From contig NZ_BJVC01000002.1 of NCBI RefSeq assembly GCF_007988945.1, positions 558,001-622,000 of the forward strand: a stretch of 64,000 nt of DNA, in the 5' to 3' direction. Every line of letters begins with the position of its first letter. The stretch's first letter is position 1. The DNA is from Swaminathania salitolerans (GTDB lineage Bacteria; Pseudomonadota; Alphaproteobacteria; Acetobacterales; Acetobacteraceae). The notes beneath the pieces were generated by a model. It was not told where the DNA came from. It did no database searches and worked only from the letters and a program-made list of their open reading frames with translations. This document shows, piece by piece, positions 1 through 64,000 of this stretch. A program made the position numbers and the translations under genes.

Positions 1-198
1 ATGCTGCTCAAACAGTTCCGCCTGCAGGGCGTGCTCGTCGGAAGCCGCGAAAACCAGATCGACATGATCCGCGCCCTCGACGCCCATGGCGAGATGCGCC
101 CGGTAATCGACCGGTCCTTCGCCCTCGACGAGATCGTACCGGCATTCCGCTATCAGGAAAGCAACCGCCATTTCGGCAAGATCTGTCTTTCTTTCTGA
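1..198 (+). CDS. 3' end of a zinc-type (MDR) alcohol dehydrogenase family gene (partial)
   Basis: The visible 65 residues match the C-terminus of medium-chain NAD(P)-dependent alcohol dehydrogenases/quinone reductases. The segment RLQGVLVGSRENQ is the typical start of the last Rossmann strand region of that family, and it is followed by a region ending in AFRYQESNRHFGKICL, where the terminal GKICL aligns with the usual GKVVL/GKIVL ending. The methionine at the first base is probably internal, because the family is about 330-350 residues and the gene enters from the left. Neither the catalytic nor the structural zinc ligands are in view, so substrate and exact subfamily cannot be judged. It converges on dnaE, 161 bp away. 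Confidence 0.75.
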   Translation: MLLKQFRLQGVLVGSRENQIDMIRALDAHGEMRPVIDRSFALDEIVPAFRYQESNRHFGKICLSF

Positions 199-359
199 GC
201 GAGACAGACGGTGGCAGGGGCTTTGCGGCCCGCCACCTTACCGGGTCGGGAACGGCCCGGTATTTCCGGGACGCGCGATACGACGCGCCCCCCCAGGCCA
301 GAAAACGGGAAACGGGAAACGTAGGGCGATCCGTCCGGATATCCGGATCGCGCAACGCT

Positions 360-3300
360 TCAGATATGATCGATGCGCGAAACGCCTCTGATGGTGCGCA
401 ACTGCTCGCCAAGGCGCGGCGTCACCGGGAAATAGCCGCTGAGCGTCACCTCGATCGCCTTGGTTTCATCCACCGCTGGCACGAGCACGATCTTGCCCCG
501 TCCTTTGCCCTGGCTGCTGATAAGGTCGCGCACCCGGGTCACGGCTGAGGCCTCGCTTATCCAGATCCGCATCTCCCCGCTTTCCTGTGCGGCGGCCTTT
601 TCCAGATCGGTCACATCGCTCGCGGTGATTCGCAACGCGTCCCCCTCGAGCTTCAGATCCGCCGTCACCATGACTGCCTGCCCGGCCACGAGGAGATCCC
701 GGCAACGGGACAACACCTCAGAAAACAGCGTGACTTCGCAGCCGCCTGTCGAATCCGAAAGGCGCACCCATGCCATCTTGCTGCCGCTCTTCGTCGGGCG
801 CTCCTTCCTGTCGACCACACAGCCTGCGATGCGCACCCGGTACGAGCCGTTTTCGGCAGCCGTCATGAGGTTCTGGGACGTCAGAACATTGGCGCGCTTG
901 AGCACGGCACGATAGGCATCCAGAGGATGCGCCGACATATGGAAGCCGATGGCCTCCGCCTCGGCCGCGAGGCGTTCGAACTCGGGCCAGTACTCGGCTT
1001 CCGCAAGGCGGAGTTCCTCTGGCTCGGCCGAGGCACCGAACAATCCGATCTGGCCCGAGGCGGCTTCCTGCGCCTCGGATTGCGCGCGGCGCATGATGAT
1101 ATCCGCGCTGGCGAAAACGACATGCCTTGGAATATCGAGGGAATCGAAAGCCCCTGCCTTGGCAAGATTCTCGATCTGGATCTTGTTGAGCTGCCGCGCA
1201 TCGCATCGCGCCGCGAGATCGGCAAGACTCGTGAACGGCCTGTCGCCGCGCGCATCGACAATCGCCTGCATCGCGCTGAATCCGACCCTTTTTACCGCGG
1301 CCAGCGCATAGCGTATGGCCCAGCTGCCATCGGCCTGTCGCTCGAGCGTGAAATCGGCCTCGGAGCGATTGATATCCACCGGCAGCACCGCGATCTTCAT
1401 CCGGCGCGCCTCCTGACAGAGCGAGGCGAGCTTGTCCGTTTTTTCGCGCGCGAGCGACATGCAGCCGGCAAGGAAGGCAACCGGATAATTCGCCTTCATC
1501 CAGGCCGTCTGATACGACACGAGCGCATAGGCGGCAGCGTGGGATTTATTGAATCCGTAATCGGCAAAACGCGCCATGAGGTCGAATACCTCGGCGGCTT
1601 TCTCGGGGGTGATCCCGCGTCCGGTCGCACCCTTGACGAAGATCTCGCGCTGCGTGTCCATCTCGGCGCGGATCTTCTTGCCCATGGCGCGACGCAGCAG
1701 ATCGGCGCCACCGAGGCTGTACCCGGCCATTTTCTGCGCGATCTGCATGACCTGCTCCTGATAGACCATGATGCCATAGGTCTCGGACAGGATATCGCGG
1801 ATCTCCTCATGGGGCGGCTCCCAGGAGGCGCCGTGTTTGCGCGCGCAGTAATCGGGGATATTGGCCATCGGCCCCGGACGATAGAGAGCCACCGCAGCGA
1901 TCAGATCCTCGAGTCTGGTCGGACGCATCTGCTTGAGCACGTCGCGCATGCCCGCGCCTTCGAACTGGAACACCCCGCCCGCATCGCCGCGCGCGAGCAT
2001 TTCGTATGTGGCGGCATCGTCCAGAGGCAAGGCGGCGAGATCGACCTCGACACCCTGCTGGGCGATGAAATTGATCCCGCGCTTGAGAATGGTGAGCGTC
2101 GTGAGCCCGAGGAAGTCGAATTTGACGAGCCCCGCCTGCTCGACGAACTTCATGTTGTATTGCGTGACCAGCATGTCGCTCTTCGGATCGCGATAGAGCG
2201 GAACGAGCTCGACCAGATCGCGATCGCCGATCACCACACCCGCAGCATGGGTGGAGGCGTGCCGGAAAAGCCCTTCGAGCTGGAGCGCGATTTCCATCAG
2301 GCGACGCAGCGCCTCGTCATTATCGCGCATCTCCTGCAGGCGCGGCTCGCCGTCGATGGCCTGTTTGAGGGTGACGGGCTTGGCCGGGTTGTTCGGAATC
2401 AGTTCCGCCACCCGGTTGACCATACCGAAAGGCAGGCCGAGCACACGGCCCACATCGCGCACGGCGGCGCGGGCCTGCAGCTTGCCGAAGGTGATGATCT
2501 GCGCCACGCGCTCGCCGCCATATTCGGTCCGCACATAACGGATGACCTCGTCGCGCCGGTCCTGACAGAAATCGATATCGAAATCGGGCATCGAGACGCG
2601 TTCCGGATTGAGAAAACGCTCGAACAGAAGATTGAAGGGCAATGGATCGATATCGGTGATGGTCAGCGCCCAGGCGACGAGAGAGCCTGCCCCCGAGCCG
2701 CGTCCCGGCCCGACGGGAATATCGTGTTCCTTCGCCCACTGGATGAAATCGGCCACGATCAGGAAGTAACCGGGAAACCCCATGCGCACGATGATGCCGA
2801 GCTCCATCTCGAGGCGCTCTTCATAGCGTTTGCGGGTGTCGGCATCGGCATCCATGCGATCGAGGCGTCGCACGAGCCCCTCTTTCGACATCGAACGGAG
2901 GGTTTCCTCCTCGGTCGCGCCCTCATTGACCTTCGGGCAGACCGGCAGGAGAGGCGGCCGGGTAGAGACCTTCACCGCGCAATGCCGCGCGATCGCGAGC
3001 GTGTTGTCGCAGGCCTCCGGCAGATCGGCAAAAAGCGCCCGCATGGCGTCCGGGGATTTGAACCAGTGTTCGGGGGTGACGCGCCATCGCTCCTGTTCGG
3101 CCATGGTACGTCCCTGCGCGATGCAGAGAAGCGCGTCATGCGCCTCATGCATCGCCGGGCGCGCGAAAAAGCACTCATTCGTGGCGACGAGCGGTATGCC
3201 GAGACGGTCCGCCGCTGCAATCATCCCGGGTTCGACCGCGCGTTCCTCCGCAAGTCCATGACGGTGCAGCTCGACGGCAAGGTAATCGCCAAATCCGTCC

Positions 3301-3779
3301 TGCAATCTCCGGAGCAGCGCCAGAGCCTGATCCTCCTGCCCCTCTGCAAGGCGCCGGAAAAGCGGGCCGCGCGTCCCGCCGGTGAGCAGGAAAAGCCCGT
3401 CGGCATGGGAGCAGAGCGTTTCGAGCGCGATGGTCGGGTCCGACGGATCGCCCTTGAGAAAGCCTTCGGAAGAGAGAAACTGCAGATTGGCGAGGCCGGT
3501 CTCGTTGCGGGCCAGGGCCACCAGAGGTTCGGCCGGAAGACCGGGCTTGTCGCCATGTGGCGGGAGGGAGAGCTGGCAGCCGATGATCGGCTGGACGCCC
3601 TTGCCCGAGCAATATTGCGAGAACTCGAGCGCACCGAACAGATTGCCCGTATCGGTCAAGGCGACCGCGGGCATGGCGCAATCGGCTGCGAGCGCCACGA
3701 GATCCGGAATACGGATCGCCCCCTGACTCAGCGAATAGGCAGAATGGTTGCGGAGATGGACGAAGGAGGCATGAGACAT
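360..3779 (-). CDS. dnaE: DNA polymerase III subunit alpha (replicative DnaE)
   Basis: Replicative polymerase catalytic subunit. The 1139-residue length fits DnaE1. The N-terminus begins MSHASFVHLRNHSAYSL, the PHP domain opening. The palm motif GPGRGSGAGS lies at about residues 357-366, and the catalytic PDFDIDF carrying the two aspartates lies at about 398-404. Helix-hairpin-helix and OB-fold regions follow near the C-terminus (segment RIAGCVVDRKERPTKSG). I chose the start at MSHASF because this is the conserved family beginning; an in-frame ATG 36 bp upstream, sitting close behind AAGAAAGGG, is the alternative. It is the last gene of the proS-lolC-lolD-dnaE series, 174 bp after lolD. Its antisense strand carries a very long open frame, which is a codon-bias shadow. 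Confidence 0.96.
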   Translation of the reverse strand: MSHASFVHLRNHSAYSLSQGAIRIPDLVALAADCAMPAVALTDTGNLFGALEFSQYCSGKGVQPIIGCQLSLPPHGDKPGLPAEPLVALARNETGLANLQFLSSEGFLKGDPSDPTIALETLCSHADGLFLLTGGTRGPLFRRLAEGQEDQALALLRRLQDGFGDYLAVELHRHGLAEERAVEPGMIAAADRLGIPLVATNECFFARPAMHEAHDALLCIAQGRTMAEQERWRVTPEHWFKSPDAMRALFADLPEACDNTLAIARHCAVKVSTRPPLLPVCPKVNEGATEEETLRSMSKEGLVRRLDRMDADADTRKRYEERLEMELGIIVRMGFPGYFLIVADFIQWAKEHDIPVGPGRGSGAGSLVAWALTITDIDPLPFNLLFERFLNPERVSMPDFDIDFCQDRRDEVIRYVRTEYGGERVAQIITFGKLQARAAVRDVGRVLGLPFGMVNRVAELIPNNPAKPVTLKQAIDGEPRLQEMRDNDEALRRLMEIALQLEGLFRHASTHAAGVVIGDRDLVELVPLYRDPKSDMLVTQYNMKFVEQAGLVKFDFLGLTTLTILKRGINFIAQQGVEVDLAALPLDDAATYEMLARGDAGGVFQFEGAGMRDVLKQMRPTRLEDLIAAVALYRPGPMANIPDYCARKHGASWEPPHEEIRDILSETYGIMVYQEQVMQIAQKMAGYSLGGADLLRRAMGKKIRAEMDTQREIFVKGATGRGITPEKAAEVFDLMARFADYGFNKSHAAAYALVSYQTAWMKANYPVAFLAGCMSLAREKTDKLASLCQEARRMKIAVLPVDINRSEADFTLERQADGSWAIRYALAAVKRVGFSAMQAIVDARGDRPFTSLADLAARCDARQLNKIQIENLAKAGAFDSLDIPRHVVFASADIIMRRAQSEAQEAASGQIGLFGASAEPEELRLAEAEYWPEFERLAAEAEAIGFHMSAHPLDAYRAVLKRANVLTSQNLMTAAENGSYRVRIAGCVVDRKERPTKSGSKMAWVRLSDSTGGCEVTLFSEVLSRCRDLLVAGQAVMVTADLKLEGDALRITASDVTDLEKAAAQESGEMRIWISEASAVTRVRDLISSQGKGRGKIVLVPAVDETKAIEVTLSGYFPVTPRLGEQLRTIRGVSRIDHI

Positions 3780-3953
3780 GCAGACAGATGTATCAGAGCC
3801 GCTCCTGCCCGACATCCCTTTCTTCTCGATACCGCACGAGACAACCGTGTCGAAAGGAAAGCGGAGCCATCATCGGAACCGCGCTCGGGCCGAGTCCGGT
3901 CGGGCATCGGCTCCTGCCCCCGGCTGCGCGCGGATCGGGAAGCAGGCTCCGGA

Positions 3954-4637
3954 TCAACGCGCGACGATACGCCCCTCGCTCAGCGTGACCACCCGATCCA
4001 TCCGCGCGGCGAGAGCCTCGTTATGCGTGGCGATCAGAGCGCCCACCCCCTCGCCCCGCACGGCCAGAAGCAGCTCCTCGAAAACCGCGTCGGAGGTGTG
4101 GATATCGAGATTGCCGGTCGGCTCGTCGGCCAGCAGGAGCCTGGGCCGATTGGCCAGAGCCCGGGCGATCGCAACGCGCTGCTTCTCTCCTCCGGACAGC
4201 TTGCCCGGCAGATTGCCCAGACGATGCCCGAGACCGAAACGGTGCAGCAGGCCCGTCGCGCGCGCCCTGGCATCCGCTTGTGAGACGCCCGCGACATATT
4301 GAGGCAACAGCACGTTTTCCAGCGCCGTGAATTCGGCGAGGAGGTGATGGAACTGATAGACGAAACCGATTTCGTCCCGCCTCAGCGCCGTTCGGGCTGT
4401 GTCGGAAAGCGTTCCCGTGTCGTTTCCGGCCACGCGCACCTGCCCCTTCTGGGGAGATTCGAGCAGCCCGGCGATATGCAGGAGGGTCGATTTCCCGGTC
4501 CCGCTCGGCGCCACGAGCGCCACGATCTCGCCGGGATGAAGGTCGAGAGAGGCGCCGCGCAGGATCTCGAGCGTTTCCTCGCCGGAGCGATAGGCGCGGG
4601 TCACGTCGACCAGGGACAGAACCGGTGTTTCACTCAT
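3954..4637 (-). CDS. lolD: Lipoprotein-releasing ABC transporter ATPase LolD
   Basis: ATPase of the inner-membrane LolCDE complex that extracts outer-membrane lipoproteins and passes them to LolA. The 227 residues have Walker [10 protein letters not shown] (43-51), the signature LSGGEKQR (147-154) and Walker B LLLADEP (167-173), followed by the TGNLD D-loop typical of the LolD/MacB class. The start overlaps the end of lolC by 8 bp, so the two are translationally coupled, as expected for subunits made in fixed ratio. The family is sure from size and partner; separation from MacB-type ATPases rests on the neighbouring lolC. Confidence 0.94.
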
Positions 4638-5877
4638 GACGCAGCGCCTCGATCGGATCGGTCCTGGCCGCTCTCCAGGACGGGTAAAGTGTCGCGACGA
4701 AAGACAGAGCGAGCGCCATGACCATCACCTCGATGACCTGCGACCAGACGAGACGGGCCGGCAGATGCTCGAGATAGTAGAATTCCGGATTGAACAGGCT
4801 GGTATGGGTCAGATGCTCGACCCCATGCTGGATGCGCTCGATATTGAGGCAGAACACCACGCCGATGACGAAGCCGATCACCGTGCCGGAGACACCGACC
4901 GATGCGCCGCACATGAGGAATATCCTCATGATCGCGCCCCGGCTCGCACCGAGGGTACGCAGCACGGCAATGTCGCGCGTCTTGTCCTTGACCATCATGA
5001 TCATGGACGAGATCACGTTGAACGCGGCCACCAGGATGATCAGGGTGAGGATCAGGAACATGACGTTCTGCTGCACCGTCAGAGCCCCCAGAAACGCGTT
5101 ATTGCTCTGCGTCCAGTCCATCACGCGCAATCTCGGATCGTCGAGGCGCTCGGCGATGGCGCGGGTGACATCGCGCACCTGAAGGGGATCCCGTGTCGCG
5201 ACCTGGATCAGAGAGACCGCATCCGGCATCATGAGAAAACGCTGGGCGGCTCCGAGCGGCATCAGGATCACGCTCGTATCGTAATCGTTCACGCCTGCAT
5301 CGAACACCAGTGCGACGTGATAGGCCCGGATCCGGGGCATCGTTCCGAATGGGGTCGCGCGGCCATTGGGCGAAAGCAGCGTGACCTTGCTGCCGATCCC
5401 GAGCCCTGCGCGCGCTGCCAGCGTGGCACCGACGGCAATCGCATCGTCACCCCGGAAATCCTCGAGACGACCATCGGTAATGTTGTCGCTCAGGGCGTGC
5501 AGATCGCGCAGATCGCCCGGCAGGATGCCGCGCACCACGCCGCCGGTGGAATAGTTTCCGGCATCGATCAGAACCGTGCCTTCGGCCATGGGCGTCACGC
5601 GGGTGACATTCTTCACCCCGCGAATGGCGACGACATCATCCTGATAATTCGGAATGCTGTGGCCAGCACTGAAGATATTGAGATCGCCGTTCAGACCGAG
5701 CACGCGCCCCATCAGATCGGCCCTGAACCCGTTCATCACGGCCATGACGATGATCAGCGTCGCGACGCCGAGCGCGATACCGATCAGGGAAAATATCGCG
5801 ATGATGGAAACGAAACGTTCCCCGCGACGGGCGCGCAGATAGCGCCCCGCCACCGCGCGCTCGAAGCGGTTGAACAT
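4630..5877 (-). CDS. lolC: Lipoprotein-releasing system permease (LolC/LolE family)
   Basis: Membrane subunit of the lipoprotein-release transporter, 415 residues. An N-terminal membrane helix (about residues 22-49, rich in I, L, V, A) is followed by a large periplasmic MacB-like domain and then three C-terminal helices, with the conserved cytoplasmic stretch [15 protein letters not shown] between helices two and three. I set the start at [19 protein letters not shown], the family's usual opening; a longer open frame upstream overlaps proS and is spurious. Only one LolC/E-type gene is seen, as is common in alphaproteobacteria, where a single permease can form a homodimer. It lies 2 bp downstream of proS. 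Confidence 0.94.
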
Positions 5878-5879
5878 GA

Positions 5880-7220
5880 TCAGGCGGCGTCCTTGCCGGC
5901 GCCATCGGTGCCGAGCACCTTTGCAAGCGCGTCCTCTGCCGTAAGCTCGAACCGCTCGCCCGTGGCCCGGCGCTTGAGTTCGACCTTGCCTTCCTTCGCG
6001 CCGCGCGGACCGACGATCATCTGCCAGGGATGCCCCATCAGATCCGCATCGTTGAACTTCACACCGGCACGCTCGCTGCGATCGTCGTACAGGAATGCGT
6101 CCGGAGCAGCCCCGTAAAGCCGCTCGCACAGCGCATCCACGGCTTCGTCGCCGGGCTTGAGGCTCAGAATGGCGGCGCGATAGGGCGCAACCGAATCCGG
6201 CCAGATGATCCCGGCCTCGTCATGGCTTGCCTCGATCACGGCCCCGACCAGACGCGATACGCCAATGCCGTAGGAACCCATTTCGGGGAAGAACTGGGCG
6301 CCATCGGGCCCGCTCACCGAGATCCCCATGGATTCGGTATATTTGGTGCCGAAATAGAAGATATGACCCACCTCGATTCCGCGGCCTTCGCGGCGACGAT
6401 CGGCAGGCACGTCTTCCCACGACGTCTCGTCATGCATCTCATCGGTCGCGGCATAGAACCGGGTGACGCCGTTGAAGAACACCTCCAGGCTGGCATGATC
6501 GGCGATATCGACATTCTCATGCAGCCAGTCCTGCTCCTCGAGCGCCGCATCGAAAAAGACGCCGCTCTCGCCCGTGGGCGCCAGAACGAGAAATTCGTGG
6601 CTCAGATCGCCACCGATCGGCCCGGTATCGGCCTTCATCGGCACAGCGCGCACACCCAGACGCTGGAAGGTACGCAGATAGGCGAGCATCATCCGGCGAT
6701 AGGTGGCAACCGCATCCTCGTAGGACGCATCGAAGGAATACGCGTCCTTCATGAAGAACTCGCGACCGCGCATCACACCGAAACGCGGGCGCAGCTCGTC
6801 GCGGAACTTCCACTGGACGTGATACAGTGCCTGGGGCAACTCACGGTAGGACTTGATCACCTGACCGAAAAGATCGGTGATCATCTCCTCATTCGTCGGC
6901 CCGTAGAGCAGCTCGCGATCCTGTCGGTCGCGGATACGCAGCATCTCCGGACCATAGGCGTCGTAGCGCCCCGAACGCTTCCACAGCTCCGAGGACTGGA
7001 CAGTCGGCATCAGCACTTCCTGCGCGCCGATGGCATTCTGCTCTTCCCGCACGATCTGCTCGATATTGCGCAGCACACGCAGGCCCACAGGCAGCCAGGC
7101 ATAGATACCGGCCGAGGTCTGACGCACGAGGCCGGCGCGCAGCATCAGGCGATGCGACGCGATCTGGGCCTCGGCAGGCACTTCTTTGAGGGTGGGCAGG
7201 AAACCGCGGGACAGACGCAT
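5880..7220 (-). CDS. proS: Prolyl-tRNA synthetase (short alphaproteobacterial type)
   Basis: Charges tRNA-Pro with proline. The 446 residues begin [19 protein letters not shown] and contain class II motifs: [14 protein letters not shown] (motif 1 region), [18 protein letters not shown] (motif 2 with the ATP-binding Arg-Glu) and a motif 3 region around [13 protein letters not shown]. The central editing (INS) domain of the long bacterial ProS is absent, matching the compact form of alphaproteobacteria. A C-terminal anticodon-binding domain follows ([15 protein letters not shown]). It sits between rnj and lolC in a conserved order. The 70-bp gap to rnj holds two short perfect inverted repeats. 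Confidence 0.96.
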
Positions 7221-7281
7221 CGTGGGTGACCGTTCTAGAGAGAGACATCACGCGCCTGGCTCGGCGCGTCATCAGGCAGAA

Positions 7282-7303
7282 GCTGCGGGATCAGACCCGC
7301 AGC
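7282..7303 (-). promoter_or_regulatory. Perfect 8-bp inverted repeat with the rnj stop codon in its loop
   Basis: GCTGCGGG and CCCGCAGC pair perfectly around a 6-base loop that contains the TGA of rnj. A second 7-bp perfect inverted repeat (ACGCGCC/GGCGCGT) follows at 7251-7270, just before proS. Neither has a T tract, so they are not classic terminators. They could be processing or mRNA-stability elements between rnj and proS. This is inference from base pairing only. Confidence 0.4.
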
Positions 7304-8937
7304 AGATGGACATCGACCAGGGGGCGCTTCTGCAGCTTGCGCCCGAGGGCGCGGCGCAGGGCCGTCTTGGCGGCATCGCGGAAAGCATCGTCATCCTGAC
7401 GCAGATCGTCGGGAATCTCGTCGATGGCATCGGCGAATTCCTCCGAAATGCGGGTGCTCTCGGGGTCTTCCGCTTCCAGCAGGCCGGGGGCGCTGATCTT
7501 GGGCATGCCGATCACATAGCCCTCGTCATCGACCGCGAAACTCGCGATGACCATGCCGTTGAACAGCATCTTGCGCCGGGCGGCCAGAACGCCGCCGGTC
7601 ATGGGGAGCAGGCGTCCGCCATCCAGAGCCAGACGTCCGGTGGGCGCCGTATCGACCACCTCGGCCCGATCCGGCCCCAGACGGAGCAGATCGCCATCCT
7701 CGAGCAGGATCGCCTCGGCCCCGGTTTCCCGCGCGAGCGCCGCATGGGCCGTCAGATGGCGCCATTCGCCATGGGTCGGCACGCTCAGCCTGGGGCGAAC
7801 GAGGCTGTAGAGATGACGCAGATCGTCCGACGTCGCATGGCCCGACACATGAACCAGATGGTCCTTGTCGGTCAGCACGGTGGCGCCACGACGGGTCAGA
7901 TTGTCCTGAACCGCCATTACCGCCTGCTCGTTTCCGGGGATCATGCGGGAGGAATAGATGACCGTATCCCCCTCGCCCAGAGTGATGTTCGGATGAATAT
8001 CGGCAGCGATGCGCGAGAGTGCGGAACGCGGCTCGCCCTGGCTGCCCGTGATGATCATCAGCAGCCGATCGTCGGGGACAGAGCTCGCCTCGCGCTCATC
8101 GAGGAAAGGCGGGATATCCTGCAGATAGCCGCATTCGCGCGCCGCAATCTCGAGATTGCGCAGCGAACGACCGACGACCATGACCTGACGGCCTGCGGCC
8201 TTCGCTGCCCGCGCGATCGACTCCACGCGTGCGACATTGCTGGCGAAACAGGTGATCGCGACACGTCCCTTGAGCGTGCGGATGAGCCCGGCCATGGAAT
8301 CGCGCACCTGTCCCTCGGTGCCGGAAATGCCCTCACGAAAGACGTTCGTGCTGTCGCATACCATGGCGAGGACGCCCTCGTCCCCGACCGCCTTGAACGC
8401 GTCGAGATCGGTCAGCGGGCCGACGACCGGGTCGCGGTCGAGCTTCAGATCGCCTGTATGGACGATCGTACCGTAGGCGGTACGAATGACCAGGGACTGG
8501 GCTTCGGGCACGGAGTGGGTCACGTTGATGAAGGCGAGATCGAACGGACCGACCTCGAAACGTCCGCCCATGGGAACCGTGTGGATGGTCACCTGCGAGA
8601 GCAGATGCGCCTCGCCGAGCTTGCGACGCAGGACGGAGGCCGCAAACGGCGTCGCATAGATCGGGCAGCGCAGCTGGGGCCAGAGATGGGCGACCGCGCC
8701 CAGATGATCCTCATGGGCATGGGTGATCACAAGGCCGCAAAGCGCCTTGTTGCGTTCCGCGATGAAGAGCGGATCGGGCATGAGGATCTCGGCCTCGGGG
8801 GTATCGTTCCCCGAGAAGCCGATCCCGCAATCGACGGCAAGCCATTTCCCGTCGAGGCAATAGAGGTTGAAATTCATACCGATCTCGCCGGTTCCGCCCA
8901 GAGGCAGGAATGCGAGACCTTTTTCGGTCACTGTCAT
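7291..8937 (-). CDS. rnj: Ribonuclease J (metallo-beta-lactamase/beta-CASP nuclease)
   Basis: Exo/endoribonuclease for 5' mRNA decay and rRNA maturation, 548 residues. The metallo-beta-lactamase motif HAHEDH lies at 73-78, preceded by the family opening LPLGGTGEIGMN (11-22). Later motifs include a beta-CASP region with HVSGHAT and a C-terminal domain ending LQKRPLVDVHLLRV. Alphaproteobacteria commonly carry one RNase J in this place between coaX and proS. The ATG is preceded by a weak purine stretch. The large rightward open frame on the other strand is a shadow. Confidence 0.96.
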   Translation of the reverse strand: MTVTEKGLAFLPLGGTGEIGMNFNLYCLDGKWLAVDCGIGFSGNDTPEAEILMPDPLFIAERNKALCGLVITHAHEDHLGAVAHLWPQLRCPIYATPFAASVLRRKLGEAHLLSQVTIHTVPMGGRFEVGPFDLAFINVTHSVPEAQSLVIRTAYGTIVHTGDLKLDRDPVVGPLTDLDAFKAVGDEGVLAMVCDSTNVFREGISGTEGQVRDSMAGLIRTLKGRVAITCFASNVARVESIARAAKAAGRQVMVVGRSLRNLEIAARECGYLQDIPPFLDEREASSVPDDRLLMIITGSQGEPRSALSRIAADIHPNITLGEGDTVIYSSRMIPGNEQAVMAVQDNLTRRGATVLTDKDHLVHVSGHATSDDLRHLYSLVRPRLSVPTHGEWRHLTAHAALARETGAEAILLEDGDLLRLGPDRAEVVDTAPTGRLALDGGRLLPMTGGVLAARRKMLFNGMVIASFAVDDEGYVIGMPKISAPGLLEAEDPESTRISEEFADAIDEIPDDLRQDDDAFRDAAKTALRRALGRKLQKRPLVDVHLLRV

Positions 8938-8968
8938 GAAAAAATCCCAGTCGAGAAAAAATGCACCT

Positions 8969-9760
8969 TCATCCTGGTGCCGGAATAAGTTCGCCCGGGT
9001 CGTTGCGTGCAGCGAGCAACCGCAGACCGTCGAGCGTGAGCGTTGGAGCGACGTGCTGGAACAGATCCGTTCCTTCGGAAAAAAGCGGGGCCAGACCGCC
9101 CGTGGCGATCACCTTGATCGGGGTCGCCATCTCAAGCGCGATGCGCGAGACGATTCCCTCGACCAGACCGACATACCCCCAGAAAAGACCGGACCGCATG
9201 GCAACGGAGGTGTTGCGACCGATTGCCGAAGACGGGCGCCCAACGCTGATGCGCGGCAGGCGCGCCGCCGCCTGATGCAGGGCCTCAAGCGAGAGATTGA
9301 CCCCCGGAGCGATCGCCCCGCCGCAAAATGCACCCTCTTCATCGACGACATCGAAGGTCGTCGCCGTACCGAAATCGACCACGACGAGCGGACCGCCGAA
9401 AAAATGCTGTGCGGCAAGACCGTTGAGACGCCGGTCCACGCCCACTTCGGAAGGTGTATCAACCTTGAGGGGATATCCCCATTCGAGGGCCGTGTTCGCG
9501 ATCAGCGGTTCGACATCGAGCCACTCGCGGCACAGGCGACGGAGATGATAGAGCGCGGCGGGCACGACGGTGCCGATAATGGCCCGGGTGACGCAGCGGG
9601 GCGAAAGACCGGAACGATCGATGAGGGCCAGAAGCCAGGCTGCGTATTCGTCCGAAGTGCGCTGATCGTTGGTCGAGATACGCCAGGCGCCGCGCCATTC
9701 GCGCCCGTCATGGACAGCAAAGACGATATTCGTATTACCGGCATCGACGACGAGGAGCAC
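8969..9760 (-). CDS. coaX: Type III pantothenate kinase
   Basis: First step of coenzyme A synthesis, phosphorylating pantothenate. The 263 residues carry the ASKHA-fold motifs DAGNTN (6-11), GVDR (107-110, with the catalytic Asp) and DFGTATTFD (129-137), with a C-terminal ATGGLAPLF. CoaX enzymes are insensitive to CoA feedback and need a monovalent cation. It is 10 bp downstream of birA and 31 bp upstream of rnj, the usual arrangement. Confidence 0.96.
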
Positions 9761-9770
9761 AGACCTTCCT

Positions 9771-10499
9771 TTATCCTAGCAGTAGAATATCCCCCGAGAG
9801 GAATGCCTGAAGGTCGCCCTGGTCGGTCTGGAGAAGTAGCCGACCGCTTGCGTCGAGACCCGCAAAGAAACCCTCTATATAGTTATCCCCCCTTTGCACC
9901 GCAAGTCGTGTCCCGAGCGGGTGGGCGCGCTCGAGCCAGGCCGCGCGCAAGGGCTCGAATCCCTCGCGCTCCCAGAGCGACAGGCGGGCTGAGAAAGCGG
10001 CAAGAATGCGCTCGGCCGCCTCACGAGGGGCGATCGATCTGCCGAGCGCCTCCAGGCAGATGGTCCGGCGCCCCGGAATTTCCGGAGCGGTGCGCAGATT
10101 CGCGCCGATACCGACAACGATCCAGCCCGATCGCCCTGCCCCGCCCCGCTCGATGAGAACGCCGCAGAGCTTCGCACCCTCGCAAACCAGATCGTTGGGC
10201 CATTTGAGCTGAAGAACGGCGTCGGGCACGACGGGGGCGAGGGCATCGTGGATCGCAACCGCAACGAGAAAGGGCAGGACCGCGATCAGGGAATCGCTGT
10301 CACGGTCGCGACAGATGAAGGAGAAGGAAAGATTGCCTTCGGGCGCCTGCCAGAGCCGGCCGCGCGTTCCGCGACCGGATGTCTGACGATAGGCCAGAAC
10401 GGCCGTTCCGTCGGCTGCCCCCTTCTCGGCTTCGGATTTACAGAGATCCGATGTCGAGCCCAGGGTTTCGTGGCATGTCAGCGACCAGATGAAAGCCAT
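9771..10499 (-). CDS. birA: Biotin-[acetyl-CoA-carboxylase] ligase (monofunctional BirA)
   Basis: Attaches biotin to the carboxyl carrier protein. About 242 residues with the biotinyl-AMP motif [10 protein letters not shown] and the KWPNDL motif, then a short C-terminal SH3-like domain. There is no N-terminal winged-helix, so it is a ligase without biotin repressor function. I favour the start [17 protein letters not shown] because this precedes the fold directly; an upstream ATG at 10541, close behind GAGG, would add 14 residues. In many alphaproteobacteria the nuo operon lies immediately upstream; here a tRNA-Val gene does. Confidence 0.92.
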
Positions 10500-10587
10500 A
10501 CGGGTTGCGATCTTGGAGATTGCCGCCGGACCGGCCGGCATGCCTCGTGTCGCTTGCCGTTGCGACGGACAGGAGGCTTCGGGGGAA

Positions 10588-10662
10588 TGGTGGGCGATGA
10601 CGGGATTGAACCGCCGACCCTCTCGGTGTAAACGAGACGCTCTACCGCTGAGCTAATCGCCC
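10588..10662 (-). tRNA. tRNA-Val (anticodon UAC)
   Basis: Full cloverleaf with acceptor GGGCGAT/ATCGCCC, D arm TAGCTCAGCGGTAGAGC, anticodon stem TCTCG/CGAGA around loop TTTACAC giving UAC, and T arm GGTTCAATCC. The 3' CCA is encoded. It lies between hup and birA, both on the same strand. Confidence 0.96.
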
Positions 10663-10707
10663 GCAGGACCGGGGTAGAAACCCCGCTGCGTTGCGGCAGT
10701 GAATACG

Positions 10708-10992
10708 TTAACTCACTGCGTCCTTCAAGCCCTTGCCGGGGCGGAAACGTACAGAAACCGATGCGGGGATGTCGATTTCCTCGCCGGTGCGCGGATTGCG
10801 TCCCTTGGCCGCCTTGCGCGTGGCCGTGACGAAGGTGCCGAAACCGACAAGGCGTACTTCCTGCTTGCGGGCCAGCGCCTCTTCGATGCTCGAGAAAAGC
10901 GCCTCCACGACATCTCCGGCTTTCGCCTTGGGAAGGTCAGCCTTTTCGGCCACCGCTGCGATGAGCTCCTGCTTGTTCAGGGGCTTTTCCAT
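10708..10992 (-). CDS. hup: HU family nucleoid DNA-binding protein
   Basis: Histone-like DNA-bending protein of 94 residues. The N-terminus MEKPLNKQELIAAVAEKAD and the beta-arm RKAAKGRNPRTGEEI with the intercalating proline region NPRTG are diagnostic. I chose the ATG at 10992 because GAGG sits 8 bases before it; a TTG two codons upstream is also open. Transcription is probably its own: a sigma70-like promoter and two terminators separate it from lon. Confidence 0.95.
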   Translation of the reverse strand: MEKPLNKQELIAAVAEKADLPKAKAGDVVEALFSSIEEALARKQEVRLVGFGTFVTATRKAAKGRNPRTGEEIDIPASVSVRFRPGKGLKDAVS

Positions 10993-11074
10993 CCTCAATA
11001 CCTCACAGATCTTGTCACGATGTCGTCCTGCACCGACCGGTCAGTATTCACGGGCCAGCGTTCACAGAACTGGC

Positions 11075-11102
11075 ACTATGAAGCCGTTTGATCGCACGTC
11101 AA
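11075..11102 (-). promoter_or_regulatory. Candidate sigma70 promoter of hup
   Basis: On the minus strand TTGACG (11097-11102) is followed after 16 bases by CATAGT (11075-11080), 4 of 6 matches to TATAAT. It lies about 80 bp upstream of the hup start and downstream of the lon terminators. An interrupted palindrome GACCGGTC lies between it and the gene. The bases between here and the terminators (11103-11280) show nothing else I can name. Confidence 0.5.
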
Positions 11103-11280
11103 CATCCCATACCCATGCCCGGGCCCGGCTGCAGTGAAGTTTCGAAAAGACTGCGTCTTTCCTGCACGGCCCCGCGCGGACCGCCCTTACCGAACCTCCG
11201 TTCCGGCGACCGACGGATCGATCCTTGCGAGCCACCTTCGAAGGCCTCGCCGGAACACCGCACCGGGACGCCCTCCTCCC

Positions 11281-11318
11281 AAAAAAAAACGCTCTCGGGA
11301 AACACCTTAGGAGAGCGC
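11281..11318 (-). terminator. Second rho-independent terminator downstream of lon
   Basis: Stem CGCTCTC/GAGAGCG with a 14-base loop, followed on the minus strand by nine T. It stands 14 bp beyond the first lon terminator and separates lon from hup. Confidence 0.75.
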
Positions 11319-11331
11319 CCGACAGGACATG

Positions 11332-11357
11332 AAAAAGGCCGCCCCCGAAGGGCGGCC
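11332..11357 (-). terminator. First rho-independent terminator downstream of lon
   Basis: Perfect 8-bp stem GGCCGCCC/GGGCGGCC with a 5-base loop, followed on the minus strand by TTTTT. It lies 30 bp after the lon stop. Confidence 0.85.
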
Positions 11358-11386
11358 TCCTGTCATGATCCGTTCCGGATGCGCAC

Positions 11387-13849
11387 TCAGTGCGGCAGCT
11401 GGTTCGTCAGATTGTCGCCATGCCGGGTCGCGGGAACATCGTCCTCCTCGTCCCATTCGATCGCCTCCGGCGGTCGAACGAGCGCAGAGGCAAGCACCTG
11501 ATCGACATGAGCCACCGGGATGATCTTGAGCGCATCCTTCACATTGGCGGGGATCTCGGCCAGATCCTTCTCATTGTCCTTGGGAATGAACACGGTCGTT
11601 ATCCCGGCGCGCATGGCAGCGAGGAGCTTCTCTTTCAGCCCGCCGATTTCAAGAACGCGTCCGCGCAGCGTGATCTCGCCGGTCATCGCAACATCGCGCC
11701 GGATGGGAATTCCGGTCATGACGCTCACGATGGAGGTCGCCATCGCGACACCGGCGGACGGTCCGTCCTTGGGGGTTGCGCCCTCGGGAACATGCACATG
11801 GATATCGCGCTTCTCGAAGACCGTCGGCTTGATCCCGAAACTCTGCGCACGGGAGCGAACATAGGAAACGGCTGCCGAGACGCTTTCCTGCATGACCTCG
11901 CCGAGCTTGCCGGTCGCCTTCACCTGCCCCTTGCCCGGCAGGAGAACGCTCTCGATCGTCAGGATTTCGCCGCCGACCTCGGTCCAGGCAAGTCCGGACA
12001 CCATACCGACCAGATCTTCCGCCTCGGTCTCTCCATGCCTGAACCGGCGCACACCCGAATACTCACCGAGATTCTCGGGGGTGATCGCGATGGTCTCGAT
12101 CGAGGAGGTCACGAGCTTCTTCACGACCCGACGCGCAATCTTGGCGATCTCCCGCTCCAGATTACGGACACCGGCTTCACGGGTGTAATGCTGGATCAGG
12201 CTGCGCAGGGCGTCATCGCTGATCGAGAACTCGTGCGGCTTCAGATTATGCGCCTCGGCCTGTTTGCCCACCAGGTGACGACGGGCGATCTCGACCTTCT
12301 CGTCCTCCGTGTAACCCGACAGGCGAATGATCTCCATCCGGTCCATCAGGGGCTGGGGCATGTTCAAGCTGTTGGCCGTCGTGACGAACATCACATCCGA
12401 CAGATCGTAATCCACCTCGAGATAATGATCGTTGAACGTGCTGTTCTGCTCCGGGTCCAGAACCTCGAGCAGCGCCGAGGACGGGTCGCCCCGCCAGTCG
12501 GAACCGAGCTTGTCGATCTCGTCGAGCAGGAAGAGCGGATTGGACGTCTTGGCCTTCTTCATCCCCTGCACGATCTTGCCGGGCATCGAACCGATATAGG
12601 TACGACGATGACCCCGGATTTCCGATTCGTCATGCACGCCGCCGAGGGACATGCGCACATATTGACGCCCGGTGGCCTTCGCGATCGAACGCGCAAGCGA
12701 CGTCTTGCCGACGCCGGGCGGCCCGACGAGGCAGAGGATCGGCCCCTTGAGCTTCTGGGAGCGGGTCTGGACCGCGAGATATTCGAGAATGCGCTCCTTG
12801 ACCTTCTCGAGGCCGTAATGCTCGGATTCGAGCACCTGCTCCGCCGAAGCGAAGTCGCGCGACACCTTGGAGCGCTTCTTCCAGGGAATGCTGAGGATCC
12901 AGTCGAGATAGTTCCTCACGACCGTGGATTCCGCCGACATCGGGCTCATGCCGCGCAATTTGCGCAGCTCGCCCAGCGCCTTTTCCCGGGCTTCCTTGCT
13001 GAGACGGGTCTTGGCGATACGCTCCTCGAGCTCGGCCGTCTCGTCGCGGCCGTCTTCCCCTTCGCCGAGTTCCTTCTGGATCGCCTTGAGCTGCTCGTTC
13101 AGATAGTACTCGCGCTGGGTCTTCTCCATCTGCCGCTTGACGCGGTTGCGGATCTTCTTCTCGACCTGCAGAACGCCGATCTCCTGCTCCATATGAGCGA
13201 AGACCTGCTCGAGACGCTTGCTGACGGATGCGCCCTCGAGAATTTCCTGCTTCTCGGCGATCTTGAGATTGAGATGGCTCGCAATGGTATCGGCCAGCTT
13301 CGAGAGGTCCTCGATCTGGTTGAGCGACACCATGACCTCGGGCGCGATCTTCTTGTTGAGCTTGATATACTGCTCGAACTGGGAGATGGCGGTGCGTCCG
13401 AGTGCCTCGGCTTCGCTTCCTGCCTCTTCGGCCTCAGGAACCTCCTCGATCTCGGCCTCGAAATGGCCATCGACGTCGCGGAATTCCTTGATCCGCGCAC
13501 GGCGCATGCCCTCGACGAGAACCTTGACGGTTCCATCGGGCAGTTTGAGCAGCTGGAGGATCGTGGAGACCGTTCCGAAACGGTAGATATCCTCGGCTGG
13601 CGGATCGTCCTGGGACGCGTTTTTCTGTGCAACGAGCAGGATCTGCTTGTTGTCACGCGTCACGGCCTCGAGCGCGCGTACGGATTTCTCACGCCCCACG
13701 AAAAGCGGAACGATCATATGCGGGAAGACGACGATGTCGCGCAGGGGCAGGACGGCAACCGTCTCGCTCTTGTGCCCGGTCTCCGGGACATCCTGCCTGG
13801 ACGCGGGGCTCTGCTTGCTCGCCGCAGTCTTCCTCTTTTTCTCTGTCAT
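11387..13849 (-). CDS. lon: ATP-dependent protease Lon
   Basis: Cytosolic AAA+ protease for damaged and regulatory proteins, 820 residues. The N-terminal substrate domain is followed by Walker [10 protein letters not shown] (about 370), Walker B FLLDEID, and the serine protease domain with the Ser-Lys dyad at about Ser698 (KDGPSAG) and Lys741 (GGLKEK). A clean AAGGAG precedes the start. It follows clpX, 154 bp away, and ends at two strong terminators, so tig-clpP-clpX-lon may be read together or lon may have its own promoter in the gap. Confidence 0.97.
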
Positions 13850-13919
13850 GAACTTCTGATCTCCTTGAGGACGATCCTGGCGTGGTCACCCAATCGTGGC
13901 GTAAACCTCGCCGCGTCTT

Positions 13920-13939
13920 TTCTGCCGTGAGAGGCAGAA
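13920..13939 (-). other. Hairpin between clpX and lon
   Basis: Perfect 7-bp inverted repeat TTCTGCC/GGCAGAA with a 6-base loop, followed on the minus strand by AAGAC rather than T. It could be an attenuator or RNase-blocking hairpin in the clpX-lon gap. I could not see a clear sigma32 promoter for lon here. Confidence 0.35.
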
Positions 13940-14003
13940 CAAGCCTGATATGTGGTGGAGGAGCGGGCACGGCAAGCCGTTGCCCGCATCGGGAACCCGA
14001 CGA

Positions 14004-15272
14004 TCAGGCCGATTGCTCCGCAGGCTCGCTCGTCTTGCCCTTGCCGTAGACATAGACGGGGGCCGCACGGTTTTCCGCGACATCCTTGTTGATGACGACC
14101 TCTTCCACCCCGTCGAGACCGGGAAGATCGAACATCGTACCGAGCAGGATGTTTTCCATGATCGAGCGCAGACCGCGCGCGCCGGTCTTGCGGGCGATCG
14201 CGCGCTGGGCAATCTGAACCAGCGCATCGTCGGTGAAGGTCAGATCGACCCCCTCCATCTGGAAAAGACGCTGGTACTGTTTGACGAGCGCGTTTTTCGG
14301 CCTGGAGAGAATGGCGACCAGCGCGTCCTCATCCAGATCCTCGAGCGTCGCAACGACCGGAAGACGTCCGATGAACTCGGGAATCAGACCGAATTTGAGC
14401 AGGTCTTCCGGCTCCACGTCATGGAGAACCGCACCGAGACGCCGGTCATCCGGATTCTGGACCTCGGCACCGAACCCGATACCCGACCCCTTGCCGCGCG
14501 CCGAGATGATCTTGTCGAGGCCAGCAAACGCACCGCCGCAGATGAACAGCATATTCGTGGTATCCACCTGCAGGAACTCCTGCTGCGGATGCTTGCGCCC
14601 GCCCTGTGGCGGCACGGAGGCGACCGTGCCTTCCATGAGCTTGAGCAGCGCCTGCTGGACGCCCTCGCCGCTGACATCGCGCGTGATGGACGGATTGTCC
14701 GACTTGCGCGAGATCTTGTCGATCTCGTCGATATAGACGATGCCCCGCTGCGCGCGCTCGACATTGTAATCGGCGGCCTGGAGCAGCTTGAGAATGATGT
14801 TCTCGACATCCTCGCCGACATAACCGGCTTCGGTCAGGGTCGTGGCGTCGGCCATGGTGAACGGCACGTCGAGAATACGCGCAAGGGTCTGGGCGAGCAG
14901 GGTCTTGCCCGACCCTGTCGGCCCGATGAGCATGATATTGGACTTTGCAATCTCGATATCGTTGCTCTTCTGGGCATGGGCCAGACGCTTGTAATGATTG
15001 TGCACCGCGACCGAGAGCGCACGCTTTGCGATGAACTGCCCGATTACGTAATCGTCCAGGACCTTGCAGATTTCCTTGGGGGTCGGAACCCCGTCGCGGG
15101 ACTTCACGAGATGCGTCTTGTGCTCTTCACGGATGATATCCATGCAAAGCTCGACGCATTCGTCGCAGATGAAGACGGTCGGACCGGCAATCAGCTTGCG
15201 CACCTCGTGCTGCGACTTGCCGCAGAACGAGCAATACAGAGTGTTTTTCGAATCGCCGGATTTGTTGTTCAT
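14004..15272 (-). CDS. clpX: ClpXP protease ATPase subunit ClpX
   Basis: AAA+ unfoldase feeding ClpP, 422 residues. The N-terminal zinc-binding domain has CSFCGKSQ and CDECVEL pairs. Walker A is GPTGSGKT, Walker B is VYIDEIDKI, and the pore-loop and IGF-type ClpP-docking region lie in the usual places. It is 208 bp after clpP and upstream of lon, the standard alphaproteobacterial order. Confidence 0.97.
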
Positions 15273-15480
15273 CGCTGCTCCTCCTCCCCGATCGCACTGG
15301 CTTCGCGGCCGGAAAACGACAGGGGGAATTCAAAACTTAGGCCAGGCGATGAGAGCCCGGCAAGCCCCTCCGGTAAGGGGCAGGGACCGAATATATGGGG
15401 GTCGCATCGCCGGATGACCACCCCCGAACCGTCGCCGATAGCCCGTTTCCGGGTCGGCAGGATCGCAACAGGACTGGAGA

Positions 15481-16125
15481 TCAATCGGCCTCGCCGGTGT
15501 TCTTCGGACGCGCCTGCACGACCTCGTCGATCAGACCGAACGCCTTGGCCTCTTCTGCCGAGAGATAGGAATCGCGCTCGAGCTTCTGCTCGATTTCCTC
15601 GAGCGAACGACCGGTATGATGGCGGTAGATCTCGTTCAGACGCTGGCGGATGTTCAGGATCTCGCGCGCCTGGATCTCGATATCGGACGCCTGCCCCTGT
15701 GCGCCGCCGGAGGGCTGATGCACCATCACCCTGGCATTCGGAAGGCAGAACCGGCGCCCTTTTTCGCCCGCTGCCAGAAGCAGGGATCCCATCGAGGCCG
15801 CCTGACCGATACAGACCGTGCTGACGGGACAGCGGATGTACTGCATCGTATCGTACATCGCGAGACCGGCAGAAACGACGCCGCCCGGGCTGTTGATATA
15901 GAACGAGATTTCCTTGCTGGGATTGACGCTTTCCAGATAGAGCAGCTGGGCCGAAATGACGGCAGCGACCTGATCGTAGACAGGCCCGGTCAGGAAGATG
16001 ATCCGCTCCTGGAGCAGACGGGAATAGATATCGAAAGCCCGTTCGCCGCGTGACGTCTGCTCGACGACCATCGGCACAAGCGCGTTGTTGAAGATCTCGA
16101 CAGGATCGCGATCCCTCATGGCCAT
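15481..16125 (-). CDS. clpP: ATP-dependent Clp protease proteolytic subunit ClpP
   Basis: Serine peptidase forming the ClpXP tetradecamer. The catalytic Ser is in GQAASMGS (about residue 111) and His in MVHQPSGG (about 136), spaced exactly as in E. coli (25 residues). I chose the ATG preceded by TTTAGGAACGGAA over an upstream ATG 48 bp earlier, which has no ribosome site. It lies between tig and clpX. The short N-terminal propeptide before the mature protein is typical. Confidence 0.96.
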
Positions 16126-16217
16126 TTCCGTTCCTAAACTGGCACCGGCCCTCAAGACGGGCCGGTTCATCACTCACTACAATTTGGTATGGCCACCATG
16201 AACGCCTAGAGCCCGTC

Positions 16218-16256
16218 CGTCAAAAAACGAACGGACTCCGGGAGTCGCGGCGCGAA
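16218..16256 (-). terminator. Possible terminator or hairpin after tig
   Basis: On the minus strand GACTC/GAGTC with a 3-base loop is followed by CGTTCGTTTTTT. The stem is short. An overlapping GTCCGT/ACGGAC pairing around the T run is an alternative fold. It may partly uncouple tig from clpP. Confidence 0.4.
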
Positions 16257-16264
16257 TCAGACGA

Positions 16265-17596
16265 TCAGAGATCGGCCGGCGGAATCTCTGCCAGCTCTTC
16301 CGGCGTGACTTCCTTGTCGGTCACCTTCGCCAGTTCGATCAGATAATCGACGACCTTGTTTTCCAGGATCGGACCGCGCAGGCCGTCGGCAGCCTGCGGG
16401 TTCTTGCCGAAGAACTCGAATACGGCCTGCTCCTGACCCGGATAGCGCATGGCTTCCTGACGCACTGCCTGCATCAGCTCCTCACGGCTGACCGTGATTT
16501 CCTTCGCACGGCCGATTTCCGCCAGAAGAAGTCCGAGCTTGACCCGGCGCTCGGCGATCTTGCGATAGTCGGCGCGCAGGGTCTCTTCGTCCTTGCCTGC
16601 ATCTTCCTCGTCCATCTCGCCCGAAGCGCGGTCCTGCTCGACGCGCTGCCAGATCTGACCGAACTCGGCATCGACCATGCTCTCGGGCGCCTCGAAATCG
16701 GTCTTGTCCGACAGGGCGTCCAGAAGCTCGCGCTTGATGCGCAGACGCGAAAGCTGGGCGTATTCACCCTCGGCCTGCTTGACGATGATCTCACGAACCT
16801 GAGCGATGGTCTCGAAGCCGATCTTCTTGGCGAGCTCGTCGTCGAGGGAGGGATCGACCGGGGTCTTCAGCGCGTTCGCCTTGATATCGAACGTCGCTTC
16901 CTTTCCGGCGAGCTCCTTGGCCTGGTATTCGGCCGGGAACGTGACCGTGATCACCTTCTCTTCGCCAGCCTTCATGCCCTCGAGCTGCTCGGCAAAACCG
17001 GGGATGAAGCCGTCGCCGCCGATCTCGACATTGACGTCCTGTGCGGTGCCGCCATCGAAAGGCGTTCCGTCGAGCTTGCCGACGAAATCGCAATTCACGA
17101 CATCGCCCGAACGTGCGGGACGGTCCTCTTCGATCGTCTCGAAGCTGCGCTGACGCTTCGCCAGCTCGGCAAGGGCCTTGTCGATCGTCTCGTCGCTCGG
17201 CTTTGCCGTCAGGCGGGTCAGTTCCAGTCCGGACAGATCGGGCATCGCGATCTCGGGCAGAACCTCGACATCGATCCTGAACTCGAGATCGCCTTCACCC
17301 TCGGCGCCGGAAACCAGCTCGATCTTGGGCTGGGTCGCAGGGCGGAGATTGTTCTCTTCTAGCACCTTGGTGGTGGAGTCGTTGACGACCTGCTCGAGAA
17401 TCTCACCCGTGAGCGCGGCGCCGTAGCGCTGCTTTACCAGGGATGCGGGCACCTTGCCGGGGCGGAACCCGGGAAGATTGATGGTCCGGCCGAGCTCGGC
17501 GAGACGAGCGGCGCGGCGCGCCTCCAGATCGCCAGCCGGCACAGTGATGGTAAAGCCGCGCTTGAGACCTTCGGATTGCGTTTGCGTAACCTGCAT
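16265..17596 (-). CDS. tig: Trigger factor (ribosome-associated chaperone and prolyl isomerase)
   Basis: Ribosome-bound chaperone, 443 residues. The N-terminal domain contains the ribosome-docking signature PGFRPGKVP (about 44-52), the central FKBP domain lies around residues 160-250 (GDVVNCDFVGKLDGTPFDGG), and a helical C-terminal arm follows. It heads the tig-clpP-clpX-lon group and is separated from the upstream leucine tRNA by about 100 bp. Confidence 0.97.
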   Translation of the reverse strand: MQVTQTQSEGLKRGFTITVPAGDLEARRAARLAELGRTINLPGFRPGKVPASLVKQRYGAALTGEILEQVVNDSTTKVLEENNLRPATQPKIELVSGAEGEGDLEFRIDVEVLPEIAMPDLSGLELTRLTAKPSDETIDKALAELAKRQRSFETIEEDRPARSGDVVNCDFVGKLDGTPFDGGTAQDVNVEIGGDGFIPGFAEQLEGMKAGEEKVITVTFPAEYQAKELAGKEATFDIKANALKTPVDPSLDDELAKKIGFETIAQVREIIVKQAEGEYAQLSRLRIKRELLDALSDKTDFEAPESMVDAEFGQIWQRVEQDRASGEMDEEDAGKDEETLRADYRKIAERRVKLGLLLAEIGRAKEITVSREELMQAVRQEAMRYPGQEQAVFEFFGKNPQAADGLRGPILENKVVDYLIELAKVTDKEVTPEELAEIPPADL

Positions 17597-17700
17597 CTGT
17601 CAGGCGATCCTCTATTGACCGGGTTGCCATCGGGACCCTGCGCCCGGCTTCTTCGCAGCCGGTCGGAGGCAGGACATCCCGACATGGGATTAGAAATGAT

Positions 17701-17785
<85 letters not shown>

Positions 17786-17811
17786 ACGCACGGCACAGCA
17801 GAGCTGCGCCA

Positions 17812-19386
17812 TCAAGCGGGCCGCTTTACAGCAAGATCCTGCGTTTCACAAGCCAGCCCGCCCGCACCCGGTTCCACGGTCGCGGCATCGCGACGGATCG
17901 CTTCCGCACGCGCTGCGCCGAGACAGCGATCGAGATCCTCGGCAATCGGCCAGTCCCCGGCATTTCGCCCCGCCTCGCCATGAATCCAGACCCCGGCGCA
18001 GGCGGCCTCCCAGCGGGGCATACCCGCAGCGAGCATCGTGCCGATCACCCCGGCAAGCGTGTCGCCGGACCCCGCCGTCGCAAGCGCAGGACTCGCATGG
18101 TCGTTCAGCGCAACCCTGCCATCGGGCGCAGCGACGATCGAGACACTGCCCTTGAGCACCACGACAGCGTCGAGCTCTCTGGCTGCCCGACGCGCTGCAC
18201 AGACACGATCGGCACCGGGCGCGCCGAACAGGCGGGTGAATTCCCCGATATGAGGGGTCACGACCGCAACGCCAGCGAGACGCCCGGGATTCCCTGCCGC
18301 CCATCCCAGGGCACCGGCATCGGCCAGAACAATGCGACCGGCATCCAGCAGGAGCGGCAGACTGGCCTCCACCTCCGCGCCCGTCAGACCGGGACCGCAC
18401 AGCCAGACCTTGCGCCGCACATCCTCGAGCAGGGTCGCGAGCGGCGCGTCGTCGATGACGAGGCCGGGCGCGCCGAGCCGATAGGCGCACGCATTTTCTC
18501 CGGCACTGATCCGGACGAGACCGGCACCGCTCGCACGCGCGCCCGCCGCGGCAAGGCGCGTGGCGCCGGGCATGACCGCACCCGCGCACAGACTGACGAC
18601 GCCACGCGTATATTTGTGATCCTCCGGCGACATGGCAGGAACGTGCCAGAGCCCGGGGGCATTGAGAAAGATATCGGGCCGGGCCGCCTCCAGACATGAA
18701 AGAGGCATGCCGATATCGGCACAGACGACCGTGCCGCATTTCCTGCGCCCCGCTGGCAGCACATGCCCGGGTTTCGGACGTACGAACGTCACCGTCAGAG
18801 TATAATCGGGCAGGGCATAATCGGGCAGGGCATCACCGGACGGGCCATCGCGGGACGGGCCATCGCCGGATAGCGCATCGTGGGACCCATCGCACAGAAC
18901 CTCCCCCGTCGTTCCGTCGATGAAACTCGGCATGTCCACGGCAACCAGCATCCGGGATGCCGAGAGGACCTCCATGACATCGGATGAGGGGGCCCGGCTC
19001 AGCCCCGCGCCGAAAACGGCATCGACGACCAGATCGGCACGACGCGCGGATTCGGCCGTGAAAGGGACATGCGGACCGCGAAACCGGGATGCGGCGGCGG
19101 CCGCCTCGCTTTGCGGTCGGGGCGGGGCGAGCGCCGCAACCGAAACCGGCCAGCCAGCCCGCTCGAGATGCCGGGCCGCGCAATACCCGTCTCCGCCATT
19201 ATTCCCCGGGCCGCAGAGAACGAGGACACGACATGGCCGGAACTGTTTGCGGATTTCCCGGGCGACCGCCCAGCCCGCCCGTTCCATCAGGGTCCCGATG
19301 CCGACCGTCGCGCGGGCCTCGTCATCCATAACGCTGCACTGGGCCGGTGTCGGCAGGGAAAAATCCCGGATCGCGCTCATGGCCAT
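17812..19386 (-). CDS. nnr: Bifunctional NAD(P)H-hydrate epimerase / ADP-dependent dehydratase
   Basis: Repairs hydrated NAD(P)H. About 524 residues: the N-terminal epimerase (YjeF_N) has GPGNNGGDGY, and the C-terminal ADP-dependent dehydratase has the ribokinase-like motif ATAGSGDTLAG. The start was taken at the ATG following AGGGGAG; a second ATG two codons on is equally possible. The linker after DMPSFIDG holds five-residue repeats of the type GDGPS/DYALP encoded by a 15-bp tandem array, which is unusual for this enzyme. A much longer open frame upstream overlaps the divergent membrane gene and is not real. It lies just downstream of tRNA-Leu on the map but is transcribed towards it. Confidence 0.94.
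   Translation of the reverse strand: MAMSAIRDFSLPTPAQCSVMDDEARATVGIGTLMERAGWAVAREIRKQFRPCRVLVLCGPGNNGGDGYCAARHLERAGWPVSVAALAPPRPQSEAAAAASRFRGPHVPFTAESARRADLVVDAVFGAGLSRAPSSDVMEVLSASRMLVAVDMPSFIDGTTGEVLCDGSHDALSGDGPSRDGPSGDALPDYALPDYTLTVTFVRPKPGHVLPAGRRKCGTVVCADIGMPLSCLEAARPDIFLNAPGLWHVPAMSPEDHKYTRGVVSLCAGAVMPGATRLAAAGARASGAGLVRISAGENACAYRLGAPGLVIDDAPLATLLEDVRRKVWLCGPGLTGAEVEASLPLLLDAGRIVLADAGALGWAAGNPGRLAGVAVVTPHIGEFTRLFGAPGADRVCAARRAARELDAVVVLKGSVSIVAAPDGRVALNDHASPALATAGSGDTLAGVIGTMLAAGMPRWEAACAGVWIHGEAGRNAGDWPIAEDLDRCLGAARAEAIRRDAATVEPGAGGLACETQDLAVKRPA
18800..18889 (-). repeat. Six-unit 15-bp in-frame minisatellite inside nnr
   Basis: Six consecutive 15-base units, for example GTATAATCGGGCAGG then GCATAATCGGGCAGG, degenerating towards the other end. 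The unit is a multiple of three, so it adds five residues per copy to the linker of the epimerase domain without breaking the frame. Confidence 0.85.
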
Positions 19387-19494
19387 TTCACTCCCCTGTT
19401 GATGAATCCATGCATACTGGTAGGGCATACGGATTGGGAACGTGCGAGACACGCCTCGTTTTCCCTCTTCTCGACCCCTGTTTTCGGAGACGAT

Positions 19495-19947
19495 ATGTCG
19501 AACCCCTTTCTCTGGAGCCTGATTCTCGCGCTTCACCTGCTCAGCATGGCCTACTGGGTCGGCGGGGGAGTCTATGCAGCGCTCGCAAGCCGGAGTGCCG
19601 CAGCCCTGCTCGAACCCGCTCCGCGCCAGACCGTCCAGTTGCAGTTGCTCGGACGCTATTTCCGCACGCTGTTGCATGTCGTTCCGACGGCTCTGGTTTC
19701 TGGCTGGCTCCTCGTGATCCACATGGGCGGATTCGGCGCCATGAGCCTGCCCGTCAACATCATGCAGGGGCTCGGGCTCATCATGACGCTGTTTTTTCTC
19801 AGCATCTATTTCGGCCCCTTCCAGTCGCTCCGCCGCGCCATCCGTCCCCAGCCCGCCCTGTTCGCAACGGTGCGCCGTCGCGTGCTGATCATGGTGGCAC
19901 TCGGCGTCGTCACGGTCGTTTGCGGCGCCATGAGCGGAAACGTCTGA
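19495..19947 (+). CDS. Small integral membrane protein, CopD-like
   Basis: 150 residues with four predicted membrane helices (about 5-30, 55-80, 88-108, 125-148), a pattern like the CopD domain of copper-resistance and cytochrome-related membrane proteins. Residues HLLSMAYWVGGGVYA, with a His and Trp in helix one, resemble that family, but I cannot assign a function. GGAG precedes the ATG. It is divergent from nnr across a 108-bp gap. A longer open frame starting within nnr is a shadow extension. Confidence 0.75.
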   Translation: MSNPFLWSLILALHLLSMAYWVGGGVYAALASRSAAALLEPAPRQTVQLQLLGRYFRTLLHVVPTALVSGWLLVIHMGGFGAMSLPVNIMQGLGLIMTLFFLSIYFGPFQSLRRAIRPQPALFATVRRRVLIMVALGVVTVVCGAMSGNV

Positions 19948-20112
19948 CCCCGGTAACGACCGGTCGCCGCAGAGGCCGGAAATTCTTGCCTTTTGGCGTA
20001 TTTCCAGATAACGCACAGGCGATCGGTCACAATCCGGACCGGATTTTTCTGAAAACATGCGGCGCAGCTGCGTCACATCATTTCGAGACCTCAACAGTTA
20101 TCAGAGAGCAGT

Positions 20113-22707
20113 TTGACCGCAAAATCGAACGCAGGTTCCGCCAAGACCTCCCTCACGCGCAAGAAACGTTCCAACTCCAAGACGGAGCAGGCTGCTGCGG
20201 ACTCAGAAGCGGGCACGACCGCGACTGAGGCGGCGGGGCCCGCAGACGCGGCGCCTCTCGAAACCCCTCCCGTGAAAACGACCCGCGCCCGCACGCCGCG
20301 GGCCGGGCGGCCATCCACGGCGCGCGATGCTGCAGCAGATGCGCCTGCGGCGACGAAGGCGACGGCAAAGGCCGCTGCCAAGCCCGCCCGTGCACGGCGC
20401 AAGGCCAGTGTCACGGCCGAATCCGCGCCTGACGAGACCGTCGGGGTCGAGTTCGAACAGGTCGCCACGGATTCCGTCGGGGAAACCCCGACTGCAAAGC
20501 GCAAACCCGGTCGCCCCCGCAAAACCGCGAAGGACGCAGGCGGCGCAGCCGATCCGGCGACGGATTCCACTCCGGTGACGGGCCCGGTTGCGGCAGACGC
20601 ATCCCTGCCCGGGGAAACCGGCGCGACGACATCTGCGGACGCCGCAGAAAAGACCGCTCGCAAACCAGCCAGCGAGTCTGCCCGTCGGTCCGCGCGTCAG
20701 TCCGCTCCGGCAAAGACCGGAACGCGCGCGTCAGCCGCCACGAGGAAGTCGGGCAAGGCTGCGCCGGATATCGCCTCCGATGCCGCTGAGTCCGGCATGA
20801 AGCGCGAGACCGGCGACGAGTTGGCACCCTCCGGGCCCGGGAAAACGACACCGAAACCGGACACAGCCCCCGCTCGCAAGCGCACTGCCAGAAAAGCCGC
20901 CGAGCCGTCCGATGCGACAGACATGCCCGCACAGGACGAAACGACCGCAGCCATTCCGGCAAAGCCGGCGAAACGCCGCGGACGCAAGTCCCAGGCCGAC
21001 TCTCCGCTTCCCGCCAGGGATGAAACCGCAACAGCGGACGCGCCAGCGATGCCGGACACCGTGCCGACGCCGGTTCCGGTGACGGGGTCCGAAAACCCAT
21101 CGCAGGAGCGCGCTGCCGAAGACAACGCATCCGAAGCGAAACCCGTATTCGCCGATCTGGGTCTCTCCGAGCCGATCATGCGCGCGATTGCGGAGATGGG
21201 ATACGAGCATCCCACCCCGATCCAGGCGCGCGCCATCCCGGTGGTGCTCGAAAGACGGGACGTGCTGGGTGTTGCCCAGACCGGAACGGGCAAGACGGCA
21301 TCCTTCACCCTGCCGATGCTCGAGCGCCTCGCGGGCTCGAGAGCGCGCGCACGGATGCCGCGCTCGCTCATTCTCGAGCCGACGCGCGAACTGGCATTGC
21401 AGGTTGCGGAAAATCTGGCGCTTTATGGCAAGCATCTGCGTCTGAACCACGCGCTGCTCATCGGCGGCGAGAGCATGGCGGATCAGCGAGCCGTTCTCAA
21501 TCAGGGCGTCGATATCCTGATCGCGACCCCTGGTCGTCTGATGGATCTCTTCGACCGGGGCGGGCTGCTGCTCAACCAGACGGGAATCCTCGTCATCGAC
21601 GAGGCCGATCGCATGCTCGATATGGGCTTCATACCCGATATCCAGCGTATCGTGTCCCTGTTGCCCTCGCAGCGTCAGACCCTGCTGTTCTCGGCGACCA
21701 TGGCGCCGGAAATCCGGACCCTGGCCGATCAGTTCCTCCATCATCCGGAGGAAATCACGGTCTCGCGTCCGTCTTCGGTTGCGACCACCATCGAAGAGGC
21801 GCTTCTCGTGGTCGACGAGCACGACAAGCGTCGCGTGCTGCGAAAGCTCCTGAGGCGCGAGAGCGTCCAGAACGCCATCGTCTTCTGCAATCGCAAGCGC
21901 GACGTCGATGTCCTGTACAAATCCCTGCACAAGCATGGATTCGCGGTGGGTCACCTTCATGGCGATCTGGCCCAGTCCCTGCGGTTCAAGACGCTCGAAC
22001 GGTTCAAGGCCGGTGAGATCCAGATCCTCGTCTGTTCGGATGTCGCGGCGCGCGGGATCGACATCGGGGGGCTCTCGCATGTCTTCAATTTCGATCTGCC
22101 CTTCAATGCGGAGGATTATATCCACCGTATCGGTCGGACGGGACGTGCGGGAAAGACCGGCCATGCCTTCAGCCTCGCCTCGCCCCGTCAGCAGCTCCTC
22201 GCTGAGGGGATCGAGAAGCTGAAACACGCGCCCATTCCCCTGGCGGAGATCGAGGGAATCGAAACCCTCCCCTGGGCCGATCCGGAGGACAGGAACGCGT
22301 CCGCGGATCGTCGTCCCAAGGCGCGGGAGCGCGACAGGGATCAGGATCGCGATCGGGATCGGCGGAAGGATCGCGGCGGTCGTGGCAATCGCCGTTCCGA
22401 CCGGAGCCGGGAGGCCGACCGGAGCAGAGAGACGGACCGGGACCACGAGGCCGAGCGGGCGATCGAACGTCCCGAAGATGCCCCCGCGCCCACGCGCGAG
22501 GAGCGGGCACCCCGCCACGCCTCGCGTGCCGCAAAGCCCGAGCCTCATTCGATCAGCCCGGCGGCCCCTTTCGATCATGACACGCCGAGAACGGGTTTCG
22601 GTCACGACACGCCAGCCTTCATGCTGCTCCCACGCAGGAACAGGAAGGCCGAACATGCGGAGCAGGACGAGCATACAGGCCCGATCCAGCATCGCGGCAC
22701 CGTCTGA
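20113..22707 (+). CDS. DEAD-box RNA helicase with long basic N-terminal extension
   Basis: ATP-dependent RNA helicase. The helicase core starts near residue 345 with the Q motif (FADLGLS through HPTPIQARA), then AQTGTGKT, PTRELALQ, VIDEADRMLD, SAT, RGIDIGG and HRIGRTGRAG. The first 340 residues are low-complexity, rich in Ala, Lys, Thr and Pro, with AT-hook-like KRKPGRPRKTAK (about 130-141) and KRRGRKSQ. The C-terminus has an Arg-Asp repeat region with GGRGNRR. The start is TTG, preceded by AGAGAG; no in-frame ATG exists until about residue 235, so a shorter product starting inside the tail is possible. RhlE/DeaD-like proteins help ribosome assembly and cold growth; the exact role is not shown. 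Confidence 0.9.
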   Translation: MTAKSNAGSAKTSLTRKKRSNSKTEQAAADSEAGTTATEAAGPADAAPLETPPVKTTRARTPRAGRPSTARDAAADAPAATKATAKAAAKPARARRKASVTAESAPDETVGVEFEQVATDSVGETPTAKRKPGRPRKTAKDAGGAADPATDSTPVTGPVAADASLPGETGATTSADAAEKTARKPASESARRSARQSAPAKTGTRASAATRKSGKAAPDIASDAAESGMKRETGDELAPSGPGKTTPKPDTAPARKRTARKAAEPSDATDMPAQDETTAAIPAKPAKRRGRKSQADSPLPARDETATADAPAMPDTVPTPVPVTGSENPSQERAAEDNASEAKPVFADLGLSEPIMRAIAEMGYEHPTPIQARAIPVVLERRDVLGVAQTGTGKTASFTLPMLERLAGSRARARMPRSLILEPTRELALQVAENLALYGKHLRLNHALLIGGESMADQRAVLNQGVDILIATPGRLMDLFDRGGLLLNQTGILVIDEADRMLDMGFIPDIQRIVSLLPSQRQTLLFSATMAPEIRTLADQFLHHPEEITVSRPSSVATTIEEALLVVDEHDKRRVLRKLLRRESVQNAIVFCNRKRDVDVLYKSLHKHGFAVGHLHGDLAQSLRFKTLERFKAGEIQILVCSDVAARGIDIGGLSHVFNFDLPFNAEDYIHRIGRTGRAGKTGHAFSLASPRQQLLAEGIEKLKHAPIPLAEIEGIETLPWADPEDRNASADRRPKARERDRDQDRDRDRRKDRGGRGNRRSDRSREADRSRETDRDHEAERAIERPEDAPAPTREERAPRHASRAAKPEPHSISPAAPFDHDTPRTGFGHDTPAFMLLPRRNRKAEHAEQDEHTGPIQHRGTV

Positions 22708-22713
22708 TCTTCC

Positions 22714-24000
22714 ATGCCCTCATGTCAGGAAGCCACCGTTCTCGGATACGGGACGGATGGCGACGGGCTTGTCTCACTCGGTGACAAGCCCGCTTTCATC
22801 CCCTTCGCGGTTCCGGGAGATCGTCTCGAGCTTCTGGTCGGCGACGATCGTCATGTCGAACTCCGCGCCCTTCTTGCCCCGTCTCCCGACCGGGTAGAGT
22901 CGCCTTGTGCGCTTTTCGGGGCCTGCGGCGGTTGTGCCATGCAGTCTTCCGCACGCCCCGCATTGCTCGACTGGAAGCGTGGACGGGTCGTATCGGCGCT
23001 GGAAAAGGCCGGATTCGCCGCCCTTCCGTCAGCCGATACGTTTCAGGTCGCGCCGGAGACGCGCCGACGGATCGATCTGGCGTTCCGCCGCCTTCCGGGC
23101 CGGATCGAACTCGGACTGCACCGACGCCACGGAGACGTGGTGGACATGACCGAGTGTCATGTGATCGAACCCGCTCTCTTCGGACTGCTTGCGCCCCTGC
23201 GGGAGGTACTCGCAACCCTTGGCGTCGTGACGGGTACCGGCGATCTGCAGATCAATCTGTACGATTCGGGACCGGATCTTCTCCTTTCGACCGATGCAGC
23301 TCTGGCACCGACGGATCGGGTCAAGCTCGCGGCTTTCGGTCGGTCCCATGCGATACCGCGCATGTCCTGGCGCTCGAAGCGACGTCCTCTGGATGGCTGG
23401 GAAGTCATCGCGCAGCAGCAGCCGGTCTTTCATGTTTTCGGCGATGTCCGCCTTACCCCCCCGCCGGGCGGCTTTCTTCAGGCAACGCGACAGAGTGAAA
23501 AGGCGATTGCCGATGCCGTACTCGGTGCGCTTCCGTCCCTGAACCGGCGCGATCCTGTCTTCGAACTCTATGCGGGACTGGGCACGCTCACCGTGCCGAT
23601 CTCGACGAAAGCAAGGGTTCTCGCTTTCGAGGGGCACCATGATGCGATCGCCGCCTTGCGCTCCGGAGCGAAGGGGCAAAGGATCGAGGCCATTCACCGT
23701 GACCTTACCCGCCAGCCGCTCATCGCGAAGGAACTCGAAAAGGCCCGCGTGATCGTTCTCGATCCGCCGCATGGCGGCGCCATGACACAGATGCCTCATA
23801 TCGCCCGCTCAGGCGTCGAGGACATCATCTATGTAAGCTGCAATCCGCAGGCATTGCAGAAGGACGCGTCCCTGCTGCGTCAGGCAGGATACGAGATCCT
23901 CTCTCTGACGGTCGTCGACCAGTTCCTCTGGTCTACCGAAGTCGAATCGGTCGTCGCCTTCACCAGAAGCCGGAAAAGACTTTCACGTCGTCAGACGTGA
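22714..24000 (+). CDS. RumA/TrmA-family 5-methyluridine RNA methyltransferase
   Basis: SAM-dependent uracil-C5 RNA methyltransferase of the RlmD/RlmCD type, 428 residues. Iron-sulfur ligands appear as C65, C71, C74 (CALFGACGGC) plus a fourth Cys in TECHVIEP (about 148). The SAM domain has FELYAGLGTLTVP, the DPP motif LDPPHGG, the catalytic Cys in YVSCNP and the catalytic Glu in STEVESVV. The target (23S rRNA or tRNA) is not decided by the sequence. It follows the helicase by 6 bp, so they are probably co-expressed. Its 3' end overlaps the convergent sufA gene by 10 bp. Confidence 0.9.
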   Translation: MPSCQEATVLGYGTDGDGLVSLGDKPAFIPFAVPGDRLELLVGDDRHVELRALLAPSPDRVESPCALFGACGGCAMQSSARPALLDWKRGRVVSALEKAGFAALPSADTFQVAPETRRRIDLAFRRLPGRIELGLHRRHGDVVDMTECHVIEPALFGLLAPLREVLATLGVVTGTGDLQINLYDSGPDLLLSTDAALAPTDRVKLAAFGRSHAIPRMSWRSKRRPLDGWEVIAQQQPVFHVFGDVRLTPPPGGFLQATRQSEKAIADAVLGALPSLNRRDPVFELYAGLGTLTVPISTKARVLAFEGHHDAIAALRSGAKGQRIEAIHRDLTRQPLIAKELEKARVIVLDPPHGGAMTQMPHIARSGVEDIIYVSCNPQALQKDASLLRQAGYEILSLTVVDQFLWSTEVESVVAFTRSRKRLSRRQT

Positions 24001-24401
24001 AAGCTCTCCCCGCATCCACAACGACCCTTCTCATTCGGATTGCTGAAGGTAAATCCGGATTCGAGATCCTTCACTTCGTAATCCATGACCGAGCCGATCA
24101 GGAAAAGCGTGGCCTTCCGGTCGATCAGCAGCTCGAGCCCGTGATCGACGACGCGCTCGTCTCCCGCCGATGGGGCAGTGACGAAGCTCATGTCATAAGC
24201 CATGCCAGAGCAGCCCTTGGTGTTGACGCCGATACGCAGGGTCTGCCCCTTGTTGGCGCCTTCGTAGAGCTGGCGCAGCCGGGTCGCTGCACGATCCGTC
24301 ATCTGCATCAGGGGCGGGAGCGCCCGGGGCGCCGCCTTCTCCTGCAAAGGGGCGCTATCCGCCGCCATGGGGTTTTCCTTCCCGATTTCTGTCTGGCTCA
24401 T
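23991..24401 (-). CDS. sufA: A-type iron-sulfur cluster carrier (SufA/ErpA-like)
   Basis: Carries or inserts Fe-S clusters made by the SUF machinery. About 136 residues with the three conserved cysteines in GCSG and CGCGESF. An N-terminal extension of about 30 residues, rich in Ala and Pro, precedes the core (MTDRAATRLRQL). GGGAGG precedes the ATG. It is the last gene of the suf operon, 13 bp after sufT. Confidence 0.92.
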   Translation of the reverse strand: MSQTEIGKENPMAADSAPLQEKAAPRALPPLMQMTDRAATRLRQLYEGANKGQTLRIGVNTKGCSGMAYDMSFVTAPSAGDERVVDHGLELLIDRKATLFLIGSVMDYEVKDLESGFTFSNPNEKGRCGCGESFHV

Positions 24402-24414
24402 GGGGACCTCCCGT

Positions 24415-24795
24415 TCAGAACATGTTGAGGGCGAGACGCGCATCGTCACTCATGCGGCTCATATCCCAGGGCGGATCCCAGACGATCTCGACCGTGGCCG
24501 CGCTCACACCGGGGAGCGCGGCGACAGCCGCCCTCACCTGCTCGGGCAGCTCCTGTGCGCTCGGACAGTTCGGAGCCGTGAGAGTCATCTCGATATCGAC
24601 CCGGCCATCGTCATGCAGGTCGATCGCATAGATCAGGCCGAGCTCGTATATGTTGACCGGGATTTCCGGGTCGTACACGGTCGCGATCGCCGAGATCACA
24701 CTGTCCTCATCGACGTGACCGGGTGCGACCCGGGGGGCGTCCGCCTCGGACGATGCGCCGAGCGGCCGGGTCAGGATATGACCTTCTTCAGACAT
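24415..24795 (-). CDS. sufT: SUF-associated DUF59/MIP18 family protein SufT
   Basis: Fe-S maturation factor of 126 residues. The DUF59 core has DPEIPVNIYELGLIY and TLTAPNCPSAQELP, with the cysteine thought to be functional in this family. SufT is not part of the SufBCD scaffold but helps cluster delivery when demand is high. GGGAG lies 8 bases before the ATG. It is positioned between sufS and sufA. Confidence 0.92.
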   Translation of the reverse strand: MSEEGHILTRPLGASSEADAPRVAPGHVDEDSVISAIATVYDPEIPVNIYELGLIYAIDLHDDGRVDIEMTLTAPNCPSAQELPEQVRAAVAALPGVSAATVEIVWDPPWDMSRMSDDARLALNMF

Positions 24796-24809
24796 GTTCG
24801 ATCTCCCTG

Positions 24810-26048
24810 TCAGACCAGCATCCGACGCGCCCTTCGGACGCCTGCCACGAGTGCATCGATATCGCCCGTCGTCGTATAGACGCCAAAGCTCGCCCGTGCC
24901 GTTGCCGTAAGCCCCAGCCGCCGCAGGAGCGGCTCGGCACAATGCTGCCCGGCCCGGATGGCGATACCCTGCCGATCGAGCAGCACTGCCAGATCATGTG
25001 GGTGCGCACCCTCGACCAGAAAAGAGAGCACGCCTCCCTGTTCGCGCGGCGCACCGATCAGGGATACGCCATCCTCCCCACCCAGATGATGCCGTGCATA
25101 GGAGACGAGTTCCGCCTCGTGCTCGGCAATGGCGGTCGCGCCGAGCGACTCCATGAACGCGAGCGCGGCACCGAGTCCGACGACTTCGACGATGGGCGGC
25201 GTACCGGCTTCGAATTTATGGGGAATATCCGCCCAGCTGGCATGCTCGAAGCTGACGCTGCGGATCATCTCCCCTCCCCCCAGGAAAGGCGGCATCGCCT
25301 CCAGGAGCGAGGCCCGTGCCCAGAGCAGGCCAATTCCCGTGGGGCCATAGAGCTTGTGACCGGTGCAGACGAAGAAGTCCGCATCCAGATCCTGCACGTC
25401 GATCCGGCGATGCACGGCCGATTGCGATCCGTCGAACAGGATCTTCGCCCCGTAACGATGCGCAAGCCGGGCAAGATCCTTTGCCGGTGTGAGCGTTCCC
25501 AGAACGTTGGACATATGGGTGATCGCGACCAGACCGACGCGACCATCTGCCAGAAGCGCCTCATAGGCCTCGGGGTCGATATCCCCATTTCCGTCTATGG
25601 GCGCGATGCGCAGCTCGAGCCCTGCACGGTCGCGCAGCATCTGCCAGGGCACGAGATTGGAATGATGCTCCAGCTCCGAGATCAGGATCGCCTGACCGGG
25701 CCGGAGCAGCGCCCCGTAGGAATGGGCAACGAGATTGATCGCCTCGGTACTGTTGCGCGTGAAGACGATCTCGCGGCGATCCGGCGCATTCAGAAACGCC
25801 GCGCAGCGTGTCCGGACGGATTCATAGGCCTCTGTGGTCCGCTCGCTCATCCAGTGGAGCCCGCGATGGATATTCGCATATTGCGAACGCATCGTGTGGC
25901 TCATGGCATCGATCACGCAATCGGGCTTCTGGGCCGAGGCGGCCGAATCGAGGAAGACGAGATCCCGCCCGTAGACCTGCTCGCGCAGGATGGGGAACTG
26001 CGACCGGATCGCTTCGAAGCAGGCGCGCGCGTCGTGTGACGACGTCAT
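24810..26048 (-). CDS. sufS: Cysteine desulfurase SufS
   Basis: PLP enzyme releasing persulfide sulfur from cysteine for SufBCD. 412 residues with the PLP lysine in TGHKLYG (about Lys232) and the active cysteine in RAGQHCAEP (about Cys370). The RAGQHC loop fits the class II (SufS) desulfurases, which need a SufE or SufU partner; neither is encoded beside it. The ATG overlaps the sufD stop as ATGA. Confidence 0.95.
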   Translation of the reverse strand: MTSSHDARACFEAIRSQFPILREQVYGRDLVFLDSAASAQKPDCVIDAMSHTMRSQYANIHRGLHWMSERTTEAYESVRTRCAAFLNAPDRREIVFTRNSTEAINLVAHSYGALLRPGQAILISELEHHSNLVPWQMLRDRAGLELRIAPIDGNGDIDPEAYEALLADGRVGLVAITHMSNVLGTLTPAKDLARLAHRYGAKILFDGSQSAVHRRIDVQDLDADFFVCTGHKLYGPTGIGLLWARASLLEAMPPFLGGGEMIRSVSFEHASWADIPHKFEAGTPPIVEVVGLGAALAFMESLGATAIAEHEAELVSYARHHLGGEDGVSLIGAPREQGGVLSFLVEGAHPHDLAVLLDRQGIAIRAGQHCAEPLLRRLGLTATARASFGVYTTTGDIDALVAGVRRARRMLV

Positions 26049-27259
26049 TCCGGGTCCCTCTTCTGCCACCAGGTTTCGACGCGCCTGTCCAGCAGGGCAC
26101 TTGCCGTCTCGTCCTGAACCAGAGAAAGCGCATCGAGCAGGAACGCGCGCACGAGCATGGCACGCGCCTCGTCATGAGGGATGCCGCGCGCCCTGAGATA
26201 GAAAAGCTGCTCGTCATCCAGCGCACCGACCGTCGCGCCGTGGCTGCATTTCACGTCGTCCGCATAGATCTCGAGCTCGGGTTTGCTGTCGATCTGCGCC
26301 CGCTCCGAAAGAAGAAGCGCCTGGTTCATCTGATACCCGTCGGTCTTCTGGGCGATACGATCGACGTGGATCTTTCCCTGAAAGACGCCATGCCCGCCCT
26401 CCATGATCACGTTCTTGACCGTCTGGCGGGAGATGCAATCGGGCGCGGCATGTCTGATGACCGATGTCAGATCGGCGTGACGGTTTCCTGCGAGAAGCTG
26501 CGCCGCATTCACATGCACGGCAGCGTTGCTGCCGCCGAGATGAGCGAGAACCTCATGACGCGACAGGCGCGCGCCAAGCGTCAGGGTAAAGCTGTCGTAC
26601 AGCCCGCGGGACGATACATCGGCATTCACGAAGGCCAGATTGACCGCGTCCTGACTGTCCTGCTGAACGCGCAGATGCGTAAGCCGGGCGCCCTCGGCCA
26701 CCCGAACGCCCAGCACAGGATTGGCGAGATACGGCCCCTCGCCCGACTGGATGTCGAGCAGGGTCAGACGCGCATCCGCCTCGAGCGTGACCTGATGGGC
26801 GAGATGGGTCGAAACGGGTGCGTCGCCGGTCACGAGCGCCACCAGAGCGATCTGGCCGGCGTCTGCCCCGGCAGAGACATGAAGACCGAGCCCGGGCTGG
26901 GCCAACGCCGTGTTGAGAACGCTGATCGGTCGATCTGCCACGAGCGGCGCATCGGCCGCAACGAGGCGCACGCCCTCCGGCAGACTCGTCAGCTCCGGTA
27001 CCAGCGCCCCGTTCACGAACACGACGCGATGGCTTGCGTCTGCCTCTGGCGCAAGCCGGGCCAGAAGCGCGCGCGCCTCGTCCGGCGCGACCGGCGCGGG
27101 CGCTGCGAAACCGGTCGTTTCGAGCGCGCGCAGCGGTGTATAACGCCACGCCTCGAGACGACGGCCCGGAAGGCCCTGTTGTTCGAGAAGCGTGCGGGCC
27201 TGCCCCTCATGGGCGCGCGCCATGAAGGATCCGAGTGCGGAGATCTCCGCCCCGCTCAT
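26045..27259 (-). CDS. sufD: Fe-S scaffold complex protein SufD
   Basis: Partner of SufB and SufC in the cluster scaffold. 404 residues with the beta-helix region and the family motif CSHGATVGALDDEQLFYLRARGI shortened here as SHGATVGALDDEQLFYLR, plus a C-terminal helical end. The start overlaps sufC by 4 bp. The N-terminal domain is short and Ala-rich, as in other alphaproteobacteria. Confidence 0.94.
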   Translation of the reverse strand: MSGAEISALGSFMARAHEGQARTLLEQQGLPGRRLEAWRYTPLRALETTGFAAPAPVAPDEARALLARLAPEADASHRVVFVNGALVPELTSLPEGVRLVAADAPLVADRPISVLNTALAQPGLGLHVSAGADAGQIALVALVTGDAPVSTHLAHQVTLEADARLTLLDIQSGEGPYLANPVLGVRVAEGARLTHLRVQQDSQDAVNLAFVNADVSSRGLYDSFTLTLGARLSRHEVLAHLGGSNAAVHVNAAQLLAGNRHADLTSVIRHAAPDCISRQTVKNVIMEGGHGVFQGKIHVDRIAQKTDGYQMNQALLLSERAQIDSKPELEIYADDVKCSHGATVGALDDEQLFYLRARGIPHDEARAMLVRAFLLDALSLVQDETASALLDRRVETWWQKRDPE

Positions 27260-28026
27260 GCCACCGCCTCGAGATATTGCTGATAGCCCTGGGCCTCCAG
27301 CGCGAGCGCCACTTCGGCACCCCCGCTATGGATGATCTGCCCCTTGGCCATCACATGCACCCGGTCCGGCTGGATATAATCCAGAAGACGCTGGTGATGG
27401 GTGATGATGAGCGCCGAGAAATCCGGACCGCGCAGGCTGTTGACGCCCTCTGCAACGATACGCAGTGCGTCGATATCGAGGCCGCTATCGGTTTCGTCGA
27501 GGATCGCGAATCTGGGACGCAGCATCCGCATCTGAAGCACCTCGTTGCGCTTCTTCTCGCCTCCGGAGAACCCGACATTGACATTGCGCTTGAGCATCTC
27601 GTCGGACATGTGCAGGTGCTTCGTCTCGGCCCGCACGGCCTTCAGGAAACCGACCGCGTCCAGCTCCGGCTCCTCGCGCGCGCGCCGCACCGCATTGACG
27701 GCCGTGCGGAGGAAATTCGCGTTATTGACCCCGGGCAGTTCGACCGGCGCCTGAAAGGCGAGAAACACGCCGAGAGCGGCGCGCTCCTCAGGCTCGAGCG
27801 CCAGAAGATCCGCGCCATCGAACGTGGCGCTTCCACCCGTCACCTCGTAATCGTCGCGGCCTGCGAGCACATAGGACAGGGTGGATTTGCCCGATCCGTT
27901 AGGCCCCATGATGGCATGGATCTCGCCTTTGGGAATATCCAGATCCAGTCCGCGCAGGATCTCTTTCGGGGTTCCGTTATCGTCGATCTGCGCACAGAGA
28001 CCGGAAATTTTCAGAAAATCGTTCAT
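27256..28026 (-). CDS. sufC: Fe-S assembly ATPase SufC
   Basis: ABC-type ATPase of the SufBC2D complex, about 256 residues. Walker A is GPNGSGKST, the signature FSGGEKKR, and Walker B FAILDETDSGLD, all typical of SufC. The ATG is 13 bp after the sufB stop, preceded by AAAGG. An open frame starting 33 bp earlier overlaps sufB and is less likely. Confidence 0.96.
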   Translation of the reverse strand: MNDFLKISGLCAQIDDNGTPKEILRGLDLDIPKGEIHAIMGPNGSGKSTLSYVLAGRDDYEVTGGSATFDGADLLALEPEERAALGVFLAFQAPVELPGVNNANFLRTAVNAVRRAREEPELDAVGFLKAVRAETKHLHMSDEMLKRNVNVGFSGGEKKRNEVLQMRMLRPRFAILDETDSGLDIDALRIVAEGVNSLRGPDFSALIITHHQRLLDYIQPDRVHVMAKGQIIHSGGAEVALALEAQGYQQYLEAVA

Positions 28027-28039
28027 GATGCGGCCTTTG

Positions 28040-29527
28040 TTACCCGACGCTACCTTCAAGACTGAGCTGCAGAAGCTTCTGCGCCTCTACTGCGAACTCC
28101 ATGGGAAGTTCCTTGAGAACATCCTTGCAGAATCCGTTGACGATGAGACCCACGGCATCCTCCTCCGAAAGCCCGCGTGACCGGCAATAGAAAAGCTGGT
28201 CTTCCGAGATCTTGGAGGTGGTCGCCTCATGCTCCACGCGCGCCGTCATGTTCCTGTTCTCGATATAGGGAACGGTATGAGCGCCGCACTGATCGCCGAT
28301 CAGGAGACTGTCGCATTGCGTGAAGTTTCGCGCGCCGCTTGCCTTGGGCGTCATGCGAACCAGCCCGCGATAGGTGCTGTCCGAACGGCCCGCAGAGATG
28401 GTCTTCGCGATGATCGTCGAGCGGGTATTCGGCGCGAGATGGATCATCTTCGTCCCGGTATCGGCCTGCTGGCGGTTGTTGGTGACCGCGACCGAATAGA
28501 ACTCGCCGACCGATCCCTCGCCTGCGAGAATGCAGGACGGGTATTTCCAGGTGATGGCCGATCCCGTCTCGACCTGCGTCCAGGAAATCTTCGCGTTGCG
28601 ACCGCGGCAGGCACCGCGCTTGGTCACGAAATTGTAGATGCCGCCCTGACCGTTCTCGTCGCCCGGATACCAGTTCTGGACCGTGGAGTACTTGATCCGC
28701 GCATCGTTCATGGCGACCAGCTCGACCACGGCTGCATGGAGCTGGTTCTCGTCGCGCATGGGGGCCGTGCATCCCTCGAGATACGAAACGGTTGCCCGGT
28801 CCTCGCAGATGATGAGCGTGCGCTCGAACTGCCCCGTATTGCGGGCATTGATGCGGAAATAGGTTGACAGCTCCATGGGACAGCTAACGCCCTCGGGCAC
28901 ATAGACGAAAGAGCCGTCCGTGAAGACGGCTGAGTTCAGGGCCGCGAAGAAATTGTCGCTGACCGGCACGACCGAGCCGAGATGACGCTTCACCAGCTCC
29001 GGATGCTCGCGAATGGCATCGGAAATCGGGCAGAAGATCACCCCCGCCTCTTCGAGCGTCTTGCGGAACGTCGTCACGACAGAGACGCTGTCGAACACCG
29101 CATCGACCGCAACAGGCAACCGGTCGCCGGTCTCGGCTCCCTCGACTCCGGCAAGCAAGGCCTGCTCATGAAGCGGAATGCCCAGTTTCTCATAGGTCCG
29201 CAGCAATTCCGGGTCGACTTCCTCGAGCGATTTCGGGCCGGGCTTCTTTTTCGGCTCTGCGAAATAGAACGCGTCCTGATAGTCGATCGCCGGATAATGC
29301 GGCTTCTGCCAGCTCGGCTCCTCCATCGCCTGCCAGGCGCGGAAAGCCTGCAGCCGCCAGTCGAGCATCCAGTCCGGCTCCTGCTTGCGCGCCGAGATGA
29401 AGCGGATCGTCTCCTCGCTCAGCCCCTTGGGCGCGAACTCCATCTCGATATCAGTTTCGAACCCCCATTTATAGGTCGATTGACCCAGGGTTTCGACGGC
29501 TTCGCGTGTTTCCGTTACGGCTGGCAT
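28040..29527 (-). CDS. sufB: Fe-S scaffold protein SufB
   Basis: Main scaffold of the SUF system, 495 residues. The C-terminal beta-helix has [16 protein letters not shown] with the conserved cysteine, and the sequence ends in [11 protein letters not shown]. It is the first enzyme gene after the Rrf2 regulator, separated by a single base, so both are made from one message. Confidence 0.97.
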
Positions 29528-29528
29528 G

Positions 29529-29996
29529 TCAGCCCTCCCTTTCCGGATGCTGTTCGGCGGGCGCGGCGCGCTCCGCCAGCGCCATATGCCCGGGCGGGCA
29601 GGCGCGGCTCATATCGGCGAGATTGATCGATTGCAGGGTGGAGCGGATTGCCTGATTGACCATGTCCCACTGCCCCGAAGACAGACTGCAAAGCGACTTC
29701 GCCTCGCAGACGCGGCCTTCCACGCAGGCTGTCAGGGCGATCGGTCCGTCCACCGAGGTGATGACGGCGGCGATCGAGATATCCGAAAGCGACCGGGCCA
29801 GCCTGTATCCGCCGCGTGCGCCGCGATGGGATGCGACGAGACCATCCGCAGCCAGCCCCTTGAGAAGCTTGGCGACGGTCGGCTCGGGCACGCCCGTCGC
29901 GCCTGCAAGTGCCGCTGCCGTCATCAGCGTGTCGTGATGGCCGAGCTGCACGAGGAGAACGGTTGCGTAATCGGCAAGTTTGGATAACCTGAGCAT
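29529..29996 (-). CDS. Rrf2-family SUF operon regulator (IscR-like)
   Basis: DNA-binding regulator of 155 residues: winged helix at the N-terminus ([18 protein letters not shown]) and three cysteines at 91, 97 and 103 ([13 protein letters not shown]), the spacing that binds an Fe-S cluster in IscR. As the first gene of the operon it most likely represses suf when clusters are plentiful. The C-terminal tail is short and Pro/Glu-rich. This is the common SUF regulator of alphaproteobacteria. Confidence 0.93.
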
Positions 29997-30065
29997 TCTG
30001 CTCCCTCGATCAGTCCCACATGGACATAAATTAAAGACTAAAATCGTGCTATTTGATTAGCAGAT
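29997..30065 (-). promoter_or_regulatory. Promoter/operator region of the suf operon
   Basis: AT-rich stretch in a GC-rich genome directly before the Rrf2 gene, including ACGATTTTAGTCTTTAAT on the minus strand. GATCGAGGGAG before the ATG is the ribosome site. The block GACTAAAATCGTGC on the plus strand may be a half-site for an IscR-type regulator, but I could not match a consensus with certainty. Confidence 0.4.
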
Positions 30066-30125
30066 GCGCGTCCGAGGGGCCTGCGTCAACCCTTTTGCCG
30101 GGTCCGGAGACGAGAAAAACCGAAC

Positions 30126-31499
30126 TCAGCCCAGAGGACCGAAGGTCAGACGCATGACCAGATCGAGCAGGGCGCCCACGACGAACCCGACAAGCGTCCC
30201 GTTGATGCGGATATATTGCAGGTCGCGACCGACGCGCTGTTCCAGACGCGCGGAGAGTTCGTTGGGGTCCCAGCGCTCCATGACCGAGGCGATATAGGCC
30301 GCGAGCTTGTCGCGCAGAGACGGCAGAAGACGCAGCAAGGTCGTCCGGAGCGTCTGTTCCAGACGCGCGCGCATCGCGGGGTCGTGGTCGAGCTGATCGG
30401 CGAGACTGCCCAGCGCCGTCTCGATGACGCTGCGGCTCCAGCCCTCCTCACAGGCGAGATCGCTTTCCGCCAGCCCGCGAAAACGCTGCCATATCTCCGA
30501 CCACCATACCCGCAGACTGTCATGCCCGAGATAGCCCGAAACGGCATCGCCGAACCGGCTGCGCCGATCGGGATCCTGTTCGAGGCGATCGATCTCCTGC
30601 CTGATCCAGGTGGTGAATCCTTCGCGCAATTCGGAATCCTGGGGATCGACACGGTCCAGCTCCAGATAGAGCGCCGTGATGACGCGGCTCGCGACCGAAG
30701 GGCCGATGGCCCAGCCGAGAACCCGCCCCCCCTGCTCGCGCACCCGGTCCTCGATGAAGGCGCGCAATACCGGCTCGCGCTTCTGTACTCCCTGCTTGAA
30801 ACGCTCGAGCAGGGCCGACAGGACCTCCTGATGCGCCTCGTTATCGACCAGGGCCCGCAAGGCCCGCGTAACGACCTTCACGGTTGCCTCGCCACGGACC
30901 AGAACCGGAATCGCCCGGCCGATGGCGGCCGAGGCCCGGCCATCCTCGAAACGATCGAGCATGGCCGGAATACTGCGCTGAAGGGCCGAGGCGGTCGCGG
31001 CGACCGTTCTCGGCTGACGCAGCAGATCGGCCAGATGCCGGGGAATACCGGCCGCGGCCAGCGCGCGTGTCGCATCCTCTTCCGTAAAGAACTGACTCGA
31101 GACGAAACGCCCAAGCGCACGGGCCAGCCGGGGCTGCTGACGGGGCAGGACAGCCGTGTGCGGAATGGGCAGACCGAGCGGATGACGGAAAAGCGCGGTC
31201 ACGGCGAACCAGTCGGCAATGCCTCCGACCACGCCCGCCCGCGCGCCAGAGCGGAGAATCTCGAGCAGGAAGCGATCCTGCACGAGCCCGGACGCCGGAA
31301 GCCCGGCCGACACCACGAGCAGCCCGCCCATGCCGAGGAGCAATCCGCCGGCGAAGCGACGGGCGGAACGCAGGCCCGCGCGCATCTGCGCCTCGGCGGT
31401 CGGATCCTCTCCCGCCCTGCCTGCGCCTGCCATGCCTGTGCCCGCCATACCTGCGCGCCGTGCTGAACCTCTGGATGTGTCGGTAGAAGCATTGTGCAT
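30126..31499 (-). CDS. DUF445 domain-containing membrane protein
   Basis: 457 residues with a hydrophobic N-terminal anchor (about 50-70, LLLGMGGLLVVSAG), the DUF445 core (GGIADWFAVTALFRHPLGLP) and a C-terminal hydrophobic end (TLVGFVVGALLDLVMRL). Homologues are inner-membrane proteins of unknown function. The N-terminus before the anchor is Gly/Ala/Met-rich (MAGTGMAGAGRAG). I chose the ATG at 31499; a TTG two codons earlier is also open. It diverges from the PEPC-like gene with about 120 bp between. Confidence 0.9.
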   Translation of the reverse strand: MHNASTDTSRGSARRAGMAGTGMAGAGRAGEDPTAEAQMRAGLRSARRFAGGLLLGMGGLLVVSAGLPASGLVQDRFLLEILRSGARAGVVGGIADWFAVTALFRHPLGLPIPHTAVLPRQQPRLARALGRFVSSQFFTEEDATRALAAAGIPRHLADLLRQPRTVAATASALQRSIPAMLDRFEDGRASAAIGRAIPVLVRGEATVKVVTRALRALVDNEAHQEVLSALLERFKQGVQKREPVLRAFIEDRVREQGGRVLGWAIGPSVASRVITALYLELDRVDPQDSELREGFTTWIRQEIDRLEQDPDRRSRFGDAVSGYLGHDSLRVWWSEIWQRFRGLAESDLACEEGWSRSVIETALGSLADQLDHDPAMRARLEQTLRTTLLRLLPSLRDKLAAYIASVMERWDPNELSARLEQRVGRDLQYIRINGTLVGFVVGALLDLVMRLTFGPLG

Positions 31500-31619
31500 G
31501 GACAAGCGACTAGCATCTGCGACAAAAAAAGTCCCGGGCTCCTCTATCTTCCATTGCCTTCGTCTTTTTTGCGTGGAACACCGGGCGCAGTCCGTGAACC
31601 GATCTCAAGCGAGAGTGCC

Positions 31620-34493
31620 TTGTCCAATACCGCGCCGCATCACGTCTCTTCCGGAACGCAATCCCAGAGCCATCCCGAACTTCGGACCGCCGATGGTGCC
31701 GGAACGACCGTGAAAACCGGGGCGGGCGAAACCGTCTCGCGTCTGACGCATGAAATGCAGGCACTTCTGGATCGCGCCGCACAGGAACGTCACGCAGCCG
31801 ATCCCATAGAGGCGCTGTCGAGCCAGATCGAGGATGAGCTGATCGACGGCAGCCTCTCGATCGGGCGCCTCGAAGATGTGGTCCGGGTCCTGCGCGACGC
31901 CAATCTGCACGATCGTGCGGCACGTCTGCGAAACTATGTCGGGCTGGGCCATGACATGACCCCCGAGGCGCGGCTGGAAGAGACGGCCCGGAGAATCGTC
32001 GAGAGCTGCGACACGCCGGAGGCGCTCGCGGAGCGACTGGGGCGCCCCGGCTTTGCGGCTGTCTTCACGGCCCATCCGACATTCGCCCTGGACGATACGG
32101 TCTATCGTCACATCGTGGAAATGGCGACCGATCCGTCCCATCCCCTTCCCGCGCTCGAGACCCATCGTCGCGCCGCCCCCCCGACCCTTGCGGACGAGCA
32201 GGCGCTCGCCCTCACGGCCATTCTGCGCGGACGCGACGCGCTCGACCTGTTCAATGCGGCCGTCCTGCGTCATGCGTGCCAACGCTGGCCCGATACGGCC
32301 CCGGTCGTGCGTTCGCTCATCCTCGCGACATGGGTCGGCTTCGATACGGACGGACGCAGCGACATCCACTGGTGGGACACGCTGCGCATCCGCCTCGCGC
32401 TCAAGCGCACGCAGCTCGAGCGTCTTCGCACGCAGCTCGAATCGCTCCTCCCGTGCTGCTCCCGCCTCGTCTCGCGAATCGATGTCGCGCTCGGCGCCGT
32501 TCGCGAGCAGGAGCGCGCCTGTCCGACCGGGGCCCGTCACGATGCTGCGTCGATCGCGGCTTTCGCGGGGGCGCTGGTCAGTCGCCGCGAGGCCGCGCTC
32601 GTCTCCGGCGCGACGCTCGATCCCCTGTTCGACGAAGCTCTGGCGGAGATCGACGCCGAGGGACGGATCCCGCTCCTTACCGCCCGATCCGGCTTTCTCG
32701 CTCACGGCCTCGGTGCCGCGCATATCCACACGCGCCTGAACGCAACCCAGATCTATAACGTGGTCCGTCATCGCCTGGACATCCAGGACGACCCGACGAT
32801 CCCCTCCAGGCGTCGCCTCGTGCTCGCGCAGATCAACGAGGCGCTCGATGCGCTCAAGGCGCCCCTGCCCGTCGATTTCGGCGCGCTCATGGTGGAGCAG
32901 TCCTCCGCCGGTCGCCTGATGATGACGATGGCGCAGATCCTCAAGCATATCGATGCCGACACGCCTATCCGCTTCCTGATCGCCGAAACGGAGAGCGGAT
33001 ATACGCTGCTGGCCACGCTCTGGCTTGCGAGAATGCTCGGCATCCGCGACGAGCAGATCCAGATTTCTCCCCTTTTCGAGACACAGAGCGCACTCGAGCG
33101 CGGAGAGGTCATCCTCGAGGAGGCCTTCCGTTCGCCGCACTGGCGCGACTATCTCCGACGCAACGGCCGGCTCTGCCTGCAATTCGGCTATTCCGACTCG
33201 GGCCGCTATATCGGGCAGCTCGCTGCCACCAATCTCGTCGAGCGTCTGCGCCTGCGCACCCTGCAGCTCATGCAGAAGCACGATCTCCAGGATCTGGAAC
33301 TCGTGCTGTTCGACACGCATGGCGAGAGCATCGGCCGCGGCGCGCATCCGTTCAGCCTCTCGGACCGGCTGAGCTATTTCTCGCCGGACCATACGCGCGG
33401 CCTTTTCGCCCGGGCCGGCATCCATCTGCGTGAGGAAGCCGCCTTCCAGGGGGGAGACGGCTATACATTGTTCGGAACGGCCCCTCTCGCCACGGCGACC
33501 ATCGCCAGCCTGGCCGATCATCTGGTGCGTCCGCTCTCGACGACCCGCGACCCCATCTATGACGAGCCGGATTTCTCCGCCGATTTCTTTTCCACCATCG
33601 CCCTCGACATGAGCAGTCTGGTGGAAGACCCGGGCTATGCCGGTCTTCTCGGCGCGTTCGGCCCTGCCCTTATCGACAAATCCGGGTCGCGCCCCTCAGC
33701 CCGGCAGGGAGACGGGATCAGCGTCACGCGCATCACCCATCCCAGCCAGCTCAGGGCCATTCCGAACAATGCCATTCTCGAGCAGCTCGGCTGGTGGACG
33801 AACGTCCTGCAGGGTGTCGGCACGGCCGCGGCTCGTCATCCGGAGACGTTCGAGAAGCTGGCGCGAAGCAGCCGCCGGTTCGGCCTCGCTCTGGATTTTG
33901 CCCGTCAGGCAGCCGCGCATTCCGATATCGGTGCCCTGCGCGGCATCGTCCGCCTGCTCGATCCGGGCACATGGCTCGATCGCGCGGCGGCAGCACGGAA
34001 CGAGGAATTGCGGACGCAGCATCTCAAACTCGCCCAGGGCCTGGAGGGACTGGAATTCTGGCGGAGTCTCCCTGCGATGTTCCGTCGTATCCAAGCCGAT
34101 CATATCGCGCTGGAGTCGAGCTGGAGCCATACGCTCAAGATGAGCGCGCAGGAGCGGACCCTCCATGCGATCCGCCATGCGCTGATCGGGCAGATATGGC
34201 TTCTGGCGACGCGGATCCCCTATTTCAGCCCCCGGAACGACATCAATCGCGAGACCCTGATGCGCCTCGTCCTGCAACTCGAGATTCCGGCAGTTCTGCG
34301 CCGCCTTGCGGAGATCTTCCCGCAATCGGCGGGGATCGTGACCGATCTCGATTTCCACGAACCGAGCGGGCCGCGTGACGATCAGGGTTTCACGCGCGAG
34401 CATGAAGAGATCTTCAAGCCGATGGCCCGCCTGTTCGCACTCCTGCGCGAGATCAGCGTAGCCATCATGCATGCGAACGGCTCGTTCGGCTGA
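31620..34493 (+). CDS. Divergent phosphoenolpyruvate carboxylase-family protein
   Basis: 957 residues aligning with PEPC along its length, but many active-site residues differ. Retained: the catalytic-loop His in TAHPT (about 150-154), the metal ligand Glu in PLFET, the Asp in GYSDS, the Arg of GRG (SIGRG), and GSRP...R with LRAIP. Changed: HPTE is HPTF, the DRDGNP motif is DTDGRS, the Lys of YSDSxKD is Arg (YSDSGRY), the FHGRGG stretch is FDTHGE (loss of His and Arg), QGE is QGG, and the C-terminal RNTG is GSFG. The start is set at a TTG after GCGAGAG; an ATG 126 bp upstream overlaps the divergent gene. It may be a divergent enzyme or a paralogue with another function; anaplerotic PEPC activity is not assured. 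Confidence 0.8.
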   Translation: MSNTAPHHVSSGTQSQSHPELRTADGAGTTVKTGAGETVSRLTHEMQALLDRAAQERHAADPIEALSSQIEDELIDGSLSIGRLEDVVRVLRDANLHDRAARLRNYVGLGHDMTPEARLEETARRIVESCDTPEALAERLGRPGFAAVFTAHPTFALDDTVYRHIVEMATDPSHPLPALETHRRAAPPTLADEQALALTAILRGRDALDLFNAAVLRHACQRWPDTAPVVRSLILATWVGFDTDGRSDIHWWDTLRIRLALKRTQLERLRTQLESLLPCCSRLVSRIDVALGAVREQERACPTGARHDAASIAAFAGALVSRREAALVSGATLDPLFDEALAEIDAEGRIPLLTARSGFLAHGLGAAHIHTRLNATQIYNVVRHRLDIQDDPTIPSRRRLVLAQINEALDALKAPLPVDFGALMVEQSSAGRLMMTMAQILKHIDADTPIRFLIAETESGYTLLATLWLARMLGIRDEQIQISPLFETQSALERGEVILEEAFRSPHWRDYLRRNGRLCLQFGYSDSGRYIGQLAATNLVERLRLRTLQLMQKHDLQDLELVLFDTHGESIGRGAHPFSLSDRLSYFSPDHTRGLFARAGIHLREEAAFQGGDGYTLFGTAPLATATIASLADHLVRPLSTTRDPIYDEPDFSADFFSTIALDMSSLVEDPGYAGLLGAFGPALIDKSGSRPSARQGDGISVTRITHPSQLRAIPNNAILEQLGWWTNVLQGVGTAAARHPETFEKLARSSRRFGLALDFARQAAAHSDIGALRGIVRLLDPGTWLDRAAAARNEELRTQHLKLAQGLEGLEFWRSLPAMFRRIQADHIALESSWSHTLKMSAQERTLHAIRHALIGQIWLLATRIPYFSPRNDINRETLMRLVLQLEIPAVLRRLAEIFPQSAGIVTDLDFHEPSGPRDDQGFTREHEEIFKPMARLFALLREISVAIMHANGSFG

Positions 34494-34572
34494 ACGCCCG
34501 ACCCGGGCCGATCGCAGCGAGGGGCGCGCGCCTGCGGGAAGAAACCTGTAACAGGGAAAAGGATATCAATCG

Positions 34573-34914
34573 ATGAGGCTCTGCGTTCCACCGATCCTCG
34601 CCCTGATGCTCGTCCCGCGGATCGCCCTCGGTCAGACAACCGGGAGCATCCTTCCCGAATCGGGGGCCAAATCGCCGTTCAGCCCCCTTGCAGTGCCGAC
34701 GTCGCTGAAACCCCAGCAGAAATCGCTCGAGCAGTTTCTGGACGCAGGCTATCGGATTCTCGCCACGACGCTCTCGGGCCCGGACCAGATCTTCGTGATG
34801 AACCATCGTGACCGAACCGTTCTGTGCGCCCTGACCCCGCCGGATCTCCGGAACGGGCGTAACGTGCCGACATCGCGATGCTGGGCCCTCAACAAGGCCG
34901 ATCAGGCGGACTGA
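34573..34914 (+). CDS. Small secreted protein of unknown function
   Basis: 113 residues with a typical signal peptide (LCVPPILALMLVPRIALG, cleavage after ALG). The mature part is about 93 residues with two cysteines (one in TVLCALTPP, one in SRCWAL) that could form a disulfide. AAAAGGA precedes the ATG by 9 bases. It lies 79 bp after the PEPC-like gene on the same strand. I recognise no family. Confidence 0.65.
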   Translation: MRLCVPPILALMLVPRIALGQTTGSILPESGAKSPFSPLAVPTSLKPQQKSLEQFLDAGYRILATTLSGPDQIFVMNHRDRTVLCALTPPDLRNGRNVPTSRCWALNKADQAD

Positions 34915-35032
34915 CACGCGAAGAAACCGGGCCGGGATCGAACTGTCGGGCGCCTCATGCGTGAAACATCGAGGCACGGAGTCCGCCTCCCACCACCCTC
35001 AACCTGCCCGTGCGGCAATCAGGAATACCATC

Positions 35033-35290
35033 ATGCATCTGATCTGGACTTTGATCGTCGGTTTTTTCGTGGGGCTTATCGCGAAATTCCTGATGCCGGG
35101 ACGTGATCCCGGTGGTTTCATCATCACGATCTTTCTGGGCATTGCCGGCGCCTTGCTCGCGGGCTGGCTGGGCCAGAAGCTTCACTTCTATCACGAAGGC
35201 CAGTCGGCCGGATTCATCGCCTCGGTCATCGGAGCGATGATCCTGCTCTTCATCTACCGTCTGTTCGCCCGCAATCGCGAAGAAGGCTGA
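35033..35290 (+). CDS. GlsB/YeaQ/YmgE family membrane protein
   Basis: 85-residue inner-membrane protein with three hydrophobic segments and the family pattern GLIAKFLMPGRDPGGFI and IASVIGAMILLFIYRL. Members are transglycosylase-associated stress proteins of unknown mechanism. AGGA precedes the ATG by 8 bases. Confidence 0.9.
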   Translation: MHLIWTLIVGFFVGLIAKFLMPGRDPGGFIITIFLGIAGALLAGWLGQKLHFYHEGQSAGFIASVIGAMILLFIYRLFARNREEG

Positions 35291-35300
35291 ACAGGATCGC

Positions 35301-35321
35301 TCCTGCCAGATCGAGGCAGGA
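35301..35321. terminator. Hairpin between convergent genes
   Basis: Perfect 7-bp stem TCCTGCC/GGCAGGA with a 7-base loop between the ends of the GlsB-like gene and the convergent substrate-binding protein gene. No T run on either strand, so termination here is uncertain. Confidence 0.35.
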
Positions 35322-35404
35322 GAAGAGAGCGGAGACGGCAAGGGAGAAATCCGATGCGTCTCCTTCTCCCGGGCAAGATCGGAGTGCGCCCGGTCAGTGC
35401 TCGG

Positions 35405-36346
35405 TCAGTGCTCGGTCCAGCCCTTGTACTGTCCGACATTATCGCGGGTGATCAGTGAGGGGGGCATAAGTTTCACGGCCCCCTTCGCCTGTTTCCCATC
35501 CATGATCGCCTGCCCCATGAGCAGACCGTCCTTGCCCATCTGGTAGGGGTCCTGACTCGCCGATGCGATGATCGAGGATTTCGGGTCTTTCAGCGAGGCC
35601 ACGATATCGGGGGCGCCGTCCACCGAGGTGATCAGGATTCCCTTGCGATGCGCCTGACGGATCGCAAGATCGCCACCGATCGCCTCAGGGTCGTTGATTG
35701 CGAACACGCCTTTCAGATTCGGGAAACGCACCAGGAATCCCTGCATGACCTTGAACCCGAGATCGCGCTCCGCGCCTCCGTTCTGATCGTCACTGACGAT
35801 CCTGATTCCGGGATATCCGGCAAGAACTTCCTTGCACCCCTTCACACGGTCGATGATGGACGAGACCTGAGGCCCGTTCTCGATGGCGACATCGCCCTTA
35901 CCGTCCAGACGCTTGGCCAGATAATCGCACGCCATCCGCCCGGCGGCGGTATTATCGGTCTGCACGGTGCCATCAACCCCTGCCGCACCGACATCGACGG
36001 CAATCACCGTAGCCCCCGCCTTCTGCACGCGTTTGACGGCAGGTAGCACCGCCTGCGGGTCCACACCGTTGAGCAGGATGAGATTGACTCCCGAAGAGAC
36101 GAAACTGTCCATCTGCGAGAATTGCTTGTTCAGGTCGTAATCCGCCGAGAGCGCGTTGATCCGCACGTCGGGCGCCTGCGCCTTGAGCTGGTCCGAAGCG
36201 CCTTTGACGAGCGCCACGAAATAGGGATTGCCGAGCGAGCCGACCGAGACCCCTACCTGTGCGATCGGTGCCGCCCAGACGGGAGCGCTCGCAAGGAACG
36301 TCGTGATGCCGAGGGTCCCGAGAAGCGTTTTGAAGCGTGATGACAT
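35405..36346 (-). CDS. Sugar ABC transporter substrate-binding protein (RbsB-like)
   Basis: Periplasmic binding protein, 313 residues, with a Sec signal peptide (LLGTLGITTFLASAPVWA). The fold matches the ribose/galactose class: GVSVGSLGNPYFVALVKGA at the N-terminus and TSVDGAPD in the second lobe. The ligand cannot be read from the sequence. It is the last gene of a permease and ATPase series. The stop codon lies inside a short tandem repeat of CGGTCAGTGCT. Confidence 0.9.
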   Translation of the reverse strand: MSSRFKTLLGTLGITTFLASAPVWAAPIAQVGVSVGSLGNPYFVALVKGASDQLKAQAPDVRINALSADYDLNKQFSQMDSFVSSGVNLILLNGVDPQAVLPAVKRVQKAGATVIAVDVGAAGVDGTVQTDNTAAGRMACDYLAKRLDGKGDVAIENGPQVSSIIDRVKGCKEVLAGYPGIRIVSDDQNGGAERDLGFKVMQGFLVRFPNLKGVFAINDPEAIGGDLAIRQAHRKGILITSVDGAPDIVASLKDPKSSIIASASQDPYQMGKDGLLMGQAIMDGKQAKGAVKLMPPSLITRDNVGQYKGWTEH

Positions 36347-36418
36347 GACCAGATTTCCGATCGGGAATGACGGGGAGAAGAAGAAAATAGTGGATGGGAG
36401 AGCGGGCCGGGCCCGGAC

Positions 36419-37438
36419 TCAGGTCCGGGCGGTCGGCGCACGGAAGCGGTCCAGAGCCACGGCGACGATGATCACCAGTCCCTTGACGATGAATTGCCAG
36501 ATATCCGACACGCCAACGAGAATGAGACCGTTGCTGAGCACCGCGATCAGCAGCGCGCCGACCAGCGTCCCCCAGATCGAGCCGATCCCGCCGACAAAGG
36601 ACGTTCCGCCGAGGATGACAGCAGCGATCGCATCGAGTTCGTAGGACTGACCGAGCTGCAGACCGTTGGCGGCGTAGAGCCGGGCAGAGGACATCACGGC
36701 ACCGAGCCCGGCCAGAACGCCGGACGCGGCATAGACGAACATCAGAACGGCGCCGACCCGGATACCCGACAGACGCGCAGCCGCAGGGTTGCCGCCGATC
36801 GCATAGATATGCACGCCGAGCACGGTCCGTCGCAGGATGAACCAGCTTGCGACCACGACCGCCAGCGCGATGACCGCAAGCCACGGGATGGTGAAGGTCG
36901 ATGTCACCGCAATGCCGTCATTGCCGATCCAGGCGAAGGAAAGATCGGCGTTGAAGATGGTGCGGTCATTCCCCATCAGCCGCGCCAGACCGCGCACTGC
37001 GGTCAGGGTTCCGAGCGTGACGATGAAAGGCGGGATCCTGACCCCCGCGATCAGGGCGCCGTTGAAAAGCCCTATGAGGAGACCCGCGCCGAGACAGGCC
37101 GGAATGGCGAGCCAGGCCAGACCGGGCATGAGAGAGACGATCAGACCGCACATCGCGGCAAAAGCGAGTATCGAGCCTACCGAGAGATCGATCCCCCCGG
37201 TGAGAATGACGAAGGTCATACCCGATGCGAGAACCGTGTTGATCGAGGCCTGCTGGGCGATGATCGAGAGGTTCGCCCCGGTCAGAAACCGGTGGCCACC
37301 GAGAAAATGAAAGCCCAGAGCGAGAAGGATCAGGGCCGGAAGCATGCCGGCCGCCTGAAACAGGCTGCGGGCCGAGCTCCGTGCATCGTGTCTGGCGACA
37401 GGAGGGACAGAAGCTGTCGAGGTCAGGCTATTGCTCAT
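36419..37438 (-). CDS. Sugar ABC transporter permease (RbsC-like)
   Basis: Membrane subunit, 339 residues, about nine hydrophobic segments, with family stretches ILTGGIDLSVGSILAFAAM and AVILGGTSFVGGIGSIWGT. It follows the ATPase gene by 12 bp. No second permease gene is present, so the channel is likely a homodimer. Confidence 0.92.
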   Translation of the reverse strand: MSNSLTSTASVPPVARHDARSSARSLFQAAGMLPALILLALGFHFLGGHRFLTGANLSIIAQQASINTVLASGMTFVILTGGIDLSVGSILAFAAMCGLIVSLMPGLAWLAIPACLGAGLLIGLFNGALIAGVRIPPFIVTLGTLTAVRGLARLMGNDRTIFNADLSFAWIGNDGIAVTSTFTIPWLAVIALAVVVASWFILRRTVLGVHIYAIGGNPAAARLSGIRVGAVLMFVYAASGVLAGLGAVMSSARLYAANGLQLGQSYELDAIAAVILGGTSFVGGIGSIWGTLVGALLIAVLSNGLILVGVSDIWQFIVKGLVIIVAVALDRFRAPTART

Positions 37439-37450
37439 TATCGTGATATC

Positions 37451-39010
37451 CTAGGCCGCGAGAGGGGAAGGCGCGGCGGCAAGGCCGACGGCAAGCGACA
37501 TGATCGCCTCCTGCGTGATCGCGCTACCGGTCAATTCCCCGGTCAGCTGCCCCTCACGCATGACGATGACACGATCGCTGACGCCGATGATCTCGGCCAT
37601 TTCGCTGGAAATGACCAGTATTCCCAGTCCCTTGGCAGCGAGGTCGTTGATGATGCGATATATTTCGGTCTTGGCGCCGATATCGACGCCCCGGGTCGGC
37701 TCGTCGAGTATCAGAACGCGCGGTCCGGTTTCGAGCAGGCGTCCGAGCAGGACTTTCTGCTGATTGCCTCCCGAGAGCCCGCCAACGGTTGTCAGAAGGG
37801 TCTGCGCCTTGATCCGGAGCGCCGCGAACGAGCCTGTCGCGCGTTGTTTTCCTCTTGCGCGATCCAGAACGCCGAGCCGCGCATCGGTCTCCACCACGCC
37901 CAGATTGATGTTGCCGCTGCACGACATGTCGAGAAACAGCCCGAGCGCCTTGCGGTCTTCCGTCAGATAGGCGATGCCCTCGGCGAGGGCGTCGCGCGGA
38001 CTGCGTATATCCAGAACGCGCTCACCCAGCCTGACGGTCCCGCCCGTCCGGGGATCGGCTCCGAAAATCAGCCGTGCGAGTTCGGTACGACCGGCGCCGA
38101 CGAGACCCGCAATGCCGAGCACCTCTCCCGGCTGGAGCACGAAACTCGCGGGCTGGACCCGTCGGCCATCCGTAAGCCCCTCCACCTGGAGCACGGGCGG
38201 CAGATCGGCCCGGACGTGACTGCCGTCCTTCTCGTAGAAGCTCGACAGATCGCGTCCGACCATCATGCTCACGATGCGCGCCGAGGAAAGCTCATCCTTT
38301 TCGAGCGTCCCGACATGCGCACCGTCACGCAGAACGGAGACACGGTCTGCCAGCTCGTCGATCTCGTCCATACGATGACTGATATAGATAAGCGCGAGTC
38401 CCCGGGCGCGCAGCTTGCGGATCAGCAGGAAGAGCCTTTCCGTCTCGCGGGCCGAAAGCGCCGTTGTCGGCTCGTCCAGAACGAGGATACGTGCATCGCG
38501 ATGCAGGGCACGCGCGATCTCGACAAGCTGCTGCTCCGCCACGGACATTGCGGAAAGCCGGTCATCAGGACCGAAGGGCGCACCGAGCTCCAGCAGGAGC
38601 GCACGGCACGCCTCGCTCATGGCGGCACGATCGATCATGCCGTTGCGGCGCAACTCGGATCCCAGATGAATATTCTCGGCGACCGTCAGATTCGGGGCAA
38701 GAGCGAGCTCCTGATAGATGATCCCGATACCGAGGGCGCGCGCCGACGCCGGATTGGTGATTTTCTCGATCTGACCGGCGATACGGACTTCTCCTCCGGG
38801 ATCGGCCGTATAGGCCCCGGACAGGATCTTCATCAGGGTCGATTTTCCCGCCCCGTTTTCTCCCATCAGTGCCAGAATCTCTCCGCCATGCGCCTCGAGA
38901 GAGACATCCTTGAGAACCCGCACGCCGGAAAAGGTTTTAGAAATACCCCGAAGCTGCAGAAGCGGCGGTCCGTCCTGCCTGTCGCAAAGTGGGTTTTGGG
39001 CCAAAGACAT
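37451..39010 (-). CDS. Sugar ABC transporter ATP-binding protein (RbsA-like, duplicated)
   Basis: 519 residues with two ABC cassettes. The first has Walker [10 protein letters not shown], the signature region [15 protein letters not shown] and Walker [12 protein letters not shown]; the second has a degenerate Walker A (GLVGAGRTE), signature [13 protein letters not shown] and Walker [13 protein letters not shown], as usual in this family. I set the start at MSLAQNP, preceded by GGGAG; the open frame upstream is untranslated leader. It is the first gene of the importer operon. Confidence 0.93.
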
Positions 39011-39084
39011 GGGATCGGTCTCCCGGTTTATGGTGCGGGCGGCGGGACCTGGCGCGCTGGTCCCCTCCGCCCTCCGGGAGGAAA

Positions 39085-39140
39085 GCAGATGTTTTGTTAA
39101 AAATATATAATGTTTTGGCAATATGACGTTTAATGACGGA
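39085..39140 (-). promoter_or_regulatory. AT-rich promoter island upstream of the sugar importer
   Basis: About 55 bp of AT-rich DNA, including TTAAAAATATATAATG on the plus strand flanked by two TGTTTTG copies, and on the minus strand a direct repeat CGTCATTAAACGTCAT. It lies 75-130 bp before the ATPase start and probably holds the promoter and an operator for an unlinked regulator. No convincing -35/-10 pair could be chosen. Confidence 0.4.
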
Positions 39141-39409
39141 GACGTGATCCTCGCCCCGGAAGAGCGACAGAGCGTGCCGGTTTCGGAAAGGCAGCATCCC
39201 GTCTTGCGGGTCCGGTCGCGCGGCTGCATGAAAATCCTGGCTAGGCGCCTGACAAGGGCAATCGAAAGCACAGGCAAAGCTCCGGTAAGTGGATTGAACG
39301 GAGGATGGGGCAATTCCGGATTTGGACCGCCGCGATCCGGGATCATGCGCGCGTCTGAAGGAGACCGTATATCCGGGGTCGCTATCCCGGGATCCCGATC
39401 AGGGAGGGA
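39141..39409. other. Intergenic stretch with no recognisable gene
   Basis: Between the importer promoter island and the next rightward gene. A 96-codon open frame exists here on the plus strand, but it has no ribosome site, and its Gly/Arg/Ser-rich translation resembles nothing I know, so I do not call it. Confidence 0.5.
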
Positions 39410-39454
39410 TTGACGATACAGAAGCGCTTATGCGTATCTTTACGATGTAAACAT
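39410..39454 (+). promoter_or_regulatory. Candidate promoter and operator of the membrane-protein gene
   Basis: TTGACG is followed after 19 bases by TATCTT, a weak sigma70 pair. Just downstream lies TTTACGATGTAAA (39439-39451), a perfect 5-bp inverted repeat with a 3-base centre, overlapping a second palindrome ATGTAAACAT. These may bind a regulator. AAGGAAG lies before the following ATG. Confidence 0.35.
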
Positions 39455-39479
39455 CAGTCTCTTTCAAGGAAGTTTCCGC

Positions 39480-40121
39480 ATGAGCGCATCTGCTGAGTCC
39501 AACGCTTCCCACGACACCCGTTCCTCGTGGCGTGCCCTCATCGGGGAATTCGGAGGACTGGCGGTGATCTGGGGAGGCGAGATGGCGGGGCTTGAGGCGT
39601 ATGCCCTGCCAGCAAGTATCGTTCTGGCGGGCGGAGATGCGCTGAACCGCTACCGCAAGGGCGCGGGGTTTCCACCCTTCTGGATAGCGGCAAACGGAGG
39701 AGCGATCGGCTTCGGGCTGGCGAGTTTGCTGCTCCGGGAGAGGATGGGAGCGGCGCCTTTCGGCGCGCTCTGCGCATCGTCCCTTGCAGGGCTCTTTCTA
39801 TGGGGCAGTTTCTGGCGTGTGCCTCTGGTGCAGCATCTCGCCGAGCAACGGCAAGGCAGGCGGCTTCATCGATCCGCCGCAGACATAACGAGCGACGTTC
39901 CGCATCTGGACGGGTTTTTCAGGGTCTATACCCGGATCTGGGCCGGGTTCTTCGCAGCACGTGCTGCGCTTCTTGTCGATATGGCGCGGATACCGGCGCA
40001 TGATCCGGTGGGAGGAGTGGTCCTCAGGATCAGCCTGGTCGCCATGATCGCTGCCAGTTTCGCAGGCCCCTCTCTCTTTCGTCTCTATCGTTTCTGCCTC
40101 CGTCGGAAAGGAACCGCCTGA
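39480..40121 (+). CDS. Membrane protein of unknown function
   Basis: 213 residues with about five hydrophobic segments (for example WIAANGGAIGFGLASLLL and LRISLVAMIAASFAGPSLF) and a central soluble loop with SDVPHLDGFFRVYTRIWAGFF. The C-terminus is basic. I recognise no family. CAAGGAAG precedes the ATG. It converges on fusA. Confidence 0.65.
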   Translation: MSASAESNASHDTRSSWRALIGEFGGLAVIWGGEMAGLEAYALPASIVLAGGDALNRYRKGAGFPPFWIAANGGAIGFGLASLLLRERMGAAPFGALCASSLAGLFLWGSFWRVPLVQHLAEQRQGRRLHRSAADITSDVPHLDGFFRVYTRIWAGFFAARAALLVDMARIPAHDPVGGVVLRISLVAMIAASFAGPSLFRLYRFCLRRKGTA

Positions 40122-40157
40122 GGCTCACCCCCCGATTTCGCACCGGCGGGGAAGCCA

Positions 40158-40199
40158 AAGCAGGGAAACCGAAGCAGGGAAACCGAGGCAGGGAAACCG
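40158..40199. repeat. 14-bp tandem repeat, three copies
   Basis: Two identical copies of AAGCAGGGAAACCG and a third with one change (AGGCAGGGAAACCG), in the gap between two convergent genes and directly before the shared terminator. Confidence 0.9.
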
Positions 40200-40203
40200 A
40201 ACG

Positions 40204-40232
40204 AAAAAAGCCGCCCTTGCGGGCGGCTTTTC
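40204..40232. terminator. Bidirectional rho-independent terminator of fusA and the convergent gene
   Basis: Perfect stem AAAAGCCGCCC/GGGCGGCTTTT with a 4-base loop TTGC. Runs of A before and T after let it work on both strands. It lies 28 bp after the fusA stop. Confidence 0.88.
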
Positions 40233-40259
40233 CGTGTCCAGAGACCGATCCGGGACGGA

Positions 40260-42365
40260 TCAGGCGCTCTTGGCCATGATCTCGTCGGCCACGTTGCGCG
40301 GCACCGGATCGTAGTGATGGAACTGCATCGTGAACGACGCGCGGCCCTTGGTGGCCGAACGCAGATGCGAGATGTAGCCGAACATTTCCTTCAGCGGCAC
40401 CTGAGCGCGGATCATGACGGTCGAACCGGCCGTCTCCTGGCTCTGGATGATGCCGCGACGACGGTTCAGGTCGCCCACCACGTCACCGACATGGTCGTTC
40501 GGAGTCGTAATCTCGACATCCATGATCGGCTCGAGGATTACCGGGCCGGCATTCTTCATGCCTTCACGGAAGCAGGCCTTGGCAGCGATTTCGAAGGCGA
40601 GAGCCGACGAGTCGACGTCATGGTACTTGCCGTCGAGCAGGGTGAACTTGAAGTCCACCGTCGGGAAGCCAGCCAGCACGCCCGTCGAGGACTGCATACG
40701 GATGCCCTTTTCGACAGCCGGGATGTATTCCTTCGGCACCGCACCGCCGACGACCTTGTTCTCGAACGAGATGCCGTCGTTCCGGTCGACCGGGGCGAAC
40801 TCGATCTTGACTTCGGCGTACTGACCCGAACCACCGGACTGCTTCTTGTGGGTGTAGGTCTCCACATGCGGACGGGAAATCGTCTCGCGATAGGCAACCT
40901 GAGGCGCACCGACATTGGCATCGACGCCATATTCGCGACGCAGACGGTCCACGATGATGTCGAGATGCAGCTCGCCCATGCCCGAAAGGATGGTCTGACC
41001 GGTTTCCTGGTCGGTCTTCAGCTGCAGCGAGGGATCTTCCGCCGCCAGCTTCTGAAGCGCCAGCGTCATCTTCTCGACCGCATCCTTGGTCTTCGGCTCG
41101 ACGGAGATGTCGATCACCGGCACCGGGAACTGCATGCGCTCCAGAACGACAGGGTCCGCACCATCGGCCAGGGTATCGCCCGTGACGGTGTCTTTCAGAC
41201 CGACGAAGGCGGCAATGTCACCGGCACCGACGGACTTCACTTCCTGACGCTTGTCGGCATGCATCTGGAACATGCGGCCAACGCGTTCCTTGTGGCCCTT
41301 CGTCGTGTTCATGATGGTGTCGCCCGAGTTCAGGACGCCACGATACACGCGCACGAAGGTCAGCGTGCCGTATTTGTCGGAGATGATCTTGAAGGCGAGA
41401 CCCGCAAACTTGCCATCCGGATCGACCGGAACGATCGGCAGGAAGTTCTCGTCCACTTCCTCGTCTTCCGGCGGAGCGATACGGATGCCTTCGACCTCGT
41501 CCGGCGCCGGCAGATAGTCGATGACCGCATCGAGCAGCGGCTGAACGCCCTTGTTCTTGAAGGCAGTGCCGCAGAGCACGGGGCGGAACTCGCCGGAGAT
41601 GGCACCCTTCTTGATGCATTTCTTCAGGGTCGCGACATCCACGTCACCCTTCTCGAAATACTCTTCCATGGCCTTCTCGTCGACGCTGAGCGCGGTGTCG
41701 AGAAGGTTCTGGCGGGCTTCCTCGGCCTTTTCCTTCAGATCGGCAGGGATCTCCTCGAAGTGGAACTTCGCACCGAGCTCGCCACCTTCCCAGACAATGG
41801 CGCGCATCTCGACCAGATCGACCACGCCCACGAAGTTCTCTTCAATTCCGATCGGGAGCTGAAGCGGAATCGCGACGATGTCGAGCTTTTCCTTCAGCGT
41901 ATCGAAAGCGCGATAGAAATCGGCGCCCGTGCGATCGAGCTTGTTGATGAAGATGATACGCGGAACGTTGTAGCGATCGGCCAGGCGCCAGTTGGTTTCC
42001 GACTGCGGCTGAACACCGGCAACGCCTTCGATGATGAAGATGGCGCCGTCGAGCACGCGGAGCGAGCGGTTCACTTCGATGTTGAAGTCGATATGGCCCG
42101 GCGTGTCGATGATGTTGATGCGATGGTCGGCCCACTCGCAGGTCACGGCTGCCGAGGTGATCGTGATGCCGCGCTCACGCTCCTGGGCCATGTAATCGGT
42201 GGTGGTGTTGCCGTCATGCACTTCGCCGATACGGTGCGACATGCCGGTGTAATAGAGCATACGCTCGGTCGTCGTGGTCTTGCCGGCATCGATATGCGCG
42301 GTAATACCGATATTGCGGATCTTCGAGAGAGCCGATTTGGCTTCTGCGACGCTGCTTTCGGACAC
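40260..42365 (-). CDS. fusA: Translation elongation factor G
   Basis: Ribosome-translocating GTPase, 701 residues. G1 is [10 protein letters not shown]2/switch [13 protein letters not shown]3 DTPGHIDF, G4 NKLD; domain IV has the usual [20 protein letters not shown]. The N-terminal G domain has variants such as [21 protein letters not shown] and [11 protein letters not shown], where bacterial EF-G1 usually reads [12 protein letters not shown] and SETVWRQADKY. It is not in a str cluster (rpsL-rpsG-fusA-tuf); rpmB is upstream. It may therefore be the only EF-G or a second one. Confidence 0.93.
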
Positions 42366-42599
42366 GGGATACCTCCAGAATGCGATGAAGGTGCTTCAGG
42401 CCGCCCCGAAACACCTTTGCCGTGGCCGTCACAGATCGATTCATCTTCCAGAGGGAAGTCGGGAGGACGTCGAAGCCGGATCGACCAAGTCGGGCCTTGT
42501 GATCGGGGCTGGAATGAAACAACCAGCATCCCTTTTCAAGGCCAATTTTCGTTAATTCCCGTCTCGACCGCACGAGGCGGGAGACGGGGGGCCTCGGTC

Positions 42600-42902
42600 T
42601 CAGGCGGACTGGGCGGCCTTGCTTTCCTGCGCGCGCAGGATACGGCGCTTGATGACCTGCGCCTCGATGGGGAGCTTGCGGTTCGGCGTACCGATCAGGA
42701 AGGCATCCAGACCGCCGTTATGCTCGACCGTACGGATACCCTGGGTGGAGAGGCGCAGACGAACGCCCGTTCCCAGAATGTCGGACAGAAGCGTGATTTC
42801 CTGCAGGTTGGGCAGGAAGCGACGACGGGTCTTGTTGTTGGCGTGGCTGACGTTGTTGCCCGTCAGCACACCCTTGCCCGTGATTTGGCAGCGGCGTGAC
42901 AT
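42600..42902 (-). CDS. rpmB: 50S ribosomal protein L28
   Basis: 100 residues with the family opening [20 protein letters not shown] and the conserved RRRFLPNLQ. The start after an ATCAAG-type leader is the usual methionine; a longer open frame upstream is spurious. No L31/L33 partner is near. A 234-bp gap separates it from fusA downstream. Confidence 0.97.
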
Positions 42903-43022
42903 GGACTTGATCCTCGGTAGTAATATGTTCGCCGAGACCACTCCCGGCATACGACGACGCGTTAAGGCGCGGCTTATGACGGACCCCCCCGCTTCCGTCA
43001 AGCCGAAAGCGTCGCCCGGACG

Positions 43023-43367
43023 TCATTCGCCGTCCGAAAGCGCCTCGTCGCAGACCAGTTCGCCAGCCCGGATTCCCTCTATGGCCGTATGAAGCATACG
43101 AATCATGGTCTCCCGGTCCGTCGTTCTGGCGAGAACACCCAGAGATCCGCCGAGCAGGGCCGAGGCGATCAGCTCGACCGGCAGACCCTGCTCGACGAGA
43201 TAGCCGATTGCCTTGTCGATCACGGCACCGCACTGACGCAGCTCCTCGGGGATCTGCACATCGTCCGGCGTATCGGAAATCGCCTCTGCGGCCTGTGCGC
43301 GCACTTCCTCCTCCAGGGCCTGGTCCGGATGAAACGACTCTGCGACGGTTTCAGCGGATCTGGTCAT
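43023..43367 (-). CDS. Conserved small acidic protein of unknown function
   Basis: 114 residues, acidic in the first half (DQALEEEVRAQAAEAISD) with a helical second half (LIASALLGGSLGVLARTT and MIRMLHTAIEGIRAGEL). AAGGAG lies before the ATG. The start overlaps the end of the ABC exporter by 17 bp in another frame, so translation is probably coupled. I recognise no family; a role with the exporter is inference. Confidence 0.7.
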   Translation of the reverse strand: MTRSAETVAESFHPDQALEEEVRAQAAEAISDTPDDVQIPEELRQCGAVIDKAIGYLVEQGLPVELIASALLGGSLGVLARTTDRETMIRMLHTAIEGIRAGELVCDEALSDGE

Positions 43368-45243
43368 GCGTGCTCTCCTTTGCGTCTGGTTGCGGCGCCT
43401 CCTCACGTAGGGCCGCGCCGGCCGGAAAACCAGTGTCATGTGTCGATTGATTGCTCCACATCGCGTGATACACCCCCTTCTGTCGCATCAGCGCATCATG
43501 CGTACCGCGCTCCCTGATCCGTCCGCCTTCGATCACGAGAATGCAGCTGGCATGACGGATCGTGGACAGACGATGCGCGATGGCAATGGTCGTCTGACGG
43601 GCCGCCACCGTGGCAAGCGCCCGGATGAGGCGTCGCTCCGTGCGTGTATCCAGCGCACTGGTGGCCTCGTCCAGCAACAGCAGACGCGGCTTGCGCAGGA
43701 CGATCCGGGCGATCGCGATACGCTGCCGTTCGCCGCCCGAGAGCTTCAGCCCGCGCTCGCCGACACGCGTGTCGTATCCCTCGGGAAGAGCCTCGACGAA
43801 ATCGTGGAGCTGCGCAGCCCTGGCCGCCTCGACGATATCCTCTTCGGTCGCATCGAGGCGGCCATAGGCGATATTATAGCCGATCGTATCGTTGAAGAGC
43901 TGCGTCTCCTGAGGCACGACGCCGACCGTGTCGTGCAGGATCTGCGGGGGGATACCGGTGATGTCCTGCCCATCCAGGAATATCCGTCCGCCGGATGGGG
44001 GATAGGCCCCCAGTATCAGACGCGCGATCGTGGATTTTCCCGCCCCGGTCGGTCCCACGAGCGCAATCATCTGTCCCGGTTCGGCGTGCAGCGAGATCCC
44101 GGCAAGGATCTCGCGCGCATCGTAGCCGAAACGGACGTTCTCGAAGACGAGACTGGCGGGTGCCGCCGCCTGCGTCGCAGGCACAGCCATCCCCCGCGCC
44201 GTCTCCGGTTCCGCCCGTGACGCTTCCCCGGTTTCCTTGCGGACCGGCTCGTCCATCAGGGTCAGGAGATGCTCGAGATCGACGCAGGCATTGCGCCATC
44301 CGGCATAGACGAGATTGAGGGACACGATCGACATGTAGAGCGTGCGCAGATAGGTGCCGATCATGACGAACGCGGCGACATCGACACGGCCCGCCGCGAG
44401 ATCGCGCGCCGCCATCAGAAAGAGAATCACCGTAGCCAGAGCGATCATCGCGTTCTGGCTCACGGAGGACAGACCCGCCACAGTCGTCATCTTCAGGCTT
44501 GCGCGCTCCTGCTCCCTGCGCGCCCGCGCGTACCGCGCAAACTCATGGGCCTCATTCGCGAAATGACGCACCGTCTCGAAATTGAGCAGGCTGTCGAGCA
44601 GGAAATGCTGCGCCTGACCGTTGGCCTCGTTGCGCCGTCTCCGGGCGCCGACCCTGCGGCGTACGAACCATTGCGCGACGAGCATATAGGCCCCGAGGGC
44701 GGCAAGGATCACGCAGGCATAGCGCGGCCCGAACAGTTGCGACATCACGACGGTCACGAACACGGTATCGAGCAGAGCCGGGCCGATATTAAAGATCGCC
44801 AGACGCAGCAACGTATCCGCCGCCTCCGACCCGCGTTCGATCGAGCGGGTCAGTGCCCCGGTCTGCCGGTCGCGATGAAACCGGAGCGGCAGTGCGAGCA
44901 GATGACGGAAGGCCGACTGGGCCGTGAGCGCCTGAACTCTCTGGCCGACGGGCTGATAGGCGCGCTCCTGAAGCGCCGAGAACAGGCTCCTCAGGAGAAT
45001 GAGCCCTCCATAGGAGAGGATCAGCCCGAGTGGCACGACCAGCCGCAGATCGGTGTCGGAAAAATGACCCACGAGCTTGCCGAAAAGATAGGGCGTCGCA
45101 AGAAGACACAGCCTCTCGGCAACCAGAGCCGCCAACGTCACCGCGATGCCGATCCGGAAAAACCCTATGTCATGCGACAGAACGAGACGCCAGGCCCGGA
45201 ACAGGCTCGAGATCGCAAGTGGAAACCTTGGGGAGAGACGCAT
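43351..45243 (-). CDS. Atm1/HMT1-type ABC exporter (membrane domain plus ATPase)
   Basis: 630 residues: a six-helix membrane domain (about 25-300) and an ABC ATPase with Walker A GPTGAGKST, signature LSGGERQR and Walker B LLLLDEATSALD. The motif LLNFETVRHFANEAHEFARY matches the Atm1/ABCB7 class signature. Bacterial members export glutathione-linked compounds and give heavy-metal tolerance. A C-terminal tail of about 40 residues ends in an acidic-polar stretch. I set the start at MRLSPRFP; the longer open frame upstream overlaps the divergent Nudix gene's leader. Confidence 0.88.
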   Translation of the reverse strand: MRLSPRFPLAISSLFRAWRLVLSHDIGFFRIGIAVTLAALVAERLCLLATPYLFGKLVGHFSDTDLRLVVPLGLILSYGGLILLRSLFSALQERAYQPVGQRVQALTAQSAFRHLLALPLRFHRDRQTGALTRSIERGSEAADTLLRLAIFNIGPALLDTVFVTVVMSQLFGPRYACVILAALGAYMLVAQWFVRRRVGARRRRNEANGQAQHFLLDSLLNFETVRHFANEAHEFARYARARREQERASLKMTTVAGLSSVSQNAMIALATVILFLMAARDLAAGRVDVAAFVMIGTYLRTLYMSIVSLNLVYAGWRNACVDLEHLLTLMDEPVRKETGEASRAEPETARGMAVPATQAAAPASLVFENVRFGYDAREILAGISLHAEPGQMIALVGPTGAGKSTIARLILGAYPPSGGRIFLDGQDITGIPPQILHDTVGVVPQETQLFNDTIGYNIAYGRLDATEEDIVEAARAAQLHDFVEALPEGYDTRVGERGLKLSGGERQRIAIARIVLRKPRLLLLDEATSALDTRTERRLIRALATVAARQTTIAIAHRLSTIRHASCILVIEGGRIRERGTHDALMRQKGVYHAMWSNQSTHDTGFPAGAALREEAPQPDAKESTHDQIR

Positions 45244-45332
45244 TGCGGTACCCTGTCCATTGCAGGGCCGTTTTGCAATCGCACGCACAGACACGATATC
45301 CTCGTATCGTGAAGAGGAGAGCAGGATCATCC

Positions 45333-46157
45333 ATGCCAGACGACGCGACAGACCGTTTCCTTGCGCATATCGCGCGCTGCCGTACGGCACATCTTCCGGG
45401 CGGCAGAAAACCGATCCGGCTGGGAGACGCCCCCTTCGGCTGGGTCGATCCTCGCCTGTTCGATGCGCTTGCCCCGCTCGCGACCAAAGATGGGAACGGC
45501 CTTTGCCTGCCGCCCGATACCGGGCTCGAGCAGCTGGGCGCGCATCTCGCGGCTCTGGGTTTGTACCGATCCCATGGCGAGTTGTTCGATGTGCGGGATG
45601 ACGAAGACCGCGTGATCGGCCAGATCGATCGCGGCGCCCTTCCCCTTCTCGGCTGTCGCGCGGCGGGCGTTCATCTCAACGGGCTCGTCCGGCGCGACGA
45701 CGCGCTTTTCCTCTGGGTGGCGCATCGTGCGGCCGACAAGCGTCTCGACCCCGGCAAACTCGATCATCTGGCCGCGGGCGGGCTCTGCGCGGGTCTGACT
45801 GCGGCCGAGGCGCTGGTCAAGGAAGCCGGGGAAGAAGCCGGAATCCAGCCGGAACTGCTTCGGGACGCCACAGAGGTCGCGACGATCCGGTACGCCATGG
45901 ATCGACCCGAGGGCCTGCGACGCGATACGCTCTATTGCTACGATCTGGTCCTGCCTGAGGATTTCATTCCGCAACCCGTCGATGGAGAGGTGGCATTTTT
46001 CGAGCTGATGCCCCTCGAGACCGTATTTCGCATCGTCCGCGATACCCGGGACGTGAAATTCAACGTCAATCTGGTTCTGATCGATCTCTTCCTGCGCGAG
46101 GGCATGTTCGCTCCCGACGCCGCCTGCCTTCTCCGTGAGGCGCTCGACACGGAATGA
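45333..46157 (+). CDS. DUF4743/Nudix hydrolase
   Basis: 274 residues. The N-terminal half is the DUF4743-type lid domain, and the C-terminal half is a Nudix fold with a variant box GGLCAGLTAAEALVKEAGEEAG in which the usual Arg of REUxEE is Lys. Relatives of this architecture include eukaryotic thiamine-pyrophosphate-like hydrolases; the substrate is not predictable. GCAGGA precedes the ATG. It diverges from the ABC exporter across 89 bp. Confidence 0.85.
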   Translation: MPDDATDRFLAHIARCRTAHLPGGRKPIRLGDAPFGWVDPRLFDALAPLATKDGNGLCLPPDTGLEQLGAHLAALGLYRSHGELFDVRDDEDRVIGQIDRGALPLLGCRAAGVHLNGLVRRDDALFLWVAHRAADKRLDPGKLDHLAAGGLCAGLTAAEALVKEAGEEAGIQPELLRDATEVATIRYAMDRPEGLRRDTLYCYDLVLPEDFIPQPVDGEVAFFELMPLETVFRIVRDTRDVKFNVNLVLIDLFLREGMFAPDAACLLREALDTE

Positions 46158-46690
46158 GGCAGAGCCCGATGGATGTCTTCCGGTATCCCGCCCTTGCGCT
46201 CAAGCCCTCCAGTGCGCTTGCCAACCCGTGGCGCAGAAGCGTGCGCCTCTTCCTTCTCCCGGGCATCGCATGGCTCCCGGCAGCGTTGCTCCCGGGCTGC
46301 ACCGCACCCGGGGATTCAGCCACGCACACGACCGCCCTGAACGGACAATGTGCGCTGTATGGGGGCAAACCGGCAGTGGCGCTGACCCTGGCCTTCGGTC
46401 TCTCACGTCCGAACGGCGCCCCTGTCACGGAGACGGAATGGCATGAGTTTCTCGATCGGGTCGTCGTCCCGGTATTCCCGGACGGACTGACCGTGCTCGA
46501 CGCGGAAGGACGCTGGCGGGATCCGGACTCCGGTCCGGTCATACGGGAGGCGTCACGTCTCGTCTGGATCGTAGCACCGCGCTCCCCGGATCTGGCAAGG
46601 CATGTGCAGGAGATCCGCCGGATCTACGAGGCGCGATTCAACCAGAAGGCGGTTGCCGCGTTCGTGCATCCGGGGTGCGTTTCGTTCTGA
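46154..46690 (+). CDS. DUF3574 lipoprotein
   Basis: 178 residues with a lipobox LLPGC (about residue 49) and the DUF3574 core (LAFGLSRPNGAPVTETEW then PVFPDGLTVLDAEGRWRD). The first ATG overlaps the stop of the Nudix gene as ATGA; an alternative ATG is 15 bp on. The long basic leader before the hydrophobic segment is unusual for a lipoprotein signal, so a later start is possible. Function unknown. Confidence 0.78.
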   Translation: MRQSPMDVFRYPALALKPSSALANPWRRSVRLFLLPGIAWLPAALLPGCTAPGDSATHTTALNGQCALYGGKPAVALTLAFGLSRPNGAPVTETEWHEFLDRVVVPVFPDGLTVLDAEGRWRDPDSGPVIREASRLVWIVAPRSPDLARHVQEIRRIYEARFNQKAVAAFVHPGCVSF

Positions 46691-46789
46691 TCCGCAGCGT
46701 CGCCGCTTTTGCCGGGCCCGGAGATGACGGCCTTTTTCCCCAAGCGCGTTCCCGGGACGGAACGCGTCCCCGGGGAGGCTTCAGGAGTG

Positions 46790-46822
46790 CCCCGGCAATG
46801 CCACGGCAATGCCACGGCACTA
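46790..46822. repeat. 11-bp tandem repeat, three copies
   Basis: Units CCCCGGCAATG, CCACGGCAATG and CCACGGCACTA, in the 290-bp gap between the DUF3574 gene and the AI-2E family gene. A GC-rich dyad CCCGGGACG/CGTCCCCGGG lies about 20 bp before it. TTGACG 20 bp after the array may be a -35 box, with no convincing -10. Confidence 0.7.
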
Positions 46823-46980
46823 CCCCGAGAGAAGGCGGCCTGTTGACGAACGACCGTAACCTGAAAGAAATGAATACTTATTCCGGTTTCTGATAGTCTT
46901 TCGGGCTAGAAGCCTTTTTACCGGAAACCGATCCCGGACAGCGCAGCAGAACAGGGACGCCGTCCCTTTCGAGGACCAGT

Positions 46981-48168
46981 ATGAACAAGCACGACCCCGC
47001 CTCAACGATCGATCCGGACCGGGGCGATCCGATGTGCGGACACTCATGTTCCGAAGATGACGCCCGCGGTGAGAGCGGTATGGTCGGTTCGCCGATCCGA
47101 CGCGCCCAGAGACGCTCACGCGGCCTGCTGGGGCTGTTCTTCGTCATTCTCGCCCTCTACACGCTGAAGAACTTCCTTCCGGCGCTGCTCTGGGGGTGCG
47201 TCTTCGCAATCGCCTCCTGGCCGCTCTACAGGCGCACGGAGCGCCGTTTCGGGCGCACGGAATGGCTGCCCATGATCTTCACCGCGGTCATCGCCCTGAT
47301 CTTCCTGGTGCCGCTCAGCCTCGTCGGCGTGAAGGCGGCGGAAGAGGCACAAAGCGCGCTCCACTGGATCGACACCGTGCGTCACACAGGCATACCCATG
47401 CCCGCCTGGCTCAACGAACTGCCGTTCGAGCGCGTTCAGGTTGCGCGCTGGTGGCAGAACAACCTCGTCAATCCCGAGCATCTGAACCGGCTCTTCCATT
47501 CGGTCGATGCGGGTCACGGCATGGCATTCACCCGCCAGATCACGTCGCAGGTTGCCCGGCGTGCGACCCTGTTCCTGTTCTCGATCCTGACGCTGTTCTT
47601 CCTGCTGCGCGACGGTGCCGACATCATCCACCGGGTGCTCGTCGTGTCGAACCGGACTTTCGGCCAGCGTGGGGAAACCCTCGCCCGGCAGATCATCTCA
47701 TCGGTGCATGGAACGGTCGCGGGGCTGGTTCTGGTCGGTCTGGGAGAGGGATTCGTGATGGGGATCGCCTATGTCCTGACCGATACGCCACAGCCTCTGC
47801 TTTTCGCCCTTCTGACCGGCGTCGCCGCGATGATCCCGTTCCTGGGGCTGCCCACGGTCATACTGGCCGCCCTCCTCATCCTCATGCAGGGCAAGATGAT
47901 CGCCGCGATCATCGTAATCGCGCTCGGCTCCATCGTCATCTTCGTGGCAGATCACTTCATCCGCCCCGCTCTTATCGGCGGCAGCACGCAGATGCCGTTC
48001 CTCTGGGTGCTTCTGGGTATTCTGGGAGGGGTGGAGACCTGGGGTCTTCTGGGACTTTTCCTGGGGCCTGCCATCATGGCGGCGATGCATCTGCTCTGGC
48101 GCATATGGAGCGCCGACCGGATCGATTCATCCGATGAAGAGGCTGTGCATAACCGGGAAAAAAGATGA
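46981..48168 (+). CDS. AI-2E family transporter (TqsA/PerM-like permease)
   Basis: 395 residues with about eight membrane segments in the usual arrangement: two pairs, a soluble central part, and a C-terminal group with LTGVAAMIPFLGLPTVILAA and ADHFIRPALIGGSTQMPF (conserved in the family). The first 45 residues are hydrophilic, with two cysteines (MCGHSC), which is longer than usual. The substrate is not known; few members move AI-2. Confidence 0.88.
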   Translation: MNKHDPASTIDPDRGDPMCGHSCSEDDARGESGMVGSPIRRAQRRSRGLLGLFFVILALYTLKNFLPALLWGCVFAIASWPLYRRTERRFGRTEWLPMIFTAVIALIFLVPLSLVGVKAAEEAQSALHWIDTVRHTGIPMPAWLNELPFERVQVARWWQNNLVNPEHLNRLFHSVDAGHGMAFTRQITSQVARRATLFLFSILTLFFLLRDGADIIHRVLVVSNRTFGQRGETLARQIISSVHGTVAGLVLVGLGEGFVMGIAYVLTDTPQPLLFALLTGVAAMIPFLGLPTVILAALLILMQGKMIAAIIVIALGSIVIFVADHFIRPALIGGSTQMPFLWVLLGILGGVETWGLLGLFLGPAIMAAMHLLWRIWSADRIDSSDEEAVHNREKR

Positions 48169-48182
48169 ACCGCAGGACGATA

Positions 48183-48256
48183 TCGGGCAGGCGGGATTCG
48201 AACCCACGACCCCCAGTCCCCCAGACTGATGCGCTACCAGGCTGCGCTACTGCCCG
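48183..48256 (-). tRNA. tRNA-Pro (anticodon GGG)
   Basis: Acceptor CGGGCAG/CTGCCCG, D arm with AGCGCAGCCTGGTAGCGC, anticodon stem TCAGT/ACTGG around loop CTGGGGG giving GGG, and T arm GGGTTCGAATCCC. Discriminator A. The CCA is not encoded (next bases TAT), unlike the other two tRNAs here. It lies after merR. Confidence 0.94.
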
Positions 48257-48340
48257 TCTGTCCTGCGGTAAGCGCCGTTTAGCAGGGGTCAGACCGGACC
48301 GCAAGCGCCCCCGGCAAGGTTTTTTGCGCTGACGCCCTTT

Positions 48341-49507
48341 TCAGGAGGCAGGCAGAAGGGCCCGGAGATTGTCGAGCTCACCGAGAATATCCTCGAGAGC
48401 CAGCCGCAACTCCTGACGCTCCCGCAGAAGCTGCGCCCGATGCTCCTGCAATGCGAGAATTTCCGCGCCGAGCGCCTCTTCCACGCGCGATGCCTCTTCG
48501 GAGCCCGGAGCCTCGCGTTCCGTTTCCCCGGCACGGTCCTCGCCAACAAAGGCATCCTCGCTTCCGGCTTGGAGCTCTGCGCCCGTCTCCGACAGGGTCC
48601 CGCGCACATCCAGGAATATCCGGTCCGATGCGACATCCGCCGGATCTTCCGCATCGCGATTCCTCGCCTCTCCGGACGAATGCAGACCGGACACGGTGTC
48701 GCCGGCGGGTGCTGGCGTTTGCGCCTCCGGCAACTCGTCTTCGAAGCTTACCGGGAGCGATGACTCATCCTCGTGAGTCGCTTCGGATCCTGCTTCGGGC
48801 GTCGCTGGCGCAGGCTTCGGCTCCGCGCCGGACAGGTCATCAGCTCCCGACGGCGTATAGGCCGGGGTCGAACCGGTAGCAGCCGACTCGCGCCCGTCTT
48901 CATGTCCGTGCGGAGAAGAGACACCTGTGAAGGGCGAATCGTCTGCATGTGCGATTTCCGCCGTCTGCTGCCCAGGAGACTCCAGCCCGGGAGACTTCAA
49001 CCCGGAAGACTCTGGGCCGGAAGACTCCAGTCCTGAAAACTCCGGGCTCCCGGAAGGCTCCGGGATCTCGAGGGGAATCCGCCTTTCCGACCTGTCTCCG
49101 ACCTCATCTCCCTGTGTGTCCGACATGATTTCCGTATCGTGGATGTCGGGCTGCGCGCGCGATGCGTCTTCGGGTCGGCCGGGATCTGCCAAACGCTCTT
49201 CCGCGCCTTCCCTGAGGAGACGCTGCACGCCCTTTATGGTGTAGCCCTGCACATAGAGCAGGTCTGTGATCCGCCGCAGGACCGCAATATCCTCCGGGCT
49301 GTAATACCGGCGTCCCCCTCCCCGCTTGAGCGGCTTCACCTCGGAAAAGCGGGTCTCCCAGAAACGCAGGACATGTTGGGGGACGTGGAGTTCATCGGCA
49401 ACCTCGCTGATGGTCCTGTAGGCGTTCGGCCCCTTTTCGAGTCGATCGAGGGCGGCCCTGTCTTCCGACATGCGCGCAAGATCGGTTCCGGGGGAGATAC
49501 TGGTCAT
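48341..49507 (-). CDS. MerR-family transcriptional regulator with long variable tail
   Basis: 388 residues. The N-terminal 75 residues after about residue 25 form the MerR DNA-binding domain (YRTISEVADELHVPQHVLRF, with WETRFSEVKPLKR). The rest is an acidic, Ser/Pro/Glu-rich linker with five-residue repeats (SGLES, SGPES, SGLKS, PGLES) encoded by a 15-bp tandem array, then a C-terminal helix (about 345-385) that may form a coiled coil for dimerisation. The ATG overlaps the ihfA stop as ATGA. The ihfA-merR-tRNA-Pro order is typical for alphaproteobacteria. Confidence 0.9.
   Translation of the reverse strand: MTSISPGTDLARMSEDRAALDRLEKGPNAYRTISEVADELHVPQHVLRFWETRFSEVKPLKRGGGRRYYSPEDIAVLRRITDLLYVQGYTIKGVQRLLREGAEERLADPGRPEDASRAQPDIHDTEIMSDTQGDEVGDRSERRIPLEIPEPSGSPEFSGLESSGPESSGLKSPGLESPGQQTAEIAHADDSPFTGVSSPHGHEDGRESAATGSTPAYTPSGADDLSGAEPKPAPATPEAGSEATHEDESSLPVSFEDELPEAQTPAPAGDTVSGLHSSGEARNRDAEDPADVASDRIFLDVRGTLSETGAELQAGSEDAFVGEDRAGETEREAPGSEEASRVEEALGAEILALQEHRAQLLRERQELRLALEDILGELDNLRALLPAS
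48975..49049 (-). repeat. 15-bp in-frame minisatellite inside merR
   Basis: Five near-identical 15-base units, for example GGAGACTCCAGCCCG, GGAGACTTCAACCCG, GAAGACTCTGGGCCG, encoding a five-residue Ser/Gly/Glu-rich repeat. A partial sixth follows with a small indel. Confidence 0.85.
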
Positions 49508-49827
49508 GACTCGTCGCTTTCTGTGGCAAGCCCCTCGGTGGACTCGCCGTTGACTTCCGCCCTCAGGATCTGGCTCGGTCGAAAGACCAGCACGGAGCGT
49601 GGCAGGATAGGGACCTCGATGCCGGTCTTCGGATTGCGTCCGACCCTGCGGCCCTTCTGACGGACGGAAAAGGTCCCGAAGCCGCTCAGCTTGACCGTCT
49701 CGCCCTGCTCGAGTCGCGAGACGATCATTTCCAGCACCGATTCGAGCAGATCGGCAGATTCATGCCGGGAGAGCCCGACCTGGCTATAGATATGTTCGAC
49801 GAGCTGGGCGCGAGTCACCGTGGTCAT
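49504..49827 (-). CDS. ihfA: Integration host factor subunit alpha
   Basis: DNA-bending protein of 107 residues with the HU/IHF fold: LVEHIYSQVGLSRHESADLLE then GETVKLSGFGTFSVRQKGRRVGRNPKTG and the intercalating proline loop. The acidic tail after the core (GESTEGLATESDES) is longer than in E. coli. It acts with the beta subunit encoded elsewhere. It follows fabH by about 170 bp. Confidence 0.94.
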   Translation of the reverse strand: MTTVTRAQLVEHIYSQVGLSRHESADLLESVLEMIVSRLEQGETVKLSGFGTFSVRQKGRRVGRNPKTGIEVPILPRSVLVFRPSQILRAEVNGESTEGLATESDES

Positions 49828-49996
49828 GACGACACCGTATCATGACGGCAAGGGAGGTCAATCGGATCCACGCCTCCCCTGCCCGTTCGGGCGATGAGCG
49901 CGCGAGACTTCAGCCGCGGCGATCATCGCCCCGGCGCGTCAGGGAAGAAGGCGGGTTGACTCAGGGTCGGGCAATCCCTGGCCTCATCCCGACAGA

Positions 49997-50953
49997 TCAC
50001 ATGCGGAAAAGTGCGGATCCCCAGGTCAGACCGCCGCCGAGAGCTTCGAGCAGAACGAGCTCGCCTCTCTTGATCCGGCCGTCACGGACGGCCTCGTTGA
50101 GAGCGAGGGGAATCGAGGCCGCGGAGGTATTGGCATGACGATCCACGGTCACGACCACGCGCTCGAGCGGCAGGGCCAGCTTTCTGGCCATGCCTTCGAT
50201 GATCCGCAGATTGGCCTGATGGGGCACGAGCCATGCGATGTCCTGCCCGCTGAGCCCGTGACGCTCGAGCGCCTCGTCGACCACCGAAGAGAGCTTTGCT
50301 ACCGCATGACGGAAGACCTCCCGCCCCTGCATATGCAGTACGGGACGCGTCGCGTCCTCGCCACCGACGAACAGGAGATCGCCATGGCGACCGTCGCTGT
50401 GCAGATGAGTGGAGAGAATCCCGGCCTCCGCCTCATCCTCGCATCGCTCGAGAACGACGGCACCCGCACCGTCCCCGAACAGGACGCAGGTCGCCCGGTC
50501 TTCCCAGTCGAGAATGCGGGAATAGACCTCCGAGCCGATCACGAGCGCCTTTCTGGCCTGACCGCTCCGAATGAATGCCTCAGCCGTGGAGAGCGCATAG
50601 ACGAAGCCGGAGCAGGCAGCGCTCAGATCGAAGGCGAATCCTCCTGTGATGCCCAGCTCGGCCTGAACACGCGCCGCGACCGCAGGAAAGCTCTGATCGG
50701 GCGTCGCCGTCGCAACGATGACCGCGTCGATCCCGGTAGCAGGAACACCGGCATAATCGAGTGCCTGCCGGGCGGCGGCGCTGGCCATGCTGACGGCGGT
50801 CTCGCCCTCGCCAGCAATATGGCGCTGGGCTATGCCGGTGCGGGTGCGGATCCACTCATCCGACGTATCGATCCGCTCGGCCAGCTCGGCATTGGTGACG
50901 ACGTTTTTGGGCAGGTACCCGCCAAATCCGCTCAGACGCGCACGCACGGACAT
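49997..50953 (-). CDS. fabH: Beta-ketoacyl-ACP synthase III
   Basis: Starts fatty-acid synthesis by condensing an acyl-CoA with malonyl-ACP, 318 residues. Catalytic triad: Cys114 (AACSG), His245 (VPHQAN) and Asn275 (HANTSAAS). It is the third gene of rpmF-plsX-fabH, 69 bp after plsX, linking ribosome and membrane lipid synthesis. Confidence 0.97.
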
Positions 50954-51022
50954 AGAACTTCCTCATGAATTGACGCCCTCAGGGCCCTGAGACCGCTGTC
51001 TGCACGGACCTCGCCCCGCCTC

Positions 51023-52114
51023 TCAGGCGGCGGAGGAGGAAGCCGCAACTTCGCCTTCCGGGGCCGAGGCCATCAGCATTTCGACCTGTGCGAGACGGTC
51101 ACGGATCTTTTCGTTGATCTGATGCGTCACGGCGTCCATCGCAACATCGACGGCAGCGGCGAATCCTTCGGCATCCGCACCACCGTGGGACTTTACAACG
51201 ATTCCGTTGAGACCGACGAACACGGCGCCGTTATAGCGGCGCGGGTCGATCCACTCCTTCATGCGCTCGAGCCCCGGGCGCACGAGAAGATAACCGATAC
51301 GGGTCAGGAGACTGGTCCTGAACACGCGCTGAAGCAGGAGAGAAACGAGCTTGAGCGCGCCTTCTCCCGTCTTCAGGGCGATATTGCCCGAAAACCCGTC
51401 CGTCACGACGACATCCGTCGTCCCGGCGGTAATGTCGTGCCCCTCGACGAATCCGTGAAACTGCGAAGCAAGGGCCGAATTCCTGAGGATCTCGGCGGCC
51501 ACACGGAGGCGCTCATCGCCCTTGAGTTCCTCTGCGCCCACATTCAGCAGGCCGATGCTCGGTGCCGGAAGACCCAGAACCGCCTTGGCGAAGGCCTCGC
51601 CCATGACGGCGAATTCGACGAGATTGCGTGCGTCGCAGGCGATGTTCGCGCCCAGATCGAGCATCACGACATCGCCGCGCGCAGACGGATTGACCGCAGC
51701 CATCGCCGGACGGGTAATGCCCGGCAACGTCTTGAGAACGATCTTGGCCAGAGCCAGCATCGCCCCGCTATTGCCCGCGGAAACGACGCCCCCGGCCTCA
51801 CCCGAGGCGACGGCATCGATGGCCATGCGCAGGGACGAATCCCGCAGACGCAGGGCCGCAGTCGGCTTCATTTCCATCGAGATGGAGGAGGGTGCATGGC
51901 GGATCTCGCAGATCCGTCTCGCCTTGGGAAACCGGGGAAGCAGGGTTCCCAGAACGGCCTCGTCTCCGACCAGGAGAATTCTGGCAGAGGGATGTCGATC
52001 GGCAGCGCGATCCAAACCGGCCAGAACGATGTCGGGAGCATGATCCCCGCCCATCGCATCGATAGCCAAACTATAAGGCGCAGCCTCGTAGGCCGGCGCA
52101 CTAGAGTCAGTCAT
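51023..52114 (-). CDS. plsX: Phosphate acyltransferase PlsX
   Basis: Makes acyl-phosphate from acyl-ACP for phospholipid synthesis, 363 residues. Family signatures are IDAMGGDHAPDIVLAG at the N-terminus and SAGNSGAMLALA, with NVGAEELKGDE later. An extra short C-terminal Ala/Ser-rich tail is present. It is preceded by rpmF and followed by fabH. Confidence 0.97.
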   Translation of the reverse strand: MTDSSAPAYEAAPYSLAIDAMGGDHAPDIVLAGLDRAADRHPSARILLVGDEAVLGTLLPRFPKARRICEIRHAPSSISMEMKPTAALRLRDSSLRMAIDAVASGEAGGVVSAGNSGAMLALAKIVLKTLPGITRPAMAAVNPSARGDVVMLDLGANIACDARNLVEFAVMGEAFAKAVLGLPAPSIGLLNVGAEELKGDERLRVAAEILRNSALASQFHGFVEGHDITAGTTDVVVTDGFSGNIALKTGEGALKLVSLLLQRVFRTSLLTRIGYLLVRPGLERMKEWIDPRRYNGAVFVGLNGIVVKSHGGADAEGFAAAVDVAMDAVTHQINEKIRDRLAQVEMLMASAPEGEVAASSSAA

Positions 52115-52178
52115 GCTCCGCCCCGCGTGTCATTCAAACAAGATGAGCCGGCACCCCGGGCACCGGCTCGATCAAGCC

Positions 52179-52382
52179 TCAAACGCGAACGGTCGTCTTG
52201 AGCGTCTTTCCGGCGGCCACGACTTCGCGCCCGTCATAATGACCGCAATGCGCACAGACGTGATGGGGACGCTTCAGCTCGCCACAATTGCTGCACTCCG
52301 CATGAGCCTGAACGCTCAGCGCATGATGGCTGCGACGCATGCCCATGCGGGACGGCGTGGTCTTTCTCTTGGGGACGGCCAT
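52179..52382 (-). CDS. rpmF: 50S ribosomal protein L32
   Basis: 67 residues beginning [20 protein letters not shown], with a four-cysteine zinc ribbon ([18 protein letters not shown]). It lies between the DUF177 gene and plsX, as in most proteobacteria. The start is the methionine after an AAGAAAGAGG leader. Confidence 0.96.
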
Positions 52383-52519
52383 GGCTGGAGCCTCTTTCTT
52401 CTGAGATCGCACCCGAGCCCGGTCGCCACTCGACCGTTACAGGAAGCGATACTGTTCACTATGATCAGGCGGGCGGCTCTAGCAGACCCCGGGCGAGGTC
52501 GCAAGCATCCTGTGCGTTT

Positions 52520-53074
52520 CTACTCGATATCTGACCTTTTTTTCAGGGCAGAGAGATCGGCCAGCGCACTGAACGGATTGGGCCGCTCGCCCGCCTCCTC
52601 CTGCATCTCGCGCGGCGCCTCGTCAACAGCGTTCTCGAGACCGGCGCCCGGCTTTCTGGGATAGGCAGGCAAGGCCAGTGCGAGCTGCTCGGCTGCCACC
52701 TCGCCCAGATCCAGATCCCGGCCTTCATAGGGAATCTCATCCACGGCATCGATATCCGAAGCGGTCTCTTCCGAAAAACGATGGGCGGGTACGAGGCGGA
52801 CCACGAAGGATTCGTTTACGACATCCTCGAAGGGTTCTCCCGTGATGACGCATTCGAGCACGACATGGGCCGTCAGCACGCCCTCGAGTACGAAACGGTC
52901 CCCGCTCTCGGGCGTCACGCGAAAACGACACCCGAAGGCATGGATGTCGGGAATACCGAAGCGACGGGCCAGCGCTGTGCATTCGCTCCGGCTCGCCTCG
53001 AGCGTCTCGACGATCCCCTCATGTCCGATCCGGTTGATCCTGATCGTACGTACGAATTCCGGCTTGTCCGTCAT
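52520..53074 (-). CDS. DUF177/YceD family protein
   Basis: 184 residues of the family that precedes rpmF and is linked to 23S rRNA accumulation. Conserved cysteine region LTAHVVLECVITGEPFEDVV (about 68-87) and the EIPYEGRDLDLGEVAAEQLALALP segment. The C-terminal tail is Ala/Glu/Ser-rich. An open frame to its left is a shadow extension. It diverges from bamE. Confidence 0.88.
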   Translation of the reverse strand: MTDKPEFVRTIRINRIGHEGIVETLEASRSECTALARRFGIPDIHAFGCRFRVTPESGDRFVLEGVLTAHVVLECVITGEPFEDVVNESFVVRLVPAHRFSEETASDIDAVDEIPYEGRDLDLGEVAAEQLALALPAYPRKPGAGLENAVDEAPREMQEEAGERPNPFSALADLSALKKRSDIE

Positions 53075-53284
53075 GACTGCTTTCCTGACACGATATTGGG
53101 AAGAAAACCGCGCCTCGCCCCCGAAGCGCCGGGACGGATTTCCTTTTACGAATTGCCTTAACGTCGCACTCCGCAATATAGAAGAGTCGGTTTGCCTCAT
53201 GTTGTCTTCCGCACGATCGCGCAAGAAGGGAACAGGATGCGCGATCCGAGCCTTACCGATCACTGCAGGACGACACATTCCGCC

Positions 53285-53857
53285 ATGACGAGCGCCTTCG
53301 AAAAGACCTCCCCGCGGCAGAAAACGCATGCGGGTCGCGTGCGCGCCCTGCTTTGCATCATGCCCCTGAGCCTCGCCGGGTGCTCGGTTTTCGGCCCGAT
53401 CCCGCAGAATCGCGGATCCCTGATCGAAAAGGACGATTACGCCCAGCTTCAGCCGGGCACGAGCACGCGCAACGACGTGACCGACATTCTCGGCTCTCCG
53501 ACCGCGCATGCGACGTTCGACGACAACACCTGGGTCTATGTCTCGCTCGTGACCGTGCCGCAGCCTCTCGGTTTCCCGCGAATCACCAAGCAGAACGTGC
53601 TCGTGCTCGCTTTCGACAATACGGGCGTGCTGCGGCGTATGGATACGCTGCACCGCAAGAACGGCTATGATGTCGGCATGGTCGGCGAGACGACCCCGAC
53701 GCCGGGCACGAAGGTCAACGTGCTGCAACAGCTGCTCGGCAATGTCGGCCGCTACAACCCGATGAGCAATATGGGCAACACCTTCGGCGGCACCCAGGGT
53801 CCGCTCGGCGCCGGCGTCGGCACGGGCCACGGTGGAACGGGCAACTCCATCCCCTGA
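53285..53857 (+). CDS. bamE: Outer membrane assembly lipoprotein BamE (SmpA/OmlA)
   Basis: BAM complex lipoprotein. Lipobox LSLAGC, then the core RGSLIEKDDYAQLQPGTST and VTDILGSPTAHATFDDNTW with QNVLVLAFDNTG, all typical. The C-terminus extends by about 50 residues rich in Gly and Asn. The start at 53285 gives a 33-residue signal peptide; an upstream ATG at 53237 has a better ribosome site (AAGGGAACAGG) but a signal of about 49 residues. It diverges from the DUF177 gene, as is usual in alphaproteobacteria. Confidence 0.9.
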   Translation: MTSAFEKTSPRQKTHAGRVRALLCIMPLSLAGCSVFGPIPQNRGSLIEKDDYAQLQPGTSTRNDVTDILGSPTAHATFDDNTWVYVSLVTVPQPLGFPRITKQNVLVLAFDNTGVLRRMDTLHRKNGYDVGMVGETTPTPGTKVNVLQQLLGNVGRYNPMSNMGNTFGGTQGPLGAGVGTGHGGTGNSIP

Positions 53858-53959
53858 TGCCTCGCCGCTGCATCCTGTAGCGGCACCTGCCTTGTCGCGG
53901 TTGCGCCTTCCCGGGGGTCGCGCCTCCCAGCGGCCGCCCGCCATGCCTGACCGCCTGCG

Positions 53960-55297
53960 TCAGCGCGGCAGTTTGAGCACGACACGCAACCCGCCCAGAG
54001 GGCTGTTGCGCAGAATCACACTTCCCCCATGTGCCGCCATGATGTCGCGCGCAATGGTCAGGCCGAGCCCGGTGCCCGGGCCGGTGGTGCTGAACGCCCG
54101 GAAGACATCCTTCCGCCGGGACTGGGCGATTCCCGGCCCGTCATCGTCGATCGTGATTTCTGCCATACGCGCGGTGCCGCTCAGCGTGAACGCCATGCGT
54201 CCGCCGTGTCTGCGCGCATTTTCCGCCAGATTGATCAGGACGCGACGCATCGCGTCCGGACGCACCGGGACGACAAGCGAGTCGTCGGCGTGAATTGCGA
54301 GAACCACACCGCCGGCACGGGTCGTTGCCGTTGCGACATCCTCCAGCAGCGCGACGAGATCGGTGGGCACGGGATCTTCCTCCCCCTCACCGCGCGCGAA
54401 GGAGAGATAACTGCCGATCAGCCTCTCCATCTCGCCGATATCGGTGATCATGTCCTCGATATCGGGACGCAGCTCCTGCGCGTCGACGCTCCCTTCCACG
54501 GGCAGCATCGCAAGGGTCAGACGCAACCGCGTCAGAGGGGTGCGCAGATCGTGCGAGACCCCGGCCAGTACGGCCGTTCGCTGCGCCACGAAACGGTTGA
54601 CGCGGGCCTGCATGCGATTGAAGGCCAGAGCGGCCTTGCGGATCTCCAGCGCTCCTTGCGGACGGATCGGCCCGTCATCCCGGCCCAGCCCGAAATTCTC
54701 TGCCGCGCGGGCAAGACGCCGTATCGCGCGGACCTGCTTTCCGACGAAGAGACTTGCGATCAGGAAGAGGATCAGGGCGCTGCCGACCTCCCAGGCCACG
54801 AAAAGCCAGACAGGCCCGACATCGAGGCGCTTGCGGGGAACGATGACATCGAGCACGCCGTCGCGCAGAGGGATCTCGAGCCGGACGCTCTGCCGCGTCG
54901 CATTCCAGTCGATATGGCAGGGCGCGCCGAAAATCCGGCGCACCGAATCCGTCAGATCCTCGTCCATCGGTCCCAGAACGAACGGAGCGGGCGTCGCGGG
55001 AAGGTGCGCACCGCGCCGGAACGCAATCTCGAGCTGCAACCGCGCGCGGGCGCGCTGGACGATCCAGCCGGTATCCTGCGGCATATGCTCGATCGAATCG
55101 AGCGCGATGGCCAGATCCGATACCACACTGTCGGCAAGACGACGGGATACGACATTGAGATAATTGCCGTAAAACAGCTGGAGCGCGACGATCTGCGTCA
55201 CGAGAAGCGGCATGGAGACGATCAGGAGCGATCGCCCCTGAAACGAGCGCGGCAGAACCCGCCGGATGAGGCGCTCGAAAAAACGGGCCGAATACAC
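53960..55297 (-). CDS. Sensor histidine kinase (EnvZ-like)
   Basis: 445 residues: an N-terminal helix (about 22-45), a periplasmic loop, a second helix (about 163-185), HAMP region, H box GVSHDLRTPLTRLRL with phospho-acceptor His249, and the ATPase domain with N box (NLAENARRHG), DDDGPGI and GTGLGLTIA. The signal is not known. It follows the response regulator gene by 15 bp and forms one operon with the MarR gene. Confidence 0.92.
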   Translation of the reverse strand: MYSARFFERLIRRVLPRSFQGRSLLIVSMPLLVTQIVALQLFYGNYLNVVSRRLADSVVSDLAIALDSIEHMPQDTGWIVQRARARLQLEIAFRRGAHLPATPAPFVLGPMDEDLTDSVRRIFGAPCHIDWNATRQSVRLEIPLRDGVLDVIVPRKRLDVGPVWLFVAWEVGSALILFLIASLFVGKQVRAIRRLARAAENFGLGRDDGPIRPQGALEIRKAALAFNRMQARVNRFVAQRTAVLAGVSHDLRTPLTRLRLTLAMLPVEGSVDAQELRPDIEDMITDIGEMERLIGSYLSFARGEGEEDPVPTDLVALLEDVATATTRAGGVVLAIHADDSLVVPVRPDAMRRVLINLAENARRHGGRMAFTLSGTARMAEITIDDDGPGIAQSRRKDVFRAFSTTGPGTGLGLTIARDIMAAHGGSVILRNSPLGGLRVVLKLPR

Positions 55298-55312
55298 CGG
55301 ATCCCCCCCCCT

Positions 55313-56002
55313 TCAGAGCCCGGGTTTCAGAACATAGCCCTTGCCGCGAACCGTCTGCAGGAAACGTGGCTCCTTCTGATCGGGCTCGATGCGACGCCTC
55401 AGCCGCGTGACCTGTACATCCACCGCGCGCTCACCGATCTCCTCCATGCCCAGAGCTTCGGCGATCGCCTCGCGGGAAAGCACCTCTCCCGGGGTCTGGG
55501 TCATGACACCCAGAAGCGCGGCTTCCCCGCTGGTAAGATGAACGGTGCCTTCCGGCCCGCTCAGCAGACCGCGTCCGGTATCGAATTCCAGCCTGCCCAG
55601 ACGCAGGATACGCGGCTTGCCCGGCGGAGGGGGCGCCTGACGTCGCAGATGCGCCTGCAGTCGGAGCAGCAGCTCCCGGGGTTCGAAAGGCTTGGCCAGA
55701 TAATCGTCGGCTCCGGATTCCAGACCGATGATCCTGTCCGCCGGTTCGCCACGGGCCGTCAGGAGAACGATGGGCCAGCTCTGACCCTGCTCGCGCAGCC
55801 ATCGCGTCAGGCTCAGACCGTCCTCGCCCGGCATCGTGATATCGGCGACCATCGCATCGGGATGCGTGATACCGAGAATCCTGCGCGCCTCTTCCGCATT
55901 GCCTGCGGTCGTGATCCGGAATCCGTTCTCCGAGAGAAATCTCTGCAGGAGACGAAGCAGACGGGCGTCGTCATCGACGACCAGAACATGCGGCGCAGTC
56001 AC
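55313..56002 (-). CDS. OmpR-family response regulator
   Basis: 229 residues: receiver with acidic pair at DD (10-11), phospho-acceptor Asp54 (VADITMPGEDG) and K103-region, then a winged-helix effector (VDVQVTRLRRRIEPD). The start overlaps the MarR stop as ATGA. It is most like PetR of Rhodobacter, which acts with a MarR-type PetP; the kinase downstream is a likely partner. Confidence 0.92.
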   Translation of the reverse strand: MTAPHVLVVDDDARLLRLLQRFLSENGFRITTAGNAEEARRILGITHPDAMVADITMPGEDGLSLTRWLREQGQSWPIVLLTARGEPADRIIGLESGADDYLAKPFEPRELLLRLQAHLRRQAPPPPGKPRILRLGRLEFDTGRGLLSGPEGTVHLTSGEAALLGVMTQTPGEVLSREAIAEALGMEEIGERAVDVQVTRLRRRIEPDQKEPRFLQTVRGKGYVLKPGL

Positions 56003-56481
56003 GATGATGTCTCCTCTCCCTGCAGGGTCGCGAGCACGCGACGGAACCCCTCCACGGCCTGCCCCCCTGCCGCACGATAGGCGGATGTCATGCGATCGCG
56101 CAGGGAGGCGAAGAGCTCTTCTTCTATCGCGCCGCCCTGCACCGTCAGATGCAGGCGTTTGAGGCGTCTGTCATGGCGATCGGCCCGCTGCTCGAGCAAT
56201 CCGCGCGCCATGAGGTCCTGCAACACCCGGTTGAGACTCTGCTTGGTGATGTTGAGGCGCCGCAGAAGGTCGCTCATGGTAAGACCCTGATGGGTGGAAA
56301 CGAGGAACAGGACACGATGATGCGCCGCGCCGAGCCCGTATTCCCTCTGCAGGGGCTCGCAGGTCGCTCCCAGCTCCCGCCAGGCGAGCAGCATGGCTTC
56401 GTAGGTCTGCCGGATCTGCTCTTCGCGAAGATAGAGATGGGCCTGACCCGGCGCATCGCGCGGAACCCGCAATCCCGACAT
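55999..56481 (-). CDS. MarR-family regulator (PetP-like)
   Basis: 160 residues with winged-helix core (VLFLVSTHQGLTMSDLLRRL, recognition region ITKQSLNRVLQDLMARGLLE, wing RADRHDRRLKRL). It precedes the response regulator and kinase, matching the petP-petR arrangement in Rhodobacter. The ligand is unknown. It lies 2 bp after def. Confidence 0.88.
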   Translation of the reverse strand: MSGLRVPRDAPGQAHLYLREEQIRQTYEAMLLAWRELGATCEPLQREYGLGAAHHRVLFLVSTHQGLTMSDLLRRLNITKQSLNRVLQDLMARGLLEQRADRHDRRLKRLHLTVQGGAIEEELFASLRDRMTSAYRAAGGQAVEGFRRVLATLQGEETSS

Positions 56482-56483
56482 GC

Positions 56484-57014
56484 TCAGCCCTCGCCCGCTC
56501 GCAATACCGGAAATTCGCTCGCATAGCCGAATGTCGTGAAATCGGTCATGCGCATCGGATAGAGAATGCCATCCAGATGATCCTGCTCGTGCTGGAGCAC
56601 ATTGGCATGAAAGCCGCGCGCGATGCCGCTGACCGGCGCACCCTCAAGATCGAATCCGCGAAACGCGATTTCCGCATGACGCGGCACGCTGCCGCGCAGT
56701 TCGGGCAACGAAAGACAGCCTTCCTGACACATCATCATGGCGTCTCCGACGGGAGCCAGCTCGGGATTGATCAGAACGCCGGGTGGAATCGGGGCTTCCC
56801 CCGGGGCACAGCGCGGCTCCGGCACCTGATAGACGAACAGACGCAAGGATTTGTGAACCTGGGGTGCGGCGAGCCCTGCCCCCCTGGCATCGAGCATGGT
56901 CTCGATCATGTCCGAAACCAGCTGCCTTATGGCGGAAGAATGAATATCCTCAACCGGTTGCGCCTTCTGAAGCAGAACCGGATGACCCATACGCGCGATC
57001 TTCAACAGCGCCAT
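56484..57014 (-). CDS. def: Peptide deformylase
   Basis: Removes the N-terminal formyl group, 176 residues. All three motifs are intact: GAGLAAPQ (45-52), EGCLSLP (98-104, Cys100) and HEQDH (142-146), giving the metal site. It is the first gene of the MarR-OmpR-kinase series rather than partner to fmt, so it may be one of two deformylases. Confidence 0.95.
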
Positions 57015-57235
57015 ATTGCGTGCTCGTCCTTACTGGGCAGGAAAGTTCCCGACAATTCGTTCATGGTGACACGAATAATTTTCGGGCGATACTGATCAAA
57101 CCGTTTGTGTCCGTTCGAAAGATCGTGCTAAGGCGGCGGCCTCTTTGGAACGCATTGCCATCGGTACCGCGTTCTGGACATCGCATTCACAAGCAAGATC
57201 ATGAATTTCATGATCGGACAGGAGATGGCAGACCC

Positions 57236-57439
57236 GTGCAGGTTCTGGTTCGTGACAACAATGTTGATCAAGCGCTCAAGGCGCTCAAGAAAAAGATGCA
57301 GCGCGAAGGCGTTTTCCGCGAGATGAAGCTGCGTCGCCACTTCGAAAAGCCGTCGGAGCGCCGCGCGCGCGAGGCTGCCGAAGCGGTGCGTCGTGCACGC
57401 AAGATGGAGCGCAAGCGTCTGGAGCGTGAAGGGTTCTGA
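57236..57439 (+). CDS. rpsU: 30S ribosomal protein S21
   Basis: 67 residues in the typical [20 protein letters not shown] form, with the start GTG after ACAGGAGATGG. Basic and helical throughout. The gene is followed by a strong terminator. It diverges from def across 221 bp. A long upstream open frame is a shadow. Confidence 0.93.
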
Positions 57440-57461
57440 TCCCTCGCCCGGACCGGAGCAG

Positions 57462-57492
57462 AAAAAACCGCCGTTCATCCGGCGGTTTTTTT
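57462..57492. terminator. Bidirectional rho-independent terminator after rpsU
   Basis: Stem CCGCCG/CGGCGG with a 6-base loop, flanked by six A and seven T. It lies 22 bp after the rpsU stop and faces the convergent peptidase gene. Confidence 0.88.
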
Positions 57493-57676
57493 ATGTCCGA
57501 TCGCCGCATGACTCCGGGATCGCCCTGCGCATGAAGTCCCGCCCTGCGCAATGTTACGACCCTGCCCGGGCCTCTGGTCCGGCCGATGCCCGGACAACGC
57601 TGCAAGCCGCACCCTGTGACGGACGGTTGGCCCGCCACAGGGTCGGCATCGCCGGCGCGCGGTGCGCCTTGTGCTT

Positions 57677-59866
57677 TCAGTGTCTGAAAGACGGATCCTG
57701 ATCCATCAGGCTCCTGGACAGATAGACGGCCTCGAGCGCCCGTTCATAGGCGATTTCCCTGGCATTGACGGTCCCTGCATGACCGCCTTCCGTATCCTCA
57801 TAATAGAAGAACGGTTTCCCGAGCGCCTCGAGTCTCGCTGCGAACAATCGGGCATGCACAGGCCCGACACGGTCGTCCCTCGTCGAGGTGAAGATGAACG
57901 GTACGGGATAGGACACGCCTTCCTTCAGGTTTTGCAGGGGGGAGATCCTGCGCAGGAACGCGCGTTCGGCAGGGATCGCCATGTGACCGTATTCCGCAGC
58001 CCATGACGCGCCTGCCGCCATGGTTTCGAAGTTTTCCATGTCGAGAAGCGGCACGCCGATGATGACGGCCCTCCACAATTCGGGATGCTGCGTGAATTCC
58101 ACGCCCATCAGAAGGCCGCCATTCGAGCGTCCGCGAATACCGAGATGATCCCTGTCGGCGATATGACGCGCTGCGAGATCGCGCGCGATAGCCGCGAAAT
58201 CGTCATAGGCGTGCTGACGCCCCGACTTCATGCCCGCCTCGTGCCAGGCTGGCCCGAACTCGCCGCCCCCGCGGATATTTCCAACCACATAGACGCCGCC
58301 CCGCTCGAGCCATGTCTTGCCGATATCGGCGTAATAGGTCGGGAGATAGGAGAGATCGAACCCGCCATAGGCCGTGAAAAGCGTCGGGTTCCGGTCGTTC
58401 TTCTTCCAGTCCCGGCGATGGGTCACGAAATAGGGGATCCTGACGCCATCGCTGGATGTTGCCCAGAACTGCTCTGTCGTCAGCCCCCTGGCATCGAACA
58501 GTGCCGGGGTCGTCTTGACCTTCCGGGACTTGCCCGTGTCGGTATCGAAACTCCAGAGCTCAGGCGGAATGATATAGCCCTCGACCTTGAGATAGGCATA
58601 GCTGACAGAGGCTGACGACGATTGCAGGGTCGCCGAGCTCATGCGTGGCAGGACATAGTATTTCTCCTGCCAGCCGCTCTCCTTCACAGAGGGTGTATAG
58701 AGCCGCACGGAAGGATGAACATCGCGATAAACCACCGCGATGATACCCTTGGACGTGACGCCGATATCGGTCGTCGTTTCGCCGGCCTCGGGCTTGAAAA
58801 CCAGTGCTGGTGCCGCGCCGGAAGCCGCAGGGTCGACAGCGACAATGCTGCCACGGGAAAAATGCCCGCCAACGTTCCAGTCCTGATCGAGGCGCACGAT
58901 CAGCTTGCCTGCATAGAAGCCGAGATAACCGATCTTCTCAGGCAGGGCGATCTGTCGCAGCGTCCCGGCGGCAGGGTCATAGACACGATATTCGCTGCGA
59001 AAGAAGTCGAGATTGCGCTGTATCAGAACGAGCTGGCGACCGGTCTCGTCACGCAGCATCTCGGGCGCGACGATCATATCGCCTTTCTGCCCCCGATAGA
59101 TCTCCTTGGCATCCTCGAGCCGGGTGCCGCGGCGAACCAGACGCACGCTGAGCGGATAGCCCGATTGCGTCATGCTCCCTGCCCCCCAGTCGCGCGCGAC
59201 CAGAAGCGTGTCGCGATCGACCCAGACGACGCGCTGCTTCGAGCGCGGCAGGATGAATCCGTCATCCACGAAGGTTTTGCTGGCCGGGTCGAACTCCCTG
59301 TAGGTCACGGCGTCCTCTCCGGATACCGAAAGCCCCACGAGACAGCGGGACGCCTCCGGAGGCAGGCATTCGGCCTGCTGGAAGACCCAGTCCTTCTTTT
59401 CCTTGCGCGCGAGGGCATCGATGTCGAGCATCACCTGCCAAGCGGGATGTGGCGTCGCAAAGGAATTCCGGTCGGTGACCCGCCAGAGTCCCTTGGGATG
59501 CGGCGCGTCCTGCCACAGATTCCAGATACGACCGCCCATCTGGTCGGGCAGAGGCAGCCGCCCCGGCGACTGCTCCACCGCGAGCACATCGCGATAGAGC
59601 CTTTCGTAGCGGGGATCTGCAGTGAGCAGGTCGGCGCTGCGCTTGTTCTCCTGGCGCACCCAGGCGAGGGCACGGGCGCCATCGACCTGTTCGAGCGCTT
59701 CGCGGGGCGGCGCTGCCCCCGCCCGGGAGGAAGGAGTATCTTGCGACGATGGTGAGGAAGACGGCCCGGAAGAGGCCAGGCTGGCAGTGGGCAGAGCGCA
59801 GAAAAGCGCTGTCATGACCGGCAGGATACGCCGCACGTTATTCTCCTTGAACGCGATGACAGACAT
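57677..59866 (-). CDS. Secreted prolyl oligopeptidase-family peptidase (S9)
   Basis: 729 residues with a signal peptide (VMTALFCALPTASLA), a beta-propeller of about 400 residues, and an alpha/beta-hydrolase domain. Catalytic triad: Ser581 (GRSNGG), Asp665 (TRDDRV), His696 (EGGHAG), in the normal order. Likely cuts short proline peptides in the periplasm. The start at MSVIAFKENN gives a long signal with two positive residues (VRR); the methionine 17 residues on is an alternative. Confidence 0.9.
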   Translation of the reverse strand: MSVIAFKENNVRRILPVMTALFCALPTASLASSGPSSSPSSQDTPSSRAGAAPPREALEQVDGARALAWVRQENKRSADLLTADPRYERLYRDVLAVEQSPGRLPLPDQMGGRIWNLWQDAPHPKGLWRVTDRNSFATPHPAWQVMLDIDALARKEKKDWVFQQAECLPPEASRCLVGLSVSGEDAVTYREFDPASKTFVDDGFILPRSKQRVVWVDRDTLLVARDWGAGSMTQSGYPLSVRLVRRGTRLEDAKEIYRGQKGDMIVAPEMLRDETGRQLVLIQRNLDFFRSEYRVYDPAAGTLRQIALPEKIGYLGFYAGKLIVRLDQDWNVGGHFSRGSIVAVDPAASGAAPALVFKPEAGETTTDIGVTSKGIIAVVYRDVHPSVRLYTPSVKESGWQEKYYVLPRMSSATLQSSSASVSYAYLKVEGYIIPPELWSFDTDTGKSRKVKTTPALFDARGLTTEQFWATSSDGVRIPYFVTHRRDWKKNDRNPTLFTAYGGFDLSYLPTYYADIGKTWLERGGVYVVGNIRGGGEFGPAWHEAGMKSGRQHAYDDFAAIARDLAARHIADRDHLGIRGRSNGGLLMGVEFTQHPELWRAVIIGVPLLDMENFETMAAGASWAAEYGHMAIPAERAFLRRISPLQNLKEGVSYPVPFIFTSTRDDRVGPVHARLFAARLEALGKPFFYYEDTEGGHAGTVNAREIAYERALEAVYLSRSLMDQDPSFRH

Positions 59867-59918
59867 GCGGAAGAAAGGAGCGGAGCCACGCCTGCTCCAC
59901 CCTGTCGCACCCGCAGTC

Positions 59919-61493
59919 CTATGGCAGACGATACAAGCCCAGCCGATGCGTGGGTTTCAAGGGCATAACTGCCAGTGGAACGAGGCGATAGCAGACAACC
60001 GGCATACCGCGCAGTCTGCGACACACATGACCGGGCAGAGCGGGCTTCAGCCAGAGCGCTGGCAGATCGGCCCGCTCGCCTTCCCGGAGAACGAGCAGCA
60101 TCGATCGCCCGCCGGTACCGGCACCGGATGGGAGATCGGAGGACATACCGGACGGGATATCGGGCATACGCTCCGGCGCCCTGCCGGAGACCGCGCGCCG
60201 CGAAGGGAGAACAGACAGGTCGGAGCGATCCTCCGGAGCCTTTCCCCCGGTGGCGCCATCCAGATAGCGCCATCGGCTGTCATAGCTCAGAACCGGCTGG
60301 TCCTTGGCATGATAGCGCAGGATCGAAGCCAGGGCGTAGTCGCCTGCAACCAGAGCGGGCCTGTCCGGCGCCGCCTGCCGGATCTCGCCGATCAGCCCGT
60401 CCCAGCCCGCGCTCTGACGTGCGATCACATCGAAATGCGCAGACAGGGGAAGCAGTGCGAAAATACCCTGGAGGGTCACGAGCGATGTCATGAAAAGCCC
60501 GAGACAACAGGCCGTCCCGATACGATAGCCGGTAGCGGCAGCGCCGAGCGCCATGACCGGATAGATCACGACCGGCCAGTTCGCCTGAACGCGGGCGCCC
60601 AGAGCGTGCTGGACGAAGACGAGCGCAGGAACGAGGCTCATCCAGGCAAGGAGAGACGCGGCCTGGCTGCTGCGCCGGTGTCGCACGCACCATACGACCC
60701 CGAGGCAGAACAGCGCGAATATCAGCGGGGTGGCAAGGCCGATCTGCCCGCCGACCAGCTCGAGAAGGAAATTGAGGGCCCGGAGCGGATTCCAGTCTCC
60801 GGCCCGGCCGCCCTGCTTGAGAAAACTCGCCCAGTGATGGGTCGCATTCCACCAGAGCACCGGAGAGATCATCGCTGCGCCCAGCACGGCCCCGCTCAGA
60901 ACGAATGGCCAGGAACGCCTCTGCACCCGGGAGGTAAGAAACCACAGACCGCACCCCGCCGCGGGCAGGACGGCCGTATATTTGCTGTCGAAAGCGAGTG
61001 CGAAGCCTGCCCCGATCCCGAGCCACCAGACCGGGTTTCCCGTAGCCAGAAGCCGCCCGCATGCGGCGAGAACGAGCGCCAGAAAGAAGACGAGCGGCGT
61101 GTCGGGCGTGGCCGTTGCCGCCCCGAGGCCGAGCATGAGAGTCGCATTGAGAAGCAGGGCTGCGCGATATCCGGCCTCTTGCGTGCCGAAAAGATCCCGC
61201 CCGGCCTGGATGAGAAACGCCGATCCCGCGAGTGCCGAAACCGGGCCGAGAACCCGGATACCGAAGCCTCCATCGCCGAAAAGCGTCGTGCCGAGCCGTA
61301 TCCATAACGCGATCATGGGCGGATGATCGAGATAACCGGACTGGAGGTGCAGCGCCCAGAGACGATAATAGGCTTCATCGGGCGTGACGCCTACGCGGGC
61401 CGCCAGCCCGAGACGCAACCCGGTCAGAACGAAAAGGAGCGCCCAGGCCCCGATGCGGGCCTGCCGGGTCTCGAAACGCCAGAACCGCATCAT
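59919..61493 (-). CDS. GT39-family membrane glycosyltransferase (ArnT/PMT-like)
   Basis: Integral membrane protein of about 524 residues with many hydrophobic segments and the family motif TPDEAYYRLW near the N-terminus (first loop). Such enzymes take a sugar from a polyprenyl phosphate donor and add it to lipid A, protein or polysaccharide. The start follows the stop of the GT2-GtrA gene by one base, so the two are coupled; that enzyme probably makes the donor. The acceptor is unknown. The C-terminal 200 residues are periplasmic and Pro/Ser-rich. Confidence 0.88.
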   Translation of the reverse strand: MMRFWRFETRQARIGAWALLFVLTGLRLGLAARVGVTPDEAYYRLWALHLQSGYLDHPPMIALWIRLGTTLFGDGGFGIRVLGPVSALAGSAFLIQAGRDLFGTQEAGYRAALLLNATLMLGLGAATATPDTPLVFFLALVLAACGRLLATGNPVWWLGIGAGFALAFDSKYTAVLPAAGCGLWFLTSRVQRRSWPFVLSGAVLGAAMISPVLWWNATHHWASFLKQGGRAGDWNPLRALNFLLELVGGQIGLATPLIFALFCLGVVWCVRHRRSSQAASLLAWMSLVPALVFVQHALGARVQANWPVVIYPVMALGAAATGYRIGTACCLGLFMTSLVTLQGIFALLPLSAHFDVIARQSAGWDGLIGEIRQAAPDRPALVAGDYALASILRYHAKDQPVLSYDSRWRYLDGATGGKAPEDRSDLSVLPSRRAVSGRAPERMPDIPSGMSSDLPSGAGTGGRSMLLVLREGERADLPALWLKPALPGHVCRRLRGMPVVCYRLVPLAVMPLKPTHRLGLYRLP

Positions 61494-61494
61494 G

Positions 61495-62586
61495 TCAGCG
61501 CCAGACGAGAGTCGAGGCGATCGCATAATTCCAGACCACGCCGATCAGGGCACCGGCGGCGCTGGATCGGCTCCAGTGTCCGTGCGTATCGTAGAGAAGC
61601 TGCGCCACCCCGACATTGCCGAACGCGCCGATTGCCGATCCGAGGACGAAGACCAACAGCCCCGGCAGCCAGCGTCGTCCGCGCAGGGGCCGATCGAGAT
61701 AGGTGATCCGGTTATTGAGCTGGAAATTGGCGAGAATCGCGCAGGCCGTCCCGAGAATCTGGCTGGTCCGGAAATCGGCACCCGCAAGGCGCGCCATCTC
61801 GGCGACCAGCAGATTGACCGCGATACCGACAGCACCGATCGACGCGAAAAGAACGAATCGCGTGGGCAGCCATCCCTTGCAGCCCCGCTCTATCAGCATC
61901 CCCAGAAACTGGACCATGACGAGCGGGCTCAGTTTGCTCTCGCCGGCAAGGCGCGGACGAAACACGAACGGAACCTCGATCATACGTACCCGACCGGGAA
62001 CCGAGAGGACGATCTCGAGCAGGATCTTGAATCCTGTTCCCGTGAGACGGGGAATTGCGGCCTCGAATACGGACCGGCGCAAGGCGAAAAAACCGCTCAT
62101 CGGATCGGAAAGCGGCACGGGGAGAATGGATTGCGCCAGTCTGATTCCGGCCCGGGAGAGCGCGTGTCGCCATCGATTGGCGAGCCCCGCGCTGTCACCG
62201 CCATCGATGTGACGGCTCGCCACCGCGATATCCGCGTCTCCGGCCAGAAGCGGTGTCACAAGATCGCGCAGGATGGCTTCGTCATGCTGCAGATCGCCAT
62301 CCATTACGGCGAGAACGGGCGCGGTCGAGGAAAGCGCTCCTTCGATGACGGCAGAAGAAAGCCCCCTGCGCCCGACCCGCCTGATCAGCCTGATCCGCGG
62401 ATCGTCTTGCGCTTCGCGGACCACTTCGGATGACGTGCCGTCCGGAGAATCGTCATCGACGAAAACGAGCTCCCAGCTGATTCCGTCCAGAGCCTTTCTC
62501 ACGCCCCGGACGAGGGCGGAAACATTTTCGGCCTCGTTGTAACAGGGTACGATCAGGGTCACGTCCGCCGGGAGCGGGTGGCTCAT
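61495..62586 (-). CDS. Polyprenyl-phosphate glycosyltransferase (GT2) fused to GtrA domain
   Basis: 363 residues. The N-terminal GT2 domain has TLIVPCYNEAENV, VDDDSPDG and MDGDLQHD (nucleotide-sugar site), and the C-terminal third (about 240-363) is a GtrA-type membrane domain with four helices (NLLVAEMARLAGADFR and QLNNRITYLD). It is expected to make undecaprenyl- or dolichyl-phosphate-linked sugar and help flip it. The start overlaps the Lrp stop as ATGA. Confidence 0.92.
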   Translation of the reverse strand: MSHPLPADVTLIVPCYNEAENVSALVRGVRKALDGISWELVFVDDDSPDGTSSEVVREAQDDPRIRLIRRVGRRGLSSAVIEGALSSTAPVLAVMDGDLQHDEAILRDLVTPLLAGDADIAVASRHIDGGDSAGLANRWRHALSRAGIRLAQSILPVPLSDPMSGFFALRRSVFEAAIPRLTGTGFKILLEIVLSVPGRVRMIEVPFVFRPRLAGESKLSPLVMVQFLGMLIERGCKGWLPTRFVLFASIGAVGIAVNLLVAEMARLAGADFRTSQILGTACAILANFQLNNRITYLDRPLRGRRWLPGLLVFVLGSAIGAFGNVGVAQLLYDTHGHWSRSSAAGALIGVVWNYAIASTLVWR

Positions 62587-63125
62587 ACCGGAACCCCGGC
62601 ACGGTCGATGCTGGTCCGTATGGTCTGGAGAGTCTGGACGCGGACGACATGGTCCAGATCGGTCAGATTCTTCGTGAGGTAATTCTGGTGCGCCGCGTCG
62701 CGCGCCACGAGACGGACCAGAAAATCCCCGCCCCCCCGGATCATGTGGCATTCCCGCACCTCGGCCCAGCCTGCAACCTCGGCCTCGAAGGCTTCGAGCA
62801 CGCTTCCCTTCTGGCTCTCCAGACCGATCAGCGCGAAGAAGACGAGGGACCAGCCGAGTTTCCCGGCATCGACATCCGCATGATATCCTTCGATGACACC
62901 GATCTCCTCGAGGCGACGCACACGGCGAAGACAGGGCGGCGCCGAGATTCCGGTCCGGCGCGCCAGCTCCACATTGGTCATGCGTCCGTCGGCCTGCAGC
63001 TCGGCAACGATCTGGCGATCGATCGAATCGAGATCGACGATACCCACGGATGAGGGCGTGGCGGCGAGTATGTCTTTCGACGACGCGGAGGCAGCGGGGT
63101 GGTCGTCCTGATCGCTATGGGTCAT
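62583..63125 (-). CDS. Lrp/AsnC-family transcriptional regulator
   Basis: About 180 residues. The winged helix (LDSIDRQIVAELQADGRMTN to ARRTGISAPPCLRRVRRLEE) is followed by the RAM effector-binding domain (GWSLVFFALIGLE and ECHMIRGGGDFLVRL). I took the ATG giving MTHSDQDD; two earlier methionines are also open and would add up to 25 residues. It heads the glycosylation operon and is divergent from trxB, an arrangement often seen in alphaproteobacteria. Confidence 0.88.
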   Translation of the reverse strand: MTHSDQDDHPAASASSKDILAATPSSVGIVDLDSIDRQIVAELQADGRMTNVELARRTGISAPPCLRRVRRLEEIGVIEGYHADVDAGKLGWSLVFFALIGLESQKGSVLEAFEAEVAGWAEVRECHMIRGGGDFLVRLVARDAAHQNYLTKNLTDLDHVVRVQTLQTIRTSIDRAGVPV

Positions 63126-63274
63126 TATCACCGTAAGGGTCGGTCGCAACGGATCTGTTGGCATGTAGATTGCCATACCTATATCTGCATCCCGACCCAA
63201 GAGCCATGTCTCATCACACTGGTTCGATGGATTTACCCCAGCCCCTCACCCGCCCACCACCAAGGACACGCTAC

Positions 63275-64000
63275 GTGAGCCAGAGCTTCAAGACCGATCT
63301 GCTCGTCATCGGCGCCGGACCAGCCGGTTATACCGCTGCGATCTACGCCGCCCGCGCCAGCCTCAAGCCCATTCTCGTGGCCGGGCTGCAGCCCGGCGGC
63401 CAGCTGACCATCACAACCGATGTGGAAAACTACCCCGGCTTCGCCGAGCCCGTGCAGGGGCCGTGGCTCGTCGAACAGATGCGCCTGCAGGCCGAGCATG
63501 TCGGCACCGAGATCCACTACGATCTCATCACCTCCTGCGATTTTTCCCGGAAGACCGAGGACGGGTATTTCCGGCTCGAAGCCGATTCCGGAGCCATCTA
63601 TCTCGCGCGTACCGTCGTGATTGCGACCGGCGCCCAGGCCAGATGGCTCGGCCTGCCTTCCGAGGCACGCCTCCAGAGCGGCGGCGTGTCCGCCTGTGCC
63701 ACCTGCGACGGCTTCTTCTATCGCGGAAAACGCGTGGCCGTCGTCGGCGGCGGCAACACGGCCGTCGAGGAAGCGCTCTATCTCACCCATCACGCGGACC
63801 ACGTCACCCTGATCCACAGACGCGACACCCTGCGGGCGGAGCGTATTCTTCAGGAAAGACTTTTCGCCAATCCGAAGATCAGCGTGATGTGGAACACCGC
63901 TGTGGAGGAAGTACTCGGTTCGGGCAAGCCGGAGACCGTATGCGGGCTCAGCCTGCGCAATACCGTCGATGGAAGCCTCGACACGCTGGCCGTCGATGGC
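63275..64000 (+). CDS. trxB: Thioredoxin reductase (partial, runs off the window)
   Basis: Flavoenzyme that reduces thioredoxin with NADPH. The first 242 residues are visible: FAD motif VIGAGPAGYTAA, substrate loop GGQLTITTDVENYPGF, redox pair CATC in SACATCDGFF and NADPH motif VVGGGNTAVEEA. The GTG start is preceded by AAGGA; ATG codons 48 and 69 bp upstream are in frame and possible. The 3' end is outside. Confidence 0.95.
   Translation, partial: MSQSFKTDLLVIGAGPAGYTAAIYAARASLKPILVAGLQPGGQLTITTDVENYPGFAEPVQGPWLVEQMRLQAEHVGTEIHYDLITSCDFSRKTEDGYFRLEADSGAIYLARTVVIATGAQARWLGLPSEARLQSGGVSACATCDGFFYRGKRVAVVGGGNTAVEEALYLTHHADHVTLIHRRDTLRAERILQERLFANPKISVMWNTAVEEVLGSGKPETVCGLSLRNTVDGSLDTLAVDG

Follow-up and report, generated by a model that had tools for sequence, protein, structure and literature searches.

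The window, a 64,000-nucleotide stretch of the Swaminathania salitolerans genome, carries on its plus strand a gene of 957 codons plus a stop codon (31620..34493), which codes for a member of the phosphoenolpyruvate carboxylase (PEPC) family; all features described below lie on the same strand. The open frame that holds the gene runs from a GTG at 31494 to 34493, and the TTG at 31620 is a plausible but unproven start codon: AGCGAGAGTGCC is found directly 5' of the TTG in the window and in three Asaia species, and the aligned core of the protein begins at about 31731. The dN/dS values of 0.04–0.09 across six Asaia pairs indicate that the gene is under purifying selection. It stands apart from any pathway operon, and its neighbors, as named by sight, are suf-type genes and a ribose-type ABC transporter; mtkAB, mcl, sga and hprA are not beside it. 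We designate the protein and its relatives as the THGE type, after the F[DN]THGE that stands in place of FHGRGG.

PF00311 was the only Pfam family that matched the protein, which scored 56.4 bits against it (gathering cut-off, 22.4 bits), with the match at residues 438–577, and 64.7 bits against the PEPC equivalog NF000584 (NCBIfam), far below the cut-off of 815. A profile–profile alignment with PEPC took in almost the entire protein (E 6e-24, 18% identity). The predicted structure, built on 48 rows, had a pLDDT of 92.6 and a pTM of 0.92, and its best fold matches were PEPCs, namely those of maize (6mgi; Z 31.4, 740 residues) and E. coli (1jqn; Z 27.4, 738 residues), in agreement with a preliminary description, made from the letters of the sequence, which had aligned the protein with PEPC. 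The protein is a full-length PEPC homolog, and its predicted fold is that of PEPC.

The residues shared with canonical PEPC (E. coli Ppc, PF00311, NF000584; E. coli numbering is used throughout) were examined in a THGE set of 73 rows, comprising 69 distinct sequences and four exact repeats, with one pair 98.6% alike. His138 of TAHPT (32073..32075), the metal ligands Glu506 of PLFET (33078..33080) and Asp543 of GYSDS (33195..33197), and Arg587 of GRG (33336..33338) are kept in all 73 rows, as the preliminary description had stated for the loop His, the metal ligands and the GRG Arg. Likewise kept throughout are Arg396 (32733..32735), Arg699 of GSR (33684..33692) and Arg713 of RAIP (33753..33755), which we take to be the arginines that hold PEP. 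WVGFDTDGR stands for WMGGDRDGN at 32331..32357, where Trp248 is kept and Arg occupies the Asn256 position, each in 73/73 rows, and Arg253 is replaced.

Lys546, His579 and Arg581 are regarded as belonging to the catalytic equipment of PEPC; all three are present in 28/28 canonical rows, whereas none is kept in any THGE row. Lys546 is replaced by Arg (33204..33206), Gly580 by Thr and Arg581 by His, each in 73/73 aligned rows, and position 579 is Asp or Asn across the clade; in the window protein DTHGE replaces HGRGG at positions 579–583 (33312..33326), so that His579 is Asp and Gly583 is Glu. The position of Met538, presumably a residue of the hydrophobic pocket, is occupied by Gln (33180..33182) in 72 rows and by Glu in the remaining one. 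These changes at Lys546, His579 and Arg581, as well as that of HPTE to HPTF, had been noticed beforehand and were borne out residue by residue. The reported loss of the Glu of QGE was also seen, as QGGDGY at 33447..33464 (QGxDG in 72/73 rows), although this stretch of the alignment is gapped. GSFG is present at the C-terminus. One earlier statement needs correction: the loss of the groups that hold PEP phosphate and bicarbonate applies to Lys546, His579 and Arg581 but not to the three arginines Arg396, Arg699 and Arg713. Judged by the alignment, the replacements are neither chance nor scattered losses: all or nearly all of the 69 distinct homologs share them.

In a tree of homologs (14 of the 28 canonical rows, 31 of the 73 THGE rows and three of six odd rows, which are neither clearly canonical nor THGE), the 31 THGE proteins came together as one deep clade with a support of 100, apart from the canonical group. 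In a survey of the class, canonical genes scored 710–1099 bits against PF00311, whereas THGE genes scored below 90. That the THGE proteins form one deep clade with distinctive motifs, without scatter among the canonical proteins, and score low against both PF00311 and the equivalog argues against mere drift of an ordinary canonical PEPC. Two of four plasmid records with a match coverage of at least 80% do annotate a phosphoenolpyruvate carboxylase, as such drift would allow, but the other two say hypothetical or carry no annotation, and we regard this explanation as highly improbable.

By profile search, the host genome has a single PF00311 gene and no match to PF02436, PF14010, PF00463 or PF01293; canonical PEPC, archaeal-type PEPC, pyruvate carboxylase, ATP-PEPCK and isocitrate lyase are absent by this search. 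The THGE gene is the only C3-to-C4 carboxylase found in the host by the profiles used, among which malic enzyme was not included. The Gluconobacter, Komagataeibacter and Acetobacter genomes that were searched by name likewise have no PEPC-family gene besides the THGE type, and this includes the K. xylinus genome. The earlier suspicion that this family member is the one generally annotated as ppc without proof fits these data, since the host genome and seven of nine named genomes have no other PEPC-family gene. Both THGE and canonical ppc are present in Burkholderia, in Paraburkholderia and on a Sphingobium plasmid.

The replacement of several canonical active-site residues could also point to a regulatory subunit or a pseudoenzyme able to bind metal or metabolites but not to catalyze a reaction. 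The bacterial-type PEPC of plants, likewise a PEPC homolog, is described as working inside larger class-2 complexes (PMC8100219), and a regulatory role for it is named in the title of a reference within that source. However, that protein pairs with plant-type PEPC, while the host genome contains no PEPC-family partner that could be regulated; moreover, the alternative site is itself conserved in the 69 distinct members, and His138, Glu506, Asp543 and Arg587 are all kept. A regulator or a dead enzyme is thus very unlikely.

Among 289 alphaproteobacterial genomes, 50 have THGE and 32 have canonical PEPC; six of the 87 matching genomes (G298, G134, G045, G301, G164 and G177) could not be clearly assigned to either type and were placed in neither group. 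Uncorrected for shared ancestry, THGE occurred together with canonical PEPC in one genome against 5.5 expected (p 0.013), with full-score pyruvate carboxylase in one against 8.8 (p 3e-4), and with any PF02436 match in three against 11.6 (p 5e-4). Pyruvate carboxylase was counted in 51 of the 67 PF02436 genomes, namely those with at least 184 bits; among the 16 left out are two with THGE, G247 and G316, at 78 bits. Canonical PEPC, which serves as the yardstick, shows no clear exclusion of full-score pyruvate carboxylase (three genomes against 5.6 expected, p 0.14; with any PF02436 match, three against 7.4, p 0.03). In five families, genomes with one or the other PEPC type occur, but none with both. 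In Acetobacteraceae, 12 of 36 genomes lack ATP-PEPCK and all 12 have THGE, three of them being only 82–86% complete, while all eight genomes without THGE have ATP-PEPCK, with the G004 copy in fragments (p 0.024). We rejected the idea that pyruvate carboxylase replaces the absent THGE, as none of these eight genomes has PF02436.

Gene context gave no usable clue in acetic acid bacteria. Gene clusters identified by sight as members of the suf operon, an Rrf2-type regulator and a DUF445-like gene recur in 42–49 of 96 loci, so that the suf-type neighborhood looks like an inherited position. The G012 locus carries genes of this common neighborhood, and no serine-cycle cluster was seen there by eye. 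Phyllobacterium has malate thiokinase-like genes beside THGE, the only such case among the loci whose neighbors were inspected. In Burkholderia, Paraburkholderia and Sphingobium, the THGE copies sit within apparently catabolic runs of genes, with canonical PEPC elsewhere in the genome or record checked. This placement is consistent with the main rival explanation, a PEPC-fold enzyme with the same metal-enolate chemistry and another substrate or co-substrate, for example a PEP analog with a polar C3 group, or CO2 or another acceptor in place of bicarbonate. The fixed replacement of positions 546, 579, 581, 583 and of Met538 (Gln in 72/73 rows), with the metal ligands kept, would suit such an enzyme. 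Against it, genomes with THGE plus canonical PEPC or pyruvate carboxylase are rare, the window gene is in no pathway operon, and the Sphingobium plasmid has an enolase gene in the same run as THGE, which points to PEP itself as the substrate. We consider this rival unlikely. The changed substrate or regulatory role proposed in the preliminary description is accordingly not the best reading, in view of purifying selection, the sole C3-to-C4 carboxylase found, the rare overlap and the Sphingobium enolase.

We consider it probable that the THGE type functions as an anaplerotic PEPC whose bicarbonate/phosphate loop has been rebuilt and which apparently lacks the aspartate-inhibitor site. Such an enzyme would make oxaloacetate from PEP and bicarbonate and thereby refill the citric acid cycle. 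PEP would be bound through Mg2+ or Mn2+ and Arg396, Arg699 and Arg713; Arg546, His581 and perhaps Arg256 could make up for the charges lost with Lys546 and Arg581 and hold bicarbonate and the phosphate in flight, after which the enolate and CO2 would combine by the classic mechanism. Lys773, Arg832 and Asn881 presumably form the aspartate/malate feedback site; in a weak C-terminal alignment, the Lys773 position varies among THGE rows (His in the window) and no THGE residue aligned with Arg832 or Asn881, so that inhibition by aspartate or malate may be absent.

Homology, fold, kept residues, the single clade, purifying selection, the lone PEPC-family gene, rare co-occurrence, the PEPCK pattern and the Sphingobium enolase all speak for a working PEPC, as do the gene content of K. 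xylinus and the PEPC activity that PMC4047042 reports for extracts of G. xylinus CGMCC 2955. That assay, described there as an NADH-linked kit, does not point to the THGE gene and was made on a strain other than that of the genome searched; the main text of the genome paper of CGMCC 2955 does not mention PEPC. Several points weigh on the other side: His579, cited as important for catalysis in PMC11832675, is replaced; Gln is odd beside a methylene group; the survey p-values ignore ancestry, and canonical PEPC itself does not clearly exclude full-score pyruvate carboxylase; the eight Acetobacteraceae without THGE also lack PF02436, and some PEPCK-less genomes are incomplete; and canonical ppc accompanies THGE in Burkholderia, Paraburkholderia and the Sphingobium plasmid. 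In addition, ppc of A. pasteurianus 386B is annotated as frameshifted (PMC6915089), and that of G. oxydans is called perhaps unimportant in PMC6191907. Published Acetobacter metabolic models list plain PEPC (PMC6915089, PMC9729256). Our literature search, with subscription papers outside its scope, found no purified-protein data for the THGE type in open-access literature and no earlier description of a THGE-like clade. A 1979 study reportedly purified PEPC from Acetobacter aceti.

PEPC is a textbook CO2-fixing enzyme. The THGE type would show either a second active-site design for its reaction, one that apparently lacks the usual feedback site, or bacteria using a reaction so far undescribed; its significance follows from its presence in 50/289 genomes and from its being the sole PEPC-family gene in the named acetic acid bacteria. 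It seems unlikely that the clade is a distinct PEPC-fold, metal-enolate enzyme with another substrate or carboxyl donor that replaces classic anaplerosis (PEPC, pyruvate carboxylase) in about one-sixth of the Alphaproteobacteria surveyed; if it were, the citric acid cycle of acetic acid bacteria would be replenished by a reaction new to biochemistry.

Two other PEPC types were compared. Ppc1 of the serine cycle in Methylosinus trichosporium is a second PEPC type in Alphaproteobacteria and resembles THGE in that some feedback-inhibitor residues are missing, but its catalytic residues are described as conserved (PMC3615186). The rows presumed to be of serine-cycle type, a label based on lower scores and one Methylobacterium host, keep FHGRGG and group with the canonical proteins and not with THGE, in a tree without a named serine-cycle Ppc; on both grounds we rejected the identification of THGE with the methylotroph serine-cycle PEPC. 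PF14010, the profile of archaeal-type PEPC (PepcA), matched neither the window protein nor any of 36 genomes, compared with six of 14 control genomes (two over the cut-off), and the THGE profile did not reach this type by sequence. Archaeal-type PEPC has about 520 residues versus 957 in the THGE protein, but its fold is related (3odm; Z 18.1, 469 residues).

The gene lies in an open frame at 31494–34493 on the plus strand, and the TTG start at 31620 proposed in the preliminary description is plausible, the upstream stretch and the TTG being identical in three other Asaia species. The encoded protein matched PF00311 as its sole Pfam family (56.4 bits; cut-off, 22.4) and scored 64.7 bits against the NCBIfam equivalog of phosphoenolpyruvate carboxylase (PEPC), for which the cut-off is 815. 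Among the records open to the search, its nearest named relatives are from Asaia species (85–86% protein identity). It belongs to a clade, designated here as the THGE type, in which F[DN]THGE replaces the FHGRGG of canonical, E. coli Ppc-like PEPCs.

A profile of 73 THGE-type rows (69 distinct, four exact repeats) was aligned to 28 canonical PEPCs including that of E. coli, and residue positions were taken from this alignment in E. coli numbers; residue functions follow those assigned in the structures of the E. coli and maize enzymes. His138, Trp248, Arg396, Leu504, Glu506, Asp543, Arg587, Arg699, and Arg713 were invariant in all 73 rows, and Lys546, Gly580, Arg581, and Asn256 were replaced in all by Arg, Thr, His, and Arg, respectively. 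The position of His579 was occupied by Asp (53 rows), Asn (19), or Ser (1), that of Gly583 by Glu (71) or Asp (2), and that of Met538 by Gln (72) or Glu (1). Arg725 was Gly in 68/73 rows, Lys773 was variable, and Arg832 and Asn881 had no counterpart in the alignment, which is weak at the C-terminus. The residue changes listed in the preliminary description were correct by this comparison, and the suggested loss of phosphate-holding groups held in part: among the three arginines that presumably hold the phosphate (Arg396, Arg581, and Arg713), Arg581 was changed in every row, but Arg396 and Arg713 were always intact. For E. coli PEPC, PMC11832675 cites the importance of His138, His579, and Arg587.

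All 73 rows carried W[VI]GxDxDGR, PLxET, G[YF]SD[SA]GR, F[DNS]THG[ED] followed by GRG, GSR, and RAI, while QGxDG was present in 72 and TAHP in 67, and dN/dS of the gene was 0.04–0.09 across six Asaia species pairs. The residue changes are most likely a second design, not decay. In a quickly built tree of 48 rows (31 THGE, 14 canonical, and 3 odd), for which the program warned of long branches (the three odd rows) and uneven composition, the 31 THGE rows clustered together with support 100 on a stem of length 3.27, whereas the 14 canonical rows made up a separate group (support 99). An AlphaFold2 model of the protein (mean pLDDT 92.6, pTM 0.92) matched PEPCs best (maize, Z 31.4 over 740 residues; E. 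coli 1jqn, Z 27.4), followed by archaeal-type PEPC (Z 18.1) and pyruvate kinases (Z about 15). The earlier observation of a remodelled PEPC-family protein was confirmed, and the THGE-type protein is most likely a functional PEPC, predicted to have a second active-site design. The earlier interpretation was right in part. A changed substrate is the live rival because Met538 is replaced by Gln and the bicarbonate loop is rebuilt; a regulator or a dead protein is unlikely. Separately, five very distant alphaproteobacterial PF00311 matches (L192 in genome G298, L193 in G134, L239 in G301, L242 in G045, and L240 in G164) were neither clearly canonical nor THGE, and the three placed in the tree had very long branches.

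The THGE type was found in 28 of 36 Acetobacteraceae genomes (its own and 35 relatives). A PF00311 profile search, which as a control gave matches in 7/14 known genomes including E. coli, found canonical PEPC in none of the 36, and the check for a canonical ppc elsewhere in the S. salitolerans genome was negative. THGE was the sole PEPC type in seven of nine named genomes (Komagataeibacter xylinus, Acetobacter pasteurianus, Gluconacetobacter diazotrophicus, Gluconobacter frateurii, Asaia siamensis, Acetobacter indonesiensis, and a Stella); the other two, Paraburkholderia fungorum and a Burkholderia, also carried a canonical gene. PF00311 matched in 87 of 289 evenly drawn alphaproteobacterial genomes. 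Of these 87, 32 were classed as canonical (at least 710 bits) and 50 as THGE, with one genome in both groups, and 6 were neither. In a phylum-wide draw, 31 of 397 genomes had strong THGE matches, every one of them alphaproteobacterial; outside this class, the type occurred in Burkholderia, Paraburkholderia, and a few contigs whose record titles name other groups. Contig L092, titled Neisseriaceae bacterium ESL0693, carries a gene with 54% identity to that of S. salitolerans, reflecting either gene transfer or a mislabelled assembly.

Overlaps among the 289 genomes were evaluated by one-sided Fisher tests that treat related genomes as independent. With kinship thus ignored, THGE coincided with canonical PEPC in 1 genome (5.5 expected, p 0.013), with full-score pyruvate carboxylase (PF02436, at least 184 bits) in 1 (8.8 expected, p 3e-4), and with any PF02436 match in 3 (11.6 expected, p 5e-4); the corresponding values for canonical PEPC were 3 (5.6 expected, p 0.14) with full-score pyruvate carboxylase and 3 (7.4 expected, p 0.03) with any PF02436 match. 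Both PEPC types were present in six families, in five of which no genome had both. In Acetobacteraceae, all 12 genomes without ATP-PEPCK carried THGE and all 8 without THGE (G004, G013, G014, G017, G018, G027, G032, and G034) carried ATP-PEPCK, in fragments in G004 (p 0.024). These eight had no PF00311 or PF02436 match, and PEPCK may be their carboxylating enzyme. Profile searches of the S. salitolerans genome gave no match to PF02436, PF14010 (archaeal-type PEPC), PF00463 (isocitrate lyase), or PF01293 (ATP-PEPCK).

A search of open papers aimed at the THGE-type clade found no description of it. PEPC activity was measured with an NADH-linked kit in Gluconacetobacter xylinus CGMCC 2955 extracts (PMC4047042), and G. 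oxydans ppc (GOX0102) is reported to be weakly expressed and perhaps of little importance in the wild-type strain (PMC6191907); THGE was the sole PEPC type in the one Gluconobacter genome searched. For A. pasteurianus 386B, PMC6915089 describes ppc as frameshifted per the 2017 NCBI annotation and names malic enzyme as the other anaplerotic enzyme. In A. pasteurianus LMG 1262 (L109), the THGE match lies within an open frame of 943 residues.

The S. salitolerans gene is flanked by suf-type genes and a DUF445-like gene on one side and a ribose-type transporter on the other (named by sight), and a largely similar suf-type neighbourhood occurs in 42–49 of 96 loci. On a Sphingobium sp. TomTYG74 plasmid (L064, AP027342.1, 3382–10757), genes for a 2-hydroxyacid dehydrogenase, an APH-family kinase, enolase (TIGR01060, 523 bits; cut-off, 300), and an FAA-hydrolase-family protein lead in this order to the THGE gene. 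This run might be a glycerate/PEP assimilation module and, because enolase makes PEP, is the best direct pointer, albeit a single case, to PEP as the THGE substrate. A canonical ppc lies at another site on the plasmid, and an aromatic-ring dioxygenase gene is close to the run. On a Phyllobacterium zundukense plasmid (L065, NZ_CP104969.1, 1987–10742), oxlT, an acyl-CoA ligase gene, and SucCD-like (succinate/malate-CoA ligase) genes, which scored 502 bits on the malate--CoA ligase model PRK14046 (cut-off, 604), precede the THGE gene in a putative cluster for the assimilation of oxalate or glyoxylate. In the annotated Burkholderia pyrrocinia locus (L062), RraA-family and D-glycerate dehydrogenase genes flank the THGE gene, with 5-oxoprolinase and biotin carboxylase genes upstream and an amino acid ABC transporter downstream. 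By sight, the ORF layout of L114, L115, and L132 resembles that of L062, and both genomes of this layout that were checked (L114 and L132) also carry canonical PEPC.
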